Source of the DNA: Bacillota bacterium
GTDB taxonomy: Bacteria > Bacillota > Proteinivoracia > UBA4975 > VEMY01
NCBI GenBank assembly: GCA_009711825.1
Contig: VEMY01000040.1
Coordinates: 1 to 55,603, forward strand
Reading direction: 5' to 3'
Length of the DNA: 55,603 nt
Position 1 is the stretch's first letter; each line of letters starts with the position of its first letter. Positions 1 to 55,603 of the stretch are shown one piece after another. Position numbers and translations under genes: made by a program. The notes beneath the pieces are model-generated. The model made no database searches. It was given only the letters and a program-made list of their open reading frames with translations, and was not told the DNA's origin.

Positions 1-190
1 TGCGATGAGCTGCAAGACATAACATTCACTGCTGCTCTTCAATTATTGGTCAGCCTATTCGCTGTATATGTCATGAGCAGGGCTAGACTAAATCAGGAGC
101 ACATTAGGGAGCTTTATGGCCAATTTATTGCTGACTTACCTAGTTACTTCAGGAGGTCAGCAGGGTTTTGGGTGTGCGAAACTTGAGTTA
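1..190 (+). mobile_element. Right end of an insertion sequence, with 3' part of its transposase gene
   Basis: Frame 1 is open from base 1 to a TGA at 184-186 and encodes the last 61 residues of a protein containing DELQDITF and ending GFWVCET. This resembles the C-terminus of IS4-type DDE transposases; the family call is from memory of such tails. Bases 1-190 recur in inverted orientation at 55414-55603 with one mismatch (base 128, Ile versus Asn codon). Homology stops just after the stop codon, so the element end lies at about 184-190. The rest of the element is outside the window. Confidence 0.75.
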
Positions 191-220
191 CTAACCAGAA
201 TAGATTTTGCTGTTTTTTGT

Positions 221-439
221 TCATTTAGACTCCCCTCCGGTTCCTTCCAAACGAAATAATTGATCAATCGACACATCAAAATATACAAGCATTTTCAGGG
301 CCAGTTCCAAGCTGGGATTGTACTTATGACTTTCAATCGCATTAATTGTTTGTCTTGTTATCTGCAAATCTTTGGCCATTTGGACCTGGGTAATGCCTCG
401 TTGCATGCGGATTTCCCTTACATAGTTGACTACCTTCAT
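221..439 (-). CDS. XRE-family (Cro/CI-like) DNA-binding regulator, 72 aa
   Basis: Small single-domain helix-turn-helix repressor. The HTH covers nearly the whole protein, with the family signature around TRQTINAIE followed by YNPSLELALK; an acidic tail follows. An ATG at 439 is preceded by GGAGGTG at good spacing, while a GTG at 442 lies too close to it, so I start at 439. The gene has its own promoter (481-509) flanked by two palindromes that look like its operators, implying autoregulation. No adjacent partner gene is visible downstream; the IS end follows. Such 70-aa XRE proteins often control a neighbouring membrane protein, which may have been lost on the IS side. Confidence 0.88.
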   Translation of the reverse strand: MKVVNYVREIRMQRGITQVQMAKDLQITRQTINAIESHKYNPSLELALKMLVYFDVSIDQLFRLEGTGGESK

Positions 440-463
440 CACAACACCTCCGCAGCCACTGAC

Positions 464-517
464 AAGGTACCTTTACACATAGTATAAAAAACAAGGGCAG
501 TAATGTCAAGATATCTT
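464..517 (-). promoter_or_regulatory. Promoter of the XRE gene with two operator-like palindromes
   Basis: Reading on the minus strand, -35 TTGACA (504-509) and -10 TATACT (481-486) are separated by exactly 17 bp. A 10-bp palindrome AAGATATCTT (508-517) abuts the -35 and a second, AAGGTACCTT (464-473), lies just downstream of the -10. Flanks are conserved too (GTC or GAC before, TTACA after on the plus strand). The dyad centres are 44 bp apart. This fits a dimeric repressor bound at two sites on its own promoter. Confidence 0.8.
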
Positions 518-541
518 TACATAGTTGCCCTTGCCTGGAGA

Positions 542-640
542 TCAAACTTCATCCAGCTTGACTGTCTCCGGTATATAGGAGCTGGAACAAAGGTCATCGC
601 ACCCGCCAACGCCTAATGCCCGATGAAAAACTAAATGAAC
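542..640 (-). pseudogene. Relic of the 3' end of a second lipoyl synthase gene
   Basis: The minus-strand frame ending at 542 finishes SSYIPETVKLDEV. The intact LipA encoded at 2049-2912 finishes SSYMAETVKLDS. The match continues at DNA level through AGCTCCTATAT and, a little upstream, RALG against RAMG, with a gap of about 9 nt where the YVIAGP segment should be. Nothing upstream resembles the radical SAM core, so only about 30 codons of a lipA-like gene survive. It may come from a duplication or from exchange of a former paralogue. The left boundary of the relic is approximate. Confidence 0.6.
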
Positions 641-767
641 TCGGGTCTTGTTGTTTAGGATTACAAGTTTTAGTTGCAAAACTCTCAGAAAAACTGTATT
701 TTTATAAGCAAGTTCTATTAGTTGGTGCTGAATATATATGTCATTCGCCGAAGTGGAGGACACAAAA

Positions 768-1986
768 TTGATACATCACTCTTCTTATCGCTGGCTAGTG
801 CTTTTGGGGGCTATATGGCTCAGCAAAAACAGTCTACGCCTGGAGCATTTACCAGCTTCCGTTGCAGGACCTATTCAGTCAGAGATTAGGGGTTCCTGCT
901 GAATCACTGGCCACCCCAGTCAGCATGATTTTCTCGCTAATCATCCTCACATTTGCTATCACCACCTTGTTTGGCGGCATGCTTCAGGACCCGATTGGCC
1001 CACAAAAAGTAACATTAATCGGAGGTCTTTTGCTGGGTGGCGGTTTAATCCTTGCCAGCCAAGCATCAACGATTGGCCAGATATATTTATTTTATGGAGT
1101 TATCAGTGGAACCGGTATGGGATTCGCTTATATTACCCCCTTGGCCACCTGTAACAAATGGTTTCCGGATAAGAAGGGGATTGTATCTGGGTTTGTTGTT
1201 GCTGGAATGGGTATTGGCACTTTGGTATTCACTCCGATTGGCCGGCTAATGGTTCTAAATCGAGGAGTTTTATCTACATGGCTGATCCTGGGTTTGGTTT
1301 TTATGGCGCTGATTAGCTTTGGCGCCCTATTTCTGAAACTGCCGCCTGATGGCGCTACTGACGCGAAACCGCCGGGCCGACAGCAACTCAAGTCGGACAC
1401 CCGACTTAAGGACTACTCGCAAGCTCAGATGCTGCGGACAAGCGCTTTTTATCTGATCTGGTTTATGTTCTTGATTGGCAGTGGCGCCGGCCTGATGGTT
1501 ATTGGCCTGGCTGCTCCAATTGGACAAGAATTGGCTGGATTAACCGCGGGACAGGCTGCCGGGGTAGTTAGTTTGCTGGGAGTGTTTAACGTCTCGGGTC
1601 GAATCCTCTGGGGCGCAGTCTCAGACAGATTCGGACGCACCAAAGTCCTGTTTAGCATGTTTATCTTAACTTCCTTATCTCTATTAATGCTTTCGATAAG
1701 TACTTCCCTGTTTCCACTCGTCTTCGCATTTGCTTCAATTACCCTATGCTTTGGTGGTTTTCTTGCTGTTTTCCCGGCGACGACGGCTGAATTCTTTGGA
1801 ACCAAAAACCTGGGCGGAAATTATGGACTGGTCTATATCGCCTATGGAATCGGGGGGACAGGCGGCATGTACATGGGTTCTATACTGCCCCTGACCACCG
1901 CATTTGTTGTGGCCGGCATATGTTGTTTGGGAGGCGCCGGCCTGGCCCTGATGACCAGGGCGCCTGCTAAACCTACCCAGTCCTAG
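768..1986 (+). pseudogene. OFA-type major facilitator transporter with N-terminal frameshift
   Basis: A 12-helix MFS carrier resembling the oxalate/formate antiporter family, which exchanges small carboxylates across the membrane. The ORF from 862 lacks the first helix. Upstream, a TTG at 768 with GGAGG before it encodes SSYRWLVLLGAIW, the usual OFA start, while the conserved VYAWSIYQLPL that should follow lies in the frame shared with 862. The two frames join near the A5 run at 825-829, consistent with one extra base. Helices, the WFPDKKGI loop and the GxxSDRFGR loop are otherwise intact. It is either a recent pseudogene or a homopolymer sequencing error; translation could also restart at an internal codon, giving a shortened protein. 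Confidence 0.75.
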
Positions 1987-2010
1987 CCCCCTAACAATCC
2001 ATAACCAAGA

Positions 2011-2039
2011 GGGCCACCGGAATAGTTTCCCGGTGGCCC
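2011..2039. terminator. Bidirectional terminator between MFS gene and lipA
   Basis: A perfect 10-bp stem GGGCCACCGG / CCGGTGGCCC with a 9-nt loop sits between the convergent MFS gene and lipA. Confidence 0.8.
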
Positions 2040-2048
2040 TGTTTATGT

Positions 2049-2912
2049 TTAGCTATCCAATTTTACAGTCTCGGCCATATAGGAGCTGCGAACATAGGGC
2101 CCGGCGATTACATATTTAAAGCCCATTGCTCTGCCTGTCGCTTTGTATTCCTCATAGACCTGCGGCTCCACATACTCTTTTACTGGCAAATGATTTTTAC
2201 CCGGACTCAGGTACTGGCCGATGGTGATTACGCCACAGCCCGCATCCCGCACGTCCTGCATTACCGCTTCCACTTCCGCCTTGTCTTCCCCCAGACCCAG
2301 CATCAGACCGGATTTGGTGATAATATCAGAATTTAACTGCCGGACCTGACGTAAGAGCGCCAAGGAACGCTGATAGTCAGCACCAGGGCGAACCTCCTGA
2401 TACAAAGAGGGCACCGTCTCCACATTATGGCCAAAAATATGGGGCCGGGCGGCGACCACCGTCTTCAGGTCCTGCCAATTACCACGAAAATCTGAGGTGA
2501 GTATCTCTATTGTCGTGTCGGGATTAAGATCCCTTACTGCATTTATTGTCTTGGCAAAGTGTCCGGCACCGCCGTCTGCCAAGTCATCCCGAGTAACACA
2601 GGTGATAACAACATGCTTCAGTCCCAGTTCCCGGGTTGCTTTAGCGACATTCTCAGGCTCGGCAGGGTCCGGATTGACAAGCGCGCCGGCCTGCACAGCA
2701 CAAAACCGACAATTCCGGGTGCACTGATTGCCAAGAATCATAAACGTTGCCGTTCTTTTACTGAAGCACTCCCCGATATTAGGGCAGCGGGCATTTTCGC
2801 AGACAGTATTCAGCTCATGCCGGGAAAGCAGTTGGTACATCTCATGGAGCTCTCCCAGGTTGATCTTTTTCCGCATCCATTCCGGTCGTTCCGGGCGTTT
2901 AACCATTGGCAC
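2049..2912 (-). CDS. lipA: Lipoyl synthase
   Basis: Radical SAM enzyme that inserts two sulfurs into protein-bound octanoyl groups to form lipoyl cofactors. Both iron-sulfur motifs are intact: C38-C43-C49 (auxiliary cluster) and the CxxxCxxC radical SAM motif at C64, C68 and C71. The C-terminal RSSY serine that ligates the auxiliary cluster is also present. Length (287 aa) is normal. The gene overlaps the end of lipB by 14 nt, so the two form a translationally linked operon. The start is GTG 2912 or ATG 2906; an AAGGGA motif serves either. Confidence 0.97.
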   Translation of the reverse strand: MPMVKRPERPEWMRKKINLGELHEMYQLLSRHELNTVCENARCPNIGECFSKRTATFMILGNQCTRNCRFCAVQAGALVNPDPAEPENVAKATRELGLKHVVITCVTRDDLADGGAGHFAKTINAVRDLNPDTTIEILTSDFRGNWQDLKTVVAARPHIFGHNVETVPSLYQEVRPGADYQRSLALLRQVRQLNSDIITKSGLMLGLGEDKAEVEAVMQDVRDAGCGVITIGQYLSPGKNHLPVKEYVEPQVYEEYKATGRAMGFKYVIAGPYVRSSYMAETVKLDS

Positions 2913-3579
2913 TCATTCCCTTTTGGTACTCAATTTCCGTAAAACCAAAAACCTGGGCAAATTTCTCCCGCAACAAGTCTTGAACTTCTGTCATTTCTAT
3001 GCGCATCCCCAACTCCAGCTCCATGGAAGTTACTCCTTTGTCCGTAATCCCACAGGGATTGATATGTCGGAAATAGCTGAGATCAGTGTTGACATTCAGT
3101 GCAAATCCGTGCATGGTTACCCAACGACTGATGGCAATACCGATGGCGCAAATCTTGTTATCCCCAACCCAGACACCGGTGTACTCAGGATTCCGCCCAC
3201 CGTGAATCCCGTAAACAGATAACGTTTGGATTATTGCTTCCTCGATGTTTTCGACAAAGCCGGGCACATCCCGACCATAACGGCGAAGATCAAAGAGAGT
3301 GTAGCCGACAATCTGACCCGGTCCATGATAAGTAACTTTGCCGCCTCGATTTGTTTCGATAACCTGGGCGCCCAGCTTCTCCAATTGCTCTTTGGGAAGC
3401 AGAATGTGGCTGGCACTTTCGCTGCGGCCCACGGTATACACATTGGGGTGCTCCAGCAAAAGCAGAGTATCTGGGCAGAGCTCGCGGCTAATTTTCTGTT
3501 GCAAATCCCGTTGGAAGTCAAAGGCTTGAAGATAGTCCAGCTTTCCGCAATCAATAACTCTCAGTGTTTTCGTCGACAT
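2899..3579 (-). CDS. lipB: Octanoyl-[ACP]:protein octanoyltransferase
   Basis: Transfers octanoyl groups from acyl carrier protein to lipoate-dependent enzymes, giving the substrate for LipA. It carries GGKVTYHGPGQ, a conserved lysine in NKICAIGIAI, and the catalytic cysteine in NPCGI, the LipB/BPL fold hallmarks. ATG 3579 has AGGTGAT at good spacing; a GTG at 3588 is also in frame. It is the first gene of lipB-lipA, transcribed divergently from the YeiH-type gene. The presence of lipBA implies de novo lipoylation of a 2-oxoacid dehydrogenase or glycine cleavage system encoded elsewhere. Confidence 0.96.
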   Translation of the reverse strand: MSTKTLRVIDCGKLDYLQAFDFQRDLQQKISRELCPDTLLLLEHPNVYTVGRSESASHILLPKEQLEKLGAQVIETNRGGKVTYHGPGQIVGYTLFDLRRYGRDVPGFVENIEEAIIQTLSVYGIHGGRNPEYTGVWVGDNKICAIGIAISRWVTMHGFALNVNTDLSYFRHINPCGITDKGVTSMELELGMRIEMTEVQDLLREKFAQVFGFTEIEYQKGMSANG

Positions 3580-3737
3580 TTTTATCACCTGGCCTTAAAA
3601 AATGATTGCCTTAGTATTGTAACATAAGAGCCGCAAGCTGTGTGTCATATGCAAAAAATGGGAGGCAGGGCATCATTCAGTTATAGTCCAATCTATGGTA
3701 AACTGGACAAGTGTACTGCTTACAGGAGGGACTGAAA

Positions 3738-4709
3738 ATGCTTAAACAATTTATACCCGGTGTGGTATTTGTCTATATCCTCACCTTGACAGCGCGGCTG
3801 CTGGCAGGTCTCATTAGTCCGGTGTTAGAGCTAGAAGCTCTAACAATAGGGATTATTTTAGGTATTATTCTGGCGGGGACAGTTAAACTGCCAGAAACCT
3901 TGCGACCTGGACTGAATTGGAGCCAAAAATACCTGTTGGCCGCGGGCGTCGTGTTGCTTGGTTTTCGCCTAAACCTGCAGGCTTTATCCGAGGCCGGCAT
4001 CCGGGTCTTATTATTGGTTCTAATATTTGTACCGCTGGTTATCCTGGCGGGAGTATTGATTGGCAAATTGACAGGCACCGATACTAAAGTAGCTACGATG
4101 CTCGGCCTGGGCACCGCCATCTGTGGTTCATCAGCGGTGGCGGCCCTGGCGCCTACACTGGATGCAGACGAAGAAGACACGGTGCTGGCAGTCTCTGTGG
4201 TCAGTATCCTGGGTGCCGCCGGACTATTAATCTACTCTGCCGCCGCTGTGGGTTACCAGGGGTCAGACACAGGTTTTGGCGTCTGGTCCGGCCTGACTTT
4301 GCATAATGTCGCCCATGCCATTGGCGCTGCCTTTGCCCGCTCTGAACTGGCGGGGGAGATTGGCACGGTGGTGAAACTGGCCCGGGTCGCGATGCTTGCG
4401 ATAATCGCTCCCCTACTAGGCGTGATGTTTAAATCGCAAAAAGCTGGCGCCAAAGCCGGCATCCCAAACTACGTATTGCTCTTTGTTGCCGCTGCCATAC
4501 TGGGCAGCATGCTGCCGCTGTCGGGCGTGGTAACGGATGTCGTCAGCGATATAAGCTCAACTTTAATCACCATGGCGATGATCGCAATGGGTCTGGCAGT
4601 CAATTTTGGCACCATCAGGGCGAAAGGCGGCCGGGCCCTGTTGGCAGGAACAACGCTATTTGCCGGCGCCTCCCTCGTCGCCTTTTGGCTTACGATTCAG
4701 CTATTCTAG
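3738..4709 (+). CDS. YeiH/UPF0324-family membrane transporter
   Basis: Polytopic membrane protein of about 323 aa with roughly 10 hydrophobic helices, of the YeiH family (annotated as putative sulfate exporters; substrate not established here). Family motifs include the first-helix segment, the GVVLLGFRLNL stretch, GTAICGSSAVAALAP, and TLHNVAHAIGAAFA. ATG 3738 follows CAGGAGGG; an upstream in-frame GTG at 3711 would overlap this site, so I prefer 3738. It is monocistronic, ending in a strong terminator. Divergent from lipB; no LysR regulator is adjacent, as is otherwise common for the family. Confidence 0.9.
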   Translation: MLKQFIPGVVFVYILTLTARLLAGLISPVLELEALTIGIILGIILAGTVKLPETLRPGLNWSQKYLLAAGVVLLGFRLNLQALSEAGIRVLLLVLIFVPLVILAGVLIGKLTGTDTKVATMLGLGTAICGSSAVAALAPTLDADEEDTVLAVSVVSILGAAGLLIYSAAAVGYQGSDTGFGVWSGLTLHNVAHAIGAAFARSELAGEIGTVVKLARVAMLAIIAPLLGVMFKSQKAGAKAGIPNYVLLFVAAAILGSMLPLSGVVTDVVSDISSTLITMAMIAMGLAVNFGTIRAKGGRALLAGTTLFAGASLVAFWLTIQLF

Positions 4710-4711
4710 CA

Positions 4712-4754
4712 AAATCAGCCCTCCCGAAATTTTCACGGGAAGGCTGATTTTTTT
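4712..4754 (+). terminator. Rho-independent terminator after the YeiH-type gene
   Basis: Stem AAATCAGCC / GGCTGATTT with an inner TCCCG/CGGGA pairing, followed by a run of T. Confidence 0.88.
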
Positions 4755-4764
4755 GATGCGCTGC

Positions 4765-5352
4765 TTAGGGGGTGCAAATATAACAAGCTGTTCTAGGCCC
4801 CAAGGGTCTAATCGCCAGAGCTGCGAAATAAGTCTCCATTTCGTGCCGAGCCTGCCTGACAAACTTAAAATAGTTGCCCCCTTCTAACCACTCGACGATA
4901 TTGACCGCCAGCGAACGTTGCTGATTATAGTCAATTATCAGGATTTTATACCGGGTTATTCGGCTCAACTCTGCGTACATCTTTACCCGTTCCGCTGCCG
5001 GTAACCCATGGGCCACAAAAGTGCAGAAAGAAATATCAAAGCTTTTATCAGAGAAGGGCAGACGTTCCGCTGCGTTAGCCCTGATGAAATCCACGCCTTT
5101 GTTAGCCGGCCGCTTCGCAGCTGCAGCCAACATTCGCCCCGCAGGGTCTATCCCCGTCACCTGCAGCCCCTTCTGTTTGAGCACCGCGCATAATGCCCCA
5201 GTGCCACAACCAACATCAATTGCAGAGGTATAGCTGGAGATGGTCAAATCCCGCAGGGGACCGTCTAGCACATTGCCAAAGTGCTTGACCTGATACTTGT
5301 AAAACAATGCATATATAAGCGCAATTCGATCAAATAAACCGGGACTACCCAT
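4765..5352 (-). CDS. Class I SAM-dependent methyltransferase
   Basis: Small-molecule-type methyltransferase of about 195 aa with SAM-binding motif I (AIDVGCGTGAL), an acidic end of beta-2 (GIDPAG) and motif near DFIRANAAERLPF. UbiE-like overall, but the substrate is unknown. The ATG at 5352 overlaps the last codons of ywbE (ATGGGTAG), suggesting coupled translation; a TTG at 5370 with AGGGTG upstream is an alternative. The C-terminal segment ends ACYICTP, with two cysteines of unknown role. Confidence 0.85.
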   Translation of the reverse strand: MGSPGLFDRIALIYALFYKYQVKHFGNVLDGPLRDLTISSYTSAIDVGCGTGALCAVLKQKGLQVTGIDPAGRMLAAAAKRPANKGVDFIRANAAERLPFSDKSFDISFCTFVAHGLPAAERVKMYAELSRITRYKILIIDYNQQRSLAVNIVEWLEGGNYFKFVRQARHEMETYFAALAIRPLGPRTACYICTP

Positions 5353-5557
5353 TCTTATTATTACTCTCAATTATAGTTTTCACCCTGCCCACCAAACCGT
5401 TTTCCAACTTGACCTTGATGCCGTGGGGATGGGTGCTGGATTTGGTAAGGATCCGGGCAACTCTGCCATCTGTGAGTTTGCCCGAATTTTGATCTTGTTT
5501 TAGAACCACTTGCACCGTATCTCCCACATTTATATTGCTGCGTCTTGTGCCGTCCAT
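5345..5557 (-). CDS. ywbE: YwbE family protein (DUF2196)
   Basis: Basic 70-aa protein matching the YwbE family, with the conserved core GDTVQVVLKQDQ and THPHGIKVKL. The small beta fold resembles an RNA-binding barrel, but no function is established. It lies between the threonine-aldolase-like gene and the methyltransferase on the same strand with very short gaps, so these three probably form one operon. Confidence 0.88.
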   Translation of the reverse strand: MDGTRRSNINVGDTVQVVLKQDQNSGKLTDGRVARILTKSSTHPHGIKVKLENGLVGRVKTIIESNNKNG

Positions 5558-5569
5558 TTCCCGTCTCCC

Positions 5570-6607
5570 CTACAAATCTGCCATCAACCGTTGCAAATCG
5601 GTCAGGAAACCGTTTACAGCAGCCTCTGGAGTTGCCCAGGAAGTAACAAGCCGGATTGCTGAATGCTCCTCGTCAACCGGGGCCCACCGATAAAACGCAT
5701 ACTTGGTCTCTAGCTCATGGATGACCCCATTAGGCAGTATCGGGAAAATCTGGTTGGATGGCGAATCGGTGAGGAAATGTCCACCAAGTTGGGAGATGCC
5801 CGTGGTGAGCATGGCCGCCATCTTATTGGCATGACGGGCAAGCTCAAAAAACAACTCATCCCGAAAAAGCTCCCGGAATTGTATGCCCAGCAAGCGGCCT
5901 TTTGCAAGCAGCGCTCCCTTTTGTTTGATAATATAGCGAAACTCCGCTTTCAGTTCTTCGCGGCAGAGCACCAAGGCTTCGCCAATCAGGGCCCCGTTCT
6001 TTGTGCCGCCAATATAGAACGCGTCAACCAGCGCCGGCAAGTCCGAAAACTCCAGATCATTCACCGGCGAGCAGAGCGCTGAACCCAGCCGCGCTCCATC
6101 CATGAACAGCAACAGGTCATGAACCCGGCAAAAATCGCTAAGCCCGGTCAATTCCTCCTTGGAATATACGGTGCCAATTTCGGTGCTGTTGGAGACATAG
6201 ACCAGCTTTGGCTTTACCATATGTTCATCGTCGCCATGTTCATCAAGAACCCGCCGGATATCCACCGGCCGCAGCTTGCCATCGGCAGACTCAACAGCAA
6301 TGATTTTATGTCCGGTGGCCTCTATGGCGCCGGTCTCATGCACGCAAATATGTCCGGTGCTGGCCGAAATCACTGCCTCGTGGGGACGGAGGAGTGCCGA
6401 AATCGTGGTGAGATTTGTCTGGGTGCCGCCAGCAAACAAATGGATGTCCAGATCCTCCCGGCCCAATTTCTGCTTGAGCACCGCCACCGCCTGGCGGGTA
6501 AAGCTGTCCTCGCCGTAGCCGGCCTCCTGTTGCAAGTTGTGCTCCATCAATGCCTTGAGAATGTTGGGATGTGCTCCCTCGCTGTAATCATTCTGGAAAC
6601 TATACAA
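5570..6607 (-). CDS. PLP-dependent threonine-aldolase/beta-eliminating lyase family protein
   Basis: Fold-type I PLP enzyme of 345 aa in the beta-eliminating lyase family that includes low-specificity L-threonine aldolase, which splits threonine to glycine and acetaldehyde. Visible features: substrate and PLP loop (FAGGTQTN), FMDGARLG with the ring-stacking aspartate, and the Schiff-base lysine in YIGGTKNGA. It starts at TTG 6607 with GGGTGGTG upstream; no in-frame ATG/GTG is better placed. First gene of the run with ywbE and the methyltransferase. Some relatives act on other beta-hydroxy amino acids, so substrate specificity is inferred only. Confidence 0.9.
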   Translation of the reverse strand: MYSFQNDYSEGAHPNILKALMEHNLQQEAGYGEDSFTRQAVAVLKQKLGREDLDIHLFAGGTQTNLTTISALLRPHEAVISASTGHICVHETGAIEATGHKIIAVESADGKLRPVDIRRVLDEHGDDEHMVKPKLVYVSNSTEIGTVYSKEELTGLSDFCRVHDLLLFMDGARLGSALCSPVNDLEFSDLPALVDAFYIGGTKNGALIGEALVLCREELKAEFRYIIKQKGALLAKGRLLGIQFRELFRDELFFELARHANKMAAMLTTGISQLGGHFLTDSPSNQIFPILPNGVIHELETKYAFYRWAPVDEEHSAIRLVTSWATPEAAVNGFLTDLQRLMADL

Positions 6608-6651
6608 ATTTACACCACCCTGATTAAACTATCGAATACTAAAATATTAGC

Positions 6652-7395
6652 TCATTGATTCAGTTCCGTCAAAATCTGCTGATACAAATCCCTTGTCTCC
6701 GCTTCATCCGCGGCGTTGAATATTAGAGACGTATCCGTAGTTTCCAAATAAATAAAAGGCGGCCTGTCGATGTTGACAAACAACCTGGCTCTGCCAATTC
6801 CAGAAATGCGGAAATCTCCCTTTTTTGCATTTCCAATTGCAGCACCATTGGACCGATAGCCCACTTCCGGCATTGTCTCTAGTAGCTCCACATCGGTAAC
6901 TGTGGAAAACTCAACCTTCCGGCCGTACATGCCAGAGATGTTAAGCACACCATTCTCAATCGTGTAGCTTGGCGGGGTAACTGTATGGTAATAAAGTACG
7001 CCCAAACCGATGGCGACTAGCGCCAGAATACCAACAACCACGTAGGCAGTCCCTTTCGATTGTGGCGTCATTTTTCCCTCGGCATCCCGGGTATTGCCAT
7101 CAAATTTCTGGGCCCGGATAACAATGTAGATGACAATCGGGATATAAAGCATGAAGGTGGCGGCCGGCATGAAAACAACACCAAGCTCCGAAAGCACTCC
7201 CCCCGCTAAGGTTACCCCTGCCAGGACAAACATCGTATTGCCAATAAACCGCCCCAGGCCTTCGGTGTCAACATTCTTCTGCTTTTCCCGTGGCATGGTG
7301 TTATACCCGGCAATCAACCAATACGCCTGCTTATATTTTATCAACAAGCCGAACACGACCAACATCACGCTGATGAAGCTCGAAACAATAATCAT
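6652..7395 (-). CDS. DUF3784-like membrane protein with C-terminal PH-like domain
   Basis: A 247-aa membrane protein. N-terminal helix, then the DUF3784-type segment YWLIAGYNTMPREKQ and two further helices (residues about 1-95), a fourth helix near 117-137, then a soluble C-terminal domain (about 145-247) resembling the bacterial PH domain seen after such helices. GGGGAGG precedes ATG 7395. Function is unknown; such proteins are widespread in Bacillota. It is monocistronic or the head of the downstream operon, since only 44 bp separate it from the threonine-aldolase-like gene. Confidence 0.82.
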   Translation of the reverse strand: MIIVSSFISVMLVVFGLLIKYKQAYWLIAGYNTMPREKQKNVDTEGLGRFIGNTMFVLAGVTLAGGVLSELGVVFMPAATFMLYIPIVIYIVIRAQKFDGNTRDAEGKMTPQSKGTAYVVVGILALVAIGLGVLYYHTVTPPSYTIENGVLNISGMYGRKVEFSTVTDVELLETMPEVGYRSNGAAIGNAKKGDFRISGIGRARLFVNIDRPPFIYLETTDTSLIFNAADEAETRDLYQQILTELNQ

Positions 7396-7496
7396 TGCAA
7401 TACCTCCCCAATTTGACCTATTGTACTAATACTATAGTACACCTGAATTGATTGTCAATGACTGAATACTTACAGATCAGTTACTATTATGTACAA

Positions 7497-7525
7497 CAAA
7501 ACAGCACCGTAGTGGCGCTGTTTTG
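7497..7525 (-). terminator. Terminator after the M14 carboxypeptidase gene
   Basis: Stem CAAAACAGC / GCTGTTTTG just downstream of the carboxypeptidase stop on the minus strand; a weak T tract is contained in the stem. Confidence 0.65.
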
Positions 7526-7538
7526 TAGATCACCCAGT

Positions 7539-9506
7539 TTAGTAACTAGGCAGGTTCATAATCCCAATTAAAGGCAGGTACCGTACCTTGCCAAACATAC
7601 TGTTCAAATCGCCCATCCCAAGAAGTCGGGGATACCGATTCCCCAATTCTACAGTGATGCTGGGAATGCCAATAACCCGGGACCCCCAATAAGTTGAGGT
7701 GGAGGAAGGATCTGCATTATGGTTAATCCCTTCCATCCTGAAACCGGAATAATTCCGCATCGCTGTGACAATTGCCCGGTCCCTGTTTAGCTGAGAGCCG
7801 GACTGCAGGTACCACCAGAAGAGAATTTCTCCAAAGGAGTGGTAATCAAGAAGTAATTCCGGATTGTTGCTGCGAACCCAGTTTGCCACTGCCCGGGTCT
7901 CCGGCTCCGATTCGGCGCTGGGGCCCGGGTGCCAAGCATAGTAGGGATCAGGATTTTCACTCTGCCCCGGCTGGGTGGACCAGCGGACATCAAAATTACG
8001 GTTTATATCAACGCCGCGAATATTCGCTTTCCAGCGAGAAAAATCCTCGCCCCAGTTCCCATTTAAAGCCAGCAGTTCCTCGGCACGGTCAGGAAATGCA
8101 CTTACCCCCTGCTGCACCAAAGTCACACCGTCGGGATTGACCATGGGGATAAAGGTAATGGAATACTTGTCCAGAATATCTTTGACAGACTCGCCACTGA
8201 CGGTAATGTTCTGGTCATACTCCCATAGTAATGTCTCTACTGTTCGCATGACCACAGGCGTAGTCATCCACTCGGAAGCGTGGAGAGAGCCCAAAACCAA
8301 AACATCCCTAGAGCCCTTGCCGACTGTGATTGACCAGATATTTCGACCCTCCACCGACTGACCGACAACTGCCGTGCTGGCCAAATCCGGGTAATGTCCG
8401 GCAAGTTTCTGTAAGTCGTTGGTGAGGTTGCTATAAGTATAGCGCTGCCGGTTAAAGTTCAGACGCACTTCTGCCCATTTTGCATTCAATTGCTGTTGGG
8501 CCTGGTCGATTGCAGATTTGACTGCATTTATCCGACTGGAAAGAGAGTCTTTAACGGAACCATCGTGTAGATTTCGGACCAGGTTGTTGGCGGGACTATA
8601 TGCGCTGTTGGCCGAGTTGATTGCACCCTGGTTGGAGAGGTTAGAAATTCGGGATTCAGCCCTTTCTACAGCTTCGGTAGCTGCCTCTTCCGCCTTACGG
8701 TGCAACTCCTCCTGGGCTTCATCTATCTCCTCCAGAATCTCCTCCAACTGTTCATGTAACTGCTCCTGAACATCACCCTCAGGCAATTCTTCAACCAGTT
8801 GGTAAGCTGCATCGTAAGCTGATTGAGCCGCATTGACCCGGCTCTGGCTGGAAAGATCGCTCAAAAGCGCTTCAACTTCCTCGACTGCTTCCGTTGCCGC
8901 AACTTCGGCATCAAATTGCTCCTGGACGGTTTCCAAAAGTGTATCAATAGCTGCTATTTGTTCCAGCAACGCAGCTCTAATATCCCCGTCATGCAAGTCT
9001 TCGACGAGCAAGCGGGCAGCTTCATATGCCTCCCTGGCCGCGTCGATTTGCTCCTGGGATTCAATAGTTTCGAGTTTACCCTGCACTGCACCAACTGCTT
9101 CCGTGGCAGCTTCTTCGGCCGCGAGTTTCGCCATGGCAATGTCTAGGGCCTCCTGGGTTTCGTCAATAACCTGCTGGATTCCGGCAAGGCGCTCCAATAA
9201 CCCATCACGCACCGTGCCTTCCTTTAAATCTTCAACCAGTTCTGCAGCATTATCCCAAGCTTCCCGGGCAACGTCAATTTCTTCCTGTGTTTCCAGGTTC
9301 GGCAGCAACTCCTTAACCTCGTCTACAGCTGTATTCGCTGCATCTTCAGCCAAATAAGCCAGGACAAAGCCGCTGCCCAAGAAAAGAACTACGCCCAAAA
9401 TAGCTGTTATTACGATTAGGCCATAAATATTTGTCTTTTTGGTTAAAAACCCGCTCTTTGTATTAGCCCTTTGCTCGCTAACCCCCACTACATTCCCATC
9501 CCCCAA
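7539..9506 (-). CDS. Membrane-anchored M14 zinc carboxypeptidase with four helical repeats
   Basis: Predicted cell-surface peptidase of 655 aa. One membrane helix (residues about 26-51) with a short cytoplasmic start, then four tandem ~70-residue helical repeats each beginning near TEAV (about 53-345), then an M14 carboxypeptidase domain. All catalytic features are present: zinc ligands in HASEW, the substrate-binding DINRNF, the third zinc ligand in DYHSFG and the catalytic glutamate in TVELGN. It probably trims cell-wall peptides or exogenous peptides, by analogy with gamma-D-glutamyl-meso-DAP peptidases; specificity is not determinable here. TTG 9506 or GTG 9488 (after GGGGGAT) could be the start. 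Monocistronic. Confidence 0.92.
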   Translation of the reverse strand: MGDGNVVGVSEQRANTKSGFLTKKTNIYGLIVITAILGVVLFLGSGFVLAYLAEDAANTAVDEVKELLPNLETQEEIDVAREAWDNAAELVEDLKEGTVRDGLLERLAGIQQVIDETQEALDIAMAKLAAEEAATEAVGAVQGKLETIESQEQIDAAREAYEAARLLVEDLHDGDIRAALLEQIAAIDTLLETVQEQFDAEVAATEAVEEVEALLSDLSSQSRVNAAQSAYDAAYQLVEELPEGDVQEQLHEQLEEILEEIDEAQEELHRKAEEAATEAVERAESRISNLSNQGAINSANSAYSPANNLVRNLHDGSVKDSLSSRINAVKSAIDQAQQQLNAKWAEVRLNFNRQRYTYSNLTNDLQKLAGHYPDLASTAVVGQSVEGRNIWSITVGKGSRDVLVLGSLHASEWMTTPVVMRTVETLLWEYDQNITVSGESVKDILDKYSITFIPMVNPDGVTLVQQGVSAFPDRAEELLALNGNWGEDFSRWKANIRGVDINRNFDVRWSTQPGQSENPDPYYAWHPGPSAESEPETRAVANWVRSNNPELLLDYHSFGEILFWWYLQSGSQLNRDRAIVTAMRNYSGFRMEGINHNADPSSTSTYWGSRVIGIPSITVELGNRYPRLLGMGDLNSMFGKVRYLPLIGIMNLPSY

Positions 9507-9771
9507 TCAGTTAATTGTCCACCTTATAAATTTCTAGCTGTCTGAGGGAATTCCTTGTTAAGCGCCTGCTAATTGTCTCCAATTATCAAGATTGTGGCAG
9601 AAAATATAACATGCATCTTATAATGAGTGCGGGCAGAATCAGCATTGACTAATTTGAGCATGTGGTCTTCACGACTTCCTGCACCCTCTGTCAGGGTCTG
9701 ACATCGGTCTGTATTTCAGAATCAATTACTTGTATACTAAAGAAATGAATTCTAATAAAGGAGGTAACATC
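9507..9771. other. Intergenic region between divergent carboxypeptidase and dehydrogenase relic
   Basis: About 265 bp without a gene. A TATACT box at 9733-9738, preceded by TG at 9731-9732, could be an extended -10 for the downstream dehydrogenase gene; no convincing -35 or RNA structure was recognised. Confidence 0.4.
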
Positions 9772-10420
9772 ATGGGCTTTAATAAAATCGTATCCGTTGA
9801 TAATACCGGACTACTGGAATCAGCCCGGGCCAAATTGCGAAAGCTGGCCAGAGAAACAGTGTTCTATGAAGATTATCCCGATACCAATCAAGAGATTATT
9901 GCCAGGATTGGCGATGCCGATGGCGTGCTGGTATCCTGGAATACTCCGATAGACCGGGAAGTAATTGCGACTGTCGCAACATCAAGTACATAGGCATGTG
10001 CTGCACGCTTATCGATGCAAAGAGCGCAAACGTCGATATTGACGCGGCCAAAGAGCGCGGGATTCAAGTCCTTGGCGTCCGGGATTACGGCGATGAAGGG
10101 GTCATCGAATTCATAATCAGCGAGCTGGTCCGACTATTGAAAGGCCTCGGAGAACATCAGTGGCAGCCGGTGGATTTAGAGCTGACAGGCCAGACCCTGG
10201 GAATCATCGGCATGGGCACTCTGGGGAAAATGCTTGCTGAACAGGCACAATCCTTTGGAATGAATGTCTTCTATTACAGCCGCACCCGTAAACCTGATAT
10301 AGAAGCAAGCGGGGTCACTTATCTAGAATTAGACGCCCTTCTGCAAAAAGTGGATATCATTTCCACCCCAAGGCGAAGCCGTTAATCATTTTATATTTTG
10401 TTTTCATTTACTTACATTCC
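9772..10420 (+). pseudogene. Decayed D-isomer-specific 2-hydroxyacid dehydrogenase
   Basis: The family reduces 2-ketoacids with NAD(P)H or does the reverse. ATG 9772 follows AAAGGAGG. The first 73 codons end at a premature stop, while NIKYIGMCCTLIDAK continues one frame away, so a base has been lost near 9965-9975. The second segment contains the conserved YGDEGVIEF and the Rossmann loop GIIGMGTLGK. Near 10365 a second frame change occurs (HPKAKPLI appears in another frame) and the catalytic C-terminal third, with the Arg/Glu/His residues, is missing. About 200 of an expected ~310 residues remain, so a functional enzyme is very unlikely. Confidence 0.85.
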
Positions 10421-10742
10421 CTCCCGCAAGGATTTTCTCCGCATAGGCAATCAATCGTCGCTTACGGTCAACTTCTTGTTGCAAGCGTTCGTAACCCAGT
10501 TCTGTTATAACATAGGGCTTCTTGTTATCGTCAGTCTCCTCCACCAACTGGATCAAATCTGCCTTAAGTAGTTTTTTCAATGTGGTATACAGCGAAGCCG
10601 GCCCGATTGTAATTTCATTGTTGGTTAGTTCCTCAATTGTTTTCATTATCAAGTAACCGTGTTTTTGTTCTGTTAGCGATAGCAGAATAAAATATGCCGG
10701 GTCAGTTAGCTCCCCCATATCCATAAAATCTTTTCTCGGCAA
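10404..10742 (-). CDS. PadR-family transcriptional regulator
   Basis: Winged-helix repressor of about 112 aa. The core YFILLSLTEQKHGYLIMKTIEE and GPASLYTTLKKLLKADLI are typical of PadR, followed by a short dimerisation helix. An ATG at 10757 overlaps the GGAGGG ribosome binding site, whereas a TTG at 10742 sits 7 nt after it, so I choose TTG. The promoter side carries three TGATATA-type half-sites. The natural target may be itself and a transporter now lost, or the adjacent DUF1295 gene. Confidence 0.9.
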   Translation of the reverse strand: MPRKDFMDMGELTDPAYFILLSLTEQKHGYLIMKTIEELTNNEITIGPASLYTTLKKLLKADLIQLVEETDDNKKPYVITELGYERLQQEVDRKRRLIAYAEKILAGGNVSK

Positions 10743-10756
10743 GCCCAAACCCTCCA

Positions 10757-10790
10757 TATATCATATAGTGATATATCATTGTTTGATATA
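10757..10790 (-). promoter_or_regulatory. Overlapping palindromic operators upstream of padR
   Basis: Two dyads TATATCA-N5-TGATATA occupy 10757-10775 and 10772-10790 and share the bases TATA at 10772-10775. They lie immediately upstream of the ribosome binding site, where a repressor would block transcription or early elongation. Likely binding sites for the PadR dimer. Confidence 0.6.
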
Positions 10791-10876
10791 TATGTCAATA
10801 ACCCCCCCCCCGCTGATTTCTCAGCAGAGGGATTACCTCATTTATTCTTTAGATAAAATTTCGCTAGTTTTAACTG

Positions 10877-11773
10877 TCAGACAGCGGTTTCCCGGCGGAG
10901 TTTGCGCATCCATGGCACCAAAACAGAAACTGTGTTCTGGTACTCAGCATAATGCGGTTTGTTCGCGAGGATGTGTCTTTCCATTAGCGGTATGCTGATG
11001 AATACAAATAGAAGCGTCATAGCGGCTGGTCCAATTACCGTCCACCAAATTGACGTGTTGACGCCGACTTGCATTACCCACAATCCCCACCAGAAGAGGA
11101 GTTCTCCAAAATAGTTGGGGTGACGGGAGTAGCGCCAGATTCCCTCATCAATATACTGCTCACGGGACTGGGCACGTTGTTTAAAGCGATCCATTTGTTT
11201 GTCGGCGATGAGCTGGATTGCGGCAGCAATGATACAGAGGACAAATCCCAACGCCAGCAGCACGCCAGTTCCCGGCCCAGGCTCAAATAGAGCGAAAAAT
11301 ACCGGAGCAATGCCCAAATATACAACGATTGTCGGTATCAAGTGTATGCCGCCCAAATTGACCAATTGCCACCAGTTGCCAGACCGTTTCTTAAAGTAGG
11401 TATAGCGCCAATCCTGATGCTCAATACCTTGCCAGCGCGTAGCCCAGTTGAATGTCAGGCGTATCCCCCAGACAAAGAGCGCGAATAGGAACAAAATATC
11501 GGGAGTACTAGGACTGCTTCCTCTGACCAACAACCAGAAGCAGACAACATACAGGGGCGCCACCGACCAGTACGGGTCGTAGAGACTGGAGTTCTTGTAG
11601 ACAATACCGAAGAGCCAAATGATGACAGTGGCAGCGACGTCACCCCAGAAAGTAGACAACAAGAGACTTCCCCCATTGGTCAGGCGTTGAAATAGATAAA
11701 AACCGAGAAAGGCCAATACATAGACAACAAACACAAGTCCAAACACTCCAGACCGATTTTTTACAAACCGCAT
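10877..11773 (-). CDS. DUF1295-family membrane protein (steroid 5-alpha-reductase-like fold)
   Basis: A 298-aa protein with about seven membrane helices. The C-terminal part carries GIWRYSRHPNYFGELLFWWGL, the cofactor-binding signature shared by isoprenylcysteine methyltransferases and 3-oxo-5-alpha-steroid 4-dehydrogenase-like reductases, and DUF1295 features WQGIEHQDWRY and LLADKQM-like QLIADKQMDRFK. Probably binds NADPH or SAM and acts on a lipid; substrate unknown. ATG 11773 follows AGGAGGT at 7 nt; a GTG at 11782 overlaps that site. A short stem-loop at about 10810-10830, near a C10 run, follows the gene. Confidence 0.88.
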   Translation of the reverse strand: MRFVKNRSGVFGLVFVVYVLAFLGFYLFQRLTNGGSLLLSTFWGDVAATVIIWLFGIVYKNSSLYDPYWSVAPLYVVCFWLLVRGSSPSTPDILFLFALFVWGIRLTFNWATRWQGIEHQDWRYTYFKKRSGNWWQLVNLGGIHLIPTIVVYLGIAPVFFALFEPGPGTGVLLALGFVLCIIAAAIQLIADKQMDRFKQRAQSREQYIDEGIWRYSRHPNYFGELLFWWGLWVMQVGVNTSIWWTVIGPAAMTLLFVFISIPLMERHILANKPHYAEYQNTVSVLVPWMRKLRRETAV

Positions 11774-11858
11774 TGCAACCACCTCCTGAATTAGTACCTA
11801 TTTTATATCGGGCAGTGAACCAACTCTTTTCCACATAATACCAAAGCCCAAACAAAAA

Positions 11859-11919
11859 GCCAACCAGATAATGGTTGGCAGACAGGGAGCTTCTGCTGGA
11901 GGGTGCAGAATGCTCCCCT
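11859..11919 (-). terminator. Tandem hairpins ending the two-component/alarmone operon
   Basis: Directly after the synthetase stop, a long stem GGGAGCTTCTGC / GCAGAATGCTCCC (11887-11918) is followed by a second hairpin GCCAACC / GGTTGGC (11859-11879) with a T-rich tract on the minus strand. The second is a good rho-independent terminator. Confidence 0.8.
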
Positions 11920-11920
11920 G

Positions 11921-12688
11921 TTAAACAGATGGATATTGGGCATTTATCAGCAGTCTCGATAAATCCGCAGACAGGAGAGGTTTGTCATCATTCCAACCTG
12001 CTAAACGCAGCTGCTGCATTTCTTTGTGAATTCGCTCCATTTTTTCGTCCAAAATGGTCATTGCTTCGGCGGCCTCTTTGAGATCGGCGTGCAAAGAATG
12101 GGGAATATCCTGTCCGTCCTGAAACTTATAATAGATTTTGTGCTCCAGACTAGCCCAAAAATCCATAGCAATGGTCCGAATTTGCACTTCAACATACACT
12201 CTCTCGGTGTGATCAGACATATACACTGGTACTTTAAGGATTATATGCAGACTCCGATAGCCGTTGTATTTTGGCTGCTCGATATAATCTTTGTATTCGA
12301 CTACCTCAAGATCTGGCTGCTGCATCAACATCCCGGCGACACGGTAAATGTCAGAAACAAAGGAACAGGTGATGCGAATACCCGCTATATCCCGGACATT
12401 CTCCCGAATTGCCGCAAAAGACCACGGACAACCTCTACGCCGCACTTTTTTCAGGATGCTTTCCGGAGTCTTGAGCCGCCACTTCACATGCTCAATTGGA
12501 TTATATTCGTGTATATGCTGAAATTCTTGCTTTAAAGTATTAATCTTTGTATTGACCTGATCCATACCCAAATTATAGCAAAGTAGAAATCGATTCATGG
12601 CCTTGCAGAGATCTTGCATTTGCTCCGGGTCAGAAAACTCGCTTGTTTCACCCGGTTGTATCAGTACAGCTGAAGTCTTGGCCTCCAT
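11921..12688 (-). CDS. Small alarmone synthetase (RelA/SpoT-domain GTP pyrophosphokinase)
   Basis: Single-domain (p)ppGpp synthetase of about 255 aa, like YjbM/YwaC, making alarmone from ATP and GTP/GDP. The synthetase core is visible: VRDIAGIRITCSFVSDIY, then QPKYNGYRSLHIILKVP, then VEVQIRTIAMDFWASLEHKI. There is no hydrolase, TGS or ACT domain. AAGGAG is too close to ATG 12694, so ATG 12688 is preferred. It lies 50 bp downstream of the histidine kinase on the same strand with only a GC-rich hairpin (12714-12731) between, so its expression may depend on the two-component operon. Confidence 0.92.
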   Translation of the reverse strand: MEAKTSAVLIQPGETSEFSDPEQMQDLCKAMNRFLLCYNLGMDQVNTKINTLKQEFQHIHEYNPIEHVKWRLKTPESILKKVRRRGCPWSFAAIRENVRDIAGIRITCSFVSDIYRVAGMLMQQPDLEVVEYKDYIEQPKYNGYRSLHIILKVPVYMSDHTERVYVEVQIRTIAMDFWASLEHKIYYKFQDGQDIPHSLHADLKEAAEAMTILDEKMERIHKEMQQLRLAGWNDDKPLLSADLSRLLINAQYPSV

Positions 12689-12744
12689 TTCCATCGCTCC
12701 TTGCTTGTGCCCGGTGGCCCCCCGTAGGGGGCCCGCCGCGCTAT

Positions 12745-14034
12745 TTAAACGTCCGGGAGGCGGACGGTGAACGTTGAACCCTGCCCGGGGACACTTTCCA
12801 CATCAATCCTGCCACCATGCATCTCGATAATCCGTTTTACCAATGCCAGGCCCAGACCACTGCCCTCCCGAAAATGAGCTTTTTCCCCCTGGTAAAATTT
12901 CTCGAAAATCCTGGATTGAACCTCAGCGTCCATACCAATGCCCTGATCAGCAATCTCAATGAACACCTGCTTCTCTTGCTGCCAGAGGCGGATATCAATT
13001 GTCCCACCCTTTTCCGAGAACTTTATCGCATTGCCCAGCAGATTCAACCAGACCTGATGCAGCAACTCCTCGTTACCTTGGTACATAACTGAAACCAACT
13101 CAATATTAAAGGTAATGCCCTTAGTTTCCCATTCCGGTTCGAGGAGCACAATACTCTTTCTGATTTGCTCATCCAAGGCAAAGGGCGTTCCCCGCTCAAC
13201 AATTTCTTGGGTTTCCAGTTTCGATAACTTCATCATATTTGATGACAGGCGGGAGAGCCTGCCGGTCTCTTCGACAATGATTTCGGCATACTCTGCCCGT
13301 TCCTCGGGACTAAGTCCGTCGCTTTGCAACAAGCGGGCAAAACCCTGAATGGATGCAATCGGGGTCTTGAACTCATGGGAAACATTGCTGATAAAATCTT
13401 TACGCAGATACTCAATGCTCTTCAGTTCCCTGACCATGCGGTTAAAGTTCTCTGTCAGCTGCCCAATCTCATCATTGCTCACTGCATCCACCTGAACGTC
13501 AAAATTCCCCTTGGCAATTTCACGGGTAGCTTCACTGAGTCGGCGAATTGGCTTGACAACAATATTCACCATAAGCACCACCAGCAATACAGCAATAGCA
13601 ACATAAAAGAGCAACGAATCCCACATTCGGGAGGCCATAACTGTAAAAATCGTGTTTTGCGGTTGAAGACCAATCCGGATATAGTCGCCATTTACGCGAA
13701 TCAAGGTTGTTGTCCGAATAAATCTCCCGGTGGTCAAGAACACCGCTTCTCCATGCTCCAACTGGTCCCAGTCCACCTGCCGCAGTTCCAGTTCACCTGG
13801 TTCGACGGCTCGCACTTCATACATTGATGTGGAAGTGATGCAGAGAATTTCGTCAAGGCTCAAATTTGTCTTGGCATACAACTCCCGGACCGATTCCGCG
13901 ATATCCCGCTGGTCCTGCCGGATTTCCCCTGCTACTTGCTGGGAAAAAAGGGTCGAGGCCAGAAACGACAGGGAGGAGGAGACCAGGACGATGAACACAA
14001 AAAACAGGATCAGCTTGATGCTGAATTTTCTCAT
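12745..14034 (-). CDS. Membrane sensor histidine kinase
   Basis: A 429-aa two-component sensor. First helix about 8-28, an extracytoplasmic domain of roughly 105 residues, second helix about 137-160, HAMP domain, then HisKA with the phospho-accepting histidine in SNVSHEFKTP and an HATPase domain (N box NLLGNAIKFS, G1 DQGIGMD, G2 GSGLGLAL). The stimulus is unknown. Its ATG overlaps the stop of the response regulator, so the pair is co-translated. Confidence 0.95.
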   Translation of the reverse strand: MRKFSIKLILFFVFIVLVSSSLSFLASTLFSQQVAGEIRQDQRDIAESVRELYAKTNLSLDEILCITSTSMYEVRAVEPGELELRQVDWDQLEHGEAVFLTTGRFIRTTTLIRVNGDYIRIGLQPQNTIFTVMASRMWDSLLFYVAIAVLLVVLMVNIVVKPIRRLSEATREIAKGNFDVQVDAVSNDEIGQLTENFNRMVRELKSIEYLRKDFISNVSHEFKTPIASIQGFARLLQSDGLSPEERAEYAEIIVEETGRLSRLSSNMMKLSKLETQEIVERGTPFALDEQIRKSIVLLEPEWETKGITFNIELVSVMYQGNEELLHQVWLNLLGNAIKFSEKGGTIDIRLWQQEKQVFIEIADQGIGMDAEVQSRIFEKFYQGEKAHFREGSGLGLALVKRIIEMHGGRIDVESVPGQGSTFTVRLPDV

Positions 14035-14705
14035 TCGAGCCGTTCCGCCTTATAGCCCAGGCCGCGAATAGTGAGAATCTGAAAATCTTCTGTATCGGCA
14101 AACCGAGTCCGTAGGCGTTTAATATGCACATCTACTGTGCGTTCGTCGGTTTCCACATCTATCCCCCATATTTCGTCCATCAACTGCCTGCGGGTGAATA
14201 TCTGTTTTGGATTGCTAAGTAATTTAAACAGCAGGTAAAATTCTTTTTGCGGCAACACAAACGAACCGGTATTTGTGCTTACAGTAAGCGTGTCGTAATC
14301 CAGCTCTATATTGCCAAAGTTGAGACGCCGTTCATTTTGAATCTTGGCCCGGCGTAAAAGCGCCGATACTCGCAATAGCATCTCGTCCATATCGATTGGC
14401 TTGACCATATAGTCATCTGTACCCGCCAGAAAGCCCCGTTTCTTATCTTCTAGGGTTTCCCGGGCGGTAACCATGAGAATCGGCAGCTCGCATTGCGCTT
14501 TCCGCAGCTCATCTGTCAATTGATAGCCATCCATATGCGGCATCATGATATCACTGATTAATAAATCCACATGTTGGCTGTCCAGGATATCTAATGCCTC
14601 CCGACCATCTTTACAAGTCAGGACATGATAGCCGTTCCGCTTCAAGACGGCGGCCATTAGTTTTTGTAAATTCTTATCATCTTCGACGATCAGTAATGTG
14701 AACAT
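14031..14705 (-). CDS. OmpR-family response regulator
   Basis: Receiver domain with acidic pocket E8/D9/D10, phospho-acceptor D52 in LLISDIMMP and K102 in VKPID, followed by an OmpR-type winged helix ending RTVDVHIKRLRTR...LTIRGLGYK. GAGGTGAG precedes ATG 14705. First gene of the operon regulator-kinase-alarmone synthetase. It probably regulates its own operon; no regulon is deducible from the window. Confidence 0.95.
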   Translation of the reverse strand: MFTLLIVEDDKNLQKLMAAVLKRNGYHVLTCKDGREALDILDSQHVDLLISDIMMPHMDGYQLTDELRKAQCELPILMVTARETLEDKKRGFLAGTDDYMVKPIDMDEMLLRVSALLRRAKIQNERRLNFGNIELDYDTLTVSTNTGSFVLPQKEFYLLFKLLSNPKQIFTRRQLMDEIWGIDVETDERTVDVHIKRLRTRFADTEDFQILTIRGLGYKAERLE

Positions 14706-14802
14706 GCACTCACCTCATTGTTTATCAACACTTACGATGACAGTATACCCCCAAAAAATGAACTCAGCATGAACAATTCAGATTTTTCTCAGACCAGAAA
14801 AA

Positions 14803-14833
14803 CAGCCCATGCCGAACAGGACGGCATGGGCTG
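14803..14833 (-). terminator. Terminator after the TipA-like gene
   Basis: Perfect 12-bp stem CAGCCCATGCCG / CGGCATGGGCTG with a 7-nt loop, followed on the minus strand by TTTTTC. Confidence 0.92.
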
Positions 14834-14836
14834 GTG

Positions 14837-15601
14837 CTATTGGTTCTGTCCAGTGTAGATGTGAACGGCGTCTCGCAGAAAAGCGGCCAGTCCCGGCTGC
14901 GCTTTGTCGTAATAAGAGGTAAAACGCTCGTCATCGACATACATCTGGGCCAGGCCGGCATGGGCTTCCTTGTTGTATTCGGGCCAGTAGTAACTGAGCC
15001 ACTGGCGATGCAAATCAGCTGCCTTTTGCGCCAGCTCGCCGGCGGGATCGCCGGTTTGATAAGCTGCCTGTAAAATAGCCATTAACTCTTCATTAAGCTT
15101 GGTTACTTCAGCATACTGTTCTTCGGTCATATTCATGACCTTGGCGTTGGACGCTTCCACAGTCTTGTCGCCATATTTTTCTCGTACTTCTTTGCCATAT
15201 CTTTGCTCGTTCTCTGCCACCAGCTTCTTCTTAAAGCCTTGGAATTTTTCCTTGTCTGACACCGTAATTCTCCCTTCATTGTGCGCAATCGTTTTGTCCA
15301 CATTGGCGATCAACGCATCCAATTGCGCGCGTTTTTCAAGAAGCTGCTCACGGTGTTCCCGCAGCGCCCTTTCCTTGTCAAAAGCAGGGGCAGTAATAAT
15401 TTCGCGGATTTTATCTAAAGGAAACCCCAATTCTCGAAAGAAAAGAATTTGCTGAAGCAAATCAACCTCGGCCTGGCCGTAGATGCGGTAACCAGAGGAA
15501 TTGATTCTCGCCGACGTCAGTAACCCCACCTGGTCATAATACCGCAGTGTCCTGGCGCTGACTCCAGCCAACCGACTGAGTTTTTGCACTGTGTATTCCA
15601 T
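14837..15601 (-). CDS. MerR-family regulator with TipAS antibiotic-recognition domain
   Basis: A 254-aa TipAL/SkgA/Mta-like activator. N-terminal MerR winged HTH (VQKLSRLAGVSARTLRYYDQVGLL, residues about 4-70), a long dimerisation helix, then a TipAS domain (about 130-250) with WLSYYWPEYNKEAHAGLAQMYV, which in family members traps peptide antibiotics or other drugs. Mta of Bacillus activates multidrug pumps. The gene has its own MerR-type promoter (15621-15651), so autoactivation is likely. No efflux pump is next to it in this window. Confidence 0.93.
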   Translation of the reverse strand: MEYTVQKLSRLAGVSARTLRYYDQVGLLTSARINSSGYRIYGQAEVDLLQQILFFRELGFPLDKIREIITAPAFDKERALREHREQLLEKRAQLDALIANVDKTIAHNEGRITVSDKEKFQGFKKKLVAENEQRYGKEVREKYGDKTVEASNAKVMNMTEEQYAEVTKLNEELMAILQAAYQTGDPAGELAQKAADLHRQWLSYYWPEYNKEAHAGLAQMYVDDERFTSYYDKAQPGLAAFLRDAVHIYTGQNQ

Positions 15602-15620
15602 GAGCTCACCTCCTGAACAT

Positions 15621-15651
15621 AGTCTACACCTTTACGCTACGTAAAGGTCAA
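15621..15651 (-). promoter_or_regulatory. MerR-type promoter with perfect dyad in a 19-bp spacer
   Basis: On the minus strand, -35 TTGACC (15646-15651) and -10 TAGACT (15621-15626) are separated by 19 bp. A perfect 9-3-9 palindrome, ACCTTTACG / CGTAAAGGT (15628-15648), fills the spacer. This is the hallmark of MerR-activated promoters, whose overlong spacer is twisted by the activator. The ribosome binding site AGGAGGTGAG follows. Confidence 0.92.
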
Positions 15652-15731
15652 GGATTATTCGGGAGTAACTTTAACAATATGACCGCAGAGACAAGTTGTC
15701 AACGTGGCAAATAGAGTTGAAAGTGAAAATG

Positions 15732-15790
15732 CCCATTCAACCTCCGTCCCTAAATGGGCAAAAAAGTTAGCGCCGGCAAGTACCAGCGCT
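15732..15790 (-). terminator. Two tandem terminators after atoE
   Basis: Hairpin AGCGC / GCGCT (15769-15790) followed by TTTTTT on the minus strand, then a second stem TGCCCATT / AATGGGCA (15730-15760) with a TTTTC tract. They insulate the fatty-acid operon from the divergently oriented promoter of the TipA-like gene. Confidence 0.75.
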
Positions 15791-15801
15791 GTTTTTTAGA
15801 G

Positions 15802-17154
15802 CTAGAGAATTAACAAGAATACTCCTACTACAATACCTACGTAAAACAGGTTTACCAGACAATAACCCATTATATCCTTGGCTCCCAGTCCGGCTATACC
15901 CAGGGCAGGTAGTGCCCAAAACGGTTGAATCATGTTGGTCCAGCCATCGCCCCAGGCAATGGCCATTGCTGTTTTGGCTGTATCAACACCCAATTCCACA
16001 GACGCGGGCATCATAATTGGCGCCTGGACTGCCCATTGCCCACCGCCCGATGGTACAAAGAAGTTAACGATTCCAGCGCTTAAGAAGGAGAAAAATGGGA
16101 AGGTAGTTTCATTAGAAATGTTCACGAAGAAGTTTGACATTTGAGCTGCGAGGGACAAACCCTCCGCGTTGGCGCCAGTCATCATTCCCATAATCCCGGC
16201 ATAGAAGGGGAACTGAATGATAATTCCACCTGTTCCTTTGGCGGCAGTAGCTACAGCTGTAAGGAATCTTCTTGGTGTGCCGTGCAAGATAATACCGGCT
16301 GTCAAAAATAAGAAGTTAACGATATTCAAGTTGAGGTCAAAACCGTTATTTGAGAAGTAGTTTACCAGGAAACCTATACCCATTAGTCCGATTATAATTG
16401 AGAGTAAGGGACTGTTCTCCAGTTTTTCTGCCGGAGTCATGTCCTCTCTGGCAACAGCAATTTCTGCTTCATCATCCTCAAGCAGTTTGGGGTCAACGGA
16501 GACTACATTCTCTGCCTTGGGATGCATAGCTTTCATCAAAAACGGCATGGTTACAAGTAAAACGAGGACAGGAACAACTGTAAACACTGCAAAAATTGTT
16601 TGACTGGTTGGTATTACTTCAGTAACTGCACCTAATGTCATTTCTGCCAAATCTGCTGTTGCGGTAGCAACTGTAAGCGGAATAGAGCCAGAGAAACCGG
16701 CATGCCAGATGACAAACCCAGAGTAGCCTGACGCGATCAGTAGCCGGTAATCAACACCTTTAACTTTTTTAGCCAACTCTTTTGCGTAGAGGGCTCCAAT
16801 TACCAAACCGAACCCCCAGTTAATCCAGGACGCAATAAGTGCAACCAATGTGACCGCAAAAATTGCCCATCCGGGGGTCTTGGGAATACTAGCCAACCCT
16901 CTCAATCCACGCTTTACTACCGGCGCCTGGGCTAGAGTGTGACCTGTGACCAGTACCAGGGCCATCTGCATGGCAAAGGCCAACAGGCTCCAAAAGCCGT
17001 CGCTCCAGTGACTGATCATATCCACCGGAGTTTGCCCGGTGGAAAGAACTCCCATAGCAAAAACAATGATTGTCAGCATTACAGCAAAGAGAAAGGGGTC
17101 CGGCAGATACTTCTGCACCAAAGCTACACAGGCATTGGTAAACTTTCTAAACAT
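15802..17154 (-). CDS. atoE: AtoE-type short-chain fatty acid transporter
   Basis: Membrane carrier of about 450 aa with roughly 12 helices, of the AtoE family that imports acetoacetate and short-chain fatty acids such as butyrate. Family motifs include QKYLPDPFLFAVMLT, SWINWGFGLVIGALYAKELAKK, WHAGFSGSIPL and FFVPSGGGQWAVQAPIM. ATG 17154 follows AAAGGAGGA; upstream TTG codons are less likely. Last gene of the sigma-54-controlled operon. Confidence 0.95.
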   Translation of the reverse strand: MFRKFTNACVALVQKYLPDPFLFAVMLTIIVFAMGVLSTGQTPVDMISHWSDGFWSLLAFAMQMALVLVTGHTLAQAPVVKRGLRGLASIPKTPGWAIFAVTLVALIASWINWGFGLVIGALYAKELAKKVKGVDYRLLIASGYSGFVIWHAGFSGSIPLTVATATADLAEMTLGAVTEVIPTSQTIFAVFTVVPVLVLLVTMPFLMKAMHPKAENVVSVDPKLLEDDEAEIAVAREDMTPAEKLENSPLLSIIIGLMGIGFLVNYFSNNGFDLNLNIVNFLFLTAGIILHGTPRRFLTAVATAAKGTGGIIIQFPFYAGIMGMMTGANAEGLSLAAQMSNFFVNISNETTFPFFSFLSAGIVNFFVPSGGGQWAVQAPIMMPASVELGVDTAKTAMAIAWGDGWTNMIQPFWALPALGIAGLGAKDIMGYCLVNLFYVGIVVGVFLLIL

Positions 17155-17213
17155 CAACAATTCCTCCTTTAAGTATTGCTTATTTTCAGGGCTTGTCCCT
17201 AAAAACCATCAAA

Positions 17214-17873
17214 TTAGATTTTCATGCTTTTTACATTATCGGGGATAATCAGTTTGGCCTCTGTGTTCGACACAACATCTTCAATTGTCGCTTCGGGGCC
17301 CAGTTCTTTTAATAATAGACCGCGCTCTGTCACTTCAATAACAGCTTGTTCGGTAATAATTAAGTTCACTTCATTGGCTGCTGTCAGGGGAAGATTACAC
17401 TCCCTAAGAATTTTATGCTTTCCTTTGGCAGTGTGCTCCATGGCGACAATTACCTTCTTGGCGCCAACCACTAAGTCCATTGCTCCCCCCATGCCGGGAA
17501 CGAGTTTGCCGGGAATCATCCAGTTAGCAAGATTACCTTTTTCATCAACCTGGAGCGCACCCAGGACAGTAACGTCTACATGCCCGCCCCTGATGATTGT
17601 AAAGGATGTAGCGCTATCAAAGAATGCTCCACCTTTATTGATTGAGGACGGCCTTCCTCCGGCGTCGGTCAAATCCATGTCGCAATTATCCGGGTCAGGC
17701 GCGGGCCCCAAACCAACAAAGCCATTTTCTGACTGAAATAGAACATCTATTTCTGGTGGCACATAGTTTGCCACCAGTGTAGGTAGTCCAATCCCCAAGT
17801 TGACGATATCGCCATCATGCAGTTCCTGTGCAACCCGTTTCGCGATTACCTCCCTGATTCTGGCCTTATCCAT
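17214..17873 (-). CDS. atoA: 3-oxoacid/butyrate-acetoacetate CoA-transferase subunit B
   Basis: Beta subunit (219 aa) of a type I CoA-transferase that moves CoA between acetyl- or butyryl-CoA and acetoacetate. The catalytic glutamate is E49 in the SENG motif, followed by GFVGLGP; GGHVDVTVLGALQVDEKGN is also typical. It starts one base into the stop region of subunit A, the usual arrangement for stoichiometric subunits. CtfB and ScoB are equivalent names. Confidence 0.95.
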   Translation of the reverse strand: MDKARIREVIAKRVAQELHDGDIVNLGIGLPTLVANYVPPEIDVLFQSENGFVGLGPAPDPDNCDMDLTDAGGRPSSINKGGAFFDSATSFTIIRGGHVDVTVLGALQVDEKGNLANWMIPGKLVPGMGGAMDLVVGAKKVIVAMEHTAKGKHKILRECNLPLTAANEVNLIITEQAVIEVTERGLLLKELGPEATIEDVVSNTEAKLIIPDNVKSMKI

Positions 17874-18526
17874 TAGTTCACACCTCCCACAATATAATCA
17901 ACAAACAAGCCAGGTGTCATAACGTCATTTGGAGCGATTTCTCCGACCTCAACAATTTCCCTTGCTTCAACGATAACAATGTCAGCAGCTGTGGCCATTA
18001 TTGGGTTAAAATTCCTCGCCGACTTTTGGTAATAGATATTGCCTTTCTTATCTACCTTCGCGCCTGCAATTAGGGCAATATCAGCTTTCAACGGCAATTC
18101 CAGCAAATATGCTGTATCGCCGATAGTCAACTTTTCTTTCCCTTCCTCCACTACCGTTCCCAAGCCTGTGGGAGTGAGAAAGCCTCCCAAGCCAGCACCG
18201 GCACAGCGAATTCGTTCAACCAATGTTCCCTGTGGAACCAGCTCAACTTCGGTCTCTCCCGCATTCATCTGTCTGCCTGTTTCCGGGTTAGTGCCGATAT
18301 GCGAAGTAATTACCTTACATATCTGTTTGTTGGCAATTAACCGGCCCAAACCATACTCGGTTGTCGATGTGTCATTACATATCACAGTCAAGTCGCCCGT
18401 GCCCTGTTCAGTCAATTTGTCAATCAAGCCATGGGGACTGCCACAGCCCATGAAACCACCAATCATCACAGTGGCGCTCTGTTTGACCAGTTTCACTGCT
18501 TGCTCAGCTGAAATTATTTTTGCCAT
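17873..18526 (-). CDS. atoD: 3-oxoacid/butyrate-acetoacetate CoA-transferase subunit A
   Basis: Alpha subunit (217 aa) of the same CoA-transferase. It has the CoA-binding glycine-rich GGFMGCGSP, the NDTSTTEYGLGRL segment and the C-terminal FVDYIVGG. An ATG at 18541 overlaps the GGAGGTG ribosome binding site, so the ATG at 18526 (MAKIIS) is the start. It directly follows the thiolase gene. Confidence 0.95.
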   Translation of the reverse strand: MAKIISAEQAVKLVKQSATVMIGGFMGCGSPHGLIDKLTEQGTGDLTVICNDTSTTEYGLGRLIANKQICKVITSHIGTNPETGRQMNAGETEVELVPQGTLVERIRCAGAGLGGFLTPTGLGTVVEEGKEKLTIGDTAYLLELPLKADIALIAGAKVDKKGNIYYQKSARNFNPIMATAADIVIVEAREIVEVGEIAPNDVMTPGLFVDYIVGGVN

Positions 18527-18540
18527 CTCTACCACCTCCA

Positions 18541-19722
18541 TTATTGCCTTTCAACTACTAGTGCCACGCCTTGTCCGCCACCGATACATAACGTAGCTAA
18601 ACCATTTTTACTGTTCCTTTTTTGCATTTCGTAGATAAGCGTAATCAATATTCTGGCGCCGGAAGCGCCAATCGGATGCCCCAGCGCAATTGCTCCACCA
18701 TTTACATTCACCTTATCCGGATCAAGGTGCAAATCCCGCACAACTGCCAGGGATTGAGCGGCAAAAGCTTCATTGGCCTCAACAAGATCGATATCCTCCA
18801 CGGTCAACCCAGCTTTGGCAAGCGCTTTTTTGCTGGCGGGAACCGGCGCGTAGCCCATAATTTTAGGATCCAGGGCTGCCGACGCGTAAGATTTAATTGT
18901 TGCCAGCGGTGTCAAGCCTAATTCGTTGGCTTTTTCCCGGCTCATTATCACCAGAGCAGCTGCGCCGTCATTAATCCCCGAAGCATTGCCAGCGGTAACA
19001 GTGCCATTCTTTTTAAATGCCGGCTTCAGTCTGGCTAACTTTTCGATTGTCAGTCCATGCTTTGGGTACTCATCGGTGTCAACCACAAGTGGTTCTCCCT
19101 TACGCTGCGGGATTTCAACAGGAACAATTTCAGCGTCAAACTTGCCGGCCTTTTGTGCCTGCTCCGCCTTCTGTTGGCTGTACAATGCGAATTGATCTTG
19201 CTCTTCCCGGGTCAGGTTCCATTGCTCAGCGATATTTTCAGCGGTTACTCCCATGTGGATATCATTAAATACATCCATCAAGCCATCAACCAGCATACTA
19301 TCCACTAGCTGGCTGTTTCCCATCCGCTGTCCCCAGCGGGCTTTGGGCAACAGGTACGGAGCATTACTCATGCTCTCGAGGCCGCCGGCCAGAACAACAT
19401 CAGCGTCACCCAACATAATAAATTGTGCTGCCATGCTCACCGCCCGGAGTCCAGAGCCACACAGCTTATTTAGGGTTAAAGAAGGGACTGTGTCAGGAAT
19501 TCCACAGCCGATAGCCACCTGCCGAGCCGGATTTTGTCCGAGACCGGCTGAAAGGATATTGCCCATTATTACTTCGTCGACCGCGTCTGGAGCTAACCCG
19601 GCCCTGTTTATCGCTTCTTTTCCGGCGATTACACCTAATTCAACTGCAGATAGACCGGATAGACTACCGCCAAAGTTTCCAATCGGTGTCCGGGCTGCAC
19701 CAACAATTACCACTTCCCGCAT
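18541..19722 (-). CDS. atoB: Acetyl-CoA C-acetyltransferase (thiolase)
   Basis: Biosynthetic/degradative thiolase (393 aa) interconverting acetoacetyl-CoA and two acetyl-CoA. Acyl-accepting C88 lies in NKLCGSG, the catalytic histidine in GHPIGASG (about residue 350) and the second cysteine in CIGGGQG (about 380). GGGAGG precedes ATG 19722. With the CoA-transferase and AtoE it forms a route for uptake, activation and cleavage of acetoacetate (or butyrate after oxidation elsewhere). First gene of the operon. Confidence 0.96.
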
Positions 19723-19761
19723 ATCTATTACCTCCCGTGATTTGATTGCACATTAGTATTT

Positions 19762-19777
19762 TGCAAATTGCGTGCCA
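19762..19777 (-). promoter_or_regulatory. Sigma-54 (-24/-12) promoter of the thiolase operon
   Basis: The minus strand reads TGGCAC, five bases, then TTGCA, a full match to the sigma-54 consensus, including GG at -24 and GC at -12. It lies about 40 bp upstream of the thiolase start codon. Confidence 0.93.
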
Positions 19778-19856
19778 GACAAATAAGGTGAGCCATTGGT
19801 GAAAAACACCGATTTTAAAGGGTCTCTGATGCGCACATACATTCAGGAATTTTATT

Positions 19857-19985
19857 GTGTAGCTATTTTGCTACACCGTTGACCACAATTTTATTTGAAC
19901 CGGCAATCCACCATGTATTACCGACCCTGCCGAATGTAGCAATTTGTCTACACTCATCAAGGCCTGTGTAGACAAATTGCTACAC
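19857..19985. promoter_or_regulatory. Three enhancer-like dyads (UAS) for the sigma-54 activator
   Basis: Three 20-bp sites fit GTGTAG-N8-CTACAC: 19857-19876 (perfect), 19934-19953 (first base differs) and 19966-19985 (perfect). The last two are mirror images, forming a 19-bp inverted repeat, with centres 32 bp apart, about three helical turns. They lie about 95-205 bp upstream of the -24/-12 promoter, between it and the activator gene, the standard position for enhancer sites. Confidence 0.85.
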
Positions 19986-20006
19986 AACAAAAAAACGAAC
20001 CGGAAT

Positions 20007-21404
20007 TCACACTTCCAGTTCGTATTTCTCCATCTTTTTGTACAGGGAGGTACGATGAATGCCCAACTTTTGCGCTGCGAGTTTTCGGTTACCGTCCGCT
20101 TCAATAATTGCAGCCCTGATTGCTTGCTTTTCGGCTTCCATCAGTATCTGTTTGAGTGATCTATCGCGCGCGCTTGGTGATGGTTGGTGACTTGCCCGGA
20201 TATAATCCGGCAAGTCTTCGGGAACAATCACTGATTGCGGTGCGAAGTTAATGGCACGTTCTAAAACGTTTTTCAGTTCCCGGATATTGCCTGGCCAGTG
20301 GTAGCTCTTCAACATCTCGATTGTCTCTGGGGCAAGAAGCTTATTGCCCACCGGCATATGAGCAATCAGCTTGCTGACTATATACATGGAAAGCTCATCG
20401 ATGTCCTCTACTCGCTGGCGCAAGGGAGGGATTACCAGCTTTATCACATTCAATCGATAATACAGGTCGCTCCGAAACTGACGATTTTGTACTTGGGCTT
20501 CCAGATCTTCGTTGGTTGCTGAAATAATGCGGGCACTCAACTTGACTGGTTTTGTACCGCCGACCCGCTCAAACTCCCGGGCCTCCAAAACCCGAAGCAA
20601 TTTCGATTGCATCGGCAGGGGCATAGAACCGATTTCATCCAACAGAATAGTGCCATCCGCCGCAAGCTCAAATTTTCCAACTTTACCGCTTTTGCGGGCT
20701 CCTGTGAAGGCGCCTTCCTCATAACCGAATAGCTCAGACTCTAATAACTCTCTAGGAATTGCAGCGCAGTTTAATGTAATAAAATTGCCATGCCTCCGCA
20801 AGCTCTCTTTATGAATCGCATGGGCAAATAACTCCTTGCCCGTCCCACTTTCACCCTGGATTAGCACAGTTGAGTTTGTTTGCGCAACTTTTTTGGCAAT
20901 GCTCTTTAGTTCGAGCATACGTGGGTTTTTACAAATTATATCGTTAAAGGAATATCTGGCTTCATAAATTTTACTCAATTCGCCTTTGTAGCGATCCAGA
21001 GTTTCTTCTAATTTACGTACTTTTGTGGCCAATGATTGAAGCTCGCTGGTATCGCCAAATAGAATCGTGCCAATAGCGCCAATAATAACCCCGTCCCGGA
21101 TAATCGGTATGCGCGAAGTTATCACATTGTGACCATTTATCTCCTGCACCTGGCAGATTTCTTTTTTTCCAGTTTTCACAACGATATGCAATCGCGTATT
21201 CTCAATTACTTCCTGAACCGGCTTACCCAACACATCCTCTTCCGGGACACCAAAAAACTTTTCGTAGTTCCATTTAACTATAATGCCATCCTTATTCACA
21301 AGGACCATACCGTAATAAGCATTGACCAATAGCTCTTCTACCATATCAATGCTAAACTTTAGTTGCTCAAAATTAGCATCATTTTCGATTAGACATTTGG
21401 TCAT
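20007..21404 (-). CDS. Sigma-54-dependent activator with PAS domain
   Basis: Enhancer-binding protein of 465 aa. An N-terminal PAS domain (about residues 15-125) senses an unknown signal; a coiled linker precedes the AAA+ domain with Walker A GESGTGKE, the sigma-54-contacting GAFTGA loop, Walker B ILLDEIG and an arginine-finger region; a Fis-type HTH (LAAQKLGIHRTSLYKKM) ends it. ATG 21404 follows AAGGGGGA; the 12 residues encoded upstream lack a better start. Its position immediately before the operon and the dyads between indicate it activates the thiolase/CoA-transferase/atoE genes, in the manner of AtoC. Confidence 0.95.
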   Translation of the reverse strand: MTKCLIENDANFEQLKFSIDMVEELLVNAYYGMVLVNKDGIIVKWNYEKFFGVPEEDVLGKPVQEVIENTRLHIVVKTGKKEICQVQEINGHNVITSRIPIIRDGVIIGAIGTILFGDTSELQSLATKVRKLEETLDRYKGELSKIYEARYSFNDIICKNPRMLELKSIAKKVAQTNSTVLIQGESGTGKELFAHAIHKESLRRHGNFITLNCAAIPRELLESELFGYEEGAFTGARKSGKVGKFELAADGTILLDEIGSMPLPMQSKLLRVLEAREFERVGGTKPVKLSARIISATNEDLEAQVQNRQFRSDLYYRLNVIKLVIPPLRQRVEDIDELSMYIVSKLIAHMPVGNKLLAPETIEMLKSYHWPGNIRELKNVLERAINFAPQSVIVPEDLPDYIRASHQPSPSARDRSLKQILMEAEKQAIRAAIIEADGNRKLAAQKLGIHRTSLYKKMEKYELEV

Positions 21405-21608
21405 GGAAATCCCCCTTGTTGCGCAACTACTATGTACCATTATACCATTCTTAAGCGTAGTTCTTTTATTTAATAATTTGCCATCGATACAATAATCTTT
21501 CTTTAATCTTTAATAATAGCCAGTTTCCACAAAAAATGCAATACGTTTACTTGGCTGAGATAATCCTCGGTAGTGTTACTCCTTCGCCGTAAGTCAGGAA
21601 CAACAAGC

Positions 21609-21641
21609 AAAAAGGAGAGAACTGCTCTTGCAGCCCCTCCC
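21609..21641 (-). terminator. Terminator after the aminotransferase gene
   Basis: Stem GGAGgGGCTGC-like arm paired with GCAGttCTCTCC over a 4-nt loop, followed by TTTTTGC on the minus strand. Confidence 0.8.
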
Positions 21642-21654
21642 AGATTAAACCACT

Positions 21655-22881
21655 TTACCTGATAATGCCTAGTTTATCGGCTCGCTCAGTCAGGGCTTGC
21701 TTGATTCGCTCCAGGGCATTATAGCAGACCTCATCATCCCAGTAGCAGCCGATGACGATTCGCAGGTGGCCATGGCCCTGTTTGCCATAAGGCTTGCCGT
21801 CATTGCAGGCCACCTTCGCTTCTTTAATTAAGTACTGCATAATTTCGGTGGAGTCCCCCAGCTTTGAGATATTGGGCCAACATAAAAACCCCGATTCTGG
21901 CATCAGCATCGACACACCCGGTATCGAGTTGAACAGCTGAAACGCATATTTACGCCGGTCATCGTGTTTTCGATTGTATTCCTGAACAAATGACGAATCC
22001 TCAAAGGCAGCAATCGCCGCCAGCTGGGACATTGTGTTTGTGGCGCCGAGAACGTTGACAGCGCCGCCATAGAGCACATCCATAATTTCATCAGCGGCAA
22101 CGATATATCCCACCCGGAAGCCACTGAGTCCCATCCCCTTGGAGATGGAGAAGACCGTCAGCGTGCGTTCCCACATTCCTGGCAACGTCGCCATGTTCAC
22201 CAACTCTCGGCCGTCAAAAATCGTACTCTCGAAGGCCTGATCTACGACACAGATCAAATCGTTTTCAACAATGAAGGATGCGAGCTTTTCCAGGGACTCG
22301 CGCTTAAACACTGTGGTCGTCGGATTGTTGGGATTGGTGAGCAGGACCATTTTCGTTTTTGATGTCAGCCGCTTTTTAAACTCCACGACATCGATATCAA
22401 AATTGTTTTTCTCATAGATCGGCACCGGTACGGTAATGCCGCCCAAGAGTTCCGCGTTGAGAAAGTTAGATGGATAGCTGGGATCGAGAACCATCACTTC
22501 ATCGCCAGGATTTATAAAGGGCATCATTGCGTAAAGAAGTCCGGAATCGGAGCCCGGCGTTATGATAATATTCCGCTGGGCCTCCACTGTCATGCCGTTT
22601 TCCCGAGCCAGCTTCTTTGCGATCTCCCGCTTTAAATCGGGATTGCCAATTGGCATCGTGTAATGGGCTGGAAACCCGCTCTTGAGTGCCTCGGTGGCTG
22701 CCTTGAGCACGTGGGGTGGAATCGCCGGGTCCGGGAAAAAGGGGTCGGCCCATCCCATCAGGGCCACCCCTTGCTTAGCCAGATCGGTATAGGCGCTGCC
22801 CACATCAGCTTTGGTTACCTCAGAGAATAGTCCACCTTCGAGTCTTTGAAAGTTTGGTCGCATCTTGCTCTTGATGTCCAT
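21655..22881 (-). CDS. Class I/II pyridoxal-phosphate aminotransferase
   Basis: Fold-type I aminotransferase of 408 aa. Family motifs: TPGSDSGLLYA (PLP phosphate loop), LLTNPNNPTTTV, VVDQAFESTIF (aspartate to PLP nitrogen), Schiff-base lysine in FSISKGMGLSGFRVGY and the C-terminal substrate arginine in HLRIVIG. Its N-terminus and glycine-rich patterns resemble aspartate/alanine-type enzymes, but the donor cannot be fixed. GGAGGG precedes ATG 22881. Separated from the iron transporter by a hairpin, so probably an independent transcript or read-through product. Confidence 0.9.
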   Translation of the reverse strand: MDIKSKMRPNFQRLEGGLFSEVTKADVGSAYTDLAKQGVALMGWADPFFPDPAIPPHVLKAATEALKSGFPAHYTMPIGNPDLKREIAKKLARENGMTVEAQRNIIITPGSDSGLLYAMMPFINPGDEVMVLDPSYPSNFLNAELLGGITVPVPIYEKNNFDIDVVEFKKRLTSKTKMVLLTNPNNPTTTVFKRESLEKLASFIVENDLICVVDQAFESTIFDGRELVNMATLPGMWERTLTVFSISKGMGLSGFRVGYIVAADEIMDVLYGGAVNVLGATNTMSQLAAIAAFEDSSFVQEYNRKHDDRRKYAFQLFNSIPGVSMLMPESGFLCWPNISKLGDSTEIMQYLIKEAKVACNDGKPYGKQGHGHLRIVIGCYWDDEVCYNALERIKQALTERADKLGIIR

Positions 22882-22901
22882 TCATATCCCTCCAATTATA
22901 A

Positions 22902-22926
22902 AGAGGGAAGGCACAGAGCCTTCCCA
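22902..22926 (-). terminator. Hairpin between iron transporter operon and aminotransferase gene
   Basis: Perfect stem GGGAAGGC / GCCTTCCC with a 5-nt loop, followed on the minus strand by TCTTTATAATT. A moderate terminator; it lies about 20 bp before the aminotransferase start, so partial read-through is possible. Confidence 0.65.
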
Positions 22927-22983
22927 ATATAACACTTAAATGCAGGTCTTTACTTGTATTCGCCAATCCAGTCTGATTTCCCT

Positions 22984-24039
22984 TTAATCACGCCTCAGGA
23001 CGGCCACAAAATTGGGTAACACAGTAAAACTCAGCTTGTCCCCAACCTTGCACATTTCCTCAGGATGGACGTGCACCAAAAGGTCCTTAGTCTTTCCACC
23101 CGCAAGGGGCACCTCGAGAACGGCATCGATAGACTCCCCAGTATAGGTGTATTCCTTCATAATTCCCTGAATCTGACCATCGTCAGCCAGCTCGAGGCTG
23201 TCAGGGCGGACTGAGATGTATACTTTTTCCCCCGGCCTCAGGTCATGGGTATGGGTGCAGGGCAAAATGCCCAGTTCGGTATCCACCGACTGCCCGTCGT
23301 GGCCAATTCTACCTTTGAGAATATTCGTGTTGCCGACAAAGGTGGCAACAAACTTGTTCGCCGGGAATTGATAAATTCCCCGGGGCGAACCATTTTGCTG
23401 GATTACACCATCCCGCATCACCACAACCCGGTCGGAGATTGCCAGGGCGTCTTTTTGATCGTGGGAGACAAACACCGCGGTAGTCCCCGCCTCCTTGACG
23501 ATCCGCTTTATTTCCATACGCATCTGCGTCCGCAAATCTGCGTCTAAATTGCTAAAGGGCTCGTCTAAAAGTACCACCACCGGCCGTCGGGCCAGCGCCC
23601 GGGCCAGAGCCACCCGCTGTTGCTGACCACCGGAAAGCTCATGGGGAAAGCGGTTATCAAATCCGCCCAGGTTTACAAGCTCCAGGACCTCCCGAACCCG
23701 CGCTGTCCGGTCTTTGCCCTTGTAACCAAAGGCGATATTGTTGAACACGTTCAGATGGGGAAAGAGGGCGTAATCCTGAAATACCATGCCAACGCCGCGT
23801 TTTTCCGGTGGAATTGACGTGCGCTCATTGCTGACGACTTTGCCGGCCAGGGAAATCTGGCCGGAGTCAGCCCACTCAAAACCGGCAATCAGACGCAAAG
23901 TCGTTGACTTGCCACAACCGCTGGGGCCCAGCAAAGTCACGATTGAGCCTTTCTCAACTGCCAGGTTTATATCCTTAACCGCCGGCGCCGAAGCACCCCG
24001 GTAGGTTTTAGTTACCGATTTCAATTCAATATCATACAT
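22984..24039 (-). CDS. fbpC: Iron(III) ABC transporter ATP-binding protein (FbpC-type)
   Basis: ATPase of about 351 aa with Walker A GPSGCGKS, Q-loop VFQDYALFPHL, signature LSGGQQQR, Walker B VVLLDEPFSNLD and H-loop VSHDQ, plus a C-terminal TOBE-like domain (about 240-350). It energises uptake with the permease and binding protein upstream. ATG 24039 is 5 nt after AGGGGTGA; GTG 24048 is the alternative. The YdcT/PotA-like C-terminus cannot alone separate iron from polyamine transport; the Fur box and binding protein favour iron. Confidence 0.93.
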   Translation of the reverse strand: MYDIELKSVTKTYRGASAPAVKDINLAVEKGSIVTLLGPSGCGKSTTLRLIAGFEWADSGQISLAGKVVSNERTSIPPEKRGVGMVFQDYALFPHLNVFNNIAFGYKGKDRTARVREVLELVNLGGFDNRFPHELSGGQQQRVALARALARRPVVVLLDEPFSNLDADLRTQMRMEIKRIVKEAGTTAVFVSHDQKDALAISDRVVVMRDGVIQQNGSPRGIYQFPANKFVATFVGNTNILKGRIGHDGQSVDTELGILPCTHTHDLRPGEKVYISVRPDSLELADDGQIQGIMKEYTYTGESIDAVLEVPLAGGKTKDLLVHVHPEEMCKVGDKLSFTVLPNFVAVLRRD

Positions 24040-24050
24040 AGCACTCACCC

Positions 24051-25718
24051 CTAATATTTGCTCAGCATATAGCGCAACGGGATTATTGATACCAGGATAA
24101 TCAGCAGAGCAGCCGGAGCCGCCAAATGGTAAATGGCCTCCGATGCCTCGCTATAGATGCGTATCGCCAGAGTGTCAAAGCCAGGCGGGCGCAGAACCAA
24201 GGTCGCTGGCAGCTCCTTGATTGCGCTGACAAACACCAGCGCTCCACCGGCCAGCACTCCTGGCAGCATATTGGGGAGCACCACCTTGAACATCACCTTC
24301 CAGGGCGGACAACCCAAGCTACGAGCAGCTTCGTCAATCCGCGGAGAGACAAGGCTCAATGACGCTTCCCCCGCCTGCATTGCCTGGGGTAAAAAGCGGA
24401 CGACAAAAGCCAGGGCCACAAGCCAAAACGTGCCGTAGAGGAAGGGCAAATGGTTGTTAAAGATAAATACGAAGCCCAAAGCCACAATCACACCGGGCAG
24501 GGCGTAACCGGCATAGGCGAGTCGGTCGATGGCAGCGGAAATAACCGAGCGATATCTGGTCTTGAGGTAAATAACCGGAATCGACAACGCCATACAGAGC
24601 AGAGCCGCTATCCCGGAAACCTGCAAACTGTTTAGCGCAAAGCCAAAGAATCTGCTGTCCAGCGCACCCATCCGAATCCCAATATTGGACCAGTAGACGA
24701 GAACAGAGATTGGCAGCAATACCGACAGCATAAATACCAGGCCGACAAAAACCACTGCCAGCGGCTTCCACTTGCCCAGGGGCAGAATCAGCGGTGCCCG
24801 ATAGCTGTTCCCGGTCTGGTAGTACTTGCTCTTACGCCTGGTGTAGGACTCCAGCCAGAGTATGAGCACGGTGATTACCACCAGGACAAGACTGAGCACC
24901 GCGGCAGCGGCGGTGTCCATGCCCGCCCGCTGGTAATAAATTGCCGCCGTAAAAGTTACATAGCGCAACATGGCAATGGCGCCAAAATCCGAGAGCACAT
25001 AGAGGGCGACGAGAATCGCCCCGGCGCCGATGGCGGGACGTAGGAAAGGCAGGCTCACCTTCCAGAACACTTGCCAGCTGTTGGCGCCCTGGGAGCGGGC
25101 GGCCTCCTCAAAGTTCCTGTTCATCTTGCGCAGTGAAGCGCTGGCAATCAGATAGACGTAAGGATAGGTAAACATGGTCAGGACGAAAAACACACCCCAA
25201 AATGAGTATATATCCAGGGGATAATCTCCAAGTAAACTTAAACGCGCCTGCCAGAGATCCCGGGCCCAACCACTGCGGCCAAAGACAATAATGTACGTGA
25301 CCGCGCCGACATAGGGCGGGATTACCAGCGGCAATGCCAAAAGCCACCGCCACAGCCTGCGCCCGGGAATATCCGAACGGGTGACTAGCCAAGCTAGAGC
25401 CACGCCAAGAATAACAGCCGCCACAGTCACTGCCACAGTCAGCGACATGGTGTTCCAGAGCAACTGAGGTATTCTTTGATCCAGTAGCCGCAGCCAGTTA
25501 TCGGCACCGGCAAAGATGGAGCGCCAGATCACATAGACAATTGGAATCGCCATGAATAGAGCCACTGCTAAACCGATCAACAGCAAAATCGACCCTGGGG
25601 GATTATCCTGCCAAAGCTTAAACCACTTTTTCCGCAGGTAAAAGAAGCCAGCCGGGGCGAACCCTGATGCGGCCCCGGCTGTTTCAGTTTTGTTTGTATT
25701 TGTGTTGGTGTGTTTCAT
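24051..25718 (-). CDS. fbpB: Iron(III) ABC transporter permease (FbpB-type, fused double domain)
   Basis: A 555-aa permease containing two binding-protein-dependent inner-membrane domains in tandem, about 12 helices in total. EAA-type loops are visible in both halves: EEAARSQGANSWQVFWKVSLP and EAARSLGCPPWKVMFKVVLP. This fused layout is typical of FbpB/SfuB/CysTW-like ferric iron systems. AGGAG lies before ATG 25718; a short gap links it to the ATPase gene. Confidence 0.94.
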   Translation of the reverse strand: MKHTNTNTNKTETAGAASGFAPAGFFYLRKKWFKLWQDNPPGSILLLIGLAVALFMAIPIVYVIWRSIFAGADNWLRLLDQRIPQLLWNTMSLTVAVTVAAVILGVALAWLVTRSDIPGRRLWRWLLALPLVIPPYVGAVTYIIVFGRSGWARDLWQARLSLLGDYPLDIYSFWGVFFVLTMFTYPYVYLIASASLRKMNRNFEEAARSQGANSWQVFWKVSLPFLRPAIGAGAILVALYVLSDFGAIAMLRYVTFTAAIYYQRAGMDTAAAAVLSLVLVVITVLILWLESYTRRKSKYYQTGNSYRAPLILPLGKWKPLAVVFVGLVFMLSVLLPISVLVYWSNIGIRMGALDSRFFGFALNSLQVSGIAALLCMALSIPVIYLKTRYRSVISAAIDRLAYAGYALPGVIVALGFVFIFNNHLPFLYGTFWLVALAFVVRFLPQAMQAGEASLSLVSPRIDEAARSLGCPPWKVMFKVVLPNMLPGVLAGGALVFVSAIKELPATLVLRPPGFDTLAIRIYSEASEAIYHLAAPAALLIILVSIIPLRYMLSKY

Positions 25719-25743
25719 CTGACCAACTCCTAGACTGCCGTTA

Positions 25744-26796
25744 TTATCTGAGATCCAAGTCTAGACCCGACTGCTCAATTAGGGTCCGGGTATCCTCAAA
25801 ATATTCACCAAGTGCAGTTACAGGCATATCCTGGATCCTCAGATCAGTGAATTCAACAATATGCGGTTCGACGACCTCCGGATACTGGGCACCGTACTGG
25901 GAGTTAATTAAAAGCTCCAGCGACTCACCCACAAATGCCACTTGATTCTCCGGAAGCAACAACCACTCCAGAAACGCTTCCGCGTTTTGCTGATTCGGTC
26001 CATTCTTAATCAGCCCGACACCGGCAGCGTTGGCAACTGCCCCCATCTGGCCCTCATCTTGATCGAGATAGATAAAGCCAACGTTGTTATTGTTCGGTTC
26101 CAGCAACTGTTGGTGGAAATAGTAGTTGTTCACCAGGCCAAAGGCGTGCTCACCGGCGCCCACGGCGCGGCGGATGTCGCCGTGACCTTGAAAAATGCCG
26201 GCGGCATTTTTCCGGATGGCAGCAATCCATTCAGCGGTCTTGGCATCTCCCCACTGGTAACGCAGGGCAGATACATGGCCAATCATGCCACCATTTCCCC
26301 CTCTGGTGATGGCAAAGCCACCGGGCAAATCAGCCCACTTGGCATCGAACAAGTCTTCATTAGTCCGGGGTAGATCTTCGGGGGAAGTCAGTTCTTTATT
26401 ATATATCAGGCCCCGGGCCCGGGCAGAGATGGCAAAGTAAGCATTGTCCTCCGAGCGAAACTCTGCCGGTATTGATTCGATCCCTTCTGGTGTAGAGCCC
26501 TGTAGCAGGCCTTCCCTGTGCAAGTAACCCAGAGCGCCCAGGTCATTTGAGATAAAGACATCTGCCTGAACATTGTTTGCTTCCTCGACAATCTGCAATG
26601 GGTTGGCGTCATGCAAAGCCACAACCTCAATGCCGGTATCCTCTGTAAATTTGTCCAGCAGGTCTTGGACAAACCGTTCGTTTCTGGCGGAGTAAACAAC
26701 TAACTGATTATCGCTTTCTCCTGTTGAGCTGCAGCCAACTAGGAAAAGTGCGGCAGCAATCATTAAAGCTAAAGCTATTGAGATTTTTCTGTTCAT
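25744..26796 (-). CDS. fbpA: Iron(III) ABC transporter substrate-binding lipoprotein (FbpA-type)
   Basis: Extracellular iron-binding protein of about 350 aa. A lipoprotein signal (ALFLVGC, lipobox cysteine near residue 22) is followed by LVVYSARNERFVQDLLDKF, a typical FbpA/FutA start; tyrosines in NNYYFHQQL match the paired iron-ligand tyrosines of the family. ATG 26796 follows AGGAGGT. First gene of the operon and preceded by a Fur box. Confidence 0.94.
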   Translation of the reverse strand: MNRKISIALALMIAAALFLVGCSSTGESDNQLVVYSARNERFVQDLLDKFTEDTGIEVVALHDANPLQIVEEANNVQADVFISNDLGALGYLHREGLLQGSTPEGIESIPAEFRSEDNAYFAISARARGLIYNKELTSPEDLPRTNEDLFDAKWADLPGGFAITRGGNGGMIGHVSALRYQWGDAKTAEWIAAIRKNAAGIFQGHGDIRRAVGAGEHAFGLVNNYYFHQQLLEPNNNNVGFIYLDQDEGQMGAVANAAGVGLIKNGPNQQNAEAFLEWLLLPENQVAFVGESLELLINSQYGAQYPEVVEPHIVEFTDLRIQDMPVTALGEYFEDTRTLIEQSGLDLDLR

Positions 26797-26822
26797 ATAA
26801 GTACCTCCTGAGACGCATACTT

Positions 26823-26871
26823 TGATAATTATTCTCAATACCATTATACGCTTGCCCGCTTATCCCGGCAA
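26823..26871 (-). promoter_or_regulatory. Fur-controlled promoter of the iron transporter
   Basis: On the minus strand, -35 TTGCCG (26866-26871) and a perfect -10 TATAAT (26843-26848) have a 17-bp spacer. A 7-1-7 Fur box, TGAGAATAATTATCA on the minus strand (26823-26837), with one mismatch to the Bacillus consensus, lies over the transcription start. Iron-replete repression is expected. Confidence 0.9.
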
Positions 26872-26953
26872 AAGGCGTATAAGCTACTCCAGCCGCTTTA
26901 GCTCGCCAACGCTTGCAATTAGTCGTCTTTGCTCCACTATTCTTCTTTGCTCC

Positions 26954-26977
26954 AAAAAAAAGAGGCCCTCGGCCTCC
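26954..26977 (-). terminator. Terminator after the amidohydrolase gene
   Basis: Stem GAGGCC / GGCCTC followed by eight T on the minus strand, overlapping the region upstream of the Fur promoter. Confidence 0.9.
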
Positions 26978-26978
26978 G

Positions 26979-28280
26979 CTACCAATTATTAAATGTGCCC
27001 CCTGACATATCCCCATCCGGACCAACTACGTCAAAAGTACGTTGCTCCCAACCGGGAATTTTACTCCATACCAGGCGGCCGCTTCGGGCCACCATGGCCA
27101 GATTGCGCAAATCGGAAATATGCTCATCCGGCTTGCCCCGGACGACAATGATATCAGCTTCAAGACCAGCCTGCAATGAGCCCGTCACAGTTTCCAAACC
27201 ACAGAGCTCAGCGCTTGTGTAGGTTGCTGCCCTGATTGCCGCCAGCGGTGTCATACCCACCTCGGTGAGCAGTTCAAGCTCCCGGACAGTGGCATTGGTC
27301 CCGTTTATTGGGTCCGAGGGCAAGAGATCGGTGCCACAGCAGATTTTCACGCCATGCTTGACCGCGTAGCCAATACCGGTGCGATGTGTGCGGGCAGCTT
27401 CCCGCCCCTTACGGATTTGATGCTCCGGGCAGCCATGGGCCTGGAGATAGTCCTCACCATTGGAAACGCAGAGCGTCGGTACCAGAAACGTGCCCGTTTC
27501 AGCCATCATCCGAGCCGTTTCCTCAGACAAAGCATAGGCATGCTCCACCGAGTCCACACCCAGACGGATGGAATCACGGATCGGTCCGTCGGACGAGAGA
27601 TGAACGGCGACCTTTTTGCCGGCGGCGTGGGCTACTTCAATCACCGCAGCTATCTCCTCATCGGTCATCTGCTTATCTGTCATGCCTTCATGCTCCCCGG
27701 CCAGACCACCGGTGTAGCAGAGCTTGAGCATGTCCACTCCCTTGGCCAGCTGGCCCCGGGCAGCCCGCATAAATTCGGCAGGTCCGCTACATTCGATTGA
27801 ACCCCAGACATTGTGGCCATGGCCGCCGTGGGCTATCATGATGCTGCCACAGGTGACAATCCGCGGGCCCCAGAGCATGTTTTTGTCCACTGCCTTTTTC
27901 AGGGCAAGATCGTAATCGTCGGCACCGCCAACATTGCGAACCGTGGTTACGCCACAGTGCAACGCCTCCGCCGCCCGTCGGTATGCCAGTAACGTCCGAT
28001 ACGCCGGGCCAAGATCGTCATATTTATAGGGCAAATATGGCAGTTTTAAATCCAGATGGGCGTGCACATTAAAAAGGCCGGGGAGCATTGAGTACCCGGA
28101 AAGATCAACCACTCTGTCCGCCTCAGTGGCCCCTGCCACCAGTTCAGCGGACATCTCGCCCACATACTCCAGTGTGCCTGCGCCACTAGCCTCTACAGAA
28201 ATTATGACCAGACCAGAATCAACTGCCGGCGCGCCGGTTCCGTCAATAACGCGTCCATTTGTCAGGTAGATATTCGCCAT
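26979..28280 (-). CDS. Metal-dependent amidohydrolase family protein
   Basis: A 433-aa member of the amidohydrolase superfamily close to the imidazolonepropionase/Xaa-Pro-dipeptidase-like group. Metal-binding HAHLD (beta-strand 1), a lysine in DMLKLCYTGG, histidines in VAVHLSSDG and SVEHAYALS, and the aspartate in CCGTDLL are all present, consistent with a binuclear site. Substrate unknown; relatives hydrolyse cyclic amides, peptides or aromatic amides. Monocistronic; no signal peptide, so cytoplasmic. Confidence 0.9.
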   Translation of the reverse strand: MANIYLTNGRVIDGTGAPAVDSGLVIISVEASGAGTLEYVGEMSAELVAGATEADRVVDLSGYSMLPGLFNVHAHLDLKLPYLPYKYDDLGPAYRTLLAYRRAAEALHCGVTTVRNVGGADDYDLALKKAVDKNMLWGPRIVTCGSIMIAHGGHGHNVWGSIECSGPAEFMRAARGQLAKGVDMLKLCYTGGLAGEHEGMTDKQMTDEEIAAVIEVAHAAGKKVAVHLSSDGPIRDSIRLGVDSVEHAYALSEETARMMAETGTFLVPTLCVSNGEDYLQAHGCPEHQIRKGREAARTHRTGIGYAVKHGVKICCGTDLLPSDPINGTNATVRELELLTEVGMTPLAAIRAATYTSAELCGLETVTGSLQAGLEADIIVVRGKPDEHISDLRNLAMVARSGRLVWSKIPGWEQRTFDVVGPDGDMSGGTFNNW

Positions 28281-28386
28281 GTCGATTCCCCCTCAACCGG
28301 TTCATCAATAAAACTTGTACTATCCAGTATAACATACGGTTTGCCAGAGTTATCTGCAAAAGTACAAACACGAAATGCTTACGTAC

Positions 28387-28417
28387 AAAGTAAGCCCCCA
28401 TAAAGAGGGCTTACTTT
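28387..28417 (-). terminator. Terminator overlapping the ABC-2 permease stop codon
   Basis: Perfect 11-bp stem AAAGTAAGCCC / GGGCTTACTTT; the proximal arm contains the stop codon of the permease gene. Confidence 0.7.
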
Positions 28418-29159
28418 ATTCCCAGCGGAAATACCGAACAGACACCGTGATACAAACGGCTGTCAGCGCAACCATGACCACCAAGGGCGCAAGCACATTT
28501 TCCACTGGCATTCCCAACGCCGCCCCTTTTAGCAACTTAATACCCTGGGTAAGGGGCATGAAGTCAGCAACCCTTTGCAGGGCAGATGGCATCACCTCGT
28601 AAGGTAAAGTGGCCCCGGAAAAAATCAGCATTGGGAAATACAAAACGACACAGAGCAGGTTGGCGGTTTTCATGTCTGCTGCGACCCCTGCTACCATCAT
28701 GCCAAGGCTGTAAATCGAAAGCATTACCAGCAAATATGCCCCCAAAAATCCCAGCACAGACCCCACCAGTTGAAACCCAAAGAACAGAGCAGAGACTACG
28801 TAAATCAAGATTAGAGACATCAGCGAGTAAAACATGTTCACAATAACCTGGGCCACTAGGATCAATACCGGGCTAACCGGTGTGACATGAAACCTTTTGA
28901 GGATTTTTTTGTGGCGATAATCAGCGACAACCAGGGGCAGTCCCATCACCCCGGCGGCACAAACACCTATTGACGCAAGCGCTCCGAATGACTGCTCAAA
29001 AAAGGTAAAACCTGCGCCGGCAAATGCCGGTTGTTTTCCATAAATCATCCCCAGGATTACTGCAACCACCAAAGGCATGCCAACGGCAAATATCACCATA
29101 TCCATGCCCCGCAACGAGAGCTTAAACTCGCTTTTTACCATTGCCAGCAATGTGCCCAT
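28416..29159 (-). CDS. ABC-2 type transporter permease
   Basis: A 247-aa membrane protein with about six helices of the ABC-2 permease family, typical of drug or peptide exporters. The conserved segment MPLTQGIKLLKG precedes the last helix. Its ATG overlaps the stop codon of the ATPase gene (taATG), so it depends on translation of the ATPase, which carries a frameshift; expression in the present state is uncertain. Confidence 0.9.
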   Translation of the reverse strand: MGTLLAMVKSEFKLSLRGMDMVIFAVGMPLVVAVILGMIYGKQPAFAGAGFTFFEQSFGALASIGVCAAGVMGLPLVVADYRHKKILKRFHVTPVSPVLILVAQVIVNMFYSLMSLILIYVVSALFFGFQLVGSVLGFLGAYLLVMLSIYSLGMMVAGVAADMKTANLLCVVLYFPMLIFSGATLPYEVMPSALQRVADFMPLTQGIKLLKGAALGMPVENVLAPLVVMVALTAVCITVSVRYFRWE

Positions 29160-29883
29160 TATTCTTCACCTTCCTCTTCGTCGGTGTACCACAAATATGC
29201 GTCTTCGAATCGCTGGTAAGGGCTGTTGGCAACAGCTTCAACAACAGTCCCAGAAAAAATGATTCTGCCCCGCTTGAGTATACAGATTTCATCACACAGG
29301 GCCTCAACTTCATCCATGTAATGGGATGTCAAGAAAATGGTCAGTCCCTGCTCCTTCAGGGCTGCCAAATGCCTCCAAACGTCCCTGCGTGCCCTGGTGT
29401 CTAATCCAGTAGTTAACTCATCCAGGAAGACAATCCGGGGATTGGCAATCAGCGCCAAGACTATAAACAGACGCTGTCTGAGTCCGCCAGAAAGCTCGGC
29501 GACAAGATCGTTCCGTTTATCAGCCAGGCCGAATTGACTGAGCAAACTAGCATAATCTGCTGCCTGAGCATACAGGGACTGGTCACTTCACACAGTTCGC
29601 GGACAGTGATCTTATCTTGGAAGCTGGACTCCTGAAACTGAACGCCGACCTCTTCAAACAGCTCTTTGTTCCGGACCTGAGGATTGACCCCCAAAACCTC
29701 AATTGTCCCCTGGTCTGCTTTCTTTACGCCCAAAATACATTCAAGCGTTGTTGTCTTGCCTGCCCCATTTGCCCCCAGCAGACCAAAGACCTGGCCGGAC
29801 CGGACTGTGATATCAACACCATCCACGGCCTGCAGGGTCCCATAGGTCTTACGTAACCCTTTAACTACTATCGCTGCGCCCAT
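29159..29883 (-). pseudogene. ABC exporter ATP-binding protein, split by a 1-nt deletion
   Basis: ATPase partner of the ABC-2 permease. The N-terminal frame has Walker A GANGAGKT and the Q-loop VQFQESSF; the C-terminal frame has signature LSGGLRQR, Walker B RIVFLDELTTGLD and H-loop TSHYMDE. The frames change near 29575-29595: SLYAQAADYASLLSQFGL continues in another frame after KITVRELCEV, which requires one missing base. Note also DELT in place of the usual DEPT. ATG 29883 follows AAGGAGG. A sequencing deletion would restore a normal ~242-aa protein. Confidence 0.85.
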
Positions 29884-29895
29884 TTCATTTCCTCC

Positions 29896-29945
29896 TTGTA
29901 TCTGATACAAAAAAATATAACACCTGAACAAAGTCTGGTGTTATA
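29896..29945 (-). terminator. Terminator plus 15-bp palindrome between the MerR-type gene and the ABC exporter
   Basis: On the minus strand, stem TATAACACC / GGTGTTATA (29916-29945) is followed by seven T, a good rho-independent terminator that contains the restored stop codon of the upstream regulator. Immediately after lies TTGTATC-A-GATACAA (29896-29910), a perfect palindrome abutting the AAGGAGG of the ATPase gene. With only ~25 nt left before the start codon, the exporter genes must rely on read-through or on a promoter overlapping the hairpin. Confidence 0.7.
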
Positions 29946-30701
29946 GTGGAGGGTTTTGCCCAAACTCTTTTTTCATATTGCGGATTTGCGCCAGCATTTC
30001 TAGCACATCTTTCTCCAACCGGGCTAATGAAGTGAGCAAGCGGTCGCAAACCGAGATAATATCTTCTGAGTTTTGGGGGGTGTCCAGCGGCCTCTTACGT
30101 CTACCTCAGACGTGTCCGCCAAGACTTGAAGCAAGCGCAAAATCGCGGACAGGGAATAATTGGCGCAGCGAAGAGAGCGGATGAGCTTCAGCCTTTGCAC
30201 ATCCTCATGGTTATACACCCGATATCCATTCTTCATCCTTTTTACCCTCAACAAACCGTTCATTTCCCAATTCCGCAGGGTGTCAATTGTAACCTCTAGA
30301 TAGTCTGCCGCCTCCTGGCGCAGCAAGTGCACGGGACAAGCTTCCGGACTTGAGTCAGACAAGAGTTCTTCCGTAATCTCAATGGCCTCTTCGGCGTTAC
30401 GCTGCTCTTTTCTTACCTGCCCCAGATAAGACCAGGTCAACTCGATTGCCCTGTCATAGTCCCCAGTTGCCGAGACCTTGATAATCTCGATTGCCCTTTT
30501 TCGCAACCCGTTCTGGGTTACCTCAGCGCGTAAAGCCAACCGGGCCAACTTGAACTGTTCCACATGCACTTCAGTAAATACACGGTATCCATTCTTCTGC
30601 CTGAGTGCCGGCGGTATCATGCCAAGCCGCTCATAGAGTCTGACCGTATTGGGATGCACGCCAAACATCCGGGCAATCTGAGCAGTTCTATACAACCACA
30701 C
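29941..30701 (-). pseudogene. Dual-HTH MerR-family regulator with 1-nt deletion near its C-terminus
   Basis: Contains two MerR-type HTH domains: TAQIARMFGVHPNTVRLYERLGMI (residues about 6-30) and EAADYLEVTIDTLRNWEMNGLL (about 128-150), each followed by NGYRV. The frame from GTG 30701 runs to a stop at 30024, but the expected coiled C-terminus (RPLDTPQNSEDII...LEMLAQIRNMKKEFGQNPPL, split here) lies in the frame ending at 29941. A single base is missing around 30095-30112. Probably regulates the adjacent ABC exporter in response to a drug. Either decay or a sequencing error; the truncated form would keep both HTHs. Confidence 0.82.
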
Positions 30702-30724
30702 TACCCCCTTGGACCTAACAATCC

Positions 30725-30757
30725 CCAGACAGAGGGACAGGCCCCTCGTCCGGAGCG
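30725..30757 (+). repeat. 33-bp palindromic repeat, copy 1
   Basis: Imperfect palindrome built on GGGACAGG and CCCTCGTCCGG. A similar copy lies inverted at 31376-31408 on the other side of the Nudix gene; about 27 of 33 positions agree. Confidence 0.7.
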
Positions 30758-30760
30758 AGG

Positions 30761-31303
30761 TTAAACTATGGTTTTTCTTGCCATACGCAGAATTGATTCC
30801 TCAGTACTATATTCTTTGATATCGCTTAATCTGACCCACTTCAACGCCCGTGATTCATGACTTATAATCAGGGACTTGTTATCATCACCCTCAGCCAGAA
30901 ATCTGATATCATAATGCAAATGTTCAGGCTTGCCCATGCTCTCGGGTATGGTGTGCACATCGATATCAAAGATCTGCTCAGACAGTAGCCTCAGGTCTTC
31001 CAAGCCCGATTCTTCTCTGGCCTCCCGCAGTGCTGCCGAGACAATATCCTCCCCCTCATCAGTATGCCCACCCAATTGAAGCCATTTGCCCAACAACCTA
31101 TGGTGGGTGAGCAGAACCTTGGTTCTTTCAGTATTTATTATCCAGACAGAACCGGTCAAATGTCCCCTTGGGTTACCACTACCGAGAACAATATCATTAC
31201 TTGCTAAAAAAGACATAGTCATTTGCTTGGAGCGAGCATCCACTGGAGTTGCAGGATTATAGCCATTCAGAAGCTGTAGCAGTTCCTCTATCGTTTTCTG
31301 CAT
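30761..31303 (-). CDS. Nudix hydrolase
   Basis: A 180-aa Nudix enzyme hydrolysing a nucleoside diphosphate linked to another group. The Nudix box is intact (GGHTDEGEDIVSAALREA then REESGL), supplying the divalent-metal-binding glutamates. An N-terminal ~45-residue helical extension precedes the domain. Substrate unknown. GGGGAT precedes ATG 31303. The gene is bracketed by two inverted copies of a 33-bp palindromic repeat. Confidence 0.93.
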   Translation of the reverse strand: MQKTIEELLQLLNGYNPATPVDARSKQMTMSFLASNDIVLGSGNPRGHLTGSVWIINTERTKVLLTHHRLLGKWLQLGGHTDEGEDIVSAALREAREESGLEDLRLLSEQIFDIDVHTIPESMGKPEHLHYDIRFLAEGDDNKSLIISHESRALKWVRLSDIKEYSTEESILRMARKTIV

Positions 31304-31371
31304 TCAAGATCCCCTTTTCTCTATACATTTATGGTCACTCTCCGGGCCTGTGGTCCCCTTGTCCGGGAGTG

Positions 31372-33285
31372 CTACCTATCCGAACGAGGGACCTGTCCCC
31401 CTGTCCGGGAACACTGCGCCAATTCTTCTTTACGCTGTTCCAGCTCCAGCCAGCGAGTCATCTTCTGTTCCAACTCCTGCTCCAACTTTTCCTGCTCTTT
31501 ATGCAGTTCCGCCAGGCGCACAAAGTCGCTGCCTGCCTCAGCCTGCTCTTTCACCAGTTCATCGACACGCCCCTGAAGCTCGTCAATCTCAGCTTCCAGC
31601 CCGTCGTATTCCTGCTGCTCCCGATAGCTGAGCTTGGTCTTTTGCCGTCGGGGCCGCTGCGGGCGCTTATCCTTATCTGCATCGCCCTGCTGCGCTGGTG
31701 CCTGCCGGGCGAGGAAATCACTGAAACTGCCGGTATAGCGCTCTATGCCGCCCTGGCCGTCAAGGCAAAACAAATGCTCAGTTGTTTTGTCCAGAAACCA
31801 GCGGTCGTGGGACACTGCCACCACGGCACCGGGAAAATCATCGAGATAATGCTCCAGCACAGTGAGTGTGTCAATATCCAGGTCATTGGTTGGCTCATCC
31901 AACAACAGCACATTGGGCTCTTCCATGAGAATGCCCAGCAAGTACAGGCGCCGCCGCTCGCCCCCAGACAAGTCCCGAATATATGTCCACTGGCTGGGGC
32001 CGGTGAACAAGAACTGTTCCAACATCTTACCAACCGAAATCATCTCTCCTGAGGCCGTCTTCACCGCCTCGCGGATTCCCCGGGCATATTCCAGCACCCG
32101 CTTATTCTCATCCAACTCGCCTGCCTGCTGACGATAATAGCCAATCTTAACGGTCTCACCCCGCTGAACATCTCCCGACTCAGGAGGGACCAAGCCAGCA
32201 ATTACGTCCAGGAGCGAGCTCTTGCCGCTGCCGTTGGGCCCGACAATGCCAATCCTGTCCCGGGGCAGCAATGTATAACTAAACTCACGAACCAGCTGTT
32301 TGCCACCCCGACAGATGCTGATGTCTGCCAGCTCAATAACCTTTTTACCGAGGCGGCTGCTGGCAATGTCCAGCTCGACCGCAGATTTATCGGCTAGAAA
32401 GGTCTGATCCTTCAATTCCTGATACCTGTCCTTGCGGGTTTTTTCCTTGGTAGAACGGGCCTTGGCGCCCTGAAGCATCCAGGTAAGTTCCCGTTTGAGG
32501 GCTGCCCGGTGCTTACGCAGCGCCGCCTGCTGCTTTTCTGCCCACTCGGCCTTCTGTTCCAAAAACCGTTGATACCCGCCGGAGCAGTCTAAAAATCCGC
32601 CCCGGTCCAACTCAAGAATCCGATTCGATACCCGACTCAACAACCAGCGGTCGTGGGTAATCATCAAAAGCGCCCCGGTGCGCTTTTGCAGAAAATCCTC
32701 CAGCCAGAGAATCGCGCCGGTATCTAGATGGTTGGTCGGTTCGTCCAAAACCAGTAAATCGCAGGGGGTAATCAGGGCCCGGGCCAGCGCCACCCGCTTG
32801 CGCTCCCCGCCGGACAAAGAAGATATTTCCCGGGAAAAATCCTCGATACCTAACCGGGTCAGGGCCGCCTTGGCGCTGCTCTCCACCTGCCAGGCATTGA
32901 GATTGTCCAGCTGAATGTTAAGACGAGCTAGTTCAGGGGCAAGTTCCTCTTGGCCCGTCTCAACTTGTGCTGTTAAAGAGTGATAGCGACACAAGGCCTG
33001 CAGAGCTGGGTCCTCTCCCCGGAATACTTCCTGGATGATGGTGCTATCGGAATCAAACTCCGGAAACTGGGGTAGATAATGGACCCGGACCTCGCCACCG
33101 AGTACAATCTCACCCGAGTCGGGTTGCATATTGCCGGCAACAATTCCGGCTAGCGTAGACTTTCCCGAGCCATTGCTGCCAATCAGGCCAATCTTGTCCC
33201 CGGAGGATATACCAAAACTAACCCCTTGGAAAAGGGGTTGGTCGCTGTATGCTTTGCTTATATTTTCTGCATTCAAAACATGCAC
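31372..33285 (-). CDS. uup: Uup-type ABC-F ATPase
   Basis: Soluble duplicated ATPase of 637 aa without membrane segments. Domain 1: Walker A GSNGSGKS, signature LSGGERKR, LLVLDEPTNHLD; an inter-domain linker rich in basic residues; domain 2: GPNGSGKS, LSGGERRR, VLLLDEPTNDLD; then a C-terminal coiled coil (about 545-625) after a basic RPRRQKTKLS hinge, as in Uup, which binds DNA or ribosomes. GTG 33285 follows TAGGTGAG. The final ~13 residues derive from a dispersed repeat rather than family sequence. Confidence 0.93.
   Translation of the reverse strand: MHVLNAENISKAYSDQPLFQGVSFGISSGDKIGLIGSNGSGKSTLAGIVAGNMQPDSGEIVLGGEVRVHYLPQFPEFDSDSTIIQEVFRGEDPALQALCRYHSLTAQVETGQEELAPELARLNIQLDNLNAWQVESSAKAALTRLGIEDFSREISSLSGGERKRVALARALITPCDLLVLDEPTNHLDTGAILWLEDFLQKRTGALLMITHDRWLLSRVSNRILELDRGGFLDCSGGYQRFLEQKAEWAEKQQAALRKHRAALKRELTWMLQGAKARSTKEKTRKDRYQELKDQTFLADKSAVELDIASSRLGKKVIELADISICRGGKQLVREFSYTLLPRDRIGIVGPNGSGKSSLLDVIAGLVPPESGDVQRGETVKIGYYRQQAGELDENKRVLEYARGIREAVKTASGEMISVGKMLEQFLFTGPSQWTYIRDLSGGERRRLYLLGILMEEPNVLLLDEPTNDLDIDTLTVLEHYLDDFPGAVVAVSHDRWFLDKTTEHLFCLDGQGGIERYTGSFSDFLARQAPAQQGDADKDKRPQRPRRQKTKLSYREQQEYDGLEAEIDELQGRVDELVKEQAEAGSDFVRLAELHKEQEKLEQELEQKMTRWLELEQRKEELAQCSRTGGQVPRSDR
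31376..31408 (-). repeat. 33-bp palindromic repeat, copy 2, inside the 3' end of uup
   Basis: Inverted relative to copy 1. It supplies the last ~11 codons of the uup reading frame (residues reading CSRTGGQVPRSDR), so the repeat has replaced or extended the natural C-terminus. A further similar segment at 31342-31366 (GGCCTGTGGTCCCCTTGTCCGG) suggests two adjacent units. Confidence 0.7.
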
Positions 33286-33301
33286 TATTACTCACCTACC
33301 T

Positions 33302-33360
33302 AGAACAGTTATCGGACGGTTCTCCCGGAGCAGCGGGACGGTTCTCGTGCTCCCAAATTG
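33302..33360 (-). repeat. Dispersed GGGACGG-type palindromic repeat, copy A
   Basis: The plus strand contains GGGACGGTTCTCGTGCTCCC, identical over 22 bases to a segment at 34205-34227, preceded here by a partial second unit (CGGACGGTTCTCCCGGAGC). Hairpin-forming, in the intergenic space before uup. Confidence 0.75.
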
Positions 33361-33391
33361 ACGCAACCTAATCATCCAGAATATGACATCA

Positions 33392-34309
33392 TCATTCTGC
33401 CTCAATATCCAAATCAGGTTTAGTGAACATCAGTGCCAATTGCAACCCGGAGGCAACATATCCATAAATAAAAATCCCGACAAAAACCACCACCGGATGC
33501 CAGATGCCATTGAAGATTAAGCCAAAAATAAAATTGCTCACCAGGATAGTTATAATCACCCCTGCTAGATGGTGGGACCGGTTTGCGAAGTGCTCGCGAC
33601 TGCGAGTAAAGGCGTCAATGACCCCCATGTCCTCAGAAACAATTGTAAACTCCCAATATATATAACGAATCCTCAAGATTACAAACACGACTAGGAACAA
33701 AAGAACGCCCAGTATCGAAAGAACTAAGGCAGATACCAACCCTCCGATAAATATAAAGGCCAGGATCAAAAGCCGCAGGCCCAAAAAGCGCGGCCAATAG
33801 CGACCAGCATAGGCGAAGAACTGTCCTGAGGACACCGATTGCCTGCGGACGACGTCGTAAAGCAAACCAACAAACCCCGCCTCTACAAAAGCAGAGAAAA
33901 TCATAAATACTGCAAACAACAACAGGGCCGGACCCATGATACCTAGTCCCTCATCCAGATTAAAAACTAACCCGTTCATCATTACATAATGTTCCAAAAT
34001 ATCGGCGATGGAAAGCAGCCCCACATTAACTGAAAACTTGAAGGTAAAAGCCGCCTCGCCGACAAAACCGACAGTAGCAAGGCCCATCAGAAAAGATATC
34101 AGATCCATAACAACCGGAACGATAAAAAGTCCCAAATTCCGTGTCAGTGTAGAAAAACCGCGTTCTACGTATTCCAACCCCCTGTTTATTTGTTTGGAGC
34201 ACAGGGACGGTTCTCGTGCTCCCAATCTCGACACGCCTGTGCCCCAAGACGCTCTAGTGTTTTTGCGCATGAATCTGCCAATAAGAACTAAATTGCTTGC
34301 TTCCTTCAT
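33392..34309 (-). CDS. Integral membrane protein of unknown function; N-terminus formed by a repeat
   Basis: About six hydrophobic helices in 305 aa, starting with a segment ERGFSTLTRNLGLFIVPVVMDLISF, with an amphipathic region REHFANRSHHLAG before the last pair; resembles stress- or glycerophosphoryl-type multi-pass proteins in layout only, so I give no function. The first ~42 residues translate a dispersed palindromic repeat (SRLGAREPSLCSKQ) and its flank and are probably not native. No convincing ribosome binding site precedes ATG 34309; the true start may be an unusual codon near residue 42, about 34180. Confidence 0.7.
   Translation of the reverse strand: MKEASNLVLIGRFMRKNTRASWGTGVSRLGAREPSLCSKQINRGLEYVERGFSTLTRNLGLFIVPVVMDLISFLMGLATVGFVGEAAFTFKFSVNVGLLSIADILEHYVMMNGLVFNLDEGLGIMGPALLLFAVFMIFSAFVEAGFVGLLYDVVRRQSVSSGQFFAYAGRYWPRFLGLRLLILAFIFIGGLVSALVLSILGVLLFLVVFVILRIRYIYWEFTIVSEDMGVIDAFTRSREHFANRSHHLAGVIITILVSNFIFGLIFNGIWHPVVVFVGIFIYGYVASGLQLALMFTKPDLDIEAE
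34193..34230 (-). repeat. Dispersed GGGACGG-type palindromic repeat, copy B
   Basis: Plus strand GGAGCAC, AGGGACGGTTCTC, GTGCTCC forms a 7-bp-stem hairpin. It shares 22 identical bases with copy A at 33302-33360. It lies in frame within the N-terminal coding region of the membrane protein. Confidence 0.75.
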
Positions 34310-34398
34310 TTAGCCAATAATGCTCTTCCTTGTCTCGGTCAACTATCGAAAACCCTGTTAACAGTTCGTCCAAGTTTTGCTTCCGTCCTTGTCCTCCG

Positions 34399-35139
34399 CT
34401 ACTGCTTCTTGCGCGAATAAACAGCTGTGCGCAATTCAGTCTTGTATGCTTCCAGCTCCGGAACCGCATGCTCCTCAGCTTGCAGGATAGCCTGCTCGAT
34501 GTCGTAGGGCACTCTACAAAAGTGGGTCGAAAAAGCGGCGGACTGCTGGCTCTCGTATTCGCCTTCCAAAATAACATACGATGCCATTGTCAGGTCAAGC
34601 GGGTTACCGACACTGCCAGCATTGAATAAAATCTTCCCCTGCACATTTTGTATGTAAGCCCAATGGATATCGCCATATCCAGCTATATCTGATACTCCCT
34701 GATACTTCTGGGGCCCCGCCAGTGTTGGCTCAGCAAACATATTCTCCCGTTCACTCAACTCACTGGTCGGGTGGATGCGTTTAAATACATCCAAGGGGTG
34801 GGCGTGAAACAATCGTACCAGCTTGCCGCTCAAGTAGAACTCGGTATACTCCGGCAGCTTGCGGAGATACTCCAACCCCGTGGTCCCCAGCTGCCGTCTG
34901 AAATAATCAATTCCACTGCTGCTCTGGTCGGTATTGGCGAGGAATTTATCCCAGTTCCCAACTACGATCTCGTCACATTTGGCGTGGCAGAGCTCAATCG
35001 CTTCCATTGTGCTTGGGCCCTTACCCACCAGATCCCCCAGGCAAATTATCCTGGAGACATCTTTTACTTCAATGTCCGCCAACACCGCTTCTAGTGCAGG
35101 CATATTTCCATGGATATCCGAAATCACTGCTATTTTCAT
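34399..35139 (-). CDS. Calcineurin-like metallophosphoesterase (YfcE/MJ0936-type)
   Basis: A 246-aa dinuclear metal phosphoesterase. Motifs: SDIHGN (DxH), CLGDLVGKGP (GD), GNWD (GNHD variant with W for H), then histidines in FHAHPLD and GYGDIHWAY. The GNWD variant and the GDIH motif are seen in the COG0639-like subgroup. ATG 35139 follows AAGGAG. The preceding 2H-phosphodiesterase gene ends just upstream, so they are co-transcribed. Natural substrate unknown. Confidence 0.9.
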   Translation of the reverse strand: MKIAVISDIHGNMPALEAVLADIEVKDVSRIICLGDLVGKGPSTMEAIELCHAKCDEIVVGNWDKFLANTDQSSSGIDYFRRQLGTTGLEYLRKLPEYTEFYLSGKLVRLFHAHPLDVFKRIHPTSELSERENMFAEPTLAGPQKYQGVSDIAGYGDIHWAYIQNVQGKILFNAGSVGNPLDLTMASYVILEGEYESQQSAAFSTHFCRVPYDIEQAILQAEEHAVPELEAYKTELRTAVYSRKKQ

Positions 35140-35194
35140 AGGCCACTCCTTTTCTAATACTGGTACAGAGACAGGAGCCAAATAACCGTCCGTA

Positions 35195-35707
35195 CTACCC
35201 AAGCTCCGCTGTCAAGCAACGGTGCCATTGTTCGTCACTCTGAGTATACACGCTTAAGGACTTGGCCCTTAATGGCAGAGGCTGCTTGCCGAATTGGGCA
35301 AAGTAAGTAGCAATTATCTCTTTGTTCTGTGGCTCCGGGTTACCCAGGGCCACTGTCATATGAAAAACTGGAAACCCTGTTTGAGGGCGAAACTCTGGAA
35401 ATACGCGGTACAGACGTTGCGTTAGCTCTTCTATCGGAGCCAGCGGCGAAGGTGTCAGATACAAGACATTTGTGGTGGGAAAACTGGATATAGGGTTGGC
35501 CACAAACTCAAATCTGGATGTTTCCCGAGCAATACGTTTTAACTTGTTTGCCTCATCAACAGCTGGCAATGGAAAGCTATCCAAAAGAGTGACATGAAAA
35601 GGAATATCCCTGCCAGAATGGTTTATGTACTGCCTGCGAAAGCGCTCCAACCCCTGAATACCATGTTCCGGGATTAAACAAAGTACGCTGCGTTGGTGAG
35701 TTCCCAT
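35195..35707 (-). CDS. 2H phosphodiesterase (2'-5' RNA ligase superfamily)
   Basis: A 170-aa protein with the two H-x-T motifs that define the 2H superfamily, FHVTLLD and FHMTVALG, about 85 residues apart. Members hydrolyse 2',3'-cyclic phosphates or act on RNA ends. AAAGGGGG precedes ATG 35707. It is upstream of, and co-directional with, the metallophosphoesterase gene, 55 bp apart, a pairing that hints at nucleic-acid phosphate metabolism. Confidence 0.87.
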   Translation of the reverse strand: MGTHQRSVLCLIPEHGIQGLERFRRQYINHSGRDIPFHVTLLDSFPLPAVDEANKLKRIARETSRFEFVANPISSFPTTNVLYLTPSPLAPIEELTQRLYRVFPEFRPQTGFPVFHMTVALGNPEPQNKEIIATYFAQFGKQPLPLRAKSLSVYTQSDEQWHRCLTAELG

Positions 35708-35767
35708 GCGTTAAGCCCCCTTTGGGATATACCATTATTATGACAATAGTTCGGGGTATGCACAATA

Positions 35768-35793
35768 CCCCGGCCAAGCGGGGTATTTGCGAT
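35768..35793. terminator. Hairpin between two minus-strand genes
   Basis: Perfect stem AATACCCCG / CGGGGTATT with a 6-nt loop downstream of the 134-aa hypothetical gene; no clear T tract on the minus strand. Confidence 0.55.
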
Positions 35794-35803
35794 TGGGATA
35801 GAA

Positions 35804-36208
35804 CTATTCTGCGCTGACGACCCGTCCCTGCAAGATCACGGGACCTACCCGAACTCCATTCAATTGCGGCCGGATAAAAGCATTGATAGTTGGCAGCGTA
35901 CCGCCAAAGGTCAGCAGGGTAGAGCCAGCCCAAACTGCTTCATCCGGTGTCGGCAAGAGCACTATTTCTTCCTGGGGAGCAGACTCGCCAGGGATCTCGA
36001 GAGTTGCCACATACTGATCAAAGGGACCAAAGGTATCGGGATCAGGCAAATTAATCGCAACAAGTGTTACCCTCTGAAGCGGGGGCTCAAAAATAGTAAT
36101 CTCAAAGATTGATACTCCAGAGATAAACAATTGACTGGCCGGACCCACGGGTTCGAGAACATTGGTTGTGATAAAAGGAGTCGGCTCACAACAATTCATT
36201 TGTTCCAT
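35804..36208 (-). CDS. Hypothetical beta-rich protein with N-terminal Cys pair
   Basis: Not recognised. 134 aa, no signal peptide, N-terminus MEQMNCCEPTPF with adjacent cysteines, then alternating hydrophobic strands with many Pro, Gly, Thr and Val, suggesting an all-beta fold. Short proteins with N-terminal Cys pairs and jelly-roll-like bodies occur among spore-surface and appendage proteins, but that is only an analogy. GGAGGTG precedes the ATG at 36208. Flanked by hairpins on both sides, so probably a monocistronic, independently regulated gene. Confidence 0.75.
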   Translation of the reverse strand: MEQMNCCEPTPFITTNVLEPVGPASQLFISGVSIFEITIFEPPLQRVTLVAINLPDPDTFGPFDQYVATLEIPGESAPQEEIVLLPTPDEAVWAGSTLLTFGGTLPTINAFIRPQLNGVRVGPVILQGRVVSAE

Positions 36209-36280
36209 AATTTACACCTCCACAAGCATAATATTGTCGATGGAGGATTGATGGACTGGGCTTAGTGCCCGCCCAAGCCC

Positions 36281-36310
36281 AAAGATAAAGCCCCCAGCGG
36301 GCTGAGGGCT
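36281..36310 (-). terminator. Terminator after the small membrane protein gene
   Basis: Stem AGCCC-CAGC / GCTG-GGGCT with one mismatch, followed by TTTATCTTT on the minus strand. Confidence 0.75.
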
Positions 36311-36333
36311 AAACAAACTCTTGCAAGCGTGGA

Positions 36334-36543
36334 CTAGAAAATACCGGCGCCCACCCAGGTGGTGCTCCATAAGGTAATCATAATCAGAAAGTAACCGATA
36401 GCAATACCAGCCACCACCAGGGAATTGCGTATCCGCCTTTCAGAACTGGAGAAATCGCGAATCAGTATATACAATCTGGCGACCATTAAGTAGCAAGCAA
36501 AAATAGCAAATAAAAACACGAAAAGCCAAAGCCACACTGCCAT
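36334..36543 (-). CDS. Small membrane protein, two predicted helices
   Basis: Not assigned to a family. 69 aa with helices at about 2-25 and 42-66 separated by a charged loop (RDFSSSERRIRN). AGGGGAGGG before ATG 36543 supports translation. Monocistronic with its own terminator. Confidence 0.75.
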   Translation of the reverse strand: MAVWLWLFVFLFAIFACYLMVARLYILIRDFSSSERRIRNSLVVAGIAIGYFLIMITLWSTTWVGAGIF

Positions 36544-36696
36544 CCCTCCCCTAATTCATTATAACTTATTAGACAGTTTATGTTACCTATCCTGCAGCAA
36601 TAAACAATGTAATTATTTTGACACACTAAATCTATAGTCGTCAGTCAATAATCTCGGAACGCCTAGGCATTAGATGTTTACAGTTGCGTTACCAGC

Positions 36697-36725
36697 TTGT
36701 GCCCGGCAAAGGTATGTGTTAGAAT
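36697..36725 (+). promoter_or_regulatory. Likely promoter of the ABC-F leader transcript
   Basis: TTGTGC (36697-36702), 17 bp, TAGAAT (36720-36725) with an extended TG element (TGTTAGAAT). The -35 is weak but the extended -10 compensates. A start near 36732 would place the leader ORF ribosome binding site close to the 5' end. Confidence 0.5.
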
Positions 36726-36751
36726 TAGCCGTGATTATGGAGGGATTTCCT

Positions 36752-36880
36752 ATGCTGTACGTTAAACAATGCAAATTGACCTTAACAGCCAGCTCCGTAC
36801 AACTATATACGATGAAGCGTTGTGTGGAGCTTAATCAGGGAACCCCGGGTTTCCAATATTCATCGGCTTATAGTCTGTAG
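36752..36880 (+). CDS. Leader peptide ORF (42 codons) upstream of ABC-F gene
   Basis: ATG 36752 lies 7 nt after GGAGGG. The peptide MLYVKQCKLTLTAS... ends SSAYSL at 36880. It is not similar to anything I recognise. Its place between a promoter and two terminators ahead of an ABC-F ribosomal-protection-type gene matches antibiotic-sensing leader ORFs, where ribosome stalling would prevent terminator formation. Evidence for translation is only the ribosome binding site and context. Confidence 0.55.
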   Translation: MLYVKQCKLTLTASSVQLYTMKRCVELNQGTPGFQYSSAYSL

Positions 36881-36940
36881 AGAGTGTAGCATAGCTACGC
36901 TTAGTTTCCTATGACTATTGGCTGTTGAAAACGGATTAAC

Positions 36941-36980
36941 GAGCCATGGGCAATGCTTTGTCCCATGGCTCTTTGTTTTT
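36941..36980 (+). terminator. Attenuator terminator 1 in the ABC-F leader
   Basis: Perfect 10-bp stem GAGCCATGGG / CCCATGGCTC with an 11-nt loop, followed by TTTGTTTTT. It lies between the leader ORF and the ABC-F gene. Confidence 0.88.
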
Positions 36981-37004
36981 GACAGTCTGTTATCCATAGA
37001 CACC

Positions 37005-37050
37005 AAAGCAGAGGGCCGGCATCAACTGATGCTGCTACTCTGCTTTTTTA
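37005..37050 (+). terminator. Attenuator terminator 2 in the ABC-F leader
   Basis: Stem AAAGCAGAG / CTCTGCTTT with inner GCATCA / TGATGC and a tail of TTTT, ending just before the AAGGAGA ribosome binding site of the ABC-F gene. A hairpin here must be bypassed for expression. Confidence 0.85.
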
Positions 37051-37069
37051 TTCAGGAAGGAGAATTTAC

Positions 37070-38629
37070 ATGAGCTTACTAGAGGTAAAAGATTTATCAC
37101 ATCGTTATGGAGATAAAATGCTATACAAAGATGCCGCCCTTGAGCTGTACAAAGGCGAACACATGGGCATGGTGGGACAGAACGGCGCAGGCAAAAGCAC
37201 TCTAATAAACATTCTGATTGGGGACGTGATCCCGGATAATGGGTCAGTCAAATGGCAGTCAGGCGTTAGGATAGGCCATTTGGACCAATATGCTGTAATC
37301 GATGGTGACATAACTGTATCCCAATACCTTCACTCAGCATTTGCAGATCTGTATGCCATCCAAAGAAAGTTGGACGCTGTCTATAAGGAGATTGCAGACA
37401 CCGGTGATGAGAGCCAGTTGCGCCAGGCGGCCATTTACCAGGAACAGCTTGAGAGCCGAGATTTCTACGCCATCGAGGGCAAGATCAACCAGGTTGTCCT
37501 TGGTCTTGGCATTGATGCAATTGGCGTTGAGCGACCGCTGCAAAAGCTAAGCGGCGGCCAACGGGCCAAGATTATCCTGGCCAAACTGCTGCTGGAAGCT
37601 CCCGATGTCCTGCTCTTGGATGAGCCGGTTAATTTCCTGGACAAAGAACATGTGGACTGGCTGGCCGAATTTTTAAAGTCCTTTAGTGGCGCTTTCATCG
37701 TCATTTCCCATGACCACGCCTTTCTCGAATCCGTCTGTACCTGCATCTGCGACATTGAGTTCACGACGATTAAAAAATACTGTGGCACCTATTCAGATTT
37801 CCAACGCCAAAAACAACATTTGCGCAAGGAATACATGCGTCAATATGCCGCCCAACAGAAAATGATCACCAGAACAGAAGACTATATCCGCAGGAACATC
37901 GCCGGCATAAAGAGTAAAAACGCCCGGGGGCGCCGCAAACAGCTGGATAGAATGGAACGCATTGCGCCGCCAAACTTTCAGCAAAAGCCAAGCATCAAAT
38001 TCCGAGAGCTGCCCATCGCCCCCCAGGCGGCGCTTAAAGTAAATAACCTTGAGGTCGGCTACAATTCCGCCCTGCTGCCGAAACTGAATTTCTCGGTGGC
38101 AGGTGGCAAGAAGCTGGTGATTACCGGCTTTAACGGTATAGGCAAATCTACGTTGCTGAAAACCCTGATTGACGAAATCCCGGCTATCTCGGGAGGCTTC
38201 AACTTCTCCCCGCAGGCAAAAGTCGGGTATAACGCCCAGGAATTGAGCTGGGCGAACCCGCAGATGACGCCGCTCCAGATTGTCCTCCACCAATACCCTG
38301 ACCTGACACAAAAGGAAATTCGCCGCCAGCTCGCCCAATGTGGCGTCAAAGATGACCATGTCACCCAGGCAATTTCCACCTTGAGCGGTGGAGAACAGAC
38401 AAAGGTAAAGCTCTGCCTCCTGCTTCTTACCCCCTTTAACTTCTTAATCCTCGACGAGCCAACCAACCACTTAGACCAGGAAGCGAAGCAAGCACTGCAA
38501 ACCGCCCTTGCCCAGTTTAGCGGCAGCGTCATCCTCGTTTGCCACGAGGAGTCGTTCTACAAATCCTGGGCAGACAACGCTTTGGATATTGCCGAATGCG
38601 TTAAAAACCCTGAAAGAATGTCCAGTTGA
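37070..38629 (+). CDS. ABC-F ribosomal-protection-type ATPase (CplR-like)
   Basis: Soluble duplicated ATPase of 519 aa. Domain 1: GQNGAGKS, LSGGQRAK, LLLDEPVNFLDKEH; linker with NIAGIKSKNARGRRKQLDRMERI between domains, the ARM-type region that reaches the ribosome; domain 2: GFNGIGKS, LSGGEQTK, LILDEPTNHLD. Overall pattern, length and the linker resemble clostridial CplR-type proteins that protect ribosomes from pleuromutilins, lincosamides and streptogramin A. Valine in DEPVN replaces the usual threonine. The leader with a small ORF and two terminators supports antibiotic-inducible expression. YkpA-like housekeeping ABC-F is the alternative. Confidence 0.88.
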   Translation: MSLLEVKDLSHRYGDKMLYKDAALELYKGEHMGMVGQNGAGKSTLINILIGDVIPDNGSVKWQSGVRIGHLDQYAVIDGDITVSQYLHSAFADLYAIQRKLDAVYKEIADTGDESQLRQAAIYQEQLESRDFYAIEGKINQVVLGLGIDAIGVERPLQKLSGGQRAKIILAKLLLEAPDVLLLDEPVNFLDKEHVDWLAEFLKSFSGAFIVISHDHAFLESVCTCICDIEFTTIKKYCGTYSDFQRQKQHLRKEYMRQYAAQQKMITRTEDYIRRNIAGIKSKNARGRRKQLDRMERIAPPNFQQKPSIKFRELPIAPQAALKVNNLEVGYNSALLPKLNFSVAGGKKLVITGFNGIGKSTLLKTLIDEIPAISGGFNFSPQAKVGYNAQELSWANPQMTPLQIVLHQYPDLTQKEIRRQLAQCGVKDDHVTQAISTLSGGEQTKVKLCLLLLTPFNFLILDEPTNHLDQEAKQALQTALAQFSGSVILVCHEESFYKSWADNALDIAECVKNPERMSS

Positions 38630-38635
38630 TAAAAT

Positions 38636-38681
38636 GAGAGCCAACGGAAGTGCCGCTCGTGCATTTCGTTGGCTCTCTTTT
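38636..38681. terminator. Bidirectional terminator after the ABC-F gene
   Basis: Perfect 11-bp stem GAGAGCCAACG / CGTTGGCTCTC followed by TTTT on the plus strand and TTTTATC-like sequence on the minus strand; serves the convergent Fe-S protein gene too. Confidence 0.88.
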
Positions 38682-38687
38682 AGTTAT

Positions 38688-39506
38688 CTACCCCGGGATG
38701 CCAGTTTCACAGGGCACGCCTACCTGGCACTTCCCGCAACCATAGCGGGGAGCAAAACGCTCTTTTACCACGTCGAGAAAATCGCAGCAGATAGTATGAT
38801 CCTTACCCTCATCAAATGAGATTGCGCCAACCGGGCACTGCCTTATGCATCCGCCGCATAGAGTGCAATACTCATAAACATCCTCATACTTACGCTCAGT
38901 CGGGCTTAAGGCCAGCTCGGTTATCACGCTGCCAAAGCGGCCGGCCATGCCCTTTTCGGTTATCAGTCCCCGGGACAGGCCGAAGGTGCCCAGGCCACAG
39001 ACAAAAGCCACATGCCTTTCCGACCAGTTGGAGGTAAACGAATATTTATCATTGTCATCGGGTTTCTGTTTGGACCAAATCCGCTCATCAAGGGGCGGGG
39101 CGATGCTGGCGAAGCCGGCAGCAATCAGCTCATCCTGCAGAAACTTAGTAAGCTTGTTTAGCACTTTCTGTCCTTCAATGCGCCCGTGCAACCACTCCCC
39201 GGACGGCCACCGCATCTCACTGCGGTTGCTATTCCGGACAGCATCCGTATATGGCAGAAAGAATGATATTACAGTTCTCGCCTCAGGCAGCCAGTCCTGC
39301 GGCAGCATGAAATGATCACCAACCGCGTCCTCTTTCTTCAATAAAACAAAATGCTCATCCTGGGCCACGCCAAACCCGAAGAGGGGCGCCTCATAAATCC
39401 GCATTCCCGCCATCCTATCCTCAATGGCGATTTCCGGTTTAAGATAATTGTCCTCACAATTCTCCAGGAAATTACAGGCCTTCTGAATCAGCGCTTGCTT
39501 ATTCAA
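38688..39506 (-). CDS. 4Fe-4S protein related to epoxyqueuosine reductase
   Basis: About 272 aa. C-terminal ferredoxin-like domain with CTLCGGCIRQCP and a second cluster motif GCGKCQVGVPCE, plus CC in TICCDF, giving two predicted 4Fe-4S sites. The upstream domain (about residues 10-200) resembles QueG-type reductases but lacks an obvious B12-binding context, and clostridial paralogues of unknown role are common. No in-frame ATG fits; TTG 39506 lies after GGGAGGGG. Monocistronic. Confidence 0.82.
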   Translation of the reverse strand: MNKQALIQKACNFLENCEDNYLKPEIAIEDRMAGMRIYEAPLFGFGVAQDEHFVLLKKEDAVGDHFMLPQDWLPEARTVISFFLPYTDAVRNSNRSEMRWPSGEWLHGRIEGQKVLNKLTKFLQDELIAAGFASIAPPLDERIWSKQKPDDNDKYSFTSNWSERHVAFVCGLGTFGLSRGLITEKGMAGRFGSVITELALSPTERKYEDVYEYCTLCGGCIRQCPVGAISFDEGKDHTICCDFLDVVKERFAPRYGCGKCQVGVPCETGIPG

Positions 39507-39684
39507 TTTATCCCCTCCCAGTGTTAAAGTTAACCTACATATGTTACAGCTCATTTCCCCACGATGCCAACGTACACAACTCATCATTCCATACGTTATA
39601 ATTATTTTACTACAAAACCAAACCGGACTCCAACTGGCGCGTATTACTTAAGGGAAGGGGGGGAGCGCTCTGGAGGACTCAACA

Positions 39685-40230
39685 TTGATTCGTCGCTGTC
39701 AGACCGGTCAACTCAAGATGCTGGAAGTTTTAATCCAGAGGTACAAGGATCCCCTTTACCATTTCTGCCTGCACCTGTGCAAAGGGAAAAGCGCTGCCGA
39801 CGACCTCTTCCAGGATACCTGGGTCCGGGTCCTGGCCAATATCCAGCGCCTGGACCCCGACCGCCCCTTTAAGACCTGGCTATTTACCGTCGCCGCCAAC
39901 CTCTACAAAGACCGGTGGCGAAAACGCAAGCGCTGGCTGGAAATGGTCAAGGACTACCATATTGCCGATGTATTGGAACAACAACTTGCCAACTTGGTAG
40001 CAGATACCCCCGCCCCCGACCAGGACATCCTCGACTATGAACAGGCAAGCGAGTTACGCCGCTGCTTGGAAACACTGTCAGATAACCTGCGCATCCCTGT
40101 AATCCTGTATTATTTCCAGGAACTCACTGTTCAGGAAATCTCGCAAGTCCTGGGCATTCCACCGGGGACAGTAAAAACCAGACTGCATAGCGCCCGAGGT
40201 AAACTCAAAACCCTACTGGAGGTGACGTGA
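39685..40230 (+). CDS. ECF-type RNA polymerase sigma factor
   Basis: A 181-aa sigma-70 family factor with region 2 (YKDPLYHFCLHLCKG...DDLFQDTWVRV, PFKTWLFTVAANLYKD) and region 4 (QELTVQEISQVLGIPPGTVKTRLHSARGKL). TTG start at 39685, 7 nt after GGAGG. It overlaps the next gene (TGATG), a likely anti-sigma-like membrane protein. Confidence 0.93.
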   Translation: MIRRCQTGQLKMLEVLIQRYKDPLYHFCLHLCKGKSAADDLFQDTWVRVLANIQRLDPDRPFKTWLFTVAANLYKDRWRKRKRWLEMVKDYHIADVLEQQLANLVADTPAPDQDILDYEQASELRRCLETLSDNLRIPVILYYFQELTVQEISQVLGIPPGTVKTRLHSARGKLKTLLEVT

Positions 40231-40541
40231 TGAAGAAAAACCTGGACGAATTGTTATATGCCTATGGAAAAGCGACCCGGTTTTCACCACCGGATGAGCT
40301 CATCGAGCGCACCACCAGCAGATTGAGGAAACGAAAATCGCTGAAACTCTGGCTGCTATTGGCCGCGGCCCTAGGCCTCCCCTTACTCTATGCGCCGTTT
40401 GTTATACTGATAGTTGTGCCAATGCCAACGCCCCAGTTGCTGCTGTTTATCTCCGCAACCACCACATTCTATAACGCTTTGATTGCTGTAATGTGGTTGA
40501 CCCGAACCCAGCTTAGTAAATTAGCCAAGGAGGTTTTATAA
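40230..40541 (+). CDS. Small membrane protein, candidate anti-sigma factor
   Basis: A 103-aa protein with a cytoplasmic N-terminus (about 1-37, helical, basic RLRKRKS before the membrane) and two membrane helices. It overlaps the sigma factor stop codon and is followed by the zinc-ribbon gene with a 1-nt overlap. The layout sigma factor, then short membrane protein matches anti-sigma operons, but no zinc-binding HxxxCxxC (ZAS) motif is visible, so the role is inferred from context. Confidence 0.75.
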   Translation: MKKNLDELLYAYGKATRFSPPDELIERTTSRLRKRKSLKLWLLLAAALGLPLLYAPFVILIVVPMPTPQLLLFISATTTFYNALIAVMWLTRTQLSKLAKEVL

Positions 40542-40903
40542 TGGGAGCCCCATTCGGACTCTTTAACTTTGTCTTCTTTTCCATGTTCATCCTGATTCCG
40601 CTGCTAATCGGCATTTTTGTCTGGCGAGATGCCGGGCGCCGGGGTATGAACCAACTGCTTTGGACCCTGGTGGCCGCGCTGATTCCCTACTTGTTGGGCC
40701 TGATTGTCTACTTAATCGTTGCTTCTCAATACAATCCGCTGACGAAATGCCCCGGGTGCAGAAACAAGGTTGAACAGGAATTCCAAATCTGTCCCCACTG
40801 CGGTTACCAGCTCCAGGAAGCCTGCCCCCAGTGCAATAAACCTGTTTCCCCGGACTGGAATCTCTGTCCCAGCTGCGGTAAACATCTGCGGGAGAACTTG
40901 TAA
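40541..40903 (+). CDS. Membrane protein with PLDc_N-like helices and double zinc ribbon
   Basis: A 120-aa protein: two N-terminal membrane helices with WRDAGRRGMNQLLWTLVAALIPY (PLDc_N-like), then two zinc ribbons, CPGCRNKVEQEFQICPHC and CPQCNKPVSPDWNLCPSC. AAGGAGG precedes ATG 40541. Third gene of the sigma operon; function unknown, possibly a partner of the candidate anti-sigma protein. Confidence 0.82.
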   Translation: MGAPFGLFNFVFFSMFILIPLLIGIFVWRDAGRRGMNQLLWTLVAALIPYLLGLIVYLIVASQYNPLTKCPGCRNKVEQEFQICPHCGYQLQEACPQCNKPVSPDWNLCPSCGKHLRENL

Positions 40904-40934
40904 CTGGTCCACCAAGTTTGTTTCTGCTTTATCG

Positions 40935-40968
40935 AAATATCCCCCGACGCCTGCCGGGGGATATTTTT
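40935..40968 (+). terminator. Terminator of the sigma-factor operon
   Basis: Stem ATATCCCCCG / CGGGGGATAT with an 8-nt loop and a TTTTT tail. Confidence 0.92.
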
Positions 40969-41081
40969 ATGTCAGTAATACAGCTCAAGATTTGCTTTCA
41001 AACATACTTCATACACGCTGATAAATCATAAAATCTCTGCCCGAGCAAACAATAGTTATAGTTTACGTGGGGGTGATAGTG

Positions 41082-42566
41082 ATGGCAAACACCGTCCTAA
41101 TAATCGGCGCCGGCATTGGTGGACTTGCTACTGCAGTAAGACTGCTGAGCAAAGGATATAATGTGAAAATTTTTGAGAAGGAAAGCAAAGTTGGCGGCAA
41201 GACGAATCAGATTGTTCACGCCCCCTTCACCTTTGACCTCACAGCTTCCATCCTGATGAACCGGGATATTTATGAAGAAGTCTTCCATGACGCTGGTTTA
41301 AATCCGCAGGAATATCTGGAGTTCAGCAGAATTGAGCCCACTTACCGCTGCTTTTTTCCTGACGGAGACCGGCTTGACATCTCCCGGGATATCGCAGAAT
41401 TGACCAAGACCCTGGAATCAATTGCTCAGCAGGACGCAGTTGGCTACTTGAAGTTATTCGCCGAGGTTTACCAGCGGTATGTAATCGCCAATGAACACTT
41501 TCTGCGCAAGACCTTTGAAAAACCGATAGATTTCATCAAGCCGTCAACGGTAGCCAATGCCTTAAAGACTAAATCTTTGTCGACCTCTGCTAAACTCATT
41601 GCCAAATACATTAAAGACCCCAAGCTTCGCAAATTCCTGGCCTATCAGGCCCTGTATGTGGGGATTTCCCCCTTTGAGGGGCCCGGCACCTATACCTTTG
41701 TGCCGGTTATCGCCCAACTCTATGGCCTCTGGCATTTGCGGGGAGGATTCTATACATACATCAGGGCCCTGGAAAAAGCGATTGACCACTTGGGCGGCGA
41801 AATTATCCCCAAATCTGCCGTTGATGAAATATTAATTTCCGATTACCGGGCGGTGGGAATCAAAGTCCATGGCGAAACAGTCCATGGCGATATCATTATC
41901 AGCAATGCCGACTTCCCCTACACAGTGAGCAGTCTGATAAAAAACAAAGCTCATCAAGGAGAGCACACAGCTGACAAGCTGAAGAGCATGCAATATACCT
42001 GCTCGGCGTTTATTCTTTATCTGGGCCTGAAGAAACAATATCCAGAGCTTTCTGTCCATAATCTCTACCTAAATGAGAATTTCAAGGAAAATATTGAGCA
42101 GGCTTTTCGCGGCCAAATACCCACAGAGCCCTCCTTCTATATCTATTGTCCCTCGCGGATAGACAACACCATGGCCACAGAAGGAGAATGCTTGAGCGCC
42201 GTCGTGCGCGTGCCCAATTTAACAGCCAATAATATTACCTGGGGCCAAGATACAATCAGCACCATCAGAAACAGAATTCTCTCCGCGCTGAAAAGCATCC
42301 CCGGACTCGCGGACATTGAAGATAATATAAGTTTTGAGAGCCAGCTGACCCCGAAAGACCTGAAGCAGCGGTTCAACTCCTATGCCGGTGCCGCCTTTGG
42401 CCTCAGCCCCACATTAACACAGACCAACTACTTTCGCCCCCATCTCCAGTCGGATGCGGTCAACAACCTTTATTTTACAGGTCAGTCCGTGCACCCCGGT
42501 CCTGGTGCATCCCTGGTCCTGCTTTCAAGCAAGCTTGTCGTTGAAAAAATCCTCGCCAAACGCTAA
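41082..42566 (+). CDS. Phytoene desaturase-like (CrtI/CrtN family) FAD oxidoreductase
   Basis: A 494-aa flavoprotein with an N-terminal FAD-binding Rossmann motif (GAGIGGLATAVRLLSKG, then EKESKVGGKT), a central GGFYTYIRALEKA segment and the C-terminal family signature FTGQSVHPGPGASL. Carotenoid desaturases and isomerases share this pattern. No carotenoid synthesis gene (crtM/crtB, crtO-like) is nearby, so the polyene substrate is unproven. GGGGGTGAT precedes ATG 41082. Monocistronic, with a terminator at 42617-42634. Confidence 0.9.
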   Translation: MANTVLIIGAGIGGLATAVRLLSKGYNVKIFEKESKVGGKTNQIVHAPFTFDLTASILMNRDIYEEVFHDAGLNPQEYLEFSRIEPTYRCFFPDGDRLDISRDIAELTKTLESIAQQDAVGYLKLFAEVYQRYVIANEHFLRKTFEKPIDFIKPSTVANALKTKSLSTSAKLIAKYIKDPKLRKFLAYQALYVGISPFEGPGTYTFVPVIAQLYGLWHLRGGFYTYIRALEKAIDHLGGEIIPKSAVDEILISDYRAVGIKVHGETVHGDIIISNADFPYTVSSLIKNKAHQGEHTADKLKSMQYTCSAFILYLGLKKQYPELSVHNLYLNENFKENIEQAFRGQIPTEPSFYIYCPSRIDNTMATEGECLSAVVRVPNLTANNITWGQDTISTIRNRILSALKSIPGLADIEDNISFESQLTPKDLKQRFNSYAGAAFGLSPTLTQTNYFRPHLQSDAVNNLYFTGQSVHPGPGASLVLLSSKLVVEKILAKR

Positions 42567-42613
42567 GCATGAACATCAGTTGAGACGGATTTAAACGCTG
42601 TAGCGCAACAATA

Positions 42614-42640
42614 AAAGCGGGGTATATGCCCCGCCTTTAT
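42614..42640. terminator. Bidirectional terminator between convergent genes
   Basis: Stem GCGGGG / CCCCGC with a 6-nt loop, CTTTAT on the plus side and CTTTTAT on the minus side. Confidence 0.75.
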
Positions 42641-42675
42641 GTTGCTTAATTTTGGCTAATGTTACTTGCAATAAT

Positions 42676-43623
42676 CTAACGATCCTGTTCCAGGACTCTG
42701 ACCTGGATTGGCTCCAAGCCGGCTTCAATCCGCTCCCGCATCTGTTCATACTGGGGCGGCAATACAAGTTCCCCGCCCAAGCCCTCTAGAGGTTCGTCGA
42801 TTGTGAAGCCTGGCCCATCGGTGGCAATCTCATAAAGGATTCCCCCCGCTTCGCGGAAGTAGATGGAGCGGAAGTACTGGCGGTCAATCACCGGCGTCGG
42901 TCGAAAGCCGTAGTCCTCCACCGCCACTCTCCAATCACTCTGTTCCTCTTCATCCCTTGTCCGCCAGGCAATATGGTGGATTGTACCGGCGCCGCCACTA
43001 CCCCGGTCCTTCGCGCCGGTGTAGACGTCAACAATATTGCCATACTCTCCCAAGGAACGGAAACGGACATACTCCCTATCCTCACCTATGCGCTCAAAAC
43101 CCAACAACTCTTCCAGCGCCACCATTGTATTCTCAGGTTTGAGACTAAAGAGAACGGCGCCGCCAAACCCCTTGATTGCATGCTCGGAAGGAACGCCACC
43201 AAATGTCCAGTTACTATTGGGGATATCGTCCCTCTCGACCAGCTCCAATTGTAAACCATCCCAGTCCCGAAACCTGAGATAAGTCTCGCCAAAGCGTTCG
43301 CTGCGCTCAAAGGGAATCCCGAATTTAGCAAACCGCTGCTCCCAGAAGGGTAATGACCCTGCTGGCACGGCGAAAGTTGTAAAGCCAACCTGACCGGCAC
43401 CCACCTCTCCCCGCTGATTATCATTGGACAGGAAGAATGTCATGGCGGTGCCGGGACTGCCCGCTTCATTGCCAAAGTACAAGTGATAAATCTCCGGCGC
43501 ATCAAAATTGACCGTCCGTTTGATCATGCGTAAACCCAATATCCCTGCATAGAAGTCCACGTTCGCCTGGGGGTTACCCGCAAAGGCAGTAATGTGGTGA
43601 ATGCCTGCGGATTGCCGTTTCAT
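42676..43623 (-). CDS. Ring-cleaving dioxygenase, VOC superfamily (MhqO-like)
   Basis: A 315-aa protein with two vicinal-oxygen-chelate modules. Typical features are GIHHITAFAGNPQANVDFYAGILGLRM at the start and GTIHHIAWRT, then YFREAGGILYEIATD, supplying His/His/Glu metal ligands. MhqO/YdfO homologues break or detoxify hydroquinones. AGGAGGT precedes ATG 43623. Co-transcribed with and downstream of a MarR-family gene, as in Bacillus mhq loci. Confidence 0.93.
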   Translation of the reverse strand: MKRQSAGIHHITAFAGNPQANVDFYAGILGLRMIKRTVNFDAPEIYHLYFGNEAGSPGTAMTFFLSNDNQRGEVGAGQVGFTTFAVPAGSLPFWEQRFAKFGIPFERSERFGETYLRFRDWDGLQLELVERDDIPNSNWTFGGVPSEHAIKGFGGAVLFSLKPENTMVALEELLGFERIGEDREYVRFRSLGEYGNIVDVYTGAKDRGSGGAGTIHHIAWRTRDEEEQSDWRVAVEDYGFRPTPVIDRQYFRSIYFREAGGILYEIATDGPGFTIDEPLEGLGGELVLPPQYEQMRERIEAGLEPIQVRVLEQDR

Positions 43624-43638
43624 TAAAATAACCTCCTG

Positions 43639-44073
43639 TTAATTAGCTTTGGCCGCGTGTCCCAGCTTCTTTAACAGTTCTATTGTTTTAGCCTGTTCTA
43701 CCGGGGAAAGTCCGGCCGTTATCTGCTGAACCGCTGCCTGGTGCTGGGGAAAAATGTCCTCAAACCGAGCTTGCCCCTCAGGGGTCAGCTCGGCATAAGT
43801 CACCCGTCTGTCTTCTGGGCAGGCAACCCGTCGCACCAGTCCCTTCTTTTCCAACTTATCCACTGTGTAGGTGATATTGCCACTGGTCATGAGCACCTTA
43901 TCTCCAATCATCTGCATGGGAATGGTTCCTTTGTGGTACAAAAGCTCCAATACACTAAACTCCATGACTGCTAGTCCGTAACCCTTAATGTCTTTTTCCA
44001 CCTGTGCCATCACAGACTTATATGACCGGGACAGGACTATAAGCAATTTCAGAGCCAAATCGCCCCCTTGCAT
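43639..44073 (-). CDS. MarR-family regulator (MhqR-like)
   Basis: A 144-aa winged-helix repressor: DNA-binding core IPMQMIGDKVLMTSGNITYTVDKLEKKGLVRRVACPEDRRV is the MarR signature. A single conserved-position cysteine (VACPEDRR) could sense quinones or thiol stress, as proposed for MhqR-type proteins. GGAGGTG precedes ATG 44073. Likely represses itself and the dioxygenase through the palindrome at 44102-44119. Confidence 0.92.
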   Translation of the reverse strand: MQGGDLALKLLIVLSRSYKSVMAQVEKDIKGYGLAVMEFSVLELLYHKGTIPMQMIGDKVLMTSGNITYTVDKLEKKGLVRRVACPEDRRVTYAELTPEGQARFEDIFPQHQAAVQQITAGLSPVEQAKTIELLKKLGHAAKAN

Positions 44074-44101
44074 ATAGCACCTCCATTACTTTAACCTTAA
44101 G

Positions 44102-44128
44102 TATCTTTAGCTTAAGATAATTATACAA
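44102..44128 (-). promoter_or_regulatory. MarR-type operator over the mhq-like promoter
   Basis: Palindrome TATCTT-N6-AAGATA (44102-44119). On the minus strand a TATAAT -10 lies just before it, overlapping the dyad edge. Bacillus MhqR boxes have a similar TATCT...AGATA form (from memory). Confidence 0.7.
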
Positions 44129-44180
44129 CAAAAAGCCTTTATTCAAATACATCAATAAAGGGGTGCGGTGAGCAGGTCAC

Positions 44181-44477
44181 TTACATGTCTATAATGTATT
44201 GTCCTGATTCCTCATGAAGCTGCTTATAAACATCCCTTCGATGACTGATTTTAACGATAATCACAACACGCTCTTCATCCATAATCTCATAGATAATCCG
44301 GTAGCTTCCCTGCCGGAGACGATATCGCTCCTGGGTTGATAGTTTTTCACTGCCAGGCGGTCTCGGCTCAGATTTCAGCTTATCTATACGCCTGACAATG
44401 TGCTCCACATCTTTAACAGGAAGATTGCGCAGGTCCTTGGCAACAGATTTTTTAACCCGAAGCTCATAACTTGCCAT
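44181..44477 (-). CDS. RelE/ParE-family toxin
   Basis: A 98-aa basic protein with the RelE fold: KKSVAKDLRNLP, then RLRQGSYRIIYEIMDEERVVIIVKISHRRDVY. Conserved arginines and the terminal HRRDVY match the mRNA-interferase active site region. Its ATG overlaps the end of the antitoxin gene by 14 nt, so it is translated by coupling. Type II toxin-antitoxin module. Confidence 0.92.
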   Translation of the reverse strand: MASYELRVKKSVAKDLRNLPVKDVEHIVRRIDKLKSEPRPPGSEKLSTQERYRLRQGSYRIIYEIMDEERVVIIVKISHRRDVYKQLHEESGQYIIDM

Positions 44478-44700
44478 TTGCTTTCAGGTCTTCCAGGACT
44501 TCCTCGTAACTGATTGTTGGCTCGAGAACCCGTTCCTCAAACGCAGCCAAATCAGCCATATCTTCACGGAGCATATCCCTAACCGCGTTATTAACTAACT
44601 CTGACACCGAGCATTGAGTAGAAGCCGCTTTCAACCGAAGCGCCGCATGAATCTCCGGAGCAAAGTAGATTGTGGAACGCTTTACAGGTTTGCTCAACAT
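44464..44700 (-). CDS. Ribbon-helix-helix antitoxin
   Basis: A 78-aa CopG/RHH-like protein: RSTIYFAPEIHAALRLKAASTQCSVSELVNNAVRD is an RHH DNA-binding domain, followed by an acidic C-terminus (ISYEEVLEDLKA) that would wrap the toxin. TGAGGGGGGAT precedes the ATG at 44700. Autoregulation through the palindrome at 44730-44745 is expected. Confidence 0.9.
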   Translation of the reverse strand: MLSKPVKRSTIYFAPEIHAALRLKAASTQCSVSELVNNAVRDMLREDMADLAAFEERVLEPTISYEEVLEDLKANGKL

Positions 44701-44717
44701 AATCCCCCCTCAAGAAC

Positions 44718-44746
44718 ACCATAACACTATGACGTTTCAGCGTCAA
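44718..44746 (-). promoter_or_regulatory. Toxin-antitoxin promoter and operator
   Basis: Minus strand -35 TTGACG (44741-44746), 17-bp spacer, -10 TATGGT (44718-44723). The dyad TGACG-N6-CGTCA (44730-44745) covers the -35 and spacer. Confidence 0.75.
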
Positions 44747-44762
44747 GTCACCATCGCCCATC

Positions 44763-44791
44763 TTGACAAGCATCACACATATCAGTATCAT
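44763..44791 (+). promoter_or_regulatory. Promoter of the structured-leader transcript
   Basis: TTGACA (44763-44768), exactly 17 bp, TATCAT (44786-44791). A start near 44798 gives a leader of about 245 nt before the lipoprotein gene. Confidence 0.85.
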
Positions 44792-44816
44792 GAAGACAAA
44801 CACAATACCTCGCTCC

Positions 44817-44979
44817 GAGTCTACATTTCTAAGGGAAACTATGAAACGTAGACCGATAGGGTATCGTTGGAAACGGCGCTGCCTCCCGGATTTGGAAAGG
44901 AGTCGTACATACAAGCCGCTTTGCTTCTTGCTAGTTACATGTATGTCAAGCGCAGACTCTGTTCCAGGGTCTGATTTTT
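44817..44979 (+). ncRNA. Riboswitch-like structured leader with terminator (class unassigned)
   Basis: Visible helices: GTCTAC/GTAGAC extended by TTTC/GAAA (44819-44853), CGATA/TATCG (44854-44866), CTCC/GGAG around GGAAAGGAG (44884-44902), ACATACA/TGTATGT (44907-44946) and GGCGCT/AGCGC(T) (44875-44953). A rho-independent terminator CAGACTCT/AGGGTCTG plus ATTTTTG lies at 44953-44979. Its arm AGACTC can instead pair with GAGTCT at 44817-44822, giving mutually exclusive forms. The CCTCC...GGAAAGGAG core is reminiscent of the Moco/Tuco motif, and the downstream protein has a molybdopterin-oxidoreductase-like fold, but I cannot confirm the class. Confidence 0.6.
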
Positions 44980-45043
44980 GTTTCAGGGAGCTCTATAGTG
45001 ACGGGGATTGTGAGCTAAAGTACAACATCAGGGAGAGTGGAAA

Positions 45044-46168
45044 ATGAAACTAACTAGTAAGTGGGCTCTGTTGACGATTGTCCTTGTCCTTACACTCGGC
45101 CTAGCAGCCTGCGGAGGCACTGGCGGGGAAGTGCCCGGCGACGATTATACTAGCGAGGACAATGTAGTCGTCATCGAATGCGAGGAAGCCGGAGAAATTG
45201 AGCTGTCTGTAGCAGACTTCATGGACCTTGAAGCTGTATCCGAAGAGATCGTCCGCCTGGACGATAATGGTGATGTTGAAGAGCAGTACTCAATCAAAGG
45301 AGTCCTATTGGAAACTGTACTGGCTCACCTGGAAATCGGTATTGGTGACCTGGGTACCGTGCGTTTTACCGCCGGCGATGGTTACTCAGTTGAAGTCCCC
45401 AATAATATAGTCGCTGGTGGCAAGATTATCCTTGCCTACGAGATTGATGGAGAACCCTTGCACGAAAACACCGGCCCAATTCGGATCTTTATACCCGACG
45501 AAGAAAGTATGTACTGGGTGCGGAACACTGTGAAAATAAATCTCAACCGGGGCGAGTCCGGCGGCAGCCAGGATCCTAGCGGGGAAATCGGCGTATTGGA
45601 GCAAATAATTTTCTTTGAAACCCTGCTCCCAGAATTGGAAGTACTTGACTATATCGCTGAAGCCGATGCAAAGGCTGTTAAAACAGAAGCGGTGTTTGCA
45701 GATGTACAAGCTGGTAGTCTCGTCCAAATGCTGGCCAGTGACGGATTCGAGAAAAACGAGGAATTTGCTACAGCCATCGAACAATATGTTGTTGTTGAAG
45801 GCGAAAACACCCCTGCCTTCCGGGGCCCTGACCTTCCCCGGGGCATGCATGTCCGTGACTTAGTATGGATGGGCAGTGGCGACACAGGATTCCTCTTTGT
45901 CAAAAACGGACTGGAATACTTCGATGAGGCAGAAGTCGATGGCGACAAAGGTATAAGCTTAAAGGACATTGCGGATAAGTTCAGCCTTAAGGAAGCCGAC
46001 ACCTATATCCTCGAGTCTGATGATGGTTATAGTGTCGAGATAAGCTATGAAGAACTGGAAGCAGGAATCGTCTTTTTCCGGGACAGTGGCGAAATATCTT
46101 CAGCCTTTGAGGGTCTTCCCAAAAATACAGCGGTAAAAGGCCTGTTGTCAATCCGCGTTGCAGACTAA
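45044..46168 (+). CDS. Lipoprotein with tandem degenerate sulfite-oxidase-like domains
   Basis: A 374-aa secreted lipoprotein (signal to the lipobox GLAACGG, cysteine near residue 23). Residues about 40-170 follow the oxidoreductase molybdopterin-binding fold: KGVLLETVL, AGDGYSVEVP, LAYEIDGEPLHENTGPIRIFIP, WVRNTVKI. The usual cysteine ligand to molybdenum is not visible. A second half (about 185-374) shows similar elements (GISLKDIADKF, ESDDGYSVEISYEEL). Acts outside the membrane; function unknown. Preceded by a riboswitch-like leader, followed 32 bp later by the phosphodiesterase gene. Confidence 0.82.
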   Translation: MKLTSKWALLTIVLVLTLGLAACGGTGGEVPGDDYTSEDNVVVIECEEAGEIELSVADFMDLEAVSEEIVRLDDNGDVEEQYSIKGVLLETVLAHLEIGIGDLGTVRFTAGDGYSVEVPNNIVAGGKIILAYEIDGEPLHENTGPIRIFIPDEESMYWVRNTVKINLNRGESGGSQDPSGEIGVLEQIIFFETLLPELEVLDYIAEADAKAVKTEAVFADVQAGSLVQMLASDGFEKNEEFATAIEQYVVVEGENTPAFRGPDLPRGMHVRDLVWMGSGDTGFLFVKNGLEYFDEAEVDGDKGISLKDIADKFSLKEADTYILESDDGYSVEISYEELEAGIVFFRDSGEISSAFEGLPKNTAVKGLLSIRVAD

Positions 46169-46200
46169 ACTAGCAATTAGATGCCAGAGGGGGCAATGAA

Positions 46201-47700
46201 ATGTGTGCATTGAATTGCAGGATATTACTATCTAAGCTTCTAATTTTCTCCCTACTGGGAATGACCCTGGGTGCGCTGCTTCTGGGCTGTGATACAGAAA
46301 CCGAGTTTTCCTCCGGGCTCCCCCTGGAAGTCCTGGGTGATGTAGAAAGCCCACTCAGCATTAACAGTTTGAGTGAAGCGCCAGATACCCTGAAGCTAGA
46401 TTACCGGGAGCAAACGATTGAGGTGACCCCCCTGGAGCAACTCGTTCTTGAGGCTGAACCCCATGGGCAAGAATTTGAAATCCTCTTTACTGCCCATGAT
46501 GGATTCAGCGTCCTAATTAGCAATGATAACATCTCGGAAAGCTACTTGGCCTTAAATAAAGAAAATGGCTGGGAGGCGATTAATCTCAACCATCCGGTAA
46601 GCAGCAATATCAAGAACATCAAGGAGATTGTTATCGTCTCCCATGATTTGCCCATAAACAGTCAATTTCACATCATTGAACCCGGGAGAAATATCTCAAG
46701 CCTCTCGGTGGGTGAACTGTATAAGAACGGATACACAGTAATCCCCAGCGAGCGTGGAACAGCGTCCGTGGATTATGAGGGTGAAGAACTACTGGCCACA
46801 TCCTTCTACCGGCGCAAAGTAATAGATATCGAAAGCTATGTCAACCTGGCCGGCCGCGATTCCATCGCTGTTGTCGGCGAAAAGGGAGAAATGGAGCCAT
46901 TGCGCCAGGACGGGAGCTTCGTCCTAAACAAGAACAGCCTCGATTACATGGTTGGTAGTGAGGTTATCATCTCCCGGACCATTGGGATTGTCCTCAATCC
47001 TCCCGACAGAGTTATCACCAGTGTCTATCAAGATGCCAAAGACTCTCTTGACCAAGGAGTACCGATTCTTGTGATTATGGTTGACGGGCTTGGCCATCAT
47101 CAATATCAGTATGCCAGTGGACTTGGCTACACTCCCTTCCTAGACACATTGCCGAAACCGGAAATTGCGATGTCCGCATATCCTTCAGTTACCCCGGTTA
47201 ACATGGCGGCCTCGCTGAGCGGTGAATTGCCAGATGTCAATGGCGTTTATAGGAGAGGCATCAGGCAGTTGAAAGTGCCAACGATATTTGCCTACTCTAA
47301 CGAGCAAGGGAAGTCTTCTTCCGCAGTTATTGGCCCAATCGGCACAATTGAGTTGGAGATTGGCCCGATCTACTCGGTGGACCGGAACGAAGACGGCAGC
47401 ACTGACGATGATAAGACGGTAAACGCACTGGAAATTATCGCTGACGGACACGATTTTCTGTACGTCCACTTCAAAGACGTGGACAGCACCGGTCATGAGT
47501 ACGGTGACCTCCATGAAAATACCCTTGAGGCCATTCGAGGCAATGATGAGTACATCCAGCAGCTGGTCAGCAACTGGCAAGGCAGGGTTCTCATCTACTC
47601 TGACCACGGGATGTATGCGACAAAAACCGGAGGCGACCACGGGGCCCTGGTCACCGAGAGCATGTTCACCCCTTACTGGCTGTTTGACACAGACAAATAA
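46201..47700 (+). CDS. Alkaline-phosphatase-superfamily phosphodiesterase lipoprotein with SUOX-like N-terminal region
   Basis: A 499-aa lipoprotein (lipobox LLLGCDT near residue 30). The N-terminal ~250 residues echo the neighbour's degenerate domain (TPLEQLVLEAEP, TAHDGFSVLIS). The C-terminal catalytic domain is of the nucleotide pyrophosphatase/phosphodiesterase type: metal ligand VIMVDGLGHHQ, nucleophile threonine in SVTPVN, FKDVDSTGHEYGD, YSDHGMYAT and GGDHGAL. Probably cleaves a phosphodiester or phosphonate outside the cell. ATG 46201 follows AGGGGGCA. Same operon as the lipoprotein. Confidence 0.87.
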   Translation: MCALNCRILLSKLLIFSLLGMTLGALLLGCDTETEFSSGLPLEVLGDVESPLSINSLSEAPDTLKLDYREQTIEVTPLEQLVLEAEPHGQEFEILFTAHDGFSVLISNDNISESYLALNKENGWEAINLNHPVSSNIKNIKEIVIVSHDLPINSQFHIIEPGRNISSLSVGELYKNGYTVIPSERGTASVDYEGEELLATSFYRRKVIDIESYVNLAGRDSIAVVGEKGEMEPLRQDGSFVLNKNSLDYMVGSEVIISRTIGIVLNPPDRVITSVYQDAKDSLDQGVPILVIMVDGLGHHQYQYASGLGYTPFLDTLPKPEIAMSAYPSVTPVNMAASLSGELPDVNGVYRRGIRQLKVPTIFAYSNEQGKSSSAVIGPIGTIELEIGPIYSVDRNEDGSTDDDKTVNALEIIADGHDFLYVHFKDVDSTGHEYGDLHENTLEAIRGNDEYIQQLVSNWQGRVLIYSDHGMYATKTGGDHGALVTESMFTPYWLFDTDK

Positions 47701-47704
47701 TTTA

Positions 47705-47735
47705 AAAGACCTGAAGGGCACACCTTCAGGTCTTT
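47705..47735 (+). terminator. Terminator of the lipoprotein/phosphodiesterase operon
   Basis: Perfect 13-bp stem AAAGACCTGAAGG / CCTTCAGGTCTTT with a 5-nt loop. Confidence 0.9.
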
Positions 47736-47852
47736 GTATTCCTTCTTATTAGTCGAAGGCCAAATCAATTCCTACCTGAATCAGATTTCAATGGGTTTAT
47801 CACAACAAACTGGACAACAGCCTGTCATAGATTAGATGAATTGACATGATCA

Positions 47853-48278
47853 TCAAACTGTATATCTGGTGTGCCAGCTATTAGGGAAAGAAAGCTGATT
47901 GCCATAAATATAACGAATAAGCTGACCATGGTGCTGAACCTCGTGCTCCAATAGCGAGATAACAAACTTCAACTTTTTCTCACTGAGTTCCTCTGTGCCA
48001 AGGTATTCCAGGAGCTTGTCAGCACTCCTATTCAGGCTTTCCATAACCAAGTCTTTAGAAGTTGTTTCCCGCAATGAGCAGGTGAAGCCCTCCCATTGTC
48101 CGCTTACTATCGCCCTGCTGTAGCTTTCTCTAGCGCCAATAATGCACCAGAGCTGCTGGCCGATGGTATTAGATGGCAGATTGCCCAATCTCAGTTTAAG
48201 GTTATCTTCGGATAAATGCTGAACCAGGTCAGCCGTAAGGGTAAATACATCCCGCAGTCGCTGAGTTAAGATTTGCAT
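47853..48278 (-). CDS. DinB-like four-helix protein
   Basis: A 141-aa member of the DinB/YfiT fold family. Histidines near LLEHEVQHHGQLIRYIYG match the metal-binding helix of the family, some of which are thiol transferases. Its ATG overlaps the stop codon of the upstream relative (TGATG), so both belong to one operon. Function unknown. Confidence 0.85.
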   Translation of the reverse strand: MQILTQRLRDVFTLTADLVQHLSEDNLKLRLGNLPSNTIGQQLWCIIGARESYSRAIVSGQWEGFTCSLRETTSKDLVMESLNRSADKLLEYLGTEELSEKKLKFVISLLEHEVQHHGQLIRYIYGNQLSFPNSWHTRYTV

Positions 48279-48772
48279 CAGGTTCTCTCCTTTCTCCTAT
48301 TCACCATTGGCTCCTGCCACTGTATTGGGATACCGGCCTCGCTCATCATGCAGTTCAAATAGCCCACATGGTGCTGGATATGCCGAATCTGGCTGAGGAT
48401 AATGTCCAGATTAGTGACTTTGTCATAAAACCAGTATGGCTCTAACAGCTTACCCTCGATAGCACAAAAGAAAGCGTCTGCCCGCTCCCGCACTTCTTCG
48501 GCGAATTAAAGCACTTCTTCTTTTGTCAGACAGTCAGCGGGAATAGTCTTTAGCTCAGCAACTGCCTCTCCCAGCCGAGGTTCCTGAAATGGCGAACCCA
48601 TCGGCCGAAACCAAACCCAGGAACCGGCCAAGGTATGGTAGATAATCTGCCAAGGGGGAGGCCCCTGGCTTTTTTCGTCCCAGAGTTGATCGGGGCAAAG
48701 CTCAACTATCCTTATAAGCATGTCCAGACAAGGTACATAATGGTGCTTCTGAATCAGTCGGATTTCATTCAT
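48278..48772 (-). pseudogene. DinB-like gene interrupted by an in-frame stop
   Basis: ATG 48772 after GGAGAGG starts MNEIRLIQKHHYVPCLDML and reads to TAA at 48506-48508. The same frame continues FAEEVRERADAFF through QIRHIQHHVGYLN, the C-terminal metal-binding helix, to 48278. Both halves are in one frame and together give a normal ~164-aa DinB protein, so a single nonsense change (not an indel) splits it. Could be a true pseudogene or a sequencing error. Confidence 0.8.
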
Positions 48773-48855
48773 CTTGTTGCTCCTCTCCATTATGGTCTTT
48801 TCAGATAATCTAATAACCCTTTCCTGCTTGGGGTAGCTCATCAAATCAGTATAGA

Positions 48856-49290
48856 TTACAATGTTTTGAGTATATTTTCGGCCCGTGATTCAAGCTCGGG
48901 TAAAGCATTAAGAGGAAAGTATTTTAACTCCAAGCTTTCATCATCAATGGGAGCTAGCACCCCGCTTACTTTAGATGCCTCAAAGAGAACAATCACTGTA
49001 TGGACCTGGTCGCCATTGGGGTATACAAAGAAAAACTCGGGACCTGAGAAGACGTTTACGAGCTTTAACTCTCCTGCTCTCAGGCCAGTCTCTTCGATTA
49101 GCTCCCGCCGGGCTGCTTGCTCCAAGCTTTCTCCCAGCTCCAAGCTACCGCCAGGAAGTCCCCAGGTTCCCGTGTCAGATCTGCGTTGGAGAAGGATTTC
49201 TTCCAGATTTCTGACTAATATTGTGGCTCCAACGATAATTATTGGCCGATTGCCAATAAGGCTGCGTAGTTCCTTAATGTAGTCACTCAT
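48856..49290 (-). CDS. Nudix hydrolase
   Basis: A 144-aa MutT-like Nudix enzyme: GGSLELGESLEQAARRELIEETGL is the catalytic Nudix box (written in two parts: GGSLELGES, then RRELIEETGL). ATG 49290 follows GGGAGGA. The in-frame extension to 49347 lacks such a site. Substrate unknown. It precedes the DinB-like pair on the same strand. Confidence 0.92.
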   Translation of the reverse strand: MSDYIKELRSLIGNRPIIIVGATILVRNLEEILLQRRSDTGTWGLPGGSLELGESLEQAARRELIEETGLRAGELKLVNVFSGPEFFFVYPNGDQVHTVIVLFEASKVSGVLAPIDDESLELKYFPLNALPELESRAENILKTL

Positions 49291-49730
49291 TGTATTCCTC
49301 CCAAAGCTTCTCAGGATAAATTGCTTCGAAATAGCAATCCAATTCATAAATTAAAATTAACCTAATTAATATATTCTGTTTGAATATAAAAACACCTCTA
49401 AGCAAAAAAGTACCCCTGGATTGAAAAATTATCTCTTCCTTACGGGGTTTAACCCCTCCTGTTACTGGGGGAGGGGAGAAATCTATTGACCGTCCGCGAG
49501 CGGAGCATCGAGCCAGCTAATTGTTAAACCGGCTGCATCATGATCTGTTCCGTTACATCAATGTTAAATGCACTAAATATTCCCCACTCGCTTGAAAAGG
49601 CATGGTATATTGACAAGGGGGCGCTTTCGGAACTTTTTGACATGAAATTTTATGCTCCCTCAAGACATGTCATTAGTATTTAGAGATGGTAATGCATTCA
49701 AAGTACATTTCAAGCATGGGAGATGATTCA
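49291..49730. other. Gene-free region between divergent Nudix and GNAT genes
   Basis: About 440 bp, the first part very AT-rich. GGGGTTTAACCCC at about 49445-49457 is a small palindrome. TTGACA at 49612-49617 could be a -35, but no matched -10 was found. I see no gene, tRNA or known riboswitch. Confidence 0.4.
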
Positions 49731-50606
49731 ATGATCCGAGACTACACCAATAAAGATGTTGAAGCAATAATAAAGCTCTTCGATTTACATACTAAACTTA
49801 CAGAAGCTGAAGCAGAATCGAAGCGAAAAGAATTAGAGGCTGGTGCAAAAGTTCTAGTTTATCAGGACGACGATGAAGTTAAAGGAATCTGTTCTCTTAC
49901 CTTTTGGAATCACCCGGAATTAGGCAGCTGCGCAGAAATTATCATGTCCGCGGAAGCTGGACCCGGCTTCAAAGAGCGGGCTGAAGCATTATGGGAACAT
50001 GCTCAGGCTCCTTTAAAAGAAAAGGCAGTAGTTTATCTGATTACCAATTATAATCAAAGCCAGGTCCATTGGCAGGAATTTTACTCGGATAAAGGACTTG
50101 AGAAGTGGTTCAGCCTTCATGGGATGATTTATAAAGGCGAAGCATTCGCAGAAACGAATTTAACAGTACGAAATTATGAGGCAAGTGATTTTGACACATA
50201 TCATACCATTATGGGCGAGTGCTTTAGCCCAATGAGAGAAGCTAATGATATCAAGCCTTATAATACCTTCAAAGACGTGACCCCTGAGAAAGCTGAAAAG
50301 ATGAAAAAAGCAGCGCTGGAAATGAAAGATAATATATACATGTTTTATGATGATGAGAAATTTGTGGGGTCTTCAATGCTTCAGGACGAAGAAATTGATG
50401 ATTTATTTGTTGTGCCTGATTATCAGGGTCAGGGCTATGGCAGAAAGATTATGGAAGCCACTTTAAACCTGGCAATGCAAAAAAACCTTGCTAAAATTAC
50501 TTTGGGAGTAGTCGCTTGGAATACACAGGCGGTTAAGCTTTATACAAGTCTCGGGTTTGAGATTTATCAAACTTTTGAGTTCAACCGGGCCAGGTCTTGG
50601 AGATGA
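49731..50606 (+). CDS. Tandem GNAT acetyltransferase-like protein
   Basis: About 291 aa. The C-terminal half is a clear GNAT domain: IDDLFVVPDYQGQGYGRKIMEATL (acetyl-CoA binding Q/RxxGxG/A) and WNTQAVKLYTSLGFEIYQTFEF. The N-terminal half (residues about 1-140) looks like a degenerate GNAT domain without the pyrophosphate loop. ATG 49731 follows GGGAGAT. Substrate unknown. Confidence 0.9.
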   Translation: MIRDYTNKDVEAIIKLFDLHTKLTEAEAESKRKELEAGAKVLVYQDDDEVKGICSLTFWNHPELGSCAEIIMSAEAGPGFKERAEALWEHAQAPLKEKAVVYLITNYNQSQVHWQEFYSDKGLEKWFSLHGMIYKGEAFAETNLTVRNYEASDFDTYHTIMGECFSPMREANDIKPYNTFKDVTPEKAEKMKKAALEMKDNIYMFYDDEKFVGSSMLQDEEIDDLFVVPDYQGQGYGRKIMEATLNLAMQKNLAKITLGVVAWNTQAVKLYTSLGFEIYQTFEFNRARSWR

Positions 50607-50706
50607 TGCAGGCAGTTGAATATCAAGAAATAAGGCACAATCTCACTGATAATAAGATGGTCAGCATGAGCGCTTGGACTTTCGGCATGGAATCACTACA
50701 AATAAA

Positions 50707-50768
50707 AATGCTCCCCCTCCATCCGCAGGCGCTTTTTTTTTCGCCTAGCAACTTCTAGGGGAGCATTT
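50707..50768 (-). terminator. Terminator of the VWA gene
   Basis: Outer stem AAATGCTCCCC / GGGGAGCATTT with an internal loop; the minus strand continues into TTTTATTTG. Confidence 0.75.
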
Positions 50769-50786
50769 CAGCTAGCTGCTCCTACT

Positions 50787-51377
50787 TTACTTATTTCCCT
50801 TGCGACTATGCTCGACCTTTTCCGAAACACATTCCATCAGATCTAAGATTCCGGCAGAGCTTGCTTTAAAGGCAATCGCATTGTCTGTATCTATGCCAAT
50901 ATTTGCAGCAACAGTGGCTGTATCAATATTGGCGCCAAAGAACAGGAACTCCCAGCCATACTTATCCCGTTGGTGAGCTATCATCTCCTTGACTCGCTTG
51001 CCGGAGAACTCCCGGCTGCTATTCTCTGCCCCATCAGTGGTGATAATCATAATGACCTTACCCGGGCGCTCTGCTTCCGGTATCCGGGCCAGACGCGTCC
51101 CTACGTCGAGAATAGTCTTACCGACAGCATCGTAGAGCGCAGTCATTCCCCGAACGAAATATTGTTCCGGGGTAAGTCTAGCCCGGGATACATCCACACC
51201 GTTATAAAGAATCTCATACTGGTCATCAAAAAGGACTGTAGTGATATGAGTATCCCCCGTGAGTTTCTTCTGCTTTTCCAGGAAACCGTTGTAACCGCCA
51301 ATGGTATCAGACTCCAAGCCACCCATTGACCCGCTGCGATCGAGAATAAAGATAACCTCTGTAAGACTTTTATGCAT
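50787..51377 (-). CDS. Von Willebrand factor type A domain protein
   Basis: Single-domain VWA protein of 196 aa with an intact MIDAS: DRSGSMGG at the start, threonine in GMTALYDA and aspartate in TTDGAENSS. No signal peptide, so intracellular. AAGGAAGG precedes ATG 51377. Such proteins usually sit next to a gene encoding an HTH-like protein that starts MLS...; here only a relic of that partner remains, divergently placed at 51474. Confidence 0.9.
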   Translation of the reverse strand: MHKSLTEVIFILDRSGSMGGLESDTIGGYNGFLEKQKKLTGDTHITTVLFDDQYEILYNGVDVSRARLTPEQYFVRGMTALYDAVGKTILDVGTRLARIPEAERPGKVIMIITTDGAENSSREFSGKRVKEMIAHQRDKYGWEFLFFGANIDTATVAANIGIDTDNAIAFKASSAGILDLMECVSEKVEHSRKGNK

Positions 51378-51473
51378 AGCTTTCCTTCCTTTCATTTGTT
51401 TCTTGCCCCGATTATAATAGAATCACAGCTAAGAAAGGTCGCCGGGCAGGCGACATTTAGGGAGGGGACAATA

Positions 51474-51745
51474 ATGCTGTCCAAAGCTATTTTAGAGGAA
51501 CTAAAGCAATATATTGACGGACCATCAAGTTAGCATAACCATTAGGATGTAACTACAGGAATGTATAAGCTCGCCCACTATCCTTGAGAAAGACTCGGGA
51601 CTAGACACATATATCAGGGGACGGAAAAAGCCAGGCTTCACAAAGACCTTGCTGCATATGATCGATGCCCAAAGCTGCAAGGACAGCGAAATTTACACCA
51701 AGGCTGGATTAGACCGGCGGCATTTCTCTAAAATCCGCTCCAACC
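51474..51745 (+). pseudogene. Relic of the VWA-associated HTH-type protein gene
   Basis: GGGAGGGG precedes ATG 51474, encoding MLSKAILEELKQYIDGPSS before a stop. After ~90 degraded bases, frame is regained at GLDTYIRGRKKPGFTKTLL and continues DSEIYTKAGLDRRHFSKIRSNP, the conserved core of a common Bacillota protein (E/DVYKKANIDRKLFSKIRSN). The C-terminus is missing; the sequence runs straight into a fragment of another gene on the opposite strand near 51742. Confidence 0.72.
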
Positions 51746-51960
51746 CCGTAATTATTATCCACCGCCAGCGGATCTTAAGTTCATCATCTGGATCTCCGGG
51801 AGGATAGACTTCCAGATCAAATTCATAAGCTCGTTCATAGCCAGTGGTAGGAAACCACTTTGAATAAATCCGTGTATTTAGGTCGTGAATTGCGTTAGGC
51901 ATCGGCCCCACTGATCTACACCAATAACCAACTCATATTTTTCCTTAAAAATTACATTTC
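51693..51960 (-). pseudogene. Fragment of a GyrI-like / AraC effector-binding domain gene
   Basis: Minus-strand GPMPNAIHDLNTRIYSKWFPTTGYERA...FDLEVYPPGDPD is the C-terminal half of the GyrI-like small-molecule-binding domain. Upstream in another frame KYELVIGV, an earlier part of the same domain, is visible at about 51925-51960, with a deletion between. The usual ending (EIWIPV) is lost at the junction with the plus-strand relic. Confidence 0.7.
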
Positions 51961-51970
51961 TAAAAGCAAT

Positions 51971-52013
51971 AAACCTCCTCCCAAGCCCTGTTATAAGGCT
52001 TTAGAGGAGGTTT
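51971..52013 (-). terminator. Terminator of the sugar operon
   Basis: Stem AAACCTCCTC / GAGGAGGTTT with inner AAGCC / GGCTT, followed by ATTGCTTTT on the minus strand. Confidence 0.85.
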
Positions 52014-52055
52014 CCACTTCATTAACCGTTATAGTCAAGAATAAGTCTTGTGAAC

Positions 52056-52784
52056 TTAGAGATGTTTAATCATTTGCCGATACTTAGCTAGGGTTTTCTC
52101 ATTTTTCTCACTGCCGCCATCTATGTTGCCGCTTATCAACACTGGCGGTTCGAAGCCTTGTTTTGTTAACAGCGACAGGGTTTCTGCCAGGATAGCATTA
52201 ATTATAAATGCTCCGACAATTGTAGAGCCGGGGATAGCCCGAAAGGCACCGTAATCCAATAGAGCATCTCCATAATCAACGCCACTGTCAATAACTATAT
52301 CAGCCACTTGGTGAAGGTTTTTTCCAGAACTATGACGGGAGCTAACCCGGGTGGAGTAGGCCATGGAAGTAACTGCGATTACCGTCAGTCCCTTTTCCCG
52401 GGCATAGAGGGCGGCATCTACGGGCACCGGGTTGCGCCCAGAGGTGGAGAACACTGTAAAGATGTCTCCGGCCTGCAAATTATACTGATCTAAAACAAAG
52501 GGGGCGTAATTTTCTTGTTTTTCCATATGCGAACTTTTGACTCCCCCATGCTGAACCATTAGCCCGGGGTCAAAAATCGGGTTCATACAGGCTAGGCCCC
52601 CGGCGCGATAGAATACTTCTTCGCAAAGCATTAGCGAATGACCGCAGCCAAAGTAATGGAGAATTTTGTCCTCCTTGATTGCATTGGCCTTACATTGTGC
52701 AACTTTTTTAATTACCTGCAGTTGGGAGTCGTTTGTATTCTTAAGCATCACCGAGATGCGGCTGTAATAAGTCTGACTATCCAT
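52056..52784 (-). CDS. SIS-domain sugar phosphate isomerase-like protein (UPF0309 type)
   Basis: A 242-aa single SIS domain. Sugar-phosphate binding features: HYFGCGHSLMLCEE, then FTVFSTSGRNPVPVDAALYA, the conserved serine/threonine loop. No DNA-binding domain, so an enzyme rather than RpiR-type regulator. GGAGGG before ATG 52784; it overlaps the end of the creatininase gene. Last gene of the operon; may isomerise or bind a phosphorylated sugar made upstream. Confidence 0.88.
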   Translation of the reverse strand: MDSQTYYSRISVMLKNTNDSQLQVIKKVAQCKANAIKEDKILHYFGCGHSLMLCEEVFYRAGGLACMNPIFDPGLMVQHGGVKSSHMEKQENYAPFVLDQYNLQAGDIFTVFSTSGRNPVPVDAALYAREKGLTVIAVTSMAYSTRVSSRHSSGKNLHQVADIVIDSGVDYGDALLDYGAFRAIPGSTIVGAFIINAILAETLSLLTKQGFEPPVLISGNIDGGSEKNEKTLAKYRQMIKHL

Positions 52785-53505
52785 TATTATCCCTCCGATA
52801 CTGTTGATATATTTTAATCATTGTGTGAACAATTCCGTTGAGAATAGTGTCGCCCTTGCATTTAGTAGCAGCCGTGGCATCACCCAAGACTCCACTCTTG
52901 GTCACATCTTCCCAGCGGACAGGCGTATAGTCAAACCAAATCGGGAAGTCCGGGTATTCTTTGACCGCTAAATCCATGTCCACATGTTCAGGGGCGATGG
53001 ACAGCATCATCGATGTTTCGGTCTCATCTGCATGCATGTATGAAGGATGGCACCAGGATGTATCCGTGACAGCACTTGCGTGTTTTTTAAGTTCAGGATG
53101 CGTAAATGTCATAGTCTTAATTGTAGAGGCTTGGGCCAGCTCACGGGCTGCGGCTTTCATGGAGCCCAAGTTACCGTAATGGCTGTTCACTATCACCAGG
53201 TACCGAACTCCTTGTCTGTCCAGACTCATGGCGATATCAACTAGGATGTCTGTCAATGTTTGTTCACGTAAACTGAGGGTGCCGGGAAAGTTGGCCGTAG
53301 ACCATACTTGGCCGTAGGGGAGAGTGGGCAACAAAAAGGCGTTGACCTGCTGGGCAAAAGTTGCGGCCAGCCAACTGGCGATATAGTTATCAGTGGCTAA
53401 GGGAAGGTGGGGGCCATGGCCTTCCAGGGCACCAATTGGCAGTACTGCTGTGTCCTTCTCAACCAGTGCTTGCCGGAATGCAAACATACTGAGATTTTCC
53501 ATCAT
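52777..53505 (-). CDS. Creatininase-family amidohydrolase
   Basis: A 242-aa enzyme of the creatininase/FAPy-deformylase/MftE family. Metal ligands are present: GALEGHGPHLPLATDN (Glu, His, Asp), NSHYGN (His) and HADETETS (Glu). Members hydrolyse amides of small cyclic or formylated compounds, or peptides. Its ATG overlaps the phosphotriesterase-family stop. In this operon it might hydrolyse an N-acyl or lactam-like intermediate; speculative. Confidence 0.9.
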   Translation of the reverse strand: MMENLSMFAFRQALVEKDTAVLPIGALEGHGPHLPLATDNYIASWLAATFAQQVNAFLLPTLPYGQVWSTANFPGTLSLREQTLTDILVDIAMSLDRQGVRYLVIVNSHYGNLGSMKAAARELAQASTIKTMTFTHPELKKHASAVTDTSWCHPSYMHADETETSMMLSIAPEHVDMDLAVKEYPDFPIWFDYTPVRWEDVTKSGVLGDATAATKCKGDTILNGIVHTMIKIYQQYRRDNNG

Positions 53506-54434
53506 TGCCTCCAGGTTAGGGCTTGGTGTGAGTTTTCCCTAATCATCCGATCAGCCATTGCCGGATCGAGACCATTAGCCGCAAATTCATGATGAAGGCG
53601 GGGTATAAATTTGCTGATTAGAAAACGGAACCCCGGTCCTCCACCGTAGGCTTCCAGGTAAGACTGACGGGCCATGTCACCGGAAATAACTATCTGTTTG
53701 TCAAAACCTGCTTTCACCAATCCGATTATTGCATCTACCCGTGCCTGATCCGGGTAGTATTTAATTTTCGAAGGACCGTCGAACTCCACATAAGCGCCTC
53801 GGGCAGCAATTTCATTCATCACATAGCGGTCAATATTTCTGTCAGCATGGGCAATAATCACTTGGTTTAAATTTACCCCCAATGATTCCATCAATGTCAG
53901 TTGCTCAAGAGGCATGGTGCCTGCTTCAGTATGGGCGGCAATCGGTGCGCCGGTTTCCTTGTGGGCGATTGCCGCCGCAGTTATTACCTTCCTTTCGTCG
54001 GTGCTAATTGTATTATAACCGGTGCCAACTTTAATCAAGCCAGCCTTGTAGTCTGTGCCCTCAATCCCAACGGTCAGCTCACTAATCATCCAGTGGGCGA
54101 TAACATCCGTGGTGGATTGACTCACCCATTCAGGGAAGAACAATCCTTTATTAAAACCGGTTGTGACTACTAGGTTAACGCCGGTCATTTTTGCAATCCT
54201 GGCTTGGGCATGAATGTTGCGCCCATAGTCCACGGCGGTCATATCCACCAAAGTGTTGCCGCCAGCGGCTAGAAATATCTCGACTTCCCTGGCTGATGCC
54301 TGTAAATCTTGCAAAACCAGATCGGGATCTTGCTTTTGTAGCCAGAGGGGTGGCTCAGACAATAGGTGCTCATGAATATAGGTGATGCCAAGATCATTGG
54401 GAGTCACTTGTTTGTTGATAGTTTGGACAAACAT
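53502..54434 (-). CDS. Phosphotriesterase-family (COG1735) hydrolase, probable phospho-sugar lactonase
   Basis: A 310-aa TIM-barrel metal hydrolase: HEHLL (HxH), carbamylated lysine candidate in GLIKVGTG, AHTEAGT and IIAHADRN (metal histidines), and ISGDMAR (aspartate). Some COG1735 members near PTS genes are lactonases for phosphorylated furanose lactones; that and the PTS neighbour make a lactonase role likely here, not an organophosphate one. GGAGGG before ATG 54434. Confidence 0.9.
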   Translation of the reverse strand: MFVQTINKQVTPNDLGITYIHEHLLSEPPLWLQKQDPDLVLQDLQASAREVEIFLAAGGNTLVDMTAVDYGRNIHAQARIAKMTGVNLVVTTGFNKGLFFPEWVSQSTTDVIAHWMISELTVGIEGTDYKAGLIKVGTGYNTISTDERKVITAAAIAHKETGAPIAAHTEAGTMPLEQLTLMESLGVNLNQVIIAHADRNIDRYVMNEIAARGAYVEFDGPSKIKYYPDQARVDAIIGLVKAGFDKQIVISGDMARQSYLEAYGGGPGFRFLISKFIPRLHHEFAANGLDPAMADRMIRENSHQALTWRQ

Positions 54435-54481
54435 CTTATCCCTCCTGTAGAAAAGAGGGGGGTAGCCCCCCCTCAGAATAA

Positions 54482-55416
54482 TTAGAAGATCATGCTAAAT
54501 AGGTTGGTCACCCAGCGGAGAATACCGCCAAAGATAAACATGTCGGTGTCGCCTCCCCAGAGGATGAAGTCTGAGACTGTGGTAGGTGTAGCCAGGGTAA
54601 CAAAAACCGCCTGCCCGACAGAGATGATTATACCTGTGATTATACCGGCAACCACAGCTCCCCGAATACCACCTGTAGCATTGCCAAACACCCCAGCTGC
54701 AGCAGCATGGAAGAATAAGGCAATCATTGGCGGCACAAACACATAAATGCCGTTAAAGCCCATAACCACCATGGCGATAATTACAGTGATAAACGATGCG
54801 CCAAAGCCGATGATTGTCGCCACGGGTGCAAAAGGAAAGACAATTGGACAGTCCAAAGCAGGTTTAGCGTCGGGAACAATTTTGGTTGCAAAACCTTTAA
54901 AGGCTGGGACAATCTCTGCTATTAACAGCTTGACGCCAAAGAGTACAATTGCAATACCGCCGCCAAAGGTTAATCCCTGCATAATACCATAAATGATGTA
55001 GTTGATTTCTCCGGAAAATTCTCCGACAATAGATGGACCTGCCAGGATAGAACCGAGGGCGTAAAAAATGCCCATGACCAGAACAATAATTACGTTGCTA
55101 TCCTTGAGGAAACCAAGACTTTTAGGAACTTTGATGCTCTCCGTACTTTGTTCGGGGTTGCCTACCCATTTGCCTACAACTGCACCCAACCAGGCAGCAA
55201 AGGAGACTGTGTGCCCCAGAGCGATATTATCCTTACCGGTTACCTTTTTCATATACTTATGCACATAGGCAGGCTGCAAGGTCCAGTAAAGGCCCACAAG
55301 GATCGAGCCGAAGAGCAAAATTTTCCACTGCTCAAATTGGAGCCCAAATGACTCAACAAAAATGCCTGCGACCACAAAGCATACCCAAAACATCATATGC
55401 CCTGTAAGGTAGATAA
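54482..55416 (-). pseudogene. PTS IIC component, ascorbate (UlaA/SgaT) family, 5' end lost to an IS
   Basis: Membrane sugar channel of the UlaA family, with LTGHMMFW, LGHTVSFAAWLG, KSLGFLKDSNV and DCPIVFPFAPVATIIGF. The start aligns with the region near residue 130 of E. coli UlaA (from memory), so roughly the first 130 residues are missing. The reading frame is open through VIYLTG to the IS end, where the transposase stop TGA (55419-55421) lies in the same frame. ATG 55396 could serve for reinitiation, but the protein would lack its first helices. IIA/IIB partners, if any, are off the window. Confidence 0.85.
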
Positions 55417-55603
55417 CTCAAGTTTCGCACACCCAAAACCCTGCTGACCTCCTGAAGTAACTAGGTAAGTCAGCATTAAATTGGCCATAAAGCTCCCTAA
55501 TGTGCTCCTGATTTAGTCTAGCCCTGCTCATGACATATACAGCGAATAGGCTGACCAATAATTGAAGAGCAGCAGTGAATGTTATGTCTTGCAGCTCATC
55601 GCA
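55414..55603 (-). mobile_element. Second end of the same insertion sequence, inverted
   Basis: Reverse complement of 1-190 with one mismatch. It encodes the same transposase C-terminus on the minus strand, and its stop codon lies 2 codons before the PTS IIC remnant. The element continues outside the window. Confidence 0.85.

Follow-up and report, generated by a model that had tools for sequence, protein, structure and literature searches.

The leader with its aptamer at positions 44801–44918 of the window, by which we mean the whole stretch of 55,603 nucleotides that was analysed (contig VEMY01000040.1), is a Moco riboswitch of family RF01055, and this identity is well supported. On its sequence features it is assigned to the P3-less Tuco subtype, which is thought to sense the tungsten cofactor. 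It precedes two lipoprotein genes, LPmoA and LPpde (Table 1), and the two lipoproteins, under this predicted P3-less OFF riboswitch, probably form the surface part of a tungstopterin or molybdopterin salvage system in which import would be ensured by an ECF transporter. Judging from gene order, membership of the two lipoproteins in the ECF operon is well supported by conservation; we infer which way transport runs, precisely which molecule is carried and what each protein does.

Table 1. Features of the riboswitch-lipoprotein unit of the window
Feature	Position	Strand	Basis
Sigma-70-type promoter TTGACA-17-TATCAT, predicted driver of the leader	44763–44791	+	Consensus match only
Moco/Tuco riboswitch aptamer RF01055, P3-less (Tuco subtype)	44801–44918	+	72 bits, GA 36; covariation
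P1 3' strand GGAGUC, predicted antiterminator (partner: terminator 5' arm GACUCU, 44955–44960)	44899–44904	+	Fold energies
Intrinsic terminator, predicted riboswitch expression platform	44953–44979	+	Hairpin search and fold energy
LPmoA, 374-aa lipoprotein, PF00174, without Mo-ligand Cys, PruR-like	45044–46168	+	Lipobox LAAC
LPpde, 499-aa lipoprotein, PF00174-like N-terminal region and nucleotide pyrophosphatase/phosphodiesterase domain	46201–47700	+	Lipobox LLGC
13-bp inverted repeat just 3' of LPpde	47705–47735	+	Inverted repeat found in sequence

Identity and predicted switching of the leader

The whole window was screened with cmscan, and RF01055 was matched with 72 bits (E 1.7e-15, cut-off 36), the match covering the model end to end (1–135). 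A preliminary description of this DNA, made from the letters alone, had noted that the CCTCC core of the leader recalls Moco/Tuco RNAs and had proposed a search with RF01055: CCTCC...GGAAAGGAG is indeed the core of this family in the leader, and the conserved aptamer core extends from 44811 to 44904. The same description had regarded the leader as an orphan and possibly as a new riboswitch class, which is ruled out by the RF01055 match, as the leader belongs to a known family.

The cmscan alignment delineated helices P1, P2 with its receptor bulge and a small cap, P4 and P5, in agreement with the nested helices that had been noticed beforehand. It placed a GAAA tetraloop in P4 (GGAAAC loop) and a CUAAG/UAUG receptor bulge in P2, and no P3 was found between P2 and P4 in the window leader, where the linker is 4–5 nt long. 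Covariation, the second check that had been proposed, was observed in two sets of homologous leaders. First, in the nine leaders of the window's order, 20 of the 32 pairs had changed on both sides, and none of 500 shuffles was as good. Second, 62 leaders, collected with a model built from these nine, gave 502 two-sided cells versus 169 expected and 26 two-sided pairs out of 32, in an alignment fitted to the structure model. P3 was absent from all 62 related leaders, their P2–P4 linker being 2–7 nt. The Rfam model itself returned RF01055 at all 17 loci rechecked (16 riboswitch-bearing S-component loci and L131).

In the available text of Regulski et al. (2008; PMC2408646), the class is split into P3-bearing (Moco) and P3-lacking (Tuco) RNAs, and 17 of the 19 organisms with P3-lacking RNAs have genes indicative of Tuco metabolism; Tuco sensing by P3-less RNAs stands there as a correlation and not as direct binding. 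The host of the window carries four AOR-type genes (see below) and therefore fits the expectation for the Tuco subtype.

The predicted promoter matches 11 of the 12 consensus positions, and the 451-base region contains two promoter-like sites versus 0.5 in shuffles. The leader is about 245 nt long and ends at the ATG at 45044, so that the initial reading of a consensus promoter followed by a leader of this length was correct. The terminator hairpin (44953–44973) is composed of CAGACTCTG-TTC-CAGGGTCTG, followed by the U-run ATTTTTGTTT, and has an energy of -12.3 kcal/mol. In the unconstrained fold of the leader (-56.3 kcal/mol), the P1 3' strand pairs with the 5' arm of this terminator. Enforcing the aptamer gave -52.0 kcal/mol, a cost of about 4 kcal/mol, and freed the terminator. 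It had been suggested that the terminator arm can pair with the 5' end of the leader; this pairing (with 44817–44822) is possible, but it reached only -41.9 kcal/mol, 14 kcal/mol worse than pairing with the P1 3' strand, and antitermination via the 5' part was not retained. Of 71 related riboswitches, 60 were followed by a terminator-like hairpin at a distance of at most 160 nt, versus 21 upstream control regions.

From these folds the leader is predicted to be an OFF switch at the level of transcription. When tungsten cofactor is plentiful, aptamer P1 would close, the terminator would form and transcription would stop; when the cofactor is scarce, the P1 3' strand would capture the terminator arm and the lipoprotein genes would be expressed. 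The inverted repeat downstream of LPpde is likely to be a bidirectional terminator closing the two-gene unit.

Two other observations were made in the window. A ParE/RelE-like toxin (PF05016) and a ribbon-helix-helix antitoxin are encoded on the minus strand at 44181–44700, divergent from the riboswitch promoter. A uup RNA motif (RF03060, 45.6 bits, cut-off 36.8) lies at 36783–36830, and 240 bases 3' of it begins an ABC-ATPase ORF (37070–38629) with a match to an ECF ATPase profile.

The two lipoproteins

Both downstream genes encode surface lipoproteins, as first described. In LPmoA, Pfam scores a single PF00174 stretch (residues 84–173), and by eye the C-terminal half looks like a diverged repeat. 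The AlphaFold2 model (pLDDT 86) is best matched by PruR proteins (7kom, TM 0.78 on target, then 7kp2, 7kos and 7rkb), and sulfite oxidases come next. A Mo-ligand cysteine was sought in 25 LPmoA homologues, and the sole conserved cysteine column was that of the lipobox; the molybdopterin-oxidoreductase-like fold without metal-ligand cysteine that had been put forward for this protein is thereby borne out. PruR is a SUOX-fold protein without a Mo-ligand cysteine that has been shown in experiments to bind reduced pterins, and its pocket is reported to be too short for full Moco (PMC13259868). In A. tumefaciens PruR the pterin-contacting residues are Tyr104 and Trp160; LPmoA Y114, conserved in 25 of 25 homologues, and W158, conserved in 24 of 25, are only putative counterparts of these. 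LPmoA is predicted, on its modelled fold, to be a PruR-like pterin-binding surface protein.

Regulski et al. suggested, in the available text, that enzymes are regulated by their own cofactor in the case of two P3-less RNAs of Syntrophomonas wolfei (PMC2408646). LPmoA and LPpde could similarly be sulfite-oxidase-type Mo/W enzymes under the control of their own cofactor, a reading in line with the PF00174 similarity and with the S. wolfei 'sulphite oxidase' genes found behind P3-less RNAs in that text. However, it is the least probable of those considered here: the 25 LPmoA homologues have no conserved cysteine but that of the lipobox, the nearest fold is the Cys-less PruR, the linkage to an ECF importer is constant (see below), and a cofactor-requiring enzyme is not expected to be shut off by that cofactor. 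A sulfite-oxidase-like enzyme was rejected for want of the ligand cysteine.

It is also very improbable that the PruR-like lipoproteins sense external pterins and that the operon is a signalling system instead of an importer. PruR-DcpA in Agrobacterium does use the same fold (PMC13259868), but no GGDEF/EAL or sensor-kinase partner was found beside the lipoproteins in the window, and the operon includes complete ECF ATPase/T modules, a Tuco-type riboswitch and MobB. The DcpA/DTB regulator that is the operon partner of PruR is absent, the gene 3' of LPmoA being LPpde, whose relatives lie in ECF operons.

The PF00174-like N-terminal region of LPpde was recognized by sequence inspection and is not a Pfam match. 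Its C-terminal domain belongs to the alkaline-phosphatase superfamily and is close to Xac NPP (2gsn) and to ENPP1. The threonine nucleophile and the six metal ligands of the NPP family are all present: D295, T331, D428, D468, H469 and H480 were found in all 26 homologues, and H432 in 22 of them. An extracellular LPpde pyrophosphatase would fit the trimming of dinucleotide forms of the cofactor.

A conserved ECF operon

The second RF01055 element of the same genome heads an ECF operon on another contig (C5). The gene row is ECF S component (PF09819), a PF00174 membrane-anchored protein, EcfA, EcfA', EcfT (PF02361) and MobB, and thus comprises a full ECF set of S, T and two A components. The best NCBIfam model for the C5 ABC ATPases was ECF_ATPase_1, below the curated cut-off, and a sequence comparison of the S component with the PDB returned no solved relative even at E 1. 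The C5 system would import a specific micronutrient, the nature of which we infer from the genomic context.

P3-less riboswitches were present in seven of the eight genomes of the order, with nine RF01055 matches. Each of the nine heads either the lipoprotein pair (in the window and in genome G002) or an ECF operon of this kind, and no moa gene was found behind any of them. A scan of GTDB genomes with an S-component alignment yielded 80 named loci (numbered with L), which span Clostridia (Alkaliphilus, Syntrophomonas, Sedimentibacter, Pelotomaculum and others), Dehalococcoidia and other Chloroflexota, and Heimdallarchaeota. Most of these loci carry LPmoA, ECF-S, LPpde, PruR-like, EcfA, EcfA', EcfT and MobB in one operon: among the 44 with complete flanks, EcfT was found in 42, EcfA in 40, PruR-like in 39, MobB in 36, LPpde in 29 and LPmoA in 26. 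Of 74 loci, 46 were preceded on the same strand by a P3-less riboswitch, and many of the others are cut by contig ends.

The conserved order is riboswitch, (FMN_bind), PruR-like lipoprotein, ECF S, PruR-like/nucleotide-pyrophosphatase lipoprotein, anchored PruR-like protein, EcfA, EcfA', EcfT, MobB and (small kinase). In G011, a complete one-contig genome of the window's class, the row reads riboswitch, LPmoA, ECF-S, LPpde, PruR-like, EcfA, EcfA', EcfT, MobB and kinase, with one riboswitch and no FMN_bind gene. In the genome of the window the operon is in two parts, both of which begin with a P3-less riboswitch of their own; since the whole row is intact in G011, the window holds one half of a split operon. 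The first interpretation of this DNA had thus been right about the likeness to Moco/Tuco RNAs and wrong about novelty, and it did not include the link to an ECF importer, to MobB and to missing MPT biosynthesis.

The Pfam family of the S component, PF09819, is named 'ABC-type cobalt transport system, permease component', and elsewhere Moco riboswitches control molybdate transporters (available text of PMC2408646); the ECF transporter could then import tungstate or molybdate, with the PF00174 proteins as metal- or cofactor-related accessories. This is improbable, as an importer of a bare oxyanion would have no use for three or four PruR-like modules of pterin fold, an NPP domain, MobB and a kinase, and tungstate uptake would leave unexplained the AOR-bearing genomes that lack MoaA and MoaC (see below). 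We know of no ECF oxyanion importer.

Additional genes were observed at some loci. A FMN_bind (PF04205) surface protein is encoded first after the riboswitch in many operons (L030:8311–8856, L101:8364–8885 and others), which suggests an extracellular flavin redox step. A small APH/Bud32-like kinase gene after MobB is linked to the operon in 45 loci (L040:3820, L042:15422, L101:15429 and others), and this kinase possibly rephosphorylates the imported pterin. Neither gene was found in the stretches read around the lipoprotein pair and the ECF operon of the window's genome, and in the window's order no gene for the small kinase was found close to the operon.

Variations in riboswitch arrangement were also noted. 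At L063:4563–9373, L066:14391–19128 and L095:14363–19142, P3-less Moco riboswitches are directly 5' of 1500-aa surface proteins, which are SLH-like at the C-terminus and contain between one and three PruR-like (PF00174) domains; giant proteins resembling these, at the Syntrophomonas loci L064 and L075, may account for the 'sulphite oxidase' exceptions of Regulski et al. (2008). Three tandem P3-less Moco riboswitches precede the ECF S component at L045:8202–8644, resembling the arrangement reported for Syntrophomonas wolfei, and tandem pairs occur at L040 (3436, 3600) and L041. Three Heimdallarchaeota loci (L098–L100) contain MobB-PruR-like-ECF S clusters, with EcfT also in L099 and L100, and the bacterial model detected no riboswitch 5' of these Asgard clusters. 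A second P3-less Moco riboswitch at L042:18666–18765 (minus strand) is 5' of a divergent, unclassified gene row including an ABC ATPase, which could be a tungstate/molybdate ABC transporter. Finally, a related genome has a purine riboswitch (RF00167, 84.7 bits) near its ECF operon, at L022:860–961.

Tungsten enzymes, proposed cofactor salvage and related systems

The genome of the window, which is 99.76% complete, has four genes for tungstopterin oxidoreductases of the aldehyde:ferredoxin-oxidoreductase (AOR) type. One of the four AOR genes adjoins that of the tungsten-cofactor radical SAM maturase W_rSAM_matur (TIGR04317, slightly below cut-off) as well as a MoaD-like and a MoeB/ThiF-like gene. 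MoaA and MoaC are the starters of molybdopterin synthesis. Profile searches of this nearly complete draft genome gave no match to the MoaA C-terminal domain or to MoaC; the same searches were positive for 11 of the 14 genomes used as controls.

Within the window's class, no genome carries both the S component and MoaA: the S component occurs without MoaA in eight genomes and MoaA without the S component in four, and one genome (G006, from the window's order) has neither. AOR domains are present both in G011, which has the S component and no MoaA, and in its complete congener G012, where the reverse is true. Among the 50 named S-component genomes, 19 had no MoaA match, and 17 of these 19 have AOR domains; among them is the complete genome of an isolate, Clostridiaceae bacterium M8S5 (CP118523.1; L101, G062). 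The other 31 were also positive for MoaA (two by weak matches only); salvage is therefore not obligatory, and the system is supplementary in carriers that keep MoaA.

An even draw of Clostridia provided 54 AOR-positive and 20 AOR-negative genomes, and MoaA was present in 50 of the 54. The S component was found in 14 of the 54 AOR-positive versus none of the 20 AOR-negative genomes (Fisher p 0.008, kinship ignored). MoaA was missing in 19 of 50 genomes with the S component versus 3 of 40 AOR-positive Clostridia without it (Fisher p 0.001, kinship ignored, losses being inflated by incomplete assemblies). The samples in these Fisher tests are related genomes, non-independent, and many are MAGs.

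In the salvage system that we propose, LPmoA (PF00174, PruR type, no catalytic Cys) would capture, on the outer side of the membrane, the pterin cofactor or a compound derived from it, and the nucleotide-pyrophosphatase domain of LPpde would trim it, e.g. when it is MGD or another dinucleotide form. The ECF transporter encoded on C5, under the second riboswitch of the same type, would import the trimmed cofactor, which MobB, together with the small kinase in other taxa, would process inside the cell; the cofactor would end in AOR-type tungsten enzymes.

The strongest competing reading has a smaller pterin or a precursor as substrate (cPMP, a reduced monapterin-like pterin, or dephospho or degraded molybdopterin), captured and trimmed by the lipoproteins and imported by the ECF transporter. 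It owes this rank to PruR, whose type of domain binds small reduced pterins and whose pocket is reported not to be long enough for Moco (PMC13259868); the ligand could therefore be a smaller pterin or a demetallated or dephosphorylated form. The MoaD-like and MoeB/ThiF-like genes beside AOR make import of cPMP possible, as later steps may be intact, and import of a dephosphorylated species fits the small kinase gene that follows MobB in many operons. We nevertheless consider a precursor unlikely, as the cofactor-sensing riboswitch, MobB and the pyrophosphatase domain point to a finished or nucleotide-bearing cofactor. The readings as a tungstate importer, as enzymes or as signalling alone agree less well with the data. 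Returning to the cofactor itself, the broader proposal of an uptake pathway for finished molybdopterin/tungstopterin in bacteria and Asgard archaea, consisting of PruR-like capture, pyrophosphatase, a new S-component family, MobB, kinase and Tuco-riboswitch feedback, is tentative, and we put its chances slightly below even.

If cofactor salvage is correct, a family of ECF importers that take up the cofactor or its pterin would be spread over anaerobic Clostridia, Chloroflexi and part of the Asgard archaea. Those carriers in which tungsten enzymes are encoded but the first step of cofactor synthesis was not detected would depend on their neighbours, and a 'non-vitamin' cofactor would be a vitamin exchanged between microbes. 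Cys-less SUOX-fold surface proteins would acquire a physiological role, and the 'sulphite oxidase' genes that misfit the Tuco correlation in the available text of Regulski et al. (2008; PMC2408646) would be explained.

Compared with the Moco RNA and its Tuco variant (PMC2408646), the leader has the same sequence core, P1, P2, P4 and P5 helices, GAAA tetraloop and P2 receptor bulge, and it shares the absence of P3 and the terminator expression platform with the variant. The targets recorded in the available text of that work are MPT biosynthesis, molybdate transport and Mo/W enzymes, whereas an ECF importer and PruR-like surface proteins, the targets in the present system, are not named in it. 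PruR of Agrobacterium and Vibrio (PDB 7kos, 7kom, 7rkb; PMC13259868) is periplasmic and shares the Cys-less SUOX fold with LPmoA; it is small and partnered with DcpA c-di-GMP signalling in Proteobacteria, whereas the PruR-like proteins described here are larger or fused lipoproteins of ECF operons in Clostridia-like bacteria, Chloroflexi and Asgard archaea. Xac NPP (2gsn) and ENPP1 share with LPpde the fold and the metal-binding and nucleophile residues, but LPpde differs by its fusion to a PF00174-like region on a lipoprotein and by a glycine, in most homologues, in place of the phosphate-site asparagine.

Moco and Tuco are regarded as too unstable to be vitamins, and their route across membranes is unresolved (PMC9793310). 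The transfer of dietary Moco from bacteria to C. elegans (PMC9793310) resembles the present proposal in that external Moco supports the Moco enzymes of an organism; it differs in that the recipient is an animal and no homologous transporter has been proposed. In the open-access literature searched, we found no importer, ECF or other, of Moco, Tuco, molybdopterin or pterin, and the gene set is apparently undescribed there as a Moco/Tuco importer; what is new is the predicted substrate and the surface accessories. Control of a vitamin importer by a cofactor riboswitch is an established pattern for thiamine, with the TPP riboswitch. The thiamine-related ECF transporter YkoE (ykoFEDC; PMC5037267) has the same group I layout as the C5 operon, with S, T and A genes together; unlike YkoE, the C5-type system has PruR-like, NPP, MobB and kinase accessories and is preceded by a Moco/Tuco riboswitch instead of a TPP riboswitch.
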